IMG/VR virus record: IMGVR_UViG_3300048003_000310
Span: 1 to 31,543 of that record
Length of the DNA stretch: 31,543 nucleotides
Direction: 5' to 3' (one strand)
Source: a virus
Shown: positions 1 to 31,543 of the stretch, one piece after another
How the letters are laid out: each line of letters starts with the position of its first letter
Numbering within the stretch: the stretch's first letter is position 1
Notes under the pieces: generated by a model
Database searches by the model: none
Told to the model about the DNA's origin: nothing
The model's input: only the letters and a program-made list of their open reading frames with translations
Translations under genes and position numbers: made by a program

Positions 1-1701
1 GAGAAGATCTACATAAGTAATTGCTGCCAGTTTCCCATCGGCTCTTCTGCACCAGAGCACCGAGTACGGCTGATCCTGATAGGCTGTTCCAACAATTCCC
101 GATTCTGTGATGTTCTCTGATCTCAACGATAGATCGGCTGCTGCGTACTGATCCTGGAGTTTATCGAAGGCCAGTTCCCGGACCTTTCTCCCGTTTTGCT
201 GCACATAGAGCAGGTTGTTTCCAACTTTGGAAGGAAGTGCTGTTCCGTCTGTAGCCCAGGCTGAGACCTTCGTGATGGTGAAGTTAAATGGGGTTAGTGT
301 CAGATCGTCATCTGCTCCATAGACCTGGAAGATTCCACCGGATGTTCCAACAGATAGTCTCCGGTCTTCATTGAGCCACTCGATCAGATCCACCGTGTCA
401 CTGGAGATCGTCAGAGAGATCGCATTATTTTCAAAGATTTGCTCCCCAATGATGGTCTTCCCAGAAGAGTCTGTTCTGCCTGTCGATTGTCCGAGTGGTT
501 CCGAGGAAGCAAAGTTATTGAAGTCTGCAGTCTGCGAAAAATAGAGAGTCTGAGGTTCTGTAGAGGTTCCTCCAAAGACCAATCGTTGCTGAAAGATCTG
601 AACCGTTCTGGGGTATCCGGTAGTTGAAGAGAAGCTGCCGAGTTGCCATTCGGTTGTAGAACCGGGTGTCGAGAGAGCAGCCTTGGTCTTCGCTAGGATC
701 GTGGTGGTCGGATTGGTACTGTCTAGTTCTAGGATCTCGGCATATCCCCATTTGATCTGTGGAGAAACCTGAGTGTTCAGTCGGATCACTCGTCCGACAT
801 CTGTGCTTTGGAAACCGAGGTCCAGATTGATTCCGGTTGTATCGGAAGCGACTATCTTGATATAGGCATCTTTGCCGACAATGTCTTGGAAGAAAGTCAG
901 GTCTGTAGTTGGAACCGTAGTGATATCAGCAGGAGTGCCACCGGAGGAGGTCGCTAGTTTGAACGTGTTCTGAGTAGCCTGGACAATGTAGTAATCGGTT
1001 CCTGCCGTGACTCCGGCTATTGAAGTACCTCCGGTAAAGCGAACCTTCTGCCCATTGACAAACGGATGATTACTGGAAGTAAAGGAGTCTGTGGCATCAT
1101 CGACATTCGATGCTGTAACCGTAATGACTTGTTCTGCTTCCAGAGTTGAATTGGTGAAACTGGTTCCAGACCAATCCCCGTCTGCTGCTAGAGAAATGGT
1201 CATCGTGGTGTCTTCGACATTCACCGGGAGGTACGGACCATCTTTCAAAGGAAGTTCGGTCAGAGTCCAAGACGTTACGTCAAGACGTTTGAGTTCTCTC
1301 GGAGGATGTGTCGGATGAACAAGGAAGAGTACGTCTGCAGATTGAGTGAAACTGATGTCCGCTAACTGAGCAGTCGTATAGGTTGTAGCCACTTCGTAGG
1401 GAGAACCACTGGACTCGATGATTCCATCATTGGCATAGAAGCGGATCTTGTTATTGGAAAACTCCAGAATGACCGAAGTCCCTTGACCACGATTGAACGG
1501 GATTAACCGAACCTCGGCATTCGATGGAGTAGAGTTGGCAAAGAACGTCCCTGGTCTTCGGGTTACCGATCCCTGGGGAAGCACTACCATATTTTCAAGT
1601 AGAGCAAGTGAAGACCGATACGACTCCAGTTCGACCATCCCCTGCATCCGAGGAGAGATCATCCCGTCTGCGAAAGAAGATTGAAGTGCCTGAACTCTCA
1701 A
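1..1701 (-). CDS. Tail tubular protein B-like (tail nozzle) protein, partial
   Basis: This is an open frame of 567 codons that runs off the left edge, so the C-terminus is missing. The start is probably the TTG at 1699-1701, right after the stop of tail tubular protein A, with GAGG in the preceding codons. The N-terminus has the 'SFADGMISPRMQG' and 'VLPQGSVTRRPGTFF' motifs that open a large family of podophage tail proteins usually placed just after tail tubular protein A. Near the left edge a 'PYSVLWCRRADGKL' stretch also matches this family. By position it should form the distal tail tube or nozzle below the adaptor. The family is variously called tail tubular protein B, stabilisation protein or hypothetical; the exact structural role is inferred. 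Confidence 0.75.
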   Translation of the reverse strand, partial: MRVQALQSSFADGMISPRMQGMVELESYRSSLALLENMVVLPQGSVTRRPGTFFANSTPSNAEVRLIPFNRGQGTSVILEFSNNKIRFYANDGIIESSGSPYEVATTYTTAQLADISFTQSADVLFLVHPTHPPRELKRLDVTSWTLTELPLKDGPYLPVNVEDTTMTISLAADGDWSGTSFTNSTLEAEQVITVTASNVDDATDSFTSSNHPFVNGQKVRFTGGTSIAGVTAGTDYYIVQATQNTFKLATSSGGTPADITTVPTTDLTFFQDIVGKDAYIKIVASDTTGINLDLGFQSTDVGRVIRLNTQVSPQIKWGYAEILELDSTNPTTTILAKTKAALSTPGSTTEWQLGSFSSTTGYPRTVQIFQQRLVFGGTSTEPQTLYFSQTADFNNFASSEPLGQSTGRTDSSGKTIIGEQIFENNAISLTISSDTVDLIEWLNEDRRLSVGTSGGIFQVYGADDDLTLTPFNFTITKVSAWATDGTALPSKVGNNLLYVQQNGRKVRELAFDKLQDQYAAADLSLRSENITESGIVGTAYQDQPYSVLWCRRADGKLAAITYVDLL

Positions 1702-2304
1702 CTAGACCTCACTACTGAACTTGGCTCTTCTGTAGGTAGAACCGACTAAACGGGCATTGATGAAGTCATCTGCGATAAATTCACCCGGCATGGACGTTTC
1801 CTGAGAATCTACACCACGGGCCTCAGACAAGATCTGCAAGTACTTCTGGAACATCCGGTCTCGAAGATCTGCTCGTCCTGTCAGGTTTTCCGCTATCTCA
1901 GACGCCAGTTTGAGTGAAATGGCATGGAGTAACAGAGAATCGAATTCCGTAGGATCGGTCACCCGTTTGATGTACTTCAGTTTCATTGAAGTACTATCGG
2001 TTACCAGAAACCGTCCCTCGACTTCGTACTTCTCGAAGTTGTTCTCAATATCAAGAACCCGAAGGCAATCAGCAGGTAGAGCAAAGCGTTTGGCATAACC
2101 CCAAACTGGAGCAGTAACGTCTGCTGATAACTCTACCCTGGCAATCGCACAGTTCCAGGGATGGGACCGGAGGACCGAGTCTCTGGAATCTTCGTAGCGA
2201 AGATTGACAACCCGTGCCCTCTCGTTCTCTTCTGTCAAAGCCGCAATCTTGGTTTCACCGATGTTGGTGAGCGCAATGTTGCAGATCTGAACTACTGAAC
2301 TCAT
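1702..2304 (-). CDS. Tail tubular protein A (head-tail adaptor)
   Basis: This 200-aa protein has the typical N-terminus of the gp11-like adaptor family: 'VVQICNIALTNIGE' followed by an ENERAR segment and 'RDSVLRSHPWNCA' at about residues 42-54. Members form a dodecameric ring under the portal that joins head to tail nozzle. Length fits the family (about 190-220 aa). The start ATG overlaps the stop of the upstream structural gene as TGATG, and its stop abuts the next gene, so it lies in a tightly coupled head-tail operon. Confidence 0.85.
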   Translation of the reverse strand: MSSVVQICNIALTNIGETKIAALTEENERARVVNLRYEDSRDSVLRSHPWNCAIARVELSADVTAPVWGYAKRFALPADCLRVLDIENNFEKYEVEGRFLVTDSTSMKLKYIKRVTDPTEFDSLLLHAISLKLASEIAENLTGRADLRDRMFQKYLQILSEARGVDSQETSMPGEFIADDFINARLVGSTYRRAKFSSEV

Positions 2305-2798
2305 CAGTCAGTTACATAGACGATGTAACCGACCAAGTCATCTCCACTGACAAGAGCGACATCCTGACACGTTGCCCGAATGACTACACCACCTTGTGAC
2401 TGAAGAACATAGGTTCCCCCTGTGGCCTTGATCCCGGCTAGCGCACCTTCCATGGCAAAATAGCCAGCAGTGTCTACGTTGAGACCATCGATCAGCCCAT
2501 TTGGATCGGCAGCAACAGAGTCACCGTTCCCATCGGTATGAGCATCCCAACCAAGGTCTAGTGTCGCTGAAGACGTAGTCCAGTTGACGTACATTCGGGA
2601 AAGGCCCAATAGGATTCGTACTCGTCCTGCCGGAAGTTTCCCAAGTGCTACCGAAGAGGTTGCGTCTCCTGCACCGTCTTGATCATGGGTGAAGAACATC
2701 ACCCGGAGTCTACCTTGGAATTCGGTTGACTCATTGTTTACTACAGGATCTGCCGTTGCATTGGTGTATTCCGTAGATTTCTGAGTAGTAACAGCCAT
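2304..2798 (-). CDS. Virion structural protein, possible capsid decoration
   Basis: This 164-aa protein is rich in Gly, Ala, Thr, Val and Asp, with no membrane segment or catalytic motif that I recognise. The composition suggests a beta-rich virion protein. It sits between the major capsid gene and tail tubular A, where many podophages encode a small structural or decoration protein. A strong ribosome site (TAAGGAGA, spaced from the ATG by CTAA-type sequence) suggests high expression, like the capsid. Function is inferred from position and composition only. Confidence 0.6.
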   Translation of the reverse strand: MAVTTQKSTEYTNATADPVVNNESTEFQGRLRVMFFTHDQDGAGDATSSVALGKLPAGRVRILLGLSRMYVNWTTSSATLDLGWDAHTDGNGDSVAADPNGLIDGLNVDTAGYFAMEGALAGIKATGGTYVLQSQGGVVIRATCQDVALVSGDDLVGYIVYVTD

Positions 2799-2807
2799 TT
2801 AGTCTCC

Positions 2808-3710
2808 TTATGGTGATTCGTCACATTCGATTTGAACTACCTTGTCCTCTTCCATCCTGGTTGCTCCAATTGACATCGCAGCATAGACCTGAGTGGCATA
2901 GGATTTATCGGGTCGCTCATCGATTCTAACGTGAAGATCTTTACCGACTGCTAACAGCATCCCGTCTACAGCATAAGCAAAACAACTTCGCACATCTGTA
3001 GAACTGTTTAGAGACAATCTGGTAGACGTTATGAAGGTAAAGCCAAGAAAATCAGATATTTGGCCCTGAGCTAACGCCTTCACGGTGTTGAAATCAGAAC
3101 TGGTGACTTCCGTAGTAGCCAACAAATCCTGGATCTGTTTTGGACCTACGACAATTACTCTTGGGATACTTGGATCAACATCAGCATTATCCATCAGGTA
3201 TTTGGCCTGACGTAGTTTCTCAATGTTGAGTCCTGTGCTTCCAGATCCAGTGGCACGTACTGTAGCAGCCACAATTTGAGAACCACTGCTGTAGCCCGAA
3301 AGCGTGACGGAAGTTGCTCCGGTTTCTCCAGTATAGGCTGTCCCGGTTGCTGCACTGATGATGACATCGTCCATCGCTCTACCGATGGCAAAAGCCTGAG
3401 CTTGAGCATAGGTGGAAGTCGGATCGACAATCATTCGGAGACGGTCCTGATCATCAATCAAATCAGCTACTTCGTAGTCGGCTAACGTGACTCGTCTTCG
3501 TGCGTGAGGGGTATCGGAAAGAATGGTATCTGCTCCACGGGTGCTTCGGATGGAAGCTACCTGGGAACCGATTTGATCGAAATAAGCGTTTTTTCCTCGG
3601 ACACCTTCCACACGAACCAGACCTCGTAATCGAGATCCCTTCTGTTGTGACAAGTGCTGGAGGTTCTGGGAGTACTGCTGGACAAAAGCAGTGGTGACCT
3701 GATTAGACAT
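2808..3710 (-). CDS. Major capsid protein
   Basis: This protein of about 300 aa begins MSNQVTTAFVQQYSQN and carries 'RGLVRVEGVRGKNAYFDQIG' and 'ARRRVTLADYEVADLIDDQD' in its first 100 residues, typical of one podophage HK97-fold capsid family. I chose the ATG at 3708-3710 over a TTG two codons upstream, because the AGG in CTCAGGTTGGAT is better spaced from it. It lies downstream of the scaffold gene and upstream of tail genes, the canonical order. Two perfect hairpins precede it in the leader (3723-3739 and 3761-3778), and the following gene has a strong Shine-Dalgarno. It should assemble the icosahedral shell on the scaffold. Confidence 0.85.
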   Translation of the reverse strand: MSNQVTTAFVQQYSQNLQHLSQQKGSRLRGLVRVEGVRGKNAYFDQIGSQVASIRSTRGADTILSDTPHARRRVTLADYEVADLIDDQDRLRMIVDPTSTYAQAQAFAIGRAMDDVIISAATGTAYTGETGATSVTLSGYSSGSQIVAATVRATGSGSTGLNIEKLRQAKYLMDNADVDPSIPRVIVVGPKQIQDLLATTEVTSSDFNTVKALAQGQISDFLGFTFITSTRLSLNSSTDVRSCFAYAVDGMLLAVGKDLHVRIDERPDKSYATQVYAAMSIGATRMEEDKVVQIECDESP

Positions 3711-3722
3711 ATCCAACCTGAG

Positions 3723-3739
3723 ATGAGAATTGTTCTCAT
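3723..3739 (-). promoter_or_regulatory. Inverted repeat in capsid leader (proximal)
   Basis: ATGAGAA-TTG-TTCTCAT is a perfect 7-bp inverted repeat with a 3-nt loop, ending about 13 nt before the capsid start codon. In the mRNA it can form a short hairpin just upstream of the ribosome site. No U-tract follows, so it is not a standard terminator. A role in mRNA processing, stability or translation control is inferred. Confidence 0.5.
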
Positions 3740-3760
3740 GCCTATGATTGGAGTTGTCCT

Positions 3761-3778
3761 ACATCAGATGTCTGATGT
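3761..3778 (-). promoter_or_regulatory. Inverted repeat in capsid leader (distal)
   Basis: ACATCAGA-TG-TCTGATGT is a perfect 8-bp inverted repeat with a 2-nt centre, lying 21 bp beyond the proximal hairpin in the only sizeable gap of the head operon. It could be an operator dyad or a second leader hairpin. The sequence alone cannot distinguish these. Confidence 0.45.
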
Positions 3779-3815
3779 CTCAGGATTCCGGGCTAGGAAG
3801 CAGAAGAAGTACGGG

Positions 3816-3986
3816 TCAGGATCTGGTTGTCCGTTTCCGTTCCTTTTGCATGAGGGAATCTGTGGGCTTTTTTACCCACTGGTAATACTTATCAGCAAGT
3901 TCAATGGGGTTACTGATATCGGCCACTGTACCGTTTTCTACTGCGAGACGCAAGCATTCTAAACGAAGAGCTTCTTCTTCCGTCAT
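3816..3986 (-). CDS. Small conserved-type protein between scaffold and capsid
   Basis: This 56-aa frame starts MTEEEALRLECLRLA and contains 'IELADKYYQWV' near the middle, with a basic tail (KERKRTTRS). The ATG overlaps the scaffold stop as ATGA (3983-3986), the same coupling seen throughout the operon, which strongly supports a real gene. Small acidic-N-terminus proteins with an 'LAdkYyqWV'-like motif occur at this place in other podophages as I recall; their function is unknown. A role in capsid assembly is a guess from position. Confidence 0.72.
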   Translation of the reverse strand: MTEEEALRLECLRLAVENGTVADISNPIELADKYYQWVKKPTDSLMQKERKRTTRS

Positions 3987-4759
3987 AGTAGCATCTCTCG
4001 GAGTTTCAGTGCTTCGGCAACATACTTATCGTGCTCTGGATGCATCCCATCCCAATACGGAGATTCGGAGTCCATGATCTTGTCGAGTTTGTCCTGGATC
4101 GATGCCTTTCCACCGTTGTCACCAAAAGCCACTTCGTTCTGAAGCAAACCATCTTCCTTTAGGATTTGACCGACCTTGTTGAACAACTTGATCATCTCCG
4201 GAGAGTTGCCGAGTCCGCTCTGTTCCATCGCTTGTACTGTCTCTGCATCGGCTAACTGAAGGAAGGCTTGTTTGGCTATCTGGGTCTGTGCATTGAACTC
4301 CGGACCCCACTCCCTCTTCAGATTGTCTAGTCCCATCCGGACTCCTTCTTCGTACTGAGACCGATCCTGTTGCTGCAACTGGTTGTACTTGTCGTTCATC
4401 CATGAGTAGACCTCTCTGGCTTGATTGGTGTTCAGACCCAGTTTGTGAACGTTCTCAGCGAATTCCCGGTTGATGTCATTGGATAGATCGAGTTCGTATC
4501 CTGCCGGATCTGGTGGTCTGCCAAGTTGGTTATAAACTTCAGTGTAGTCTCCGTTGGTCGGTAATCGGAGTAACTGCTCGGATGGGACTCCCATCTTCTT
4601 GACCAGACTGACATAGCTTTTTGCTAGCTTCGATACATCATCAAAGTTTCTTAGGGATGGCTCATTCGATAAGTCTTCTGGCAGACTTTGGGGATCAAAC
4701 GCCAAGGAGGTTTCGGCTGGGGTTGCCTCGGCAACTTGTTCAACGGTCTCTTCTGTCAT
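3983..4759 (-). CDS. Capsid assembly scaffolding protein
   Basis: This 258-aa protein is acidic and mostly helical. It shows the family's N-terminal pattern: 'LSNEPSLRNFDDVSKLAKSY' followed by a lysine-rich helix, 'RLPTNGD' and 'LGRPPDPAGYEL' (about residues 30-90). A Q-rich helical middle follows. Such proteins guide capsid assembly and leave before or during packaging. It lies directly before the capsid gene. Its start overlaps the Bbp19-like gene by 20 bp and its stop overlaps the 56-aa gene. Confidence 0.85.
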   Translation of the reverse strand: MTEETVEQVAEATPAETSLAFDPQSLPEDLSNEPSLRNFDDVSKLAKSYVSLVKKMGVPSEQLLRLPTNGDYTEVYNQLGRPPDPAGYELDLSNDINREFAENVHKLGLNTNQAREVYSWMNDKYNQLQQQDRSQYEEGVRMGLDNLKREWGPEFNAQTQIAKQAFLQLADAETVQAMEQSGLGNSPEMIKLFNKVGQILKEDGLLQNEVAFGDNGGKASIQDKLDKIMDSESPYWDGMHPEHDKYVAEALKLREMLL

Positions 4760-4991
4760 ACGGAGGTTCCATTTGTTTTTCCAAAGATTCCAAATCGATC
4801 TTCAGATATTTGATCAAATCCATGACCACTGATCTTCGGCCTTCCTGGAATGCAGAAGCTACCGAGTCACCGGGTACATGGGTGGTGTTGAAAATAAAGT
4901 GTCTCTGACAAAGATCTGCCAGGACTTTTGCGCCTTCAGGAGAATTGAAGACTCTTCTGTAATCAGCCTGACGCTTCTTCTCAAAGAGCAT
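4740..4991 (-). CDS. Bbp19-like small phage protein
   Basis: This protein of about 83-88 aa contains 'RRVFNSPEGAKVLADLCQRH' and 'VPGDSVASAFQEGRRSVV', the hallmark pattern of the Bbp19-like phage family found between portal and scaffold in many podophages. The precise function is not established. Two starts are possible: ATG at 5004-5006 (MRAKQMLFEK) or ATG at 4989-4991 (MLFEKKRQ). I list the shorter, which overlaps the portal stop by only 11 bp. The ribosome site is weak for both, so coupling to portal translation is likely. Confidence 0.75.
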   Translation of the reverse strand: MLFEKKRQADYRRVFNSPEGAKVLADLCQRHFIFNTTHVPGDSVASAFQEGRRSVVMDLIKYLKIDLESLEKQMEPPYDRRDR

Positions 4992-6615
4992 TTGCTTTGC
5001 TCTCATTCAAGGTCGCTACCGATTCGTCTCGTCTCGATTGGGAGATCACAGCTTGTTGCTGTGCAATGACCTGGGCTTGTTGCATCTGATCCATCATCTG
5101 TTGCTGTTGCTGTTCTGCCGCTTTCTTCTGCTCCTGTTCGGCCTGAGTCCTAAAGACCTTGGGAGAGACCTTGAGTATTTCTGCGGCCAGTTCAGCAACT
5201 CTTCCGGTTTCAAAACGTTCAATTACGGTGGGGTCGAGTTGGGCAAAGGGAACAAGAAACTGAATCAACTGAGAGATGGAAGCCAGTTCTCCGGATCGTT
5301 GAGCAATCGAGACCGGGTTGGAATAGGCTAGTTTGAATTCAGCTTCTCGGAGTGCTTGTGGTGCTTCTGGAAGGGAACCGTTGCGGACCATGATTGACAT
5401 TGTCCTCAAAACGAGGGGTCCGAGACATTCTACCTCTTGACGGGCGACGATGGGTCCGAGCACTGAAAGGCGATCTCTCTGACGAGCAGCAATCTCGGTT
5501 GCCGAAAAGCGGAGAACGTCTCCATCCGGAGCAATTGGACCTGGAGTTTCAAAGAGATCAATGTAGAAGGCCCGTTCAACGGCTTGTCGGACTTGACCCA
5601 TCTTTGCTTCGTTCAATTCAATCCGAGCATTCGTGACCAAGGGAGTGATTCGATCTTGAGGACCAAGTCCTGCTCTGAAGTAATTGATCCCTCCTGCACG
5701 GGTGACTACGGGTGACAAAAATCCATCGTCTGGAACAAGGAGTGGAGGATCGACCACTTTCTGAAGAGCAATCAGTCCAATTCTTTCCATCTCATTGAGC
5801 ATTCGGACATCCGGCAACGCTTCAATCCCTGGACCTCTTCCGTAGACCTCCATCGTGTTCTTCTGCCACCGAGAGACGATATACGGATTCTCTTCAAAAC
5901 CTCCGGAACGGATTTCCTTGCGGCTGGAGAGTTCGTAGTAGTTGGAGACAAAAGGCTTGCTCCCAGTGTTCCCAGACTTGTTCCTAGGTCGTACCGCATG
6001 GAGGATTTCAAAACGTTCAAAAGGCTGATCGTCTACGGCTTTCTTGATCTGATCCGATAGAGAGTTCCCGAACTGACGATAGAGAGACCGTGCGGTGTCC
6101 CAGAAGGTTCTGTAAACAGCATCTACCCGTCCGAATTTATCTTCTGCAATGTAGCAGTTTCCCAAGAAGTAAGACCGGAAGATCGGTCCTACGGGAGGTT
6201 CATCGACTACCATCATGCACCCGGTTCCGAATCCAAGAAGATCCAGATAGAATTCGTGCATCGAAGAATGAAAGCCACTCTGGGGAGAGTTGAAGACTGA
6301 TGTACATCTTCTCGTTGCTTCCTCTAGCCAGACTTGGACTTCCCGATCCTTCATCAGTTCCGAGTCTTCGGTCTCCAAGGCAAACCAAGGGACCGTATTG
6401 GAAGTCAGGGTATTGTGCAGACCAGAGGCTGCTCGGACCAAAGAACGGACTGCTGTCGATTCGTAGATCCGGTCTCTTCTCTGTTCTCCCGGTGCTCGAT
6501 AGCGATTCGTGAAATCTGCTTTCCGGGGAATCATCAACTCGGCAATATCCTGCCACTGGTTCTCCCAGTTCCCCCGATCCCCCCGGAGTGCTTCAAATTC
6601 TTCAACTAGGTTCAT
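4981..6615 (-). CDS. Portal protein (head-to-tail connector)
   Basis: This 544-aa protein matches the T7-type head-to-tail connecting protein family: 'WQDIAELMIPRKADF' near residue 20, 'RDRIYESTAVRSLVRAASGL' near residue 45, then 'LTSNTVPWFAL'. Length is usual for the family (about 500-560). It would form the dodecameric portal at one vertex through which DNA is packaged. The C-terminus is a Q/E-rich coiled coil (about residues 490-530, with a run of glutamines), as in many portals. The start overlaps the preceding gene as ATGA. Confidence 0.9.
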   Translation of the reverse strand: MNLVEEFEALRGDRGNWENQWQDIAELMIPRKADFTNRYRAPGEQRRDRIYESTAVRSLVRAASGLHNTLTSNTVPWFALETEDSELMKDREVQVWLEEATRRCTSVFNSPQSGFHSSMHEFYLDLLGFGTGCMMVVDEPPVGPIFRSYFLGNCYIAEDKFGRVDAVYRTFWDTARSLYRQFGNSLSDQIKKAVDDQPFERFEILHAVRPRNKSGNTGSKPFVSNYYELSSRKEIRSGGFEENPYIVSRWQKNTMEVYGRGPGIEALPDVRMLNEMERIGLIALQKVVDPPLLVPDDGFLSPVVTRAGGINYFRAGLGPQDRITPLVTNARIELNEAKMGQVRQAVERAFYIDLFETPGPIAPDGDVLRFSATEIAARQRDRLSVLGPIVARQEVECLGPLVLRTMSIMVRNGSLPEAPQALREAEFKLAYSNPVSIAQRSGELASISQLIQFLVPFAQLDPTVIERFETGRVAELAAEILKVSPKVFRTQAEQEQKKAAEQQQQQMMDQMQQAQVIAQQQAVISQSRRDESVATLNESKANAL

Positions 6616-7502
6616 AGTGCTCTCGCATATCTTCTGCGATTAAACGGATCTTTTGCTCCCGTCAGGATCGTGTCTTCTCGTCCATATCGGTTCAGCATCA
6701 GTCTACGAATCCTGCGGAGTCTTTCCTCTTCGGTCAGCTTATCGGCCTTGGTGGTGCTCGTTTCAATGTTCCCGAAAGGATCATCGTTGCCTTCATAGTC
6801 CTTTGCATCCAGATCAGCACTAGGTGGCTGAGCAGCAGCCGGGTTCCCCTCTGCTGTCCCTGGGTTCAACATCATGCCTAGCGCTTCAATCTTTGGCGTA
6901 TACTTTTCAAATTCATGGACTGTTTCCTGGGCTAACTTTACGGCTGGATAATTCTCTGTGTAGAACTTTGCTACATCATTGACCACAGGCATTACTTTGT
7001 CTTCTACATAGGTCGTTACCTGATCTGCTGCATTTTCCAAAGTTGGGTTGCTTTGACCTCCGGAGATTGAAGAACCTGCTTGAACTGCGGCTTCCTGGAG
7101 ATTGCTCCCTGCTTGAACTACGGTTTCTTGAATCTTTGTACCCGTATTGATCGCTTCCTGCTGTAACTGAGTTCCTTGTTCAACTGCAGACTCCTGCAAC
7201 CCTTGGACACTGATCTTCGTTAAGTCTTGGTCCGTATTTGGTCTAGGCACATTGACGTCTTGAATCGCTTCCACTACAGGTGCTGCTAGATCCTGGTCCA
7301 AGTTCGGTGTGGGGATGTCGATGTCAAAATTCCCAGAAATACCACCAGAAGTATTCAGACTCGGAAACCCATAGTTTTTGCCACCAGAACTGGTATTTCC
7401 TGTTGCTTGATCGACTGCGCTTTGTGCCTGACTCTGGATACTATCGATAGCAGCATCGGTTGATCGTTGGGCATCTTCGATAAATTTCGGTTTACTACAC
7501 AC
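6612..7502 (-). CDS. 'MC...TILTG' phage protein with expanded repetitive middle
   Basis: The gene starts with GTG (7500-7502), supported by AGGAG seven bases upstream. The 296-aa product begins MCSKPKF and ends with a basic segment and a TILTG motif (RYGREDTILTGAKDP, about 268-282), which I recall as the bookends of a short podophage protein near portal/terminase, often only about 60-150 aa. Here the middle is much longer. It has a duplicated 'PxPNxDQDL' segment (about 65-110) and a run of near-11-residue helical repeats of the LQEAAVQAG type (about 110-150), predicting an extended amphipathic helix. The role is unknown; a virion or assembly part is inferred. Confidence 0.6.
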   Translation of the reverse strand: MCSKPKFIEDAQRSTDAAIDSIQSQAQSAVDQATGNTSSGGKNYGFPSLNTSGGISGNFDIDIPTPNLDQDLAAPVVEAIQDVNVPRPNTDQDLTKISVQGLQESAVEQGTQLQQEAINTGTKIQETVVQAGSNLQEAAVQAGSSISGGQSNPTLENAADQVTTYVEDKVMPVVNDVAKFYTENYPAVKLAQETVHEFEKYTPKIEALGMMLNPGTAEGNPAAAQPPSADLDAKDYEGNDDPFGNIETSTTKADKLTEEERLRRIRRLMLNRYGREDTILTGAKDPFNRRRYARAL

Positions 7503-7944
7503 GTTCTGCTCCTATAAAAAATTGACTTCCAATCTGTTGACCACCTTGACGCTGAAGAAACTTATGTACTCTCTGGAAATCAGATTCCGGAGACCGGAAG
7601 GTTCCGTAAAAGAAAGGTAGATTGACTTCCTTCGCTACGGACTTCGCTACCTTGTAGAGTTCAAAGGCTGTTCTGCTCTTCCGAAACTTCGGATTGACGT
7701 AAACATAGTATTCATAGAGTGCCAGATCATTGGTGTACCAGTGACTTTCCACTCTCAGACCCATGTGGCCCTGGAGAATCCCCTCTTCGGTTCTCTTCAG
7801 AACAATGTGGTGCTCAATTGAGTTCGATAGAAAGGAAACACACTTCTCTTCATCCATCTTTCCAAAGGGAGCCATCTCAACATACATCTCTCTCAGGTCT
7901 GCCATCAGGGAATCAACATCCTCTAAAGTACATCTCTCAATCAT
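7495..7944 (-). CDS. GNAT-family N-acetyltransferase
   Basis: This 149-aa protein has the GNAT layout: an N-terminal helix region, 'GHMGLRVES' strand, then 'YEYYVYVNPKFRKSRTAFEL' (about 77-96), where the VxPxFRKSRTA segment is motif A that binds the acetyl-CoA pyrophosphate. A 'FFYGTFR' strand follows. GNAT genes recur beside terminase or portal genes in podophages; their substrate is not known. It is coupled to the coiled-coil gene by ATGA, so it is made with late genes, suggesting modification of a virion or packaging component (inference). Confidence 0.75.
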   Translation of the reverse strand: MIERCTLEDVDSLMADLREMYVEMAPFGKMDEEKCVSFLSNSIEHHIVLKRTEEGILQGHMGLRVESHWYTNDLALYEYYVYVNPKFRKSRTAFELYKVAKSVAKEVNLPFFYGTFRSPESDFQRVHKFLQRQGGQQIGSQFFIGAERV

Positions 7945-8399
7945 CGAACAGCCGATGGGCTTCTTGCTCCTGAAGTTAGAATCGTTCTCTTATAGTCTCT
8001 ACGAACTCCCCGTTTGAATGGATCTCTTTCCACCTCCAGTTCCTTCATCAGCCCAGGGACCATCTCGTTGATCTGAGAGAGTTCTGCTGAAGAGGATTCC
8101 ATCGTGCTTCTGTATTCCGATAACCTCGGCTCAAAGGATCGATAGTTTGTTTGGAGTCCCTCATACGTTGAAAGAAGTGCATTGTAGGCATCTAACTTCT
8201 GCTGAGTCCGGTTACCCTGGAAGTCATCGTAGGCCGCTTTGACCTGGGGTTCAAAAGCAACTGCTTCATCATAGGAACTTCGGTACTGAGGATAGAGGCT
8301 CTGGTAACTCTCCTGTGCAGTGGTTCCCTGTTCCTGGACGATTCCGAATCGGTCCCTCAGTTCCTGAAGGCGTTGTCTGGGGTTGTATGCTCTGGCCAT
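7941..8399 (-). CDS. Coiled-coil protein with C-terminal TILTS motif
   Basis: I chose the ATG at 8397-8399 (MARAYNPRQRLQELRD) with GGA upstream, over a TTG three codons earlier. The product is 152 aa, helical and rich in Q, S, E and Y, with heptad-like spacing over about residues 20-120. It ends 'RRDYKRTILTSGARS', very like the TILTG end of the protein two genes downstream. It overlaps the terminase 3' end by about 43 bp. Function is unknown; possibly an assembly or ejection protein. Confidence 0.6.
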   Translation of the reverse strand: MARAYNPRQRLQELRDRFGIVQEQGTTAQESYQSLYPQYRSSYDEAVAFEPQVKAAYDDFQGNRTQQKLDAYNALLSTYEGLQTNYRSFEPRLSEYRSTMESSSAELSQINEMVPGLMKELEVERDPFKRGVRRDYKRTILTSGARSPSAVR

Positions 8400-9850
8400 G
8401 ATTTCCAATAAGAGAATGGGTCAAAAGAAGTGTCTCGGATAGAACCTTCAGCAATCATCACTCTGGGTCTCCAGGTCCGAACTGTTGCATAACGGAGAGA
8501 CTGTACGGCATATCGGGTTGCAGACATCAGGTCATCGTTTTTTCTGACAATCTTTCCGTCTTTTCTGTGGTAGATTCTGTATTCCTTGAACCAATCCTGG
8601 AGATGATCGAAGACTTTCAACCGTCCGGTCTGGAACCTTGTGATCATGGACATGATGCCCGGTTCGACTGCAATTCCGCCTTCTGGATTTAAAAAGTGAG
8701 ATCCCAAGAAGTTGATCCCTGCTCTTCGGTACTGATCGGCTAAAGCGTGTCCGCTTCCCTTATCGTGGATCGATCCGTCATGGGGCCAAGCTACCGGAAT
8801 CCAGTTCCCTCGGTGTTTGATTGCTTCTGCATGTTGCAGCATGGCTGCTCCACGTTGACAATAACTGTCGTAAAGATAAACCGTGTCTGTATCCCGGTCC
8901 CATGCTGCCCAGACGGTTGCTGTCGGATGGTCAAACCCAAAATCAATTCCGGCTATCCGAGGCCAGTGGTCTGGTATCTCAAATGGTGGTATTGCAAAGG
9001 ACTCTTCTGCAATCGGGAAGACCTGTCCGGAACCGAGGACCGGAATCCCCTTGGATCTCATCTGTCTTTCGTGAATCGGAAGTGCCGAAAGGATCTCCTC
9101 TTTGACTTCTTCTGATAGATGCTTTGCGTCATCCCAGGTGGCTGTTACCAGTTGCTGAGAAGATTTTCGATCATTGAGAAAAGACTGAACAACTCCGGTG
9201 ACTCCTCGTTCCGGAGTAAAGGTCATGTAGACCGGACCTCCGTTCTTCAGTGATGCTCTGAGACTCTGTGAATAGATATCCTGTGGTGGTTCCTCGTCCA
9301 TCCAGACTACATCAACCGCTACCCCCATCCAGGCAGCAGGACCACTGTCGTAACTCTTGAACTGAAGTCTGCTCTTTCCCTTGACGTGTTTGATCAACGC
9401 CATCCCGATTCCATTGGGAACTCCGGGGTTCCGCTCTGTCGATAGAATCAGTTCCTTCGGGATTGCTGCTGTTCCCTGAGCATCCGGATCACCCGGTGTA
9501 CCCAATAGTTCGCATTGAACAATATCTCTTGTTGCATAGTGACTCTGTCCTGCGGCCCAGGCTTGTATCGGTTCGTCAAACTTCCATCCGTTCCACCAAT
9601 CGGGATACAGACCCGTTAAGTGATAAGCCAGTTCTGCTGCACCACAGAAGGTCTTTCCGGTCTTGTTTCCGGCCATCAGACAACGTTGTCGAGCTAACTT
9701 CCCTCCGTCATCTAAACCCTCGTGGAACTGTGACTGAAACGGATAGGGATCGTAGAATGAAAGCTTATTGAACTTGCGGACATCCTCGTACTCCTTCTGG
9801 AGTTTGAGAACCTCTTCAACGAGTTTTACTTTCTCCTTTTCTTCACTCAC
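8357..9850 (-). CDS. terL: Terminase large subunit
   Basis: This 497-aa motor-nuclease packages DNA into the prohead. Visible motifs are Walker A GNKTGKT (61-67), Walker B VDVVWMDEEPP (178-188) with the catalytic glutamates, and a nuclease-type IDFGFDHPTATVW segment from residue 301 (D302 probable metal ligand). Length is normal. The start is GTG at 9848-9850, overlapping the stop of the small basic gene upstream as GTGA. No good Shine-Dalgarno precedes it, so coupled translation is likely. Confidence 0.93.
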   Translation of the reverse strand: MSEEKEKVKLVEEVLKLQKEYEDVRKFNKLSFYDPYPFQSQFHEGLDDGGKLARQRCLMAGNKTGKTFCGAAELAYHLTGLYPDWWNGWKFDEPIQAWAAGQSHYATRDIVQCELLGTPGDPDAQGTAAIPKELILSTERNPGVPNGIGMALIKHVKGKSRLQFKSYDSGPAAWMGVAVDVVWMDEEPPQDIYSQSLRASLKNGGPVYMTFTPERGVTGVVQSFLNDRKSSQQLVTATWDDAKHLSEEVKEEILSALPIHERQMRSKGIPVLGSGQVFPIAEESFAIPPFEIPDHWPRIAGIDFGFDHPTATVWAAWDRDTDTVYLYDSYCQRGAAMLQHAEAIKHRGNWIPVAWPHDGSIHDKGSGHALADQYRRAGINFLGSHFLNPEGGIAVEPGIMSMITRFQTGRLKVFDHLQDWFKEYRIYHRKDGKIVRKNDDLMSATRYAVQSLRYATVRTWRPRVMIAEGSIRDTSFDPFSYWKSWPEHTTPDNAFRN

Positions 9851-9945
9851 TTCTTCTTCTTAGCTTTCTTTGCTGCTTTCATCCCGGCTGGTGTGTATGG
9901 AAACTTTTTCTTTTTCCCTGTCTTCTTATCAGTGACCATTGGCAT
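9847..9945 (-). CDS. Small lysine-rich protein upstream of terminase
   Basis: This 32-aa product (MPMVTDKKTGKKKKF, then 'PYTPAGMKAAKKAK') is about 40% Lys. It has a near-perfect ribosome site (AAAGGAGAT spaced before the ATG) and overlaps the terminase start as GTGA. Very short Lys-rich 'KKFPYTxAGxxAAKKA' proteins are, from memory, a frequent neighbour of podophage terminase genes. The function is unknown; nucleic-acid contact or translational coupling of the terminase are possibilities. Confidence 0.78.
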   Translation of the reverse strand: MPMVTDKKTGKKKKFPYTPAGMKAAKKAKKKK

Positions 9946-9947
9946 GA

Positions 9948-10106
9948 CTATCTCCTTTTGGATTTGTTTCGTTTGGCAGTCTTGGCTGCTTGTTTAAACG
10001 CTTTGTCGGTAGGTGCTCCCTTCTCTCCCTTCTTCCTCATGGGCTTCCCAGACTTCCGTTTCTTGTGAATGTTGTGATAGAGTCCGTGTTTCGATCCCTT
10101 GTGCAT
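9948..10106 (-). CDS. Small basic phage protein (NIHKKRK / KGAPTDKAFKQAAKTAK type)
   Basis: This is a 52-aa, strongly basic product containing 'GLYHNIHKKRKSGKPMRKKG' and 'GAPTDKAFKQAAKTAKRN'. I recognise this pattern as a recurring small protein near terminase genes of podophages ('LYaNIhaKR...MRKxGxKGAPTxxDFKQAAKTAK'); no function is established. AAGGAGA lies seven bases before the ATG. Its stop overlaps the ribosome site of the next small gene, so the two are translated in series. Confidence 0.82.
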   Translation of the reverse strand: MHKGSKHGLYHNIHKKRKSGKPMRKKGEKGAPTDKAFKQAAKTAKRNKSKRR

Positions 10107-10151
10107 ACTGTCTCCTTGTTAGCAATCCTGTTCGTTCCTCACGTAGTTGCT

Positions 10152-10454
10152 CTAGCAACTCCACTGTTTCCGACTCCAATAGTTTGCTGAAGTCCGGTCA
10201 TTCTTTCCCTTGATCCCTCCACTCCGAGCACAGTAACTCTTCTTTCGACCCGGTTGGTCCTTCTTGATGCTCCTCTTCGGATCTCCGAAACGAACCTTGA
10301 CTACATTCCCATTATCTTTCTTTACGTAGACTGCGAACTTCTTCTTCTCTCCCGGTGTCCGAAACGGTTTGTTCAGACTGACCTTTTTCCCCTGGTACTC
10401 TGCCATCCCAACATCTCCGATATCGGTCACATAGAATTCGGTATTTACAACCAT
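10152..10454 (-). CDS. Conserved phage protein, YQGKKVxLNKPFRTPG family
   Basis: This protein of about 100 aa carries 'EYQGKKVSLNKPFRTPGEKK', 'KFAVYVKKDNGNVVKVRFGD' and a C-terminal 'GIKGKNDRTSANYWSRKQW', the recognisable blocks of a small conserved protein found in many tailed phages and cyanophages, which lacks a firmly assigned function. In myophages it often lies in structural gene clusters. The ATG at 10452-10454 is preferred over a GTG one codon earlier. It lies between the small terminase candidate and the small basic genes. Confidence 0.75.
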   Translation of the reverse strand: MVVNTEFYVTDIGDVGMAEYQGKKVSLNKPFRTPGEKKKFAVYVKKDNGNVVKVRFGDPKRSIKKDQPGRKKSYCARSGGIKGKNDRTSANYWSRKQWSC

Positions 10455-10598
10455 CACAAAACTTGAAGAGACGCACCTTCACCACTCAACGCTAATGGAT
10501 TATCGGTTTGCTCATGGACCTCCAACAGATTCGTTCTGCCGAAAAGATGGCCCGACTACCGGGTGTGGATCGTGGTATCCAACAAAGCACATGAACGT

Positions 10599-11084
10599 TT
10601 ACGTCTCTACAATCTGAGCATCTTCTACTTTGTCGAGTCCGAGTAACTTCTCGGCTAACTCGTTTCCTAGCTTCTGTCTCGCTTCCGCTTCAATCTCCTT
10701 CGGAGACCTTCGGATTACCTCCTGCTTGATGTCGACTTCACTCTTCGGTTTGAAACCAGCCCTATCCAATAAATCCTTAGTCGCATTAAACCTCGTCTTC
10801 TCATCCTCTGCAGTAAACGCCAAGTCCACCATATTCTGTAAGCACTCAACCGCAATTTCACCAAGATTCGCTCGTACCTGGAGTTCAATCAGTTCTCCGT
10901 GTTTCCGGTTCATCTGACGGATTGTGCTCGGAGGTAAGTTTGTGTGGTCTGCTAACTTCCGGGTTGATAACTCTGCCGCTCGTCCCTGGGACCACATTGC
11001 TCCTACCGGTGCACAATTGATCTTGCCGAACTTCTCCTGGATCTCGATGTCCCGTTGTTCTACTCGTCTACGTGGGTTCTTCAT
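10599..11084 (-). CDS. Putative terminase small subunit / DNA-binding protein
   Basis: The start is the ATG at 11082-11084 (MKNPRRRVEQRDI), since AAGGGAG sits just before it; an ATG five codons upstream has no ribosome site. The protein has an N-terminal helix-turn-helix-like stretch (STRKLADHTNLPPSTIRQMN), then a helical oligomerisation-type region with 'DEKTRFNATKDLLDRAGFKP', a motif seen in phage small terminase and related DNA-binding proteins. It is the first gene of the leftward packaging module, where a small terminase belongs. Identity as TerS is inferred. Confidence 0.65.
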   Translation of the reverse strand: MKNPRRRVEQRDIEIQEKFGKINCAPVGAMWSQGRAAELSTRKLADHTNLPPSTIRQMNRKHGELIELQVRANLGEIAVECLQNMVDLAFTAEDEKTRFNATKDLLDRAGFKPKSEVDIKQEVIRRSPKEIEAEARQKLGNELAEKLLGLDKVEDAQIVET

Positions 11085-11092
11085 AACTCCCT

Positions 11093-11108
11093 TGATCATT
11101 TTTGATCA
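11093..11108. promoter_or_regulatory. Paired TGATCA operator candidate, late promoter
   Basis: TGATCA at 11093-11098 and 11103-11108 are spaced 10 bp apart, start to start. They lie between a leftward TATAAA (-10 candidate at 11110-11115; no good -35) and the ribosome site of the small terminase gene, so bound repressor would cover the transcription start. The same arrangement occurs at 11578-11593 and, with 9-bp spacing, at 21271-21285. Confidence 0.5.
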
Positions 11109-11304
11109 GTTTATATCAGAAGGACGGAGAAGGCGCTAGGGTTTTTTCCTCCGGGAAGGGGAAGGGGATGACCTACCACAGACAGAACGTCAATTTTGGA
11201 CCCCTACCCCTATCGAAGACCGATGAAAAACATGGTCAAAATCGGTGGTTTAATTGCTAATCGACAGAATACTATCATCTATATGTTTGTTCTTTATGGA
11301 TATT

Positions 11305-11352
11305 GAACTTATAGAACTTATAGACTGTCAATGAATTCAAGTACTTATAAGT
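11305..11352. repeat. ACTTATA iteron-like repeats
   Basis: GAACTTATA occurs twice in direct tandem (11305-11322), and ACTTATA occurs again inside the palindrome ACTTATAAGT at 11343-11352. The setting is AT-rich and intergenic. This arrangement would fit an initiator or regulator binding array; there is no direct evidence of function. Confidence 0.45.
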
Positions 11353-11577
11353 TTTGATAAATTATCGGTGATAAAAACTGGAGAGACCTGGAGGTACTGG
11401 AACGGGACCGGGCGAGATGTCGAGTTTTGATTTGTTACCGGAAAATTACTTCATTCATTCACCACAAACCACCGGCCACCCGATGACTACCACCACCAAA
11501 CTAATATATTAGTCTATCAATATCCCCGATAACTACTGAGCAAATGCCCGGTGACTGAGCAAAGAAACAGAAAAAAA

Positions 11578-11593
11578 TGATCAAGAATGATCA
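11578..11593. promoter_or_regulatory. Paired TGATCA operator candidate, early rightward promoter
   Basis: TGATCA at 11578-11583 and 11588-11593 are 10 bp apart, ending 7 bp before the -35 box at 11601. A third TGATCA lies at 11650-11655 in the transcribed leader. The S24 repressor encoded at 21323 is the natural candidate to bind here (inference). Confidence 0.5.
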
Positions 11594-11600
11594 AAAAATC

Positions 11601-11630
11601 TTGACGTGCTAAAAAAGCACATGCTAGGAT
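11601..11630 (+). promoter_or_regulatory. Sigma70-type promoter of early rightward operon
   Basis: TTGACG (11601-11606) and TAGGAT (11625-11630) are separated by 18 bp. The region from 11605 to 11619 is an inverted repeat, GTGCT-AAAAA-AGCAC, which could be a second operator within the promoter. Transcription would start near 11637, about 50 nt before the first gene of the rightward operon. Confidence 0.65.
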
Positions 11631-11686
11631 CGTTTTACTGATTCAATTCTGATCAGTGATTCTATACCTTATTTAAAGAGGGAACG

Positions 11687-11875
11687 ATGACTAAGCTGAA
11701 AAGAAAAATGATTGATCGGGTAGTTGATGTATTGACAAGCAAAGATCCAGTCTTGGAAAGCCTCCGACAAAATGATCAGGACAAGTTGGAGAGACTGATT
11801 TCAATGTATTCAGAAAAAAAGCTTCTCGCAATGATTCCAGAAAACGAAAGGTATTCATTCGAAAAATACATGTAA
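11687..11875 (+). CDS. Small orphan protein, first gene of early operon
   Basis: This is a 62-aa, charged, helical protein (MTKLKRKMIDRVVDVLTSKD... ending SFEKYM) with no recognised domain. GAGGGA lies 6 nt before the ATG. Its leader (TACCTTATT, a short A-rich stretch, AGAGG, AACGATGA) is nearly repeated before the next gene, at 11904-11930. First-position small charged proteins in phage early operons often act on host factors, but nothing in the sequence proves that here. Confidence 0.6.
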   Translation: MTKLKRKMIDRVVDVLTSKDPVLESLRQNDQDKLERLISMYSEKKLLAMIPENERYSFEKYM

Positions 11876-11882
11876 TTCAACC

Positions 11883-11902
11883 AGCCCAGACAACTGGGCT
11901 TT
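11883..11902 (+). terminator. Weak hairpin between early genes 1 and 2
   Basis: AGCCCAG-ACAA-CTGGGCT is a perfect 7-bp stem with a 4-nt loop, followed only by TTCTACCTT. The weak U-tract suggests partial termination or an mRNA stability hairpin within the operon. Confidence 0.5.
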
Positions 11903-11926
11903 CTACCTTATTAACAAGAGGAAACG

Positions 11927-12112
11927 ATGAAACCGAAGCTATTCTGCTTTTACACGAAACCATGGGAGCATCCTGACTGTGATTGGCTTTGCATGGTGAC
12001 CGATATCAAACAAGCTCTGTTCTACGCTAATCATTTTAGTATTCCGCATTCCGGAGTCGGAACAGACGGGGAGTGTTTCTGGATTATTGAACCAATGAAC
12101 TTAAACAAGTAA
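11927..12112 (+). CDS. Small orphan protein, early operon
   Basis: This 61-aa protein (MKPKLFCFYTKPWEHPDCDW...) is rich in aromatic residues and Cys, with no domain that I recognise. AGAGGA precedes the ATG in a leader nearly identical to that of the previous gene. Aromatic strands such as 'KLFCFYTK' and 'ECFWIIEP' suggest a small alpha/beta fold. Function is unknown. Confidence 0.6.
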   Translation: MKPKLFCFYTKPWEHPDCDWLCMVTDIKQALFYANHFSIPHSGVGTDGECFWIIEPMNLNK

Positions 12113-12119
12113 AGGCATC

Positions 12120-12353
12120 ATGGCAGTAGATTTAATCAAACGAGAACTAAACGTATCCCAGGGAAAGAAACTGGACATCGTAGCTTGTTTAAAAGTGCTG
12201 GCAGAGCACTTGGACAGTGACGATGAATGGACCTATGCCGGGAAAGTCTTTGCTGTTGAGCTATCGAAGTTCCGGAAGATCCAAAGACTACAACGAACCT
12301 TATTTGACATCGAAACCGATGACAGAACCCCAGACCTTTCGGAGGTAATGTGA
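12120..12353 (+). CDS. Small orphan protein, early operon
   Basis: This 77-aa protein (MAVDLIKRELNVSQGKKLDI...) is helical, acidic in its second half, and of no family I recognise. AAAGG lies 6 nt before the ATG, and the gene begins 7 nt after the previous stop. Its own final codons contain the GGAGG ribosome site of the next gene, so the two are coupled. Confidence 0.6.
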   Translation: MAVDLIKRELNVSQGKKLDIVACLKVLAEHLDSDDEWTYAGKVFAVELSKFRKIQRLQRTLFDIETDDRTPDLSEVM

Positions 12354-12538
12354 ACGGATACTACATCTACAAGTTTCGTTTCGGCAAGCCTCATACCTTG
12401 TACAGATCCGGATTGACTAAAGAAGAGGCAATGACTTTCTGCAAATCTGAACCGATCCGATACGACAAGAAAACTGGAGAACCAGTTTGGTTCTATGGGT
12501 TTTCAGAAACTAAATTAAAAAACTTTAATGCAGAATAA
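12350..12538 (+). CDS. Small orphan protein with GTG start
   Basis: This 62-aa protein (MNGYYIYKFRFGKPHTLYRS...) starts with GTG at 12350-12352, overlapping the previous stop as GTGA, with GGAGG five bases upstream; this ribosome site fixes the start. It is aromatic and basic, with predicted strands. No family is recognised. Confidence 0.65.
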   Translation: MNGYYIYKFRFGKPHTLYRSGLTKEEAMTFCKSEPIRYDKKTGEPVWFYGFSETKLKNFNAE

Positions 12539-12546
12539 GAGGGACC

Positions 12547-13248
12547 ATGTCTAAACAACTAATCAAACTACTAGCAGAAACAGGAAACACGAAACTAGAC
12601 AAGACTCGGACTGATCAGGTTTTGATCGCTGGGTTGTCTTTATCTCCTGCTGATACTTCCGGAAAAGAACTATGCCCTAGTCGATCTCCCGGTTGTACTT
12701 CGGTCTGTTTATTTGATCAGGGGAGAGGAAGGTTTTCTAACGTGAGGCAAGCTAGAATCCGGAAAGCCCAACTGTTTCTGGAAAACAGAAAACTATTTCT
12801 AAGCACTCTCGAATCTGAACTGGATGCAATCGAAAGGAAAGCAGATAGACAAGGAAAGACAGCTTTTGTTCGTTTGAATGTTCTTTCGGATGTGGCCTGG
12901 GAACTGGTAGCACCTAGCTTGTTTAAACGGAAGATCAGGTTTTATGACTACACCAAAAGATTTGATCGAATAGATCGATACCTTACCGGAAAGTTTCCTT
13001 GCAATTATGATCTGATCTTTTCTAGATCTGAGGAAAACGAGAGCTTTTGTTTAGATGTTTTGTCTTCTGGTGGTGTGGTCAACGTAGTCTGGAGAACTAG
13101 GGAAAGCATACCGGATACTTGGTATGGTTATCACGTGATAAAAGAACAGGATGATACGGATATCTGGTGGCTAGGAAAAGTCTCTCAGGTAGGTGGTGCA
13201 TTCGCAAAAGGTAGTGCAAAGCAGGATACAACCGGGTTTGTCCTATGA
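12547..13248 (+). CDS. GP88-like phage protein with Cys motif
   Basis: This 233-aa protein resembles a widespread phage family. After 'GNTKL' comes a Cys block, CPSRSPGCTSVC (C43, C50, C54), then 'GRGRFSNVRQARIRKAQLF' (59-77), 'RLNVLSDVAWE', 'RFYDYTKR' (about 131-138) and a C-terminal 'GGAFAKGSAKQDTTGFVL'. The layout recalls the mycobacteriophage gp88 family and related marine phage proteins, whose role is not established. Three clustered cysteines suggest metal binding. It is the largest gene of the early rightward operon, and its stop overlaps the next start as ATGA. Confidence 0.7.
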   Translation: MSKQLIKLLAETGNTKLDKTRTDQVLIAGLSLSPADTSGKELCPSRSPGCTSVCLFDQGRGRFSNVRQARIRKAQLFLENRKLFLSTLESELDAIERKADRQGKTAFVRLNVLSDVAWELVAPSLFKRKIRFYDYTKRFDRIDRYLTGKFPCNYDLIFSRSEENESFCLDVLSSGGVVNVVWRTRESIPDTWYGYHVIKEQDDTDIWWLGKVSQVGGAFAKGSAKQDTTGFVL

Positions 13249-13424
13249 GAGTCGTAACCGTTTCTTGGAAAGCAGGGAAATTTATTGTCACGGATCAAAA
13301 CGTAGTGATTTGGTCAGGATATCCGAAGCAATGGCATTTCCTCCAGGAAGCTATCCATGGTGCTGGTATCCGTTTTACTGATGAGGTAGCGATGCAACAG
13401 TACTTAAAGAATTATCCGAACTAA
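13245..13424 (+). CDS. Small orphan protein, last gene of early operon
   Basis: This is a 59-aa frame (MRVVTVSWKAGKFIVTDQNV... ending YLKNYPN). The ATG overlaps the upstream stop as ATGA, and a strong terminator follows seven bases after its TAA; both support a real gene. It has alternating hydrophobic strands and then a helix. No family is recognised. Confidence 0.7.
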   Translation: MRVVTVSWKAGKFIVTDQNVVIWSGYPKQWHFLQEAIHGAGIRFTDEVAMQQYLKNYPN

Positions 13425-13431
13425 TTAACAG

Positions 13432-13453
13432 AGCCTCCTTCGGGAGGTTTTTT
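13432..13453 (+). terminator. Strong intrinsic terminator of early operon
   Basis: AGCCTCC-TTCG-GGAGGTT forms a 7-bp stem (one G-T pair) capped by a UUCG tetraloop and followed by TTTT. It sits directly after the last gene of the rightward operon. Confidence 0.85.
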
Positions 13454-13466
13454 CATTTGAGGTACT

Positions 13467-13721
13467 ATGATTACAATATTTTCAGAAACTCACCGAGACG
13501 CTTGCCTAGACAATACGAGCATCAATGACGCATCAATCTATGATGAAAAAATTTCGAAGTATTTCCAGTTTCTTGAAGACAAGGCCAAGTCAATAGGTTT
13601 TGAAGTGGAAATAATGGATCGATTGAGTGGGTTGTCTTATTGGGCTGAAACTGATGAAGAGCATGAATTCATGCTCTACGAGATTCCTGATTTCTGGGAG
13701 TGGTTCCATGGCTCACGCTAG
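13467..13721 (+). CDS. Acidic small orphan protein
   Basis: This 84-aa acidic protein (MITIFSETHRDACLDNTSIN... ending FWEWFHGSR) has GAGG 6 nt before its ATG. It lies between two terminators, so it is either read through from the early operon or has its own promoter, which I cannot see. Highly acidic small phage proteins can be DNA mimics or host inhibitors. That is only a possibility here. Confidence 0.6.
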   Translation: MITIFSETHRDACLDNTSINDASIYDEKISKYFQFLEDKAKSIGFEVEIMDRLSGLSYWAETDEEHEFMLYEIPDFWEWFHGSR

Positions 13722-13743
13722 TTTCCTGATCTAATACTTCCCT

Positions 13744-13775
13744 GGGCAAGTTCTCCGGAGCTTGTCCTTTTTTTT
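13744..13775 (+). terminator. Intrinsic terminator after acidic orphan gene
   Basis: GGGCAAG and CTTGTCC pair (one G-T) around a 10-nt loop that itself contains CTCCGGAG, followed by eight T residues. Confidence 0.85.
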
Positions 13776-13818
13776 ATGCTTTATTCCTGGTATCCCCAAA
13801 AACTATCATCCTTGACCT

Positions 13819-13903
13819 CTCAAATCTATCACCACGGACCTTTTATAGTTCAATGCTAGTCCAGTATACATCCAGAAGATCTCTTGATCTCAATAGATTT
13901 GAG
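13819..13903. repeat. 11-bp inverted repeat with 63-bp spacer
   Basis: CTCAAATCTAT (13819-13829) is exactly repeated in inverse as ATAGATTTGAG (13893-13903). It could allow repressor looping or form a long-range RNA stem; function is unknown. Confidence 0.45.
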
Positions 13904-13995
13904 AACAATCACAACTTTACTTGCTTTTTGTTGCTTTGAACCCGATTCGGTCAGCTTGGATCTTGTATTCCGATTGCATTCGATTAGGTTCTAGT

Positions 13996-14049
13996 CCGCT
14001 CAGGACCGCAAAAATTACGACCTCCGCTCATAGGCGCAAAAGTTATGGC
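13996..14049 (+). repeat. 28-bp-period direct repeat over HTH gene start
   Basis: CCGCTCA at 13996 and 14024 each begin a unit in which 17 of about 26 positions match. Both units contain GC-CAAAA-TT cores, and the second unit includes the ATG of the HTH gene. There is no Shine-Dalgarno, so the repeat rather than a standard leader precedes the gene. It is a candidate autoregulatory site. Confidence 0.5.
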
Positions 14050-14392
14050 TAAGAAACCTCTGCTTGTTTCCACCGATTGTCTACAGACGATGACTGATGA
14101 GGAATTCTTCGGAGACAAAAGTCCTGGGGAATGGTTACGTGGAATTAGAAAGGAACTCGGATTCACTCAGCAGGAGATGTCTGACGTTCTCGGTTATACC
14201 AGAGTAAATTACACTAAGTTTGAATCCGGATACCAAAGTTTCCCGAAATCAGTCGCTACCGTAGCACTCTTAATGAAGATGATGTACCACTCGGAAGAAC
14301 TGGATAAACGGATCTTCGTTTCTCCACCGAGAATCCACGATGCTTTGATCCAAGAAGCTACGGCAAGAAGACCACGGATCAGAATTGATTAA
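14045..14392 (+). CDS. HTH (XRE/Cro-like) transcriptional regulator
   Basis: This 115-aa protein has a helix-turn-helix of the XRE class at about residues 30-65: 'WLRGIRKELGFTQQEMSDVL' then 'YTRVNYTKFESGYQSFP', with the typical LGFTQQEMSxxLG turn. The C-terminal half is helical and basic. It is monocistronic, flanked by control regions, and starts inside a direct repeat that may be its operator. In a temperate phage it could act as a Cro-like or late regulator opposing the S24 repressor; this is inference. Confidence 0.75.
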   Translation: MAKKPLLVSTDCLQTMTDEEFFGDKSPGEWLRGIRKELGFTQQEMSDVLGYTRVNYTKFESGYQSFPKSVATVALLMKMMYHSEELDKRIFVSPPRIHDALIQEATARRPRIRID

Positions 14393-14605
14393 CGGATTTC
14401 AGATTAAATCTGATTTATCTGATTTATTTTTGATCAAGGGTATTGACAGGACTCAGGTTTCCATGTTATCTTCCAGATCAGACGGTAACCCAAAAGAACT
14501 GTACTTCGTTAAGACAGTACTACTAATATGTACTGACCCCGAAAAACACCCTTAAATTCCCTTATTGGCACCAACTGGCACCGTGACAGTTAGGAAGTAG
14601 TGCCA
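14393..14605 (+). ncRNA. Probable small RNA transcribed from orphan promoter
   Basis: No open frame of useful length lies on either strand. A strong promoter (14443-14471) should start RNA near 14478. The first ~60 nt contain mutually exclusive hairpins: ACTGT (14498-14502) can pair with ACAGT (14514-14518), while the overlapping CAGTAC (14515-14520) can pair with GTACTG (14530-14535). Further on, TGGCACC occurs twice 10 bp apart (14566, 14576) with the inverse GTGCCA at 14600-14605. Read-through would be antisense to the helicase-like gene 3' end. The RNA boundaries are not visible. Confidence 0.45.
14443..14471 (+). promoter_or_regulatory. Strong sigma70-type promoter without a gene
   Basis: TTGACA (14443-14448) and TTATCT (14466-14471) are separated by exactly 17 bp, the best promoter match in the window. 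A single TGATCA (14431-14436) lies just upstream, with TGATTT boxes at 14411 and 14420. Nothing coding follows on this strand before the 3' end of the opposing helicase-like gene. Confidence 0.7.
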
Positions 14606-15931
14606 TTAAGCACATTTAAAGCCTTTTGTAGACCGTTTCTCGACCATTATCATGGTCTCTTCAATCATTCCTGACTCCAGTAACTGCTCCAGGATCTGAA
14701 CTCTATATGCCTTCGGTATATGGTGACAGCTTCTATTCAGTTCCCGGTTACTGATCCCTCCTGGTTTCTCCGATATCTTCTGATAGACCTTGTTGATCCG
14801 TTGTTCGTGTTTCGTTTCTCCCATTTCTCCGGCTGCCCGTTGACTTGCATTACTACACAGATAGTTAGTCAATTCGACTGACCACTTCATATGGTCTTCC
14901 GTAACTACGGGCAGATCATGCTGGTAGCCACTGATGGAGACCAGTAGTGCCGCTTTGCGACACATATCGTTTGCTCTCTTCCAAAGGTCTCTGGCTTTGT
15001 TGACCGGATTCCGACTGTTCTCCTTCCACTGAACCTGTGCTTCCCGTAGTACCTCATTTGCTCCTTCTGTAGCCGTAATGACTTGGGGCATTGGAATCGT
15101 AGCATCTTCTCCCATGGAGACTCTCGGCAGAGAATACAGTCTCTTCAGTTGCTGGACCATCGATTGATTCAGGACAGGTTCCAGTACATTCTGCTCCTCC
15201 GGAGACTCGTCTCTATTTTCAAAGATCCAGAATCTATTTAGAAATCCATTACTGATTAGATCTCCATTGATCAACTGCCAGAATTGTTCTGGAGTGCTGG
15301 TTCCATAGATAGTCACATGCGGCTGATGAATGACCTTCCTTCCTCCATCGGTCTTTGTCCATCCGGATCGATACGTTCCATCACTGAGACCATAGAGTTT
15401 CATCAACAGTTCCAAAATTCCAACCATATACGGACTACTGCTTGATAACTGAGTACGTTTCAGAAACTTCCCGAACTCATCGAGAAGAAACAGTAACTGT
15501 GGCTGATTGGACAACTGATCGACTACTCCGGCATCACTACTAATTTCATCTCCAGCAATCACCGAGTCTGCTCCAGCAGCTACCAAGTATCTATCGATCA
15601 TTCTCCGTCCATGTTCCTTCCCTGCTGCAGTCGGTGCTACACTGAGACAATAGATGTTTGCTCTCATTCCAGACTGTGACTTGATTCTCTGACCGACTAA
15701 AGAACTGATGATCACGGAAGCTGCCGCTATCGATAATAACTTCTGTTTCTTGTAGCCGGAGTCACAGATCATCTCTGCTAGTTCTCCCAGGAATCCTGGA
15801 GGATAGTCCAGTTCTGGAACCACTACTTCCACTTCTTCTGGAAATATTTCCTCGACTACCTCTGGTCTCTGGATTCCCTGTTTCTTCAAGAACTCAATGG
15901 CTCTTTGATCTCTGAGATCGTTACTCGACAT
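14606..15931 (-). CDS. DUF3987-type helicase-like ATPase
   Basis: This 441-aa P-loop protein opens, after a short tail, with 'PPGFLGELAEMI' (about 44-55) as in DUF3987 phage proteins. Walker A is APTAAGKEH (99-107) and Walker B LLFLLDEFGKF (146-156), then 'HVTIYGTSTPEQFW' in a sensor position. A winged-helix-like C-terminus follows ('GGISNRELNRSCHHIPKAY'). Such proteins are thought to act as phage replicative helicases or primase-helicase partners. It is the last gene of the leftward replication operon, overlapping rusA by 46 bp. No polymerase is encoded nearby, so it may load the host replisome (inference). Confidence 0.72.
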   Translation of the reverse strand: MSSNDLRDQRAIEFLKKQGIQRPEVVEEIFPEEVEVVVPELDYPPGFLGELAEMICDSGYKKQKLLSIAAASVIISSLVGQRIKSQSGMRANIYCLSVAPTAAGKEHGRRMIDRYLVAAGADSVIAGDEISSDAGVVDQLSNQPQLLFLLDEFGKFLKRTQLSSSSPYMVGILELLMKLYGLSDGTYRSGWTKTDGGRKVIHQPHVTIYGTSTPEQFWQLINGDLISNGFLNRFWIFENRDESPEEQNVLEPVLNQSMVQQLKRLYSLPRVSMGEDATIPMPQVITATEGANEVLREAQVQWKENSRNPVNKARDLWKRANDMCRKAALLVSISGYQHDLPVVTEDHMKWSVELTNYLCSNASQRAAGEMGETKHEQRINKVYQKISEKPGGISNRELNRSCHHIPKAYRVQILEQLLESGMIEETMIMVEKRSTKGFKCA

Positions 15932-16296
15932 CTGGCCCTTCCCTTCTCCATGGGTTTTCGGATTACTTCTAGTTCATCGACCTGAGAATCGTTGGTGTAG
16001 ATATAGCCTTCCATGGTGTCCAACAGAGCCTTCAGTCTCCCGTCTATATCGAAAGACCTACGGTTACCGGGAATCAATTCTACAATGATTCTGAGACGTT
16101 CTGTGGGGAAGGACGGGACTATGGAATCGGAGGATGTTCCTGCATCGCTCAATAGACCACGTAGTTCCACTAACGCTAGTTTATGAAACTCCCGTCCTTT
16201 TTCTGAAAGATAAACAGATCTACTGCGGAATGAACTTCTGTAGTAGGTGTTTACCGAAGGAGGAAAAGGTAGGTCAAAACTCAGGTTCATCGTCAT
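15886..16296 (-). CDS. rusA: RusA-like Holliday junction resolvase
   Basis: This 136-aa endonuclease has the family signature: 'FDLPFPPSVNTYYR' (7-20), 'SFDIDGRLKALLD' (81-93) with acidic D83 and D85, K89 and D93, and 'TNDSQVDEL' (101-109). RusA dimers cut Holliday junctions, here resolving recombination or branched DNA before packaging. Length is as usual (about 120-140). Starts at 16296 or two codons later are both possible; the start lies inside the end of the ssDNA-binding gene. Confidence 0.88.
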   Translation of the reverse strand: MTMNLSFDLPFPPSVNTYYRSSFRSRSVYLSEKGREFHKLALVELRGLLSDAGTSSDSIVPSFPTERLRIIVELIPGNRRSFDIDGRLKALLDTMEGYIYTNDSQVDELEVIRKPMEKGRARCRVTISEIKEPLSS

Positions 16297-16687
16297 CAGT
16301 ATCAGGAACCGGAACTTGAGACAGCTTCTCCTTGTACTTCAGTACTTCAATATATCCGTTCTGATTCTTTCCAAGTTCTACGGCTACTGATCTGTTCAAC
16401 AGGTCATCGGTATTGCTAAACGATCCTTCCAGACCACTGCAACGGGCGACTCTTCCAAGTTTTTTCTGAGCACTCTGACGAGTGGTTTCACTAGCATGAC
16501 CGATATTGAAATTGTCCCAGACATGGCCATGATCGTTACCGAGTTTCATGTTCAACATCCATCCACCTGATCTAGTCGGTTTGCTTCCGATGTACAGAAC
16601 CTCGACCATGTGCTCTCCCGGTGGCAACGGGGAGGTCTGAATCATTTCTTTCGGGTATTCGATTTCTATTTCAAATCCTAAGTCCAT
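16274..16687 (-). CDS. DUF669-type single-strand DNA-binding-like protein
   Basis: This 137-aa protein has 'LPPGEHMVEVLYIGSKPTRS' then 'GGWMLNMKLGN' and 'NFNIGHASETTRQSAQKKLG', the DUF669 layout of phage OB-fold-like proteins found next to recombinases. The end is a bacterial SSB-type acidic tip: DTDDDEPEF, ending in Phe like the DDxPF tail that recruits host repair and replication proteins. A good AAAGGAG site precedes the ATG. It likely coats ssDNA made by the exonuclease and helps the ERF protein and host factors. Confidence 0.75.
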   Translation of the reverse strand: MDLGFEIEIEYPKEMIQTSPLPPGEHMVEVLYIGSKPTRSGGWMLNMKLGNDHGHVWDNFNIGHASETTRQSAQKKLGRVARCSGLEGSFSNTDDLLNRSVAVELGKNQNGYIEVLKYKEKLSQVPVPDTDDDEPEF

Positions 16688-17112
16688 TTTTGGATCTCCT
16701 TTGTCTGAACAGTGCTTAAAAAGAATTGAGCTAGAGCAGATTGAATTTGATTCATCATTATTTTCTCTAACTTACTCGCTGATAATGGCTCAAATGGGAG
16801 TGCATGAACTGAATCTGTTACCACATCCAAACTTCGAGCGAATCTCCCCATATCCTCAACAATCACTTCTGCTGTGAGATTACTGTCGTTTAATGCTTGT
16901 AAAAACTTGAGTAACATTGACCCCCCCGGTCTCTGTTCAAAAGGGGTCTTGCCAGTAATGCAATCAAAAAAATACTGAATTACTTCATAGCCGTTCTCCT
17001 TTGCATATTGGTTAATTGCTTCTGCTTGTCTAAAGAAACTTGTCTTACGTTTTTTAGCAGTACTTAACTGCCCGTAACTACTGACTCTGATGTATCCAAT
17101 CGCTATTTTCAT
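16678..17112 (-). CDS. Serine recombinase catalytic domain, lacking DNA-binding domain
   Basis: This 144-aa protein has the serine resolvase N-terminal domain: 'IGYIRVSSYGQ' with R9 and nucleophile candidates S11/S12, 'FFDCITGKTPFEQRPGG', and 'VEDMGRFARSLDVV' with R90 and R93. It ends after the long helix region, with none of the C-terminal HTH seen in resolvases and invertases of about 180-200 aa. A G7 tract (C7 at 16921-16927 on the plus strand) lies mid-gene. No ribosome site is obvious, and about 250 bp upstream hold no convincing gene. It may act with a partner, or be a remnant. Confidence 0.72.
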   Translation of the reverse strand: MKIAIGYIRVSSYGQLSTAKKRKTSFFRQAEAINQYAKENGYEVIQYFFDCITGKTPFEQRPGGSMLLKFLQALNDSNLTAEVIVEDMGRFARSLDVVTDSVHALPFEPLSASKLEKIMMNQIQSALAQFFLSTVQTKEIQKWT

Positions 17113-17363
17113 TTGACGATCTCAAAAACTTTAGTCCAGAAGTTGAGTGAGTTGATAATAGCTGGAGTCAGAAGCAGAAATGCTAATGATGCCAACGTGA
17201 GAAAAAGACTGAATCGAAGTACTGCATCCATTGCTACTCCTAAAGTTGGTGGACAGAGACATCGTGGAGAAATGCGGATTCTCGTATTGATTAACTAGCC
17301 ATGAATGAAGGACCACGTTTTTTTGGGAGGAGTGATCCGCTAGTTGTTCTCTGTCCGGTTTGG

Positions 17364-18233
17364 TTACGGGTGACTAAGTAATCTGTAATAGTCCTTCAGA
17401 TAAACAGAGAGCGCTTTCAGAATCTCCTTGGATTCATCTTCTCCCAATCGAAATTGTCTATCGGAATCTGTGCTCGTATAAAACTTGTAAAACGCTGGAA
17501 CCAACCGAGAAATTGAGAAGTAATGACTGACCCGTGCTCCTTTATAAGTAAGATTGTTGGTAAGCCACCGATTGAAGTTCAGTTCCAGTGAATTGGTTGG
17601 AGTCAACGTGATGATGTTCTCGTATCGACTAAACACTCTTTCCTTTGGTTCCCCAATGAGAACACAAGTCACTGTCACTGCTTTGACGTACTGACTACGA
17701 ATAAAACGTCTCTTTGTCCTCGGCATCTCTTCCATCAGTTCGATGATCTCATCGGTGACTACCGATTTGATCTGAGATGGTCCGATTCTCTTCCGTTGCA
17801 TCACTCCTTCTTTTAACTGATAGATCCCATTGAGAATCGATACATGATCCGAGACGATATCGAGGTTGTCATTCAGTGTTCGTTTTGCTCCATTGTCCAT
17901 CTGCTCAAAAGATTCTTCTGATAGATTCGATAGAAAATGAAACGGTAAGGTAATCCCAGCCTTGACCAGTGCAGATAGCCGATGCTGTCCATTCAGTAAC
18001 CTTCCTGACCGTGAAATCCGGATCGGATCTCCGTTGTCTACCCAATTCCCATTGATCATTTCATTCGCATAGTAATCGACTACGGTTTCTCGGAGTTTCC
18101 GGTTGTTCGTGTTTCTCTCCAGTAGAGATTTTGCTTCACTTGGATCAACGTGTAATCGACAGTATCCATCTCTGGAAACCTTGCGAATCGTTGATAGGAA
18201 ATCATCTTCCACGAGTAATAGTTGCGGTAACAT
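17364..18233 (-). CDS. ParB/Srx-like domain phage protein
   Basis: The start is the ATG at 18231-18233, overlapping the previous stop as TAATG. The 289-aa product has 'VVDYYANEMINGNWVDNGDP', then 'SGRLLNGQHRLSALVKAGI' (about 76-94) and 'QMDNGAKRTLNDNL' (111-124). The LLNGQHRLxA box is the ParB/sulfiredoxin-type nucleotide-binding signature; this single-box family is common in phage replication regions and its biochemical role is unproven. The C-terminal half is helical. It could bind CTP or DNA, or modify DNA; none is shown. Confidence 0.68.
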   Translation of the reverse strand: MLPQLLLVEDDFLSTIRKVSRDGYCRLHVDPSEAKSLLERNTNNRKLRETVVDYYANEMINGNWVDNGDPIRISRSGRLLNGQHRLSALVKAGITLPFHFLSNLSEESFEQMDNGAKRTLNDNLDIVSDHVSILNGIYQLKEGVMQRKRIGPSQIKSVVTDEIIELMEEMPRTKRRFIRSQYVKAVTVTCVLIGEPKERVFSRYENIITLTPTNSLELNFNRWLTNNLTYKGARVSHYFSISRLVPAFYKFYTSTDSDRQFRLGEDESKEILKALSVYLKDYYRLLSHP

Positions 18234-18451
18234 TAGTCCTCCAAATTTCGTTGTTGGTCCCAATCGTTAAAGGCAATCACGTATCTCTCGGCTGCTTCCA
18301 CTAGATCTTTCGGTACTGAATCCCGTTTGTCTTCCTGGAGTAATCGCAGATAGGCCTGCCAAGTCATCACGGTGTAGAGATTCTGGATCTCTTGTAGCGA
18401 GACTCCGACTTTCCTTTCCATGATCATGTCTTCCAGATAGCCTTCAATCAT
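18233..18451 (-). CDS. Small hypothetical protein, recombination operon
   Basis: This is a 72-aa helical acidic protein (MIEGYLEDMIMERKVGVSLQ... ending QQRNLED). It overlaps the previous gene end by 8 bp and the following gene by TAATG, which supports its reality. No domain is recognised. Confidence 0.62.
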   Translation of the reverse strand: MIEGYLEDMIMERKVGVSLQEIQNLYTVMTWQAYLRLLQEDKRDSVPKDLVEAAERYVIAFNDWDQQRNLED

Positions 18452-18731
18452 TCATCCCCCTTCGTTGCCTATCCCAACACTCTAAAAGTCCATGTAAATG
18501 GAAACTGGAAAACCAATCTTTTTCACTCAAATGGAATAACCAATTGATCAATTTGTCTTTGCTGTTAATGCGATTAAATTCAAAAAAGTAATCGTTATGT
18601 CCTTGCAACCTTCTGGACTCGTCAAAAGTCATATTGACCCAGACCTTCCCGTAATCCTTTGATATCCAAACAACTGGTTCCGGTAATTGCACTTGGTTGA
18701 TAGGAGTAATTTTAAAACTTTGGATACTCAT
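18444..18731 (-). CDS. Small hypothetical protein, recombination operon
   Basis: This 95-aa protein (MSIQSFKITPINQVQLPEPV...) is rich in Trp and Phe with a C-terminal amphipathic helix. Its ATG overlaps the ERF stop as ATGA. It is somewhat more AT-rich than its neighbours, which hints at separate acquisition. No family is recognised. Confidence 0.6.
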   Translation of the reverse strand: MSIQSFKITPINQVQLPEPVVWISKDYGKVWVNMTFDESRRLQGHNDYFFEFNRINSKDKLINWLFHLSEKDWFSSFHLHGLLECWDRQRRGMND

Positions 18732-19186
18732 CGTTTCACTCCGTTTCTCGGCATCGGAGGTCCAGCACTAATCGGCATACTGGCGTTTCCATCGTCATCA
18801 ATGTCTCCAGCTAGACCCAGGATGCTCTGATAGCAGTATCTTCGTGCATAGGTGATTGCGGAGCCGTCTCCCTGGGGATCATCCTTGTGAGTCGGTAACG
18901 AGTACTCTGAAACGATCCATTGACCACTGCTGTGAGACAGTCTGGAGACCAATTTAGAACTTGTTGGATGCTGCTGAAGAGACAGTCCGTTCTTGGCTAG
19001 TACGGGAGTTGCTGCTTTCAACAAAGCAGATAGAGAAGTAAAACTGTTTCGGAAATGGGGATTGGTTCCATCCTTCTCAACTAAAGCACTCATCTCTTCC
19101 TTGACCTTGGCTAAAGCCTTGTCCAGTTCCTGAGTCTCCAATGAAGTCGAGAGGTCTTCTGTTATCTTTAAAATCAATTCACTCAC
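18728..19186 (-). CDS. ERF-family ssDNA annealing protein
   Basis: This 152-aa protein carries the ERF core: 'NPHFRNSFTSLSALL' (42-56), 'KNGLSLQQHP' (65-74), 'GSAITYARRYCYQSILGL' (108-125) and the 'DIDDDGN' box (128-134). ERF proteins anneal complementary ssDNA in phage recombination and genome circularisation. The C-terminal tail is short, so it is smaller than P22 Erf. The start is GTG at 19184-19186 with AAGGA upstream. It lies between the exonuclease and the SSB-like gene in one operon, forming a Red-like recombination pathway. Confidence 0.88.
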   Translation of the reverse strand: MSELILKITEDLSTSLETQELDKALAKVKEEMSALVEKDGTNPHFRNSFTSLSALLKAATPVLAKNGLSLQQHPTSSKLVSRLSHSSGQWIVSEYSLPTHKDDPQGDGSAITYARRYCYQSILGLAGDIDDDGNASMPISAGPPMPRNGVKR

Positions 19187-19430
19187 ATCTTTCCTTAAGT
19201 AGTCGGTGACAAAATACGAGGATTGAACTTGCCAACCGATAGTTATGATTGTGGATCTGAGCCTGGGCTAATTGAAATGCTTCAAGAAGTTCCTCATCGT
19301 CCCAAGTTCTTCCGTGAAAAGATTCGGGGACCAGTGACATATCCGTTGCCTTCATGGTCTCCATGACCATGACATTCTCCATGTAGCTTGGTCCCTTCAT
19401 CTCCTGTTCAACTCGGTCCATGTTTTTCAT
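19179..19430 (-). CDS. Small hypothetical protein, Met-rich N-terminus
   Basis: This 83-aa protein (MKNMDRVEQEMKGPSYMENV...) is Met- and Glu-rich in its first third, then helical ('DDEELLEAFQLAQAQIHNHN'). It starts within the 17-bp repeated junction at 19425-19441, overlapping the previous stop as ATGA with GGAG as ribosome site. Function is unknown. Confidence 0.6.
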   Translation of the reverse strand: MKNMDRVEQEMKGPSYMENVMVMETMKATDMSLVPESFHGRTWDDEELLEAFQLAQAQIHNHNYRLASSILVFCHRLLKERCE

Positions 19431-19441
19431 GACAACTCCAT
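19425..19441 (-). repeat. Repeated gene junction, copy 1
   Basis: ATGGAGTTGTCATGAAA on the minus strand is identical to 20297-20313. It encodes the shared protein end MELS, contains the GGAG ribosome site and the ATGA stop/start overlap. Confidence 0.8.
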
Positions 19442-20302
19442 GTTTATTGGGGAAGAGCAGAATCCAACTGACAACTTCGTAATCTTTCCTCCTTTCTTCA
19501 GATAGTTTTGGATTTGGTCCTTGAAGTCCGATGACTCTACGGAAGAATCGGTTGGTTCTAAATCGATGTAGTGCCGTTGTTGTAGACGAGTCCAGGGACT
19601 GTTGAAGAAATCTTGTGAATCCGGCTCAAAGATGATGTCTGACTCTGGAGTATTAAACTTCTGTCGGTTCATCTTGATCTTCTGGAGATCCTTGGAGCAT
19701 CGATCACAGATCTTTGCTTTAGAACTTTTCGATAGAACCCGTTGCTTACATCGACTACATGGCCGATTGGGATTCTCTCGATAACGTATCCGGTCTCTTT
19801 CATTACGAAATTTTTGCTTACAGATTTTTGAACAATAGATCTGGTTGGAGTTCTTCTGAATAAATAGACGGGAACAACACTGGCAATTTACTTTCTCTCT
19901 GTTCAACCACTTCTCGCTTTCAATTACTCTCTCGTTCCCTCTTTGACAGATCGTGCTACAGAAGCGTTTGTTTGGATGAACATCCTTGAACTTCCGGTTA
20001 CAGTGCCGATAGGCACAGGTCTTCTCTGGTCTGTGCTTCAGTTTTTCCCAACGTTCCTCTCGTTTTTTCTGTAGATACTGGTCATAGAACTTTTTGCTAC
20101 CGATCTTCTGACAGTCTTTAGAGCAGTAGACGTTGATGTCAGACATCGGGGTAAATGTTTGGCTACAGATCGCACAGTTTCTCGGTTTTAACTTCCTAGT
20201 CTGTTCCCGTTTATACATTTTATAGGTACAGGGATCTCCACAGTACTTCTGGTTATTTGCAGTAACCGACATCTCCTTCTGGCATAGATTGCACTGTTTC
20301 AT
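19427..20302 (-). CDS. Five-zinc-knuckle protein with GGKIT tail
   Basis: This 291-aa protein has five tandem Cys4 knuckles with constant geometry: C4/C7/C21/C25, C43/C46/C60/C64, C96/C101/C115/C119, C140/C143/C157/C161 and C182/C185/C199/C202. Each keeps 13 residues between the two Cys pairs. The linkers are long, basic and helical. After an acidic stretch the tail has 'IQNYLKKGGKITKL' (264-277), a motif I know from small phage proteins. It is coupled to the exonuclease stop by ATGA. Basic linkers and knuckles suggest nucleic-acid or protein binding, perhaps with the adjacent recombination proteins. I do not recognise a named family. Confidence 0.72.
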   Translation of the reverse strand: MKQCNLCQKEMSVTANNQKYCGDPCTYKMYKREQTRKLKPRNCAICSQTFTPMSDINVYCSKDCQKIGSKKFYDQYLQKKREERWEKLKHRPEKTCAYRHCNRKFKDVHPNKRFCSTICQRGNERVIESEKWLNREKVNCQCCSRLFIQKNSNQIYCSKICKQKFRNERDRIRYRENPNRPCSRCKQRVLSKSSKAKICDRCSKDLQKIKMNRQKFNTPESDIIFEPDSQDFFNSPWTRLQQRHYIDLEPTDSSVESSDFKDQIQNYLKKGGKITKLSVGFCSSPINMELS

Positions 20303-20313
20303 GACAACTCCAT
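20297..20313 (-). repeat. Repeated gene junction, copy 2
   Basis: This is the same 17 bp as at 19425-19441, here joining the HTH-exonuclease gene to the zinc-knuckle gene. Confidence 0.8.
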
Positions 20314-21234
20314 AACGTCCTCATGATAACCCTGGCTATAGATCTCACCGGAGAGATACTGTTTGTATAGTTCGACTGCCTGATTAATCTTGAACTCTGC
20401 GTTGTGCATCAGTTCATCGGATAGTCTGTACAAGGCCACGTTGTACGGTGCGGTGTTTTCGACTACTAAAAACAAGAACTCCGGATAGTGACCGGAAATA
20501 GATTGATAGGCTCTTCGATACCAGTTGGCTTGAATGTCATACTGATACCGTGTGACTGCCTTTTTAAATCCGTATGGAGAAGCATCCTGAGCACTCTTCA
20601 GATCTACTACGAGGTGCTGTCCATCGTCACTGTAGTCGAGTCTCGCTTTTGCTCGGATACCGTTCTCTTCCCAGGTGATCACCTGTTCTACTTCTGCATT
20701 CGGAATAATCCGCCAGAACTCTGGATGTCGAAAAACAGACTCGGTCATCAGCACTACGTCTTCGTAATCTTCCTTCTTCAAAACGGTCCTCTTTTCTTGT
20801 GCTACAAACTGATCGTATTCCTCCCGTCCTGCTTTCGTCCTTCTGTCCACATTTGGCGCAACCACGTACTTGTCACCGAAACTCTTTCCGGCTAGTCGCA
20901 GTTCTATTGAATCGTGGATCGCTGTTCCCTTTGCCATCGCAGGAGACTGTTGCATCGGAGAGGACAGGTAGTGATTAAGACTTTTGTTTAGACGTTTGAT
21001 CAATGAGGCATTCAGTCCATCGAGTTCACAATATTCTTCAAACGACATTCGGGAGGACCGAGGTTTGATCGGAGTGTTCCGGAGGATTTCTCCGGTTGGG
21101 ATTAAATGAGGGGATCGTTCATGGGTTTGAATGGACTTGATCTGTCCTGATTGAATCATCCTCCGTACTTGATCGACACTGACATTTAGAGCCTGAGCAG
21201 CCTGACTCGTATTTAATAGGTTGGTATCTTGCAT
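20299..21234 (-). CDS. HTH domain fused to PD-(D/E)XK exonuclease
   Basis: Start is the ATG at 21232-21234, with GGAG upstream. The 311-aa product has an N-terminal excisionase/MerR-type HTH (about 6-50: 'LLNTSQAAQALNVSVDQVRR' then 'IQSGQIKSIQTHERS'). A nuclease of the DUF3799/RecE-like type follows: 'MAKGTAIHDSIE' (about 100-111), 'IRAKARLDYSDD' (193-204), the catalytic 'LVVDLKSAQDAS' (208-219), and 'YQYDIQANWYRRAY'. It should degrade one strand to feed the ERF annealing protein. First in the leftward operon, divergent from the repressor across a shared operator, so the HTH could bind its own control region. Confidence 0.78.
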   Translation of the reverse strand: MQDTNLLNTSQAAQALNVSVDQVRRMIQSGQIKSIQTHERSPHLIPTGEILRNTPIKPRSSRMSFEEYCELDGLNASLIKRLNKSLNHYLSSPMQQSPAMAKGTAIHDSIELRLAGKSFGDKYVVAPNVDRRTKAGREEYDQFVAQEKRTVLKKEDYEDVVLMTESVFRHPEFWRIIPNAEVEQVITWEENGIRAKARLDYSDDGQHLVVDLKSAQDASPYGFKKAVTRYQYDIQANWYRRAYQSISGHYPEFLFLVVENTAPYNVALYRLSDELMHNAEFKINQAVELYKQYLSGEIYSQGYHEDVMELS

Positions 21235-21270
21235 CACACTCCATGTTTTAACCGTTGACTGTTCACTGTT

Positions 21271-21298
21271 TGATCACGGTGATCAGGTTATCTCATAA
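21271..21298 (+). promoter_or_regulatory. Repressor/exonuclease divergent operator and promoter
   Basis: TGATCAC-G-GTGATCA (21271-21285) is a perfect 15-bp palindrome between the divergent repressor and exonuclease genes. A rightward promoter can be drawn over it: TTGATC (21270-21275), 17 bp, TCATAA (21293-21298). This would make the repressor autoregulated. The leftward promoter for the exonuclease operon must overlap or adjoin, but I cannot place it confidently. Confidence 0.6.
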
Positions 21299-21322
21299 CC
21301 AAATGAAGGATGCAACAATAAA

Positions 21323-21949
21323 ATGATCAGTCCACTTGAAAAATTAAGACAGTGGCAACAACAGGGAGGTTATAGCCAGCAACAGATTGCCGATTCCATT
21401 AGATGGGACAGGTCGAAAGTCAGTCGAGTACTACAAGGAAAGCAGCATGACAGTCTGTTAAACCTGGGAGTCGAGATCGCTAAACACTATGGATTGGAAG
21501 AAGGATGGTTGCTTGATCGAAGTGATCAGGAAGTGATCAGAGACGATAACTATCGTTTGATCCGAAAATTTGATACAGAAGCGTCAGGAGGAGCAGGAAC
21601 TTTGACTACGGAAGAAAACGGAGAGCAGATCCAAGTGATTACCGAGTGGCTACCGAAGTTGCCAGATCAGAGCCTAGCCTTTATCACGGTAGTCGGTGAC
21701 AGTATGAGTCCATTGATGGGATCGGGAGATACGATCCTGGTTCATATGAACAGTGGCTTCCTCGGTGATGGTGTCTACGTTCTGAGACTCTGGGAGTCTC
21801 TCCATGTCAAACGAGTTCAACGGGTAGCCCAGGACGAATACCGGATCGTTTCCGATAACCCGATCTACAAAGACCTGACGATTACGGCTGATGATAGTGA
21901 TGGGTTCCAAATTGTTGGAAGAGTTGTTCGATTAGTAAAGGCGCTATGA
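21323..21949 (+). CDS. CI/LexA-like S24 self-cleaving repressor
   Basis: This 208-aa protein has an N-terminal HTH (about 17-40, 'YSQQQIADSIRWDRSKVSRV') and a C-terminal S24 peptidase-like domain. The Ala91-Gly92 cleavage site is in 'EASGGAGTL', the nucleophile is S127 in 'VGDSMSPLMGSGD', and the general base is K163 in 'LHVKRVQR'. The spacing matches LexA/CI. It should keep the lytic operons silent and be cleaved upon RecA activation, so the prophage is SOS-inducible (inference from family). A cluster of TGATC(A/G) boxes lies inside the gene at 21514-21539. Its stop overlaps the integrase start as ATGA. Confidence 0.9.
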   Translation: MISPLEKLRQWQQQGGYSQQQIADSIRWDRSKVSRVLQGKQHDSLLNLGVEIAKHYGLEEGWLLDRSDQEVIRDDNYRLIRKFDTEASGGAGTLTTEENGEQIQVITEWLPKLPDQSLAFITVVGDSMSPLMGSGDTILVHMNSGFLGDGVYVLRLWESLHVKRVQRVAQDEYRIVSDNPIYKDLTITADDSDGFQIVGRVVRLVKAL

Positions 21950-22896
21950 TTGATCAATATTTGGACTACCTGCGGACCTATCGTTCTCAAAGGACTGTTG
22001 ATACCTATCGACCACAGTTAGCCCGGTGGCAAGCGTTCTGGAGATCCGATTCCATCAACTACGAGACTTTCAAGAACTACGTGGATCACCTCCGTTCCGA
22101 AGGACTATCCGATGGTTCGATCAATTCCCATCTGCGGTCTCTCAAAGCTTATCTGAACTGGTGTCATAAATACCTCGGTCATCCGAAGTATCATGTACCA
22201 ATGTTGAAAGTGAATAGAAAGATCCCCCAGGTCTGGACTAGTCATCAGTTAGAGATCATGGAAACGATTCTCAATCACCGAGCACAGAGATCCAGAAGAT
22301 ACCAGATTCTTCGGAGAACCCATTACATGCTGCGGTATACCGGAATGAGAGCAGGAGAGGTCTTTCATTTAAACTGGATGGATATCGGATCTGGAATCCG
22401 TATCGTGGCAAAGGACGATTGGACAACGAAGAATAAACAGGATTCGATTCTACCGATTCATCCAAAGCTACTGGAGTTTTTACAGATCGAGAAACATGAG
22501 GGGGAAACTAATTACCTAGATCATCATTTCAAGGAACTGAGTCACTTAACGTATTCGATGAGAAAGTTTCAGAAATCCATTGACTTAGATGGACCGAAAC
22601 CACTCCATGGCTATAGAGCCTCTGTCGCTACCGAACTATTATCGGGAAAGATGAACCCAATACACGTGCAACATCTGCTACGACATGAACGGATTTCGAC
22701 TACAGAACTCTATCTGAATACGACCCATTTGCCGCTACAAGAATTGGTGAATTCGTTAGGAATTAACAGAGAGGATACAGAGGATGTTACAAATGATACG
22801 TGGTGGCCAGAGCGGGAATCGAACCTGCGACACACGGATTTTCAGTCGTTGGAAGAAAAGATAGATAAACTGTTACGAATAGTACAGAAAGACTAG
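21946..22896 (+). CDS. int: Tyrosine integrase with attP in its 3' end
   Basis: This 316-aa recombinase has an N-terminal SAM-like core-binding domain (about 1-90) and a catalytic domain with R135 ('YTGMRAGEVF'), a Lys near 162-164, H221-x-x-R224 ('LHGYRAS'), H247 ('LLRHERIST') and nucleophile Y256 ('ELYLNTT'). Residues 286-301 (WWPERESNLRHTDFQS) are encoded by the tRNA-Phe-like attP core, and the last 15 residues lie beyond it. Recombination at attP would therefore swap the C-terminal codons. It is cotranscribed with the repressor (ATGA overlap). The stop overlaps the convergent endolysin stop as CTAG, with no terminator between. Confidence 0.92.
   Translation: MIDQYLDYLRTYRSQRTVDTYRPQLARWQAFWRSDSINYETFKNYVDHLRSEGLSDGSINSHLRSLKAYLNWCHKYLGHPKYHVPMLKVNRKIPQVWTSHQLEIMETILNHRAQRSRRYQILRRTHYMLRYTGMRAGEVFHLNWMDIGSGIRIVAKDDWTTKNKQDSILPIHPKLLEFLQIEKHEGETNYLDHHFKELSHLTYSMRKFQKSIDLDGPKPLHGYRASVATELLSGKMNPIHVQHLLRHERISTTELYLNTTHLPLQELVNSLGINREDTEDVTNDTWWPERESNLRHTDFQSLEEKIDKLLRIVQKD
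22801..22847 (-). other. attP: attP core: 3' half of tRNA-Phe(GAA)
   Basis: On the minus strand these 47 nt read as a tRNA from position 30 to the CCA end: anticodon loop CTGAAAA (GAA, Phe), TCCGT, GTGTC, T-arm with TTCGATT loop, acceptor TCTGGCC, discriminator A and CCA. The 5' half is absent, and pairing fails beyond the last two anticodon-stem bases, so this is not a working tRNA but the identity block by which the phage rebuilds a host tRNA on integration. The T stem has one A-C mismatch, so the block may differ from the host at a base. Confidence 0.85.
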
Positions 22897-23276
22897 TAAG
22901 ACCAGATCCAAGGACGGGGAGATTTGGCAGTATTGTTTAAATCGTCACAGTGGAGGAATCTATTGGTTCTCGGTCCTTTCATTTTAAATCCGAGTCCGGT
23001 CATTCCGTACTTCAGACAAAGTTTCATTAACTCGTAGGCTTCCTGACCAAAAATCTGAATGTCTACTGCTCTTCCTGTTGTATGTGGACCTGTACTTCCT
23101 GTGGATGAAATCTCTGAGTTATATCGAGGGCAACGATACGCTGAAGTAATGATCATCGGCTGCTGAAATTCATCACGAATCAACTGTAGTTTTTCCATAA
23201 AAGCTACGTTCATCTGGTTTCCACCACAGCAACTACAACTAAGTTCTCGGTGTTTAAAGTTCCGGGTCTCAATCAT
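22893..23276 (-). CDS. Peptidase M15-type endolysin
   Basis: This 127-aa protein is a D,D-carboxypeptidase/endopeptidase of the M15 (VanY/M15_3) type: 'MIITSAYRCPRYN' (41-53), 'GPHTTGRAVDI' (63-73) with zinc ligands H65 and D72, and 'RFLHCDD' (106-112) with H109. It cuts peptidoglycan cross-bridges for host lysis. No signal peptide is present, so it needs the holin-like proteins encoded just upstream. It starts ATG overlapping the small membrane gene as ATGA. A CSCC cluster near residue 14 is a small oddity. Confidence 0.88.
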   Translation of the reverse strand: MIETRNFKHRELSCSCCGGNQMNVAFMEKLQLIRDEFQQPMIITSAYRCPRYNSEISSTGSTGPHTTGRAVDIQIFGQEAYELMKLCLKYGMTGLGFKMKGPRTNRFLHCDDLNNTAKSPRPWIWSY

Positions 23277-23392
23277 TTCTTCATCCGTTTAAACATTTTG
23301 ACTCCGAAGACGAGTCCTGCTGGTGCGCCAAGGGCAACGAGACCCATTTCCAGGAATCCGGTATCGAGTGCTAGATTGAATAGTTCTTCCAT
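23273..23392 (-). CDS. Small one-helix membrane protein of lysis cassette
   Basis: This 39-aa product (MEELFNLALDTGFLEMGLVA, then a hydrophobic 'LGAPAGLVFGV' and a KMFKRMKK end) has one predicted membrane segment and a basic tail. AAGGAG lies upstream of its ATG, which overlaps the previous stop as TAATG; its own stop overlaps the endolysin start. Size and place suggest a holin or anti-holin helper. Confidence 0.72.
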   Translation of the reverse strand: MEELFNLALDTGFLEMGLVALGAPAGLVFGVKMFKRMKK

Positions 23393-23703
23393 TACATCTC
23401 CTTGATTTTGCCAGCACAGACTTTAGCAAAGTACAGACTCCGTTCCTCTCGTTCCTGATCGCTGAGAGACATGACTTCTGTCTGGGTATATTGCTCTCTA
23501 AATTTATCGATCACACAACTACAATTCTGTGATGCTAACGAAAATGAATAGGTCCACGGAACTCCTCGTTGTTGAAACGTAGGAATCAATCGGTTTGTAC
23601 AGTTGCCTGTCCACATAAAAAGATAGTGCGTTCGGTAGTCGAGTTCTTCGTGAGCTTGGACTGTAGTCCCAAAAAAAATCAGTGAGAGGAGTAGGAGTCT
23701 CAC
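23392..23703 (-). CDS. Secreted Cys-rich protein of lysis cassette
   Basis: Start is GTG at 23701-23703, overlapping the previous stop as GTGA. The 103-aa product has a clear signal peptide (MRLLLLSLIFFGTTVQA, cleavage after VQA-17) and four cysteines in the mature part (C35, C61, C63, C96), which could form two disulphides in the periplasm. No lipobox is seen, so it is not an Rz1-type lipoprotein. Placed between the holin-like gene and endolysin, it may assist lysis or block superinfection; I do not recognise the family. Confidence 0.68.
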   Translation of the reverse strand: MRLLLLSLIFFGTTVQAHEELDYRTHYLFMWTGNCTNRLIPTFQQRGVPWTYSFSLASQNCSCVIDKFREQYTQTEVMSLSDQEREERSLYFAKVCAGKIKEM

Positions 23704-23987
23704 CGAGAACCTTTATTGATGGACTCTTCTAGTTTTGTAATTGCAATCTTCATTTCCAAAAGAGTGCTGTTGGTTTCTTTCAAGACCCCAGTAAGTGCCT
23801 GATTGGACTCCTTCATCAACGTTCGTAATTCTTGGTCCGCAAGGTCATCCTTGGTCAACCATTGGTTCCGTTCCCGTTCAAACCCTTTGAGGAGATAAAC
23901 CACCAGCCAAGCTGAGAACGCTAAAGCAGCAGTAACTACTCCGACCTCGTTGATAATCTGTACTATCCCTGTTGCTTCTGCTGGCAT
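23700..23987 (-). CDS. Holin-like protein, one TM plus coiled coil
   Basis: This 95-aa protein has one membrane helix at about residues 14-34 ('VVTAALAFSAWLVVYLLKGF'), then RERNQW and a long coiled coil to the C-terminus. This resembles BhlA/UviB-like small holins, or an inner-membrane spanin. It is first in the lysis cassette. Which of holin or i-spanin it is cannot be settled from sequence alone. Confidence 0.65.
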   Translation of the reverse strand: MPAEATGIVQIINEVGVVTAALAFSAWLVVYLLKGFERERNQWLTKDDLADQELRTLMKESNQALTGVLKETNSTLLEMKIAITKLEESINKGSR

Positions 23988-24002
23988 TGCTCGGCCTATC
24001 TT

Positions 24003-24284
24003 TTACGGTTTTGGAAACTGGTTTTTAATGGTTTTTATTTCTGCTTTCCAAGCATCGATCCCCTGGTGATAAATCGTATCAAGCTGGTCTTGCCAGGATG
24101 GGTATGCTGCGGCTCTATCACGTTGGTATTGATTGGAATCGTATTCTGCTTGGAGTTCTGCGATCTTGGCATTTATTGCTTCTTCTGTCGGTAACTGCTG
24201 ATTTTGCAGAGTCGTAACATTTCCGTCTGCATCAATGGCTACTGGCCCACATCCTAATGCGTTTATTGCTAATAGTTTGTTCAT
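24003..24284 (-). CDS. Tail-fibre-locus protein with RAAAYPSWQDQLD motif
   Basis: This 93-aa protein has a variable N-terminal strand region and the conserved C-terminal block 'RDRAAAYPSWQDQLDTIYH' then 'DAWKAEIKTIKNQFPKP'. I recognise this block as common at the ends of marine and other tailed-phage fibre or chaperone-like proteins; its function is not proven. It is coupled to the upstream fibre-associated gene by ATGA. A fibre assembly or tip role is inferred. Confidence 0.72.
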   Translation of the reverse strand: MNKLLAINALGCGPVAIDADGNVTTLQNQQLPTEEAINAKIAELQAEYDSNQYQRDRAAAYPSWQDQLDTIYHQGIDAWKAEIKTIKNQFPKP

Positions 24285-24886
24285 CCTGCAATCTCCGTAA
24301 GTTTGAATACCGCAGTCGCAGCACCAACATAATAAGCGCTTGCTCCTAGTGATTGAGCCTGCCCATGATTAGTATGAGTATTTATATATATACTAGTGGT
24401 ATACGAATTTGTTACCCATAAATAATATGTTTTAGAAGTTGTTGAAGTGATATTTGCGTCATACGCTAGAAAACTAAAATGATCACCATGAATAGTTGAA
24501 AGAGCATAGGGCATAGACCCTTTAGTAAAGTTGGTAAGTGTGCTTCCTTCGACTCCTATTTTATTACCCGATAAAGTTGAAGATGATGTTGCCCAAGTCA
24601 TACCCACACTTAAATTTTGTTGGTAATCAACCTGCAGACTTGACTCAATTAAAACAGTTGAGTTTGTATTTTGTAGATCATTGTCGAACGAGATATTAAT
24701 GCCTGTGTATGTGTCCCCTTGTGTATCAAAACCACCTCTTGCTGTACTATCTTTAATTATTTTTGTTTGTACAACCATTCCAGATGGATAAACTACTGAA
24801 CTGCCTAATGTCGCATTATTGACGGTAATCGTTCCGCCTGACTCACTAGCAAAGCTAGTCCCGTTAAGTTGTATCTGTCCTGCCAT
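24281..24886 (-). CDS. Fibre-associated, AT-rich receptor-binding-type protein
   Basis: This 201-aa protein begins 'MAGQIQLNGTSFASESGGTI' with 'YPSGMVVQTKIIKD' at about 33-46, a start seen in small fibre or fibre-tip proteins of marine phages. The rest is Ser/Thr/Asn-rich beta structure. Its DNA is visibly more AT-rich than its neighbours (for example around 24370-24440), suggesting recent exchange, as is usual for host-range modules. It begins just after the tail fibre stop. Confidence 0.6.
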   Translation of the reverse strand: MAGQIQLNGTSFASESGGTITVNNATLGSSVVYPSGMVVQTKIIKDSTARGGFDTQGDTYTGINISFDNDLQNTNSTVLIESSLQVDYQQNLSVGMTWATSSSTLSGNKIGVEGSTLTNFTKGSMPYALSTIHGDHFSFLAYDANITSTTSKTYYLWVTNSYTTSIYINTHTNHGQAQSLGASAYYVGAATAVFKLTEIAG

Positions 24887-24887
24887 T

Positions 24888-26972
24888 TTAACCTACTACG
24901 TTAAGGATTCCTGTTACGTTCAGCGCACCTGCTGAAGTAAAATTCGCATAACCATGACTAATAACTAAATATCCAGCCATCGTCCCACTACCTGAAAAGG
25001 CTGTGTTCCCGACATACATTCGGTTCATTCCTGCACTAATCGCTAGTGAATCGGAAACGGTTGAAGAATGTTCGATATAACTGCTTCCAGAGCCTGGACC
25101 ACCAGCCTGATCCTGAAACTCTAGTGCAGATCCTCCGGAGTTGACTGCAAGCACTTGATTTGCTGATCCGAGTGACGTGAGTCCTGTCCCTCCTAGAGAA
25201 ACTGGAACTGTACCTGCTGTGATTTGTTGACCGGACAAACTTAGATAGTTGTTGGCAACTGTGGCTAACGTCACATTTGTGGAGTTGTCGGTCCCACTAG
25301 CATCAACCCCTAGAGCAGTTCTGGCAGTAGAAGCCGTAGTACTCCCGGTCCCCCCAAGAGCCACAGGGACTGTTCCTGAAGTAATTTCCTGTCCTGAGAT
25401 TGTTAAATAATTAGAAGAAACGGTTGCTAGCGTGACATTCGTTGAATTATCAGTGCCACTTGGGTCGACTCCAAGTGCTGTCCTGGCTGCTGATGCTGTG
25501 GTACTTCCTGTTCCACCGAGTGCTACAGGGACCGTACCTGCTGTAATCGATTGACCGGAAATCGTTAGATAATTAGACGCAACAGAAGCTAATGTAACAT
25601 CTGTGGAATTATCGGTTCCTGCCGGGTCTACCCCTAATGCGGATCTTGCAGCACTTGCTGTAGTTGACCCCGTACCTCCCAAAGAAACCGGAACAGTTCC
25701 AGCCGTAATCGCTTGTCCGGACAAAGAAAGATAATTAGAAGACACAGTAGCCAGAGTGACATCTGTACTATTGTCTGTTCCAGCCGCATCAACTCCCAAA
25801 GCTGCCCTAGCAGCACTTGCTGAAGTACCCCCAGTACCTCCATTAGCAACAGGCAATGCGCCCGTGACATCAGTGGTCAGATCAATAGCGTTTCGGGTAA
25901 TCGTCTGACCAGAAATGGTCAAATAGTCTAGAGAACCAGCAAGAGTTACGTTTGTGGAATTGTCTGTTCCTGCTACATCGACCCCTAATGCAGTCCTTGC
26001 TGCCGAAGCACTGGTTGCTCCAGTACCACCGAGAACCACCGGAACCGTTCCTGCCGTGATAACTTGATTAGATATTGTTAAATAATTGGAGCTAACCGAA
26101 GCTAACGAAGTCGTGACAGGTTCAAAGGAAGATCCACTGTAGTATTTTAGTATTGAAGCAGAGGTGTCGTACCAGAGATCTCCTTGATCTGGTGTCCCGG
26201 TATATGGATTAGAACTTCCTGTTTTGTATTGACCCTGGAAGGAAGCTAGGGCTGTCTCTGCATTCGTTTCTGCTGTCTCTGCTCCGGTCTTAGCTGTCTC
26301 TGCTGCAGTTTTTAAAGTGCGGACAGTTTCAACGTCAACAAGTAATTCAAATTTATTAGTATCAGTTAAAGAACTACCTACTGCAGCATCCGCTTTGGTA
26401 AAATAGACATTGTCATTCGATGAATCCCGGACCAGATCTCTGACTACAAATGCTGCACTGGTCGTGGTCCCACTGTTGCCCCGAAATGTCCCAATCTCTT
26501 GTGTCGTAACAAATGATCCTGTGCTGTCGAAAGCCAGTAGTTTCCCAGCTAAATCCGTGGTTCCTGCTGCTAATTTGAGCGATGTGGTTTCTGCTTCATT
26601 GACGGTCTCATCAAAGCCAACGGATTTATCAGCTAGGTTTTTTACCTGCTGACACATCATCGTGAGTTTATCGAAGGCGGATTCTAAAGTCTCAGCATCC
26701 AGAATATCGTTGTTGGCGTAGTCTACACTCTGAAGAAAATCCGTCTCTCGGATAAACGAAACAATCACACCTGAGCTTGGAGCAGTCCCGAAGGTTACCG
26801 TTCCTGTGCTATCTGGGTCCGTAAGCGTATAGTGGGTAGTGATCGTCTGTAAAGCCCCATTCAGATAAACTTTGACCTGAGATTTTTCGGTGTACGGGAA
26901 GCTGACAGTAAAGGCAGTTGTCGAATTGTTACCAGTATACTGAACTTGATTTCTTAAAACCGAGACTGTCAT
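24888..26972 (-). CDS. Tail fibre protein with T7-type N-terminus and six repeats
   Basis: This 694-aa protein starts with the T7 gp17-like domain that docks to the tail: 'YTGNNSTTAFTVSFPY' (12-27), 'VKVYLNGALQTITTHYTL' (33-50), 'IVSFIRETDFLQSVDY' (about 70-85), then 'LTMMCQQVKNLADKS'. A coiled-coil-like Ala/Glu/Thr stretch is near 220-245. From about 290 to 610, six repeats of about 52 residues (core LGGTGxTxASAARxALGVD, GTDNSTxVTL) form the shaft. A short unique tip ends GILNVVG. Its ATG overlaps the internal virion gene stop as ATGA. Confidence 0.88.
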   Translation of the reverse strand: MTVSVLRNQVQYTGNNSTTAFTVSFPYTEKSQVKVYLNGALQTITTHYTLTDPDSTGTVTFGTAPSSGVIVSFIRETDFLQSVDYANNDILDAETLESAFDKLTMMCQQVKNLADKSVGFDETVNEAETTSLKLAAGTTDLAGKLLAFDSTGSFVTTQEIGTFRGNSGTTTSAAFVVRDLVRDSSNDNVYFTKADAAVGSSLTDTNKFELLVDVETVRTLKTAAETAKTGAETAETNAETALASFQGQYKTGSSNPYTGTPDQGDLWYDTSASILKYYSGSSFEPVTTSLASVSSNYLTISNQVITAGTVPVVLGGTGATSASAARTALGVDVAGTDNSTNVTLAGSLDYLTISGQTITRNAIDLTTDVTGALPVANGGTGGTSASAARAALGVDAAGTDNSTDVTLATVSSNYLSLSGQAITAGTVPVSLGGTGSTTASAARSALGVDPAGTDNSTDVTLASVASNYLTISGQSITAGTVPVALGGTGSTTASAARTALGVDPSGTDNSTNVTLATVSSNYLTISGQEITSGTVPVALGGTGSTTASTARTALGVDASGTDNSTNVTLATVANNYLSLSGQQITAGTVPVSLGGTGLTSLGSANQVLAVNSGGSALEFQDQAGGPGSGSSYIEHSSTVSDSLAISAGMNRMYVGNTAFSGSGTMAGYLVISHGYANFTSAGALNVTGILNVVG
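25140..26100 (-). repeat. Six-fold coding repeat in tail fibre shaft
   Basis: Six units of about 150-190 nt encode near-identical protein repeats around LGGTG, SAARxALGVD and GTDNST. Codon choice differs from unit to unit, so the DNA is much less alike than the protein. Unit two has an insertion replacing the usual ITAGTVPV stretch with 'ITRNAIDLTTDVTGALPV'. Confidence 0.85.
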
Positions 26973-29560
26973 AGACTTCCTCCATACGGAACCACTTCTG
27001 CTGGAGAGAATCCTGGCATAAAGTTCTGATTGTTCTCTCTAACAAATCGATTTTGCATTCTTGTTAATGAACCTGGATTTAACATTTCACGGATTTGGTA
27101 ATCAATCATGTAATCAAAAGCGGTTCTAGTAGCCCAAAAGTTAACATAAGGCGTATTGTTTTTAAACAGTTTCCAAGTGGTTTCTGCAATCTCTCCAATC
27201 TCCTCATCTCCTCGGATGACTGCACCCGTAGCGCCAAGCACAGCAAAAACATCTTGAGCAGTTCCTATTGTAGGTCCGCCCAATAAATCAGCAAGTCCGT
27301 GTCCGTACTTCCGAACATCGTTAATTAGGAAATCTCCAGCTAGTCCACCGAACCCACTTTGCAATACTCCGGAAACAGCAATCTTGTAGATGTGATCTGG
27401 GTTCCTTGGATCTAGTGGTTCTCGGCCTTTCATTAGGTCTTTAGCGGACTTTACAGCATAGCCAATCCCAACCATCGGAAGTAGATGAAACATCGCAGGA
27501 GCACCGATCTGGGCAACCCTGGGGAAGTTCCTCATCATCATTGATAATGGAAATCCTCTGAACTGCCAGAAAAGTCTTGCTGCCATTCCACTAGCCGTAC
27601 CTGCTTTTCCTGCTCCTTCTCCACCGAAAGGAATCCGTCTCATGAACGATTGTTCTGCAGCACCGGGTTCAATAACAGCCATCGTATTTTCCCCAACGAG
27701 GAACATCTGAACCTTGTCTGCTAACTCACGGGTACGGGCTACATTATTTGGTGCTACTGCTCCCTTTTCAATAGCCTGTCGGACTCCATGGGGAGAGATG
27801 ATATCAATCCCGGAAACCTTTGTTCTTGGTAACTTCTTGATGACTTCCCAATCTCCTTCCGTAATCCCATACTGAGAGAGGACGTAACGATAGCGTTCAT
27901 TTAACTGGTTCCACGGTTTCTTTGCCGCATTGACCATGTCCCTAGCCATCATGTAAGCCGCACCTTGCCGCATGAAGTTGGTCCACCCGTTTAACAGGTT
28001 CCACCGGAAGAAGTTATCCGTTGCTCCGGAGACATATTGCGTTGCTGATCGGGCTGGTGCGAACCGGGCTGCTGAAGATCCAACTGCTCCTTCTAGTCCA
28101 AGTCCAAGTAGAGTTCCGAACTCCTTAATTTCTTTGTTCCCCAGAGACCCCAATGCAGTACGGTAGGTATCGTAATACGCACTGAAGATGTTGACCCCGT
28201 GGTAACTCCTAGTGAATGCCGTGTAGATCGGGTCACTGAATGCACTGAATACGGCACTACCCAGCTTTGACATGGTCTGCAACGAAGCAATCCCGGTTTC
28301 CCACTGGTGCAAGGACGGATTTGCAATCTCAAAGGCTTTCCCAGAAACCAGATCGAAATCTGCCTGGACCTTGTTCTTGTCGTAGTCTTTCATCTCCACA
28401 TTCGACATCAGTCTCTTGAAAGCTGCATCCGGATTCGGCCCTAATCGATTGATCAGTTCCAGGTCATCAGAGAGTCTTTCCACTCCGGTTAGAACTGCGG
28501 TTACCGGATTCCGATGTCCATACTCGTTATTGTACGCCAACCAGGAGTCTCCATCTTTGAAATGGAGTTGACGAGACTGAGAGACCTTGGAAGCCAAGGA
28601 CATCTGACCTACGTTTGCCTCAGTGGGAACTAGTTCGTGTACGTGTCGGTCTCCGGAGACAATGTTGTCATATACGGCTGAAAGGAACTCTAGTCTTTGG
28701 TCTGGATCTCTAACGAATTCACCGGATGCTTTGACAAAGGTTCTGTCGATATCAAGAAGTCCCTGAGATTCGTTTTCTGGGTCATAGAGTCTCTTGATCC
28801 ACCGATCTTTTGCTTCTGCTCTCGTCAATCCTTTCTTGAGGATTCCTGCTTCAAAACCACCGGAAGCAATCGCTACACTATCGTGATACTGAGTGGTCAC
28901 GTGATCAGCCAACCAACCGATGTTGACTCCATTAGCCCGGAGTCCTGTGATCATTTCCTTCTTTTCGGAGATGATGGCCTTGGCCATCTTCTGAGCTAGT
29001 TCATTGTTCGTTGCAGGTCTGCCTGTTTTCGGTGCATCAAAGAGTTCTAAGACCAAGTCCCGATGGAAATTCACATCATCGAAGAGACCTTGGCCAAACG
29101 GATACTTCCTGCCAAACAAGGATGGTCTTGCTAGAGCAAATGCTCCTCGGACTCCAAGTGCATGAACCACTCGACCCAGACGTTCTCGTCTTTTGGAAGC
29201 CTGTTGTCCTGCAATTGAATCAAGTTCCTGGAATCCAGCCTGACCTCGTTTAAAAGTTTGGTGTCCTGCGATGTACTGCTTGAGTGCCTTTGCTGCATTC
29301 GGGTTGTTGACAATCCTCTGATCCAGTTTGGAATTGATAATTGCCTGGGACTTCCGTGCTCGTTTTGCAAAGGACAAAGCCTGTTTCATCTTGTCCGACA
29401 TCTCTCCTGCTGCCCGTCTCATCTTGACTTCGTATTGGGGATCTCCCTTCAACAAAGCACTCTCTTTCTTCAACCGGGCTACCAGATCCTTGGCAACGTC
29501 CTCGGAGACCCCGAACTTCTCATTGACTGCTATATTCAGACAGGGATCTTTCTTAGTCAT
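26969..29560 (-). CDS. Large internal virion / DNA ejection-type protein
   Basis: This 863-aa protein is mostly helical, with amphipathic and hydrophobic stretches in its second half (for example 'MFHLLPMVGIGYAV' at roughly 690-704, and glycine-rich 'LLGGPTIGTAQDVFAVLGAT'). The N-terminus is charged and helical. It ends 'NFMPGFSPAEVVPYGGSL'. Its size, place before the fibre gene and composition fit the internal core proteins that leave the head to form the ejection channel. Family memory supports 'internal virion protein' but the exact counterpart of T7 gp15/gp16 is uncertain. Confidence 0.7.
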   Translation of the reverse strand: MTKKDPCLNIAVNEKFGVSEDVAKDLVARLKKESALLKGDPQYEVKMRRAAGEMSDKMKQALSFAKRARKSQAIINSKLDQRIVNNPNAAKALKQYIAGHQTFKRGQAGFQELDSIAGQQASKRRERLGRVVHALGVRGAFALARPSLFGRKYPFGQGLFDDVNFHRDLVLELFDAPKTGRPATNNELAQKMAKAIISEKKEMITGLRANGVNIGWLADHVTTQYHDSVAIASGGFEAGILKKGLTRAEAKDRWIKRLYDPENESQGLLDIDRTFVKASGEFVRDPDQRLEFLSAVYDNIVSGDRHVHELVPTEANVGQMSLASKVSQSRQLHFKDGDSWLAYNNEYGHRNPVTAVLTGVERLSDDLELINRLGPNPDAAFKRLMSNVEMKDYDKNKVQADFDLVSGKAFEIANPSLHQWETGIASLQTMSKLGSAVFSAFSDPIYTAFTRSYHGVNIFSAYYDTYRTALGSLGNKEIKEFGTLLGLGLEGAVGSSAARFAPARSATQYVSGATDNFFRWNLLNGWTNFMRQGAAYMMARDMVNAAKKPWNQLNERYRYVLSQYGITEGDWEVIKKLPRTKVSGIDIISPHGVRQAIEKGAVAPNNVARTRELADKVQMFLVGENTMAVIEPGAAEQSFMRRIPFGGEGAGKAGTASGMAARLFWQFRGFPLSMMMRNFPRVAQIGAPAMFHLLPMVGIGYAVKSAKDLMKGREPLDPRNPDHIYKIAVSGVLQSGFGGLAGDFLINDVRKYGHGLADLLGGPTIGTAQDVFAVLGATGAVIRGDEEIGEIAETTWKLFKNNTPYVNFWATRTAFDYMIDYQIREMLNPGSLTRMQNRFVRENNQNFMPGFSPAEVVPYGGSL

Positions 29561-30791
29561 TTCGCATCACACAATACGCAAGGTTGCCGTAGTACTCTTC
29601 AATTTCTCTCTGTGCCTCTGGAGTGGTCAGGTCTTCTAATCGGACTAACTCTCTGGCATCTTCATCTGGCAACAGATTCTGAGTCTCCAGTTCCCGTATT
29701 CCGGTATCGAGTTCATCATCCGTCTGCTTCTCTACTGCTTCAATCAAGTCATCCACCAAGGGGATCGGGTCTTCTGTCCTGGCTACCGTGTAGTCTGGTT
29801 CAATCGTTTTACTGGGCTGAACTTCTGTTTCTGCTACCTGGACTGCATCTTCCGTAAATCTTCGGGTTGGACTCTCGTTGTAGTATGTCCCGGTGATCCG
29901 TGCTTTCTGGACATCCCGTTGACTCAGGACAGGTTGCATCTCAGCATTGACATTGATCGATTCATCTCTACCGACTTGGGACATGGCCTTGTAGATTGCT
30001 CTTGCTCTCATATCCGGAGAGACCCCTTCAACAAAGTCCATCATCCGGTTTGCATAAAGCCGATCTTCGGGGAGCATGTTGTCTAGTTGATTCGATAACT
30101 CCGGAGCATAAGTCTTTACATCTTCAACGGTAGTGGCTCTTGGAGGAAAACTATCGTCTGGCTTAATTCTTCCGAGGAGTGATCCGAATCCGAACCCGAT
30201 CCCGGTAGCCAATCCAATATCAATCAGAGCATCTTGTACATCGTACTTTTGTTGGTACGTTCCCCTCTCAGCCATCAGTAATGGAGAGACCAAGGTTGAA
30301 GCAATTGCAGCATCGGCTGCTCCCAACATCCCTCGTCTGGCTACCTTGCTCGTTACTCCGGCATACTCCAGTGCTCTTGCTGGTTTGCTCATTGCTCCCA
30401 ACATCGGAATAAAATTGATGGGATCTGGAATCGATCCTCCAATAAGACCAGTGAATCCTGCGACATAGTCCAACCCAGACATCTGCTGCAGGTAGTAATC
30501 GTAGAGTCTTTCCTGCTCCATTCTTTCTTTGAGCAACCGGGCTTTGGCATAAGTAAACGAATCATCGTACTTAATATCCGGATCAAAGAACTTGGACTGC
30601 TCGTACTCTTCTCTGGAGATCTTCCCTTCCTTTTCGGCTTCCGTCATTGCTTCCAACGAAGCAGCCAACGAAATAGTCGTATCCCGTAGTCCCAACCGGA
30701 ATGCTTCTTTGGCTAGAAAACCAAAACTTGGATCGTAGTTCTGTACGGCTGTTTCGGTTCCGACATAGTCGGTTTCGGGAACGTAGATCAT
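29553..30791 (-). CDS. Internal virion protein
   Basis: This 412-aa protein has hydrophobic, Gly-rich segments at about 105-135 ('DYVAGFTGLIGGSIPDPINF') and about 150-205 ('DALIDIGLATGIGFGFGSLL'), flanked by charged helices, and a long acidic C-terminal third. This layout is typical of podophage internal core proteins that must cross the envelope during ejection. Coupled on both sides (ATGA with the upstream gene, an 8-bp overlap downstream). Confidence 0.68.
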   Translation of the reverse strand: MIYVPETDYVGTETAVQNYDPSFGFLAKEAFRLGLRDTTISLAASLEAMTEAEKEGKISREEYEQSKFFDPDIKYDDSFTYAKARLLKERMEQERLYDYYLQQMSGLDYVAGFTGLIGGSIPDPINFIPMLGAMSKPARALEYAGVTSKVARRGMLGAADAAIASTLVSPLLMAERGTYQQKYDVQDALIDIGLATGIGFGFGSLLGRIKPDDSFPPRATTVEDVKTYAPELSNQLDNMLPEDRLYANRMMDFVEGVSPDMRARAIYKAMSQVGRDESINVNAEMQPVLSQRDVQKARITGTYYNESPTRRFTEDAVQVAETEVQPSKTIEPDYTVARTEDPIPLVDDLIEAVEKQTDDELDTGIRELETQNLLPDEDARELVRLEDLTTPEAQREIEEYYGNLAYCVMRND

Positions 30792-31543
30792 TTAGACTTC
30801 AAAGAGTTCAGAACATCATTCATGTTCTCTCGGTTTGTTTTTTCTTGAGCAATTAAAGAACGGATCTTGGTTAAAGAGTCTGAAATGATTTTTTCTGCAT
30901 TGTCCTCTCCCTTTTCACTGGCGATCTTCGCTACAGCAAGCAGTCTCTTGACTACATCTGAATTCGGGAAGTCTCCAAGTCCTGCAATCTCGTTCTCAAT
31001 CTGACTGATCTCTTCCGTTGAAGTCGCTACGGGTTCTGCCTTGGGTGTTTCTGTTTTCTTTGCTCTCTTGGCTTCCCTTTCCGCCACTCGTTTGAATCGT
31101 TCATTCCGTTCTGCGATCCTTTCGGCTCTTTCTTCTTCAGACTCCACAAAGAAATCAACCACTCCATCCACTACCCCAGGAAGCGTTCCCTTCAGCGTAT
31201 CGACTCCTGTTGCGATAGATTCTCCTGCTTGCTCCAATTGTTCTGCTGCTCTCTCTGTACTAAAGCCTTGAACCCCTGTTCCCTTGCTGGTCTTTCCTGC
31301 TCTTCTTGCTCCTTCTTGAAGACCGACACCTCCAGCACCCATATCATCCAAGGTCTCCACAACCGATCCGACTACGGGAACATCTGAAATAAACCCAGGT
31401 GCTTTCTCTGCAACCTTCGGATCTTCAGCCATGACACGGAGTTTGGAATACGGGATCAGAGGTTGTTTGTCATTATCCCCGATTTCTACCTTGACCCATC
31501 GGTCTAACCCTCCTTGGACTCTGGTGTAAAGATCAAACCCCTG
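30788..31543 (-). CDS. Internal virion-type helical protein, partial
   Basis: The frame is open through the right edge, so the true start probably lies outside. The ATG at 31430-31432 (MAEDPKVAEK) has no ribosome site, and upstream codons read 'YTRVQGGLDRWVKVEIGDND' in frame, plausibly real protein. The visible part is helical and highly charged (ESEEERAERIAERNERFKRV; about half way), ending NSLKSK. Function is unknown; its place before two internal virion genes suggests the same class. Confidence 0.6.
   Translation of the reverse strand, partial: QGFDLYTRVQGGLDRWVKVEIGDNDKQPLIPYSKLRVMAEDPKVAEKAPGFISDVPVVGSVVETLDDMGAGGVGLQEGARRAGKTSKGTGVQGFSTERAAEQLEQAGESIATGVDTLKGTLPGVVDGVVDFFVESEEERAERIAERNERFKRVAEREAKRAKKTETPKAEPVATSTEEISQIENEIAGLGDFPNSDVVKRLLAVAKIASEKGEDNAEKIISDSLTKIRSLIAQEKTNRENMNDVLNSLKSK

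Follow-up and report, generated by a model that had tools for sequence, protein, structure and literature searches.

A tRNA-Phe-derived attachment site within the integrase gene of a marine phage family predicts an altered integrase C terminus in the prophage

A tRNA-Phe half lies within the integrase reading frame

In a family of uncultured marine phages, a putative attP site lies inside the integrase gene, and integration would very probably alter the C terminus of the integrase. The window analyzed here is the whole stretch of 31,543 nucleotides that makes up IMG/VR virus record IMGVR_UViG_3300048003_000310. Its int gene contains a 47-nt block, TGGTGGCCAGAGCGGGAATCGAACCTGCGACACACGGATTTTCAGTC (window positions 22801-22847), that begins at codon 286, ends two bases into codon 301, and is followed by 15 codons (302-316) and a TAG stop. 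Read antisense, the block consists of the anticodon arm, variable loop, T arm, acceptor strand, and CCA of tRNA-Phe(GAA). The first-pass annotation had placed a 47-nt tRNA-Phe(GAA) 3' half at integrase codons 286-301, 15 codons before the stop, and both the coordinates and an exact tRNA match bore this out. On sequence grounds, an exact 47-nt match to tRNA-Phe cannot be the product of chance. ARAGORN found no complete tRNA in the window, as expected if the block is a half, and an Rfam scan gave no tRNA match for the half-gene and a single sub-threshold chance match. The features discussed below are as follows.

21323-21949, + strand: S24-type (CI-like) repressor gene, the stop of which overlaps the int start (ATGA, 21946-21949)
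21946-22896, + strand: int, tyrosine integrase of 316 aa; Pfam Phage_integrase (PF00589), E=1e-10
22732-22758, + strand: usual C-terminal helix after the catalytic tyrosine, codons 263-271, placed from homologue ends, structures, and the AlphaFold model
22759-22800, + strand: variable linker, codons 272-285, with no protein-level constraint; counterpart of the spacer between the int stop and att in L021, a relative described below
22801-22847, - strand: putative attP core block, antisense tRNA-Phe(GAA) 3' part from the anticodon arm to CCA, placed from the exact match and conservation
22839-22845, no strand assigned: likely strand-exchange (overlap) region TTTTCAG, the complement of the anticodon loop CTGAAAA, proposed from anticodon-type attP sites (PMC4383910)
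22849-22893, + strand: phage-specific tail LEEKIDKLLRIVQKD, codons 302-316, a predicted amphipathic helix that would be replaced on integration
22893-23276, - strand: convergent M15-type peptidase (endolysin-like) gene, the stop of which overlaps that of int

The block and its reading frame are conserved across the family

We compared 13 full-length int genes, that of the window and those of 12 close relatives. No position varied across a 46-nt run (22803-22848), the longest in the gene, compared with 23 nt for the second longest; when variable sites were permuted within codon positions, a run of 46 nt had a probability of about 5e-5. Codons 287-301 showed no synonymous change in these 13 genes, while about 45% of codons elsewhere varied solely synonymously. 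Among viral contigs, 22 contained an exact copy of 45 nt of the block, 20 of them from the int family and 2 from another family (L016/L018). The other family contigs, which fall into two clades with about 62% protein identity, all (20/20) had int before the block and the phage tail after it in the same frame. Two of the contigs at about 62% protein identity, L087/L088, had an identical block in an unchanged frame, even with 9 codons fewer in the linker. A family contig of 37,108 nt had a 99-nt end overlap running through int and is a complete circular genome in the attP form. The phage-record collection yielded only relatives at about 25% identity. The placement of the putative attP within int is conserved across this previously undescribed marine phage family.

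That the block is kept as DNA argues for its role as an attP core, belonging to a temperate phage whose integration would take place around the anticodon loop of a tRNA-Phe(GAA) gene in the host. The block carries a 3' tDNA fragment that reaches the anticodon loop and would restore the gene, as in class A (3' fragment) of Islander, and an anticodon-centered class of attP sites has been described (PMC4383910). We place the likely crossover near the anticodon loop because the int block and a tRNA-Phe 5'-half block found in phage contigs L054/L055 share just 13 nt there. This 13-nt stretch, which includes 22839-22845, is common to the 3'-half blocks of the int family and of L016/L018 and to the 5'-half block of L054/L055. 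We also looked for arm-type repeats around attP and found nothing convincing.

An empty host tRNA-Phe gene and the predicted prophage integrase

The first-pass annotation had called for a search of bacterial genomes for tRNA-Phe genes matching the block. We searched 84,980 species genomes for exact copies of 43 nt of the block and found a single match, in contig CAJXNF010000111.1 of a metagenome-assembled genome (MAG) titled "uncultured proteobacterium." The matching gene is an intact tRNA-Phe(GAA) gene with an encoded CCA (L019:7631-7706). The reverse complement of the block equals tRNA-Phe positions 30-76 over all 47 nt, and identity stops exactly at 22847. No integrase lay beside this gene within the examined stretch, and we therefore read the gene as an unoccupied attB. 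A sequence match does not in itself prove host range, and we regard the MAG as a candidate host. We also sought the integrase in all 52 available genomes of the MAG's phylum group, which we guess to be SAR324. The best match was L021, a broken copy with 42% identity, and this may be a second, weak link between the phage and the MAG lineage. A candidate host lineage is thereby put forward for an otherwise hostless phage family.

Joining int computationally to the MAG tRNA gene gave a protein of 311 aa with the end TELYLNTTHLPLQELVNSLGINREDTEDVTNDTWWPERESNLRHTDFQS-VALPTELSGR*. The prophage integrase would then end in TDFQS-VALPTELSGR* (311 aa) where the phage integrase ends in TDFQS-LEEKIDKLLRIVQKD* (316 aa), the last 15 residues having been exchanged for 10 encoded by host DNA. 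This prediction uses the sole exactly matching host tRNA-Phe gene that we found. Elsewhere in the MAG group, intact tRNA-Phe genes translate in this frame as xALPTELSG, after which stops occur at differing points in the flank, so the exact end of the prophage integrase would depend on the host. The proposal of the first-pass annotation that the codons after about 301 are replaced on integration is supported by the DNA-level constraint, by the frame in every family contig, and by the matching empty tRNA-Phe gene. It had envisaged a prophage integrase that was longer or altered; the computed fusion is altered, but it is shorter, not longer. The peptide it had foreseen, VLYQLSY, belongs to another frame.

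Integration at tRNA-Phe is thus a prediction. Prophages carrying this integrase, for which the annotation had proposed a search, did not turn up: the IMG/VR viral contigs and the 52 genomes of the MAG's phylum group yielded no integrated copy and neither an attL nor an attR. The translation across the junction that it had proposed comes from the computed fusion and not from an observed attL or attR. A search of viral contigs for the host tRNA sequence in its joined form matched just one other phage family, which carries a 5' half. The missing prophage copy would fit a different reading, in which the block does not serve for attachment and is a relic or a captured piece of tRNA that does something else. 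We consider this highly improbable, given the strict in-frame conservation of the DNA inside int and given two further phage families with halves of the same tRNA-Phe that meet at the anticodon loop.

The catalytic domain ends before attP

Int has the features of a tyrosine recombinase: it matches PF00589, its catalytic residues R135, K162, H221, R224, H247, and Y256 show no or almost no variation, and Foldseek matched it to XerA, Tn1549 Int, lambda Int, and Cre. Its structure matches also included the Brujita integrase. It belongs with the simple (arm-less) tyrosine integrases, lacking an arm-binding domain; the SAM-like core-binding domain starts at residue 2, and the sequence upstream is open in frame for only 15 codons. 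Integrases with about 30% identity terminate around residue 271, and solved Xer and integrase structures can be aligned to about the same residue. In an AlphaFold model built on a broad alignment (mean pLDDT, 78.9), the core was predicted with confidence; residues 263-270 formed a helix, which a disordered region separated from a second, low-confidence helix spanning 296-312 (pLDDT, about 30 to 50). Since the catalytic domain ends before attP, integration would alter just an added tail, and since the catalytic residues and the C-terminal helix are encoded upstream of attP, the 311-aa prophage form is probably active.

The archaeal SSV-type integrases also have attP inside int, and integration splits their gene into inactive pieces (PMC8371274). 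By analogy, the attP within int could mean that this integrase inactivates itself upon integration, as the archaeal suicidal integrases do. We think this very unlikely. Unlike in SSV, the whole catalytic domain lies on one side here, and the crossover would fall after Y256, the other catalytic residues, and the usual C-terminal helix.

The linker and the phage-specific tail

The broken relative L021 suggests how the overlap may have arisen. Its int stop lies right after the equivalent of codon 271, and an antisense tRNA-Arg remnant starts about 44 nt past that stop, compared with 42 nt from codon 271 to attP in the window. The L021 genome also has an intact tRNA-Arg gene with the same sequence bar a few changes. 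In more distant relatives, an att fragment follows the int stop, mostly in the opposite orientation. Since the spacing in L021 matches that between codon 271 and attP, the simplest reading is that attP sits in its ordinary place and that the int stop would have been lost.

Within the close clade, dN/dS was 0.095 for residues 1-271, about 1.4 for the linker (272-285), and 0.195 for the tail (302-316). Parsimony counts over a tree that included every member gave 17 synonymous and 24 nonsynonymous changes in the tail. The probability of so few nonsynonymous changes under neutrality was 0.001 to 0.06 for transition weights of 1 to 5; it hinges on the assumed transition rate, reaching 0.058 to 0.061 at a kappa of 5, and overall the synonymous excess corresponds to a P of about 0.01 to 0.06. 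In the same analysis the linker was compatible with neutrality (P = 0.33 to 0.65). The tail reads SLEEKIDKLLRIVQ in one clade and SLQSKMDELLSIVK in the other, with the hydrophobic positions retained. Its identity between the clades is 46%, below the 61% of the integrase body; its frame, length class, and hydrophobic pattern are preserved across about 38% protein divergence. Between-clade contrasts of codon positions in the tail were not significant, and the hydrophobic moment of the L087 tail was no higher than that of shuffled sequences. These comparisons offer modest evidence of protein-level selection on the tail that would be replaced.

The overlap could instead be harmless read-through, in which the stop was lost, the tail does nothing by itself, and the phage and prophage integrases behave alike. 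The neutrally evolving linker, the homologues that function with ends near residue 271, the complete catalytic domain upstream of attP, and the weak tail statistics all fit this reading; a tail dN/dS of about 0.2, together with a frame, length class, and hydrophobic pattern kept over about 38% protein divergence, argues against it. We judge harmless read-through to fall a little short of an even chance, and to be at least as likely as a tail-based bias against excision.

The neighboring genes and a possible bias toward the integrated state

The ATGA overlap between the repressor stop and the int start is kept in relatives and suggests that the two genes are probably cotranscribed; the prophage form of the integrase is probably produced in the lysogen. 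On the other side, int and the M15 gene share a CTAG (22893-22896) that holds both stops. As a consequence, attP lies wholly within coding sequence, with no intergenic DNA on its far side, and the M15 gene would not be cut by integration. A scan of 21150-23350 found no promoter or terminator. In a lysogen, the repressor-int transcript (21323-22896) would cross the host tRNA-Phe gene antisense; no terminator-like site was found in 21150-23350.

The account that we favor, and consider probable taken as a whole, combines a crossover at an attP within int, a tail swap, a selected helix, and a bias toward staying integrated. The int stop would have been lost just upstream of attP, and read-through would have added a short amphipathic helix that selection later kept. 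In the infecting phage, this helix probably aids contact between integrases or between the integrase and a partner. By the geometry of recombination, integration would rebuild the tRNA gene and leave at attL an int gene fused in frame to the antisense tRNA 5' half and its upstream flank. Expressed from the repressor-int operon, the prophage form of the integrase would keep catalysis and miss the helix, and loss of the helix would bias an arm-less integrase toward staying integrated and against excision. That the tail produces such a directional bias is possible, although we hold this part only tentatively. It is unlikely, in our estimate, that the helix beyond attP is a built-in directionality element, which the circular phage has and for which integration swaps in VALPTELSGR, the product thereby setting the direction. 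Few direction controls are known for arm-less integrases; if true, exchange of the tail through the reaction itself would add a simple one.

Upstream of the repressor gene, a RecE-like DUF3799 exonuclease (20299-21237, - strand) has an N-terminal HTH_17 domain just under the curated cutoff. HTH_17 domains are typical of excisionases, and the protein may be an excisionase fused to an exonuclease. By eye, it resembles a protein encoded at L120:2629-3567 (- strand).

Relation to known systems

The principle of an attP within int is already known from phage Mx8 and the SSV integrases, and from the int gene of the Escherichia coli prophage DLP12, with the BPs repressor as an analogue. Mx8 IntP and its prophage form were reportedly described by Tojo et al. 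in 1996 and Magrini et al. in 1999. The DLP12 int gene, said by Lindsey et al. in 1989 to overlap argU, resembles our case in that an integrase gene from a bacterial prophage overlaps the tRNA gene it targets. In the Myxococcus phage Mx8, attP lies within int, and integration creates a new 3' end and a prophage integrase that is active but altered (PMC6070905). The window is of this Mx8 type, with attP in the integrase coding sequence and a new 3' end computed for the integrated form. Three things set it apart from Mx8: a crossover in a postcatalytic linker, a junction of antisense tRNA-Phe sequence, and an exchanged segment that is a tail of 15 residues. Because the Mx8 and SSV integrases cross attP, the coding filter of Islander is not applied to integrases (PMC4383910).

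The two forms of the integrase could be a functional switch, as in Mx8, differing in activity, specificity, or stability and giving direction without a dedicated excisionase. The precedent itself (PMC6070905) and a survey that found Xis associated only with arm-domain integrases (PMC8138268) are consistent with this idea, as are the arm-less nature of Int, its overlap with the repressor gene, and the constraint on the tail. However, no ssrA-like tag is apparent on either form, and an HTH_17 domain on the RecE-like exonuclease could be an excisionase that makes a switch needless. We regard such a switch as conceivable but doubtful.

In the mycobacteriophages BPs and Brujita, attP lies in the repressor gene and integration removes an ssrA-like tag (PMC4557955). 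They resemble the window in having attP in a lysogeny gene of a repressor-integrase pair and a C terminus that changes on integration, and the Brujita integrase is also arm-less. In the window, by contrast, attP is in int, the repressor ends at 21949, and an ssrA-like tag is not apparent, which sets it apart from the BPs type. Marine T7-like cyanophages use a partial tRNA as attP, located downstream of int, and integrate without stable lysogeny (PMC8776855). They share with the window phage a marine origin and a partial-tRNA attP, although theirs is outside int, and by analogy their behavior is a caution for the window phage too. New here are the family of phages, its linker of antisense tRNA sequence, a candidate host site, and the conservation of the tail. 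The window adds an unrelated-looking case from uncultured marine phages, with a putative junction pinned to the anticodon loop and conserved over wide divergence.

tRNA-Phe fragments in other phages

In another phage family, represented by L054/L055 (the same as L068 and L069), a 42-nt stretch from the 5' half of the tRNA-Phe described above lies in sense orientation about 90 nt downstream of a different integrase gene. This fragment is flanked by repeated TGTACAAC-like motifs. Attachment sites with 5' fragments are uncommon, accounting for 159 of 3919 Islander islands (PMC4383910). The identical 47-nt block also occurs in a further phage family, at L016:5039-5085 (G053:19881-19927) and in L018. 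The sole Phage_integrase match in the L016 family (G053:31014-31514) is about 11 kb away, an unusual distance between attP and int. Finally, in the L056 genome, a pair of partial tRNA-Phe 3' halves stands in tandem with a 73-nt separation (G002:C22:15297-15398), and a third copy lies on a second contig, G002:C48. These three tRNA-Phe fragments suggest repeated integration at tRNA-Phe in that lineage.
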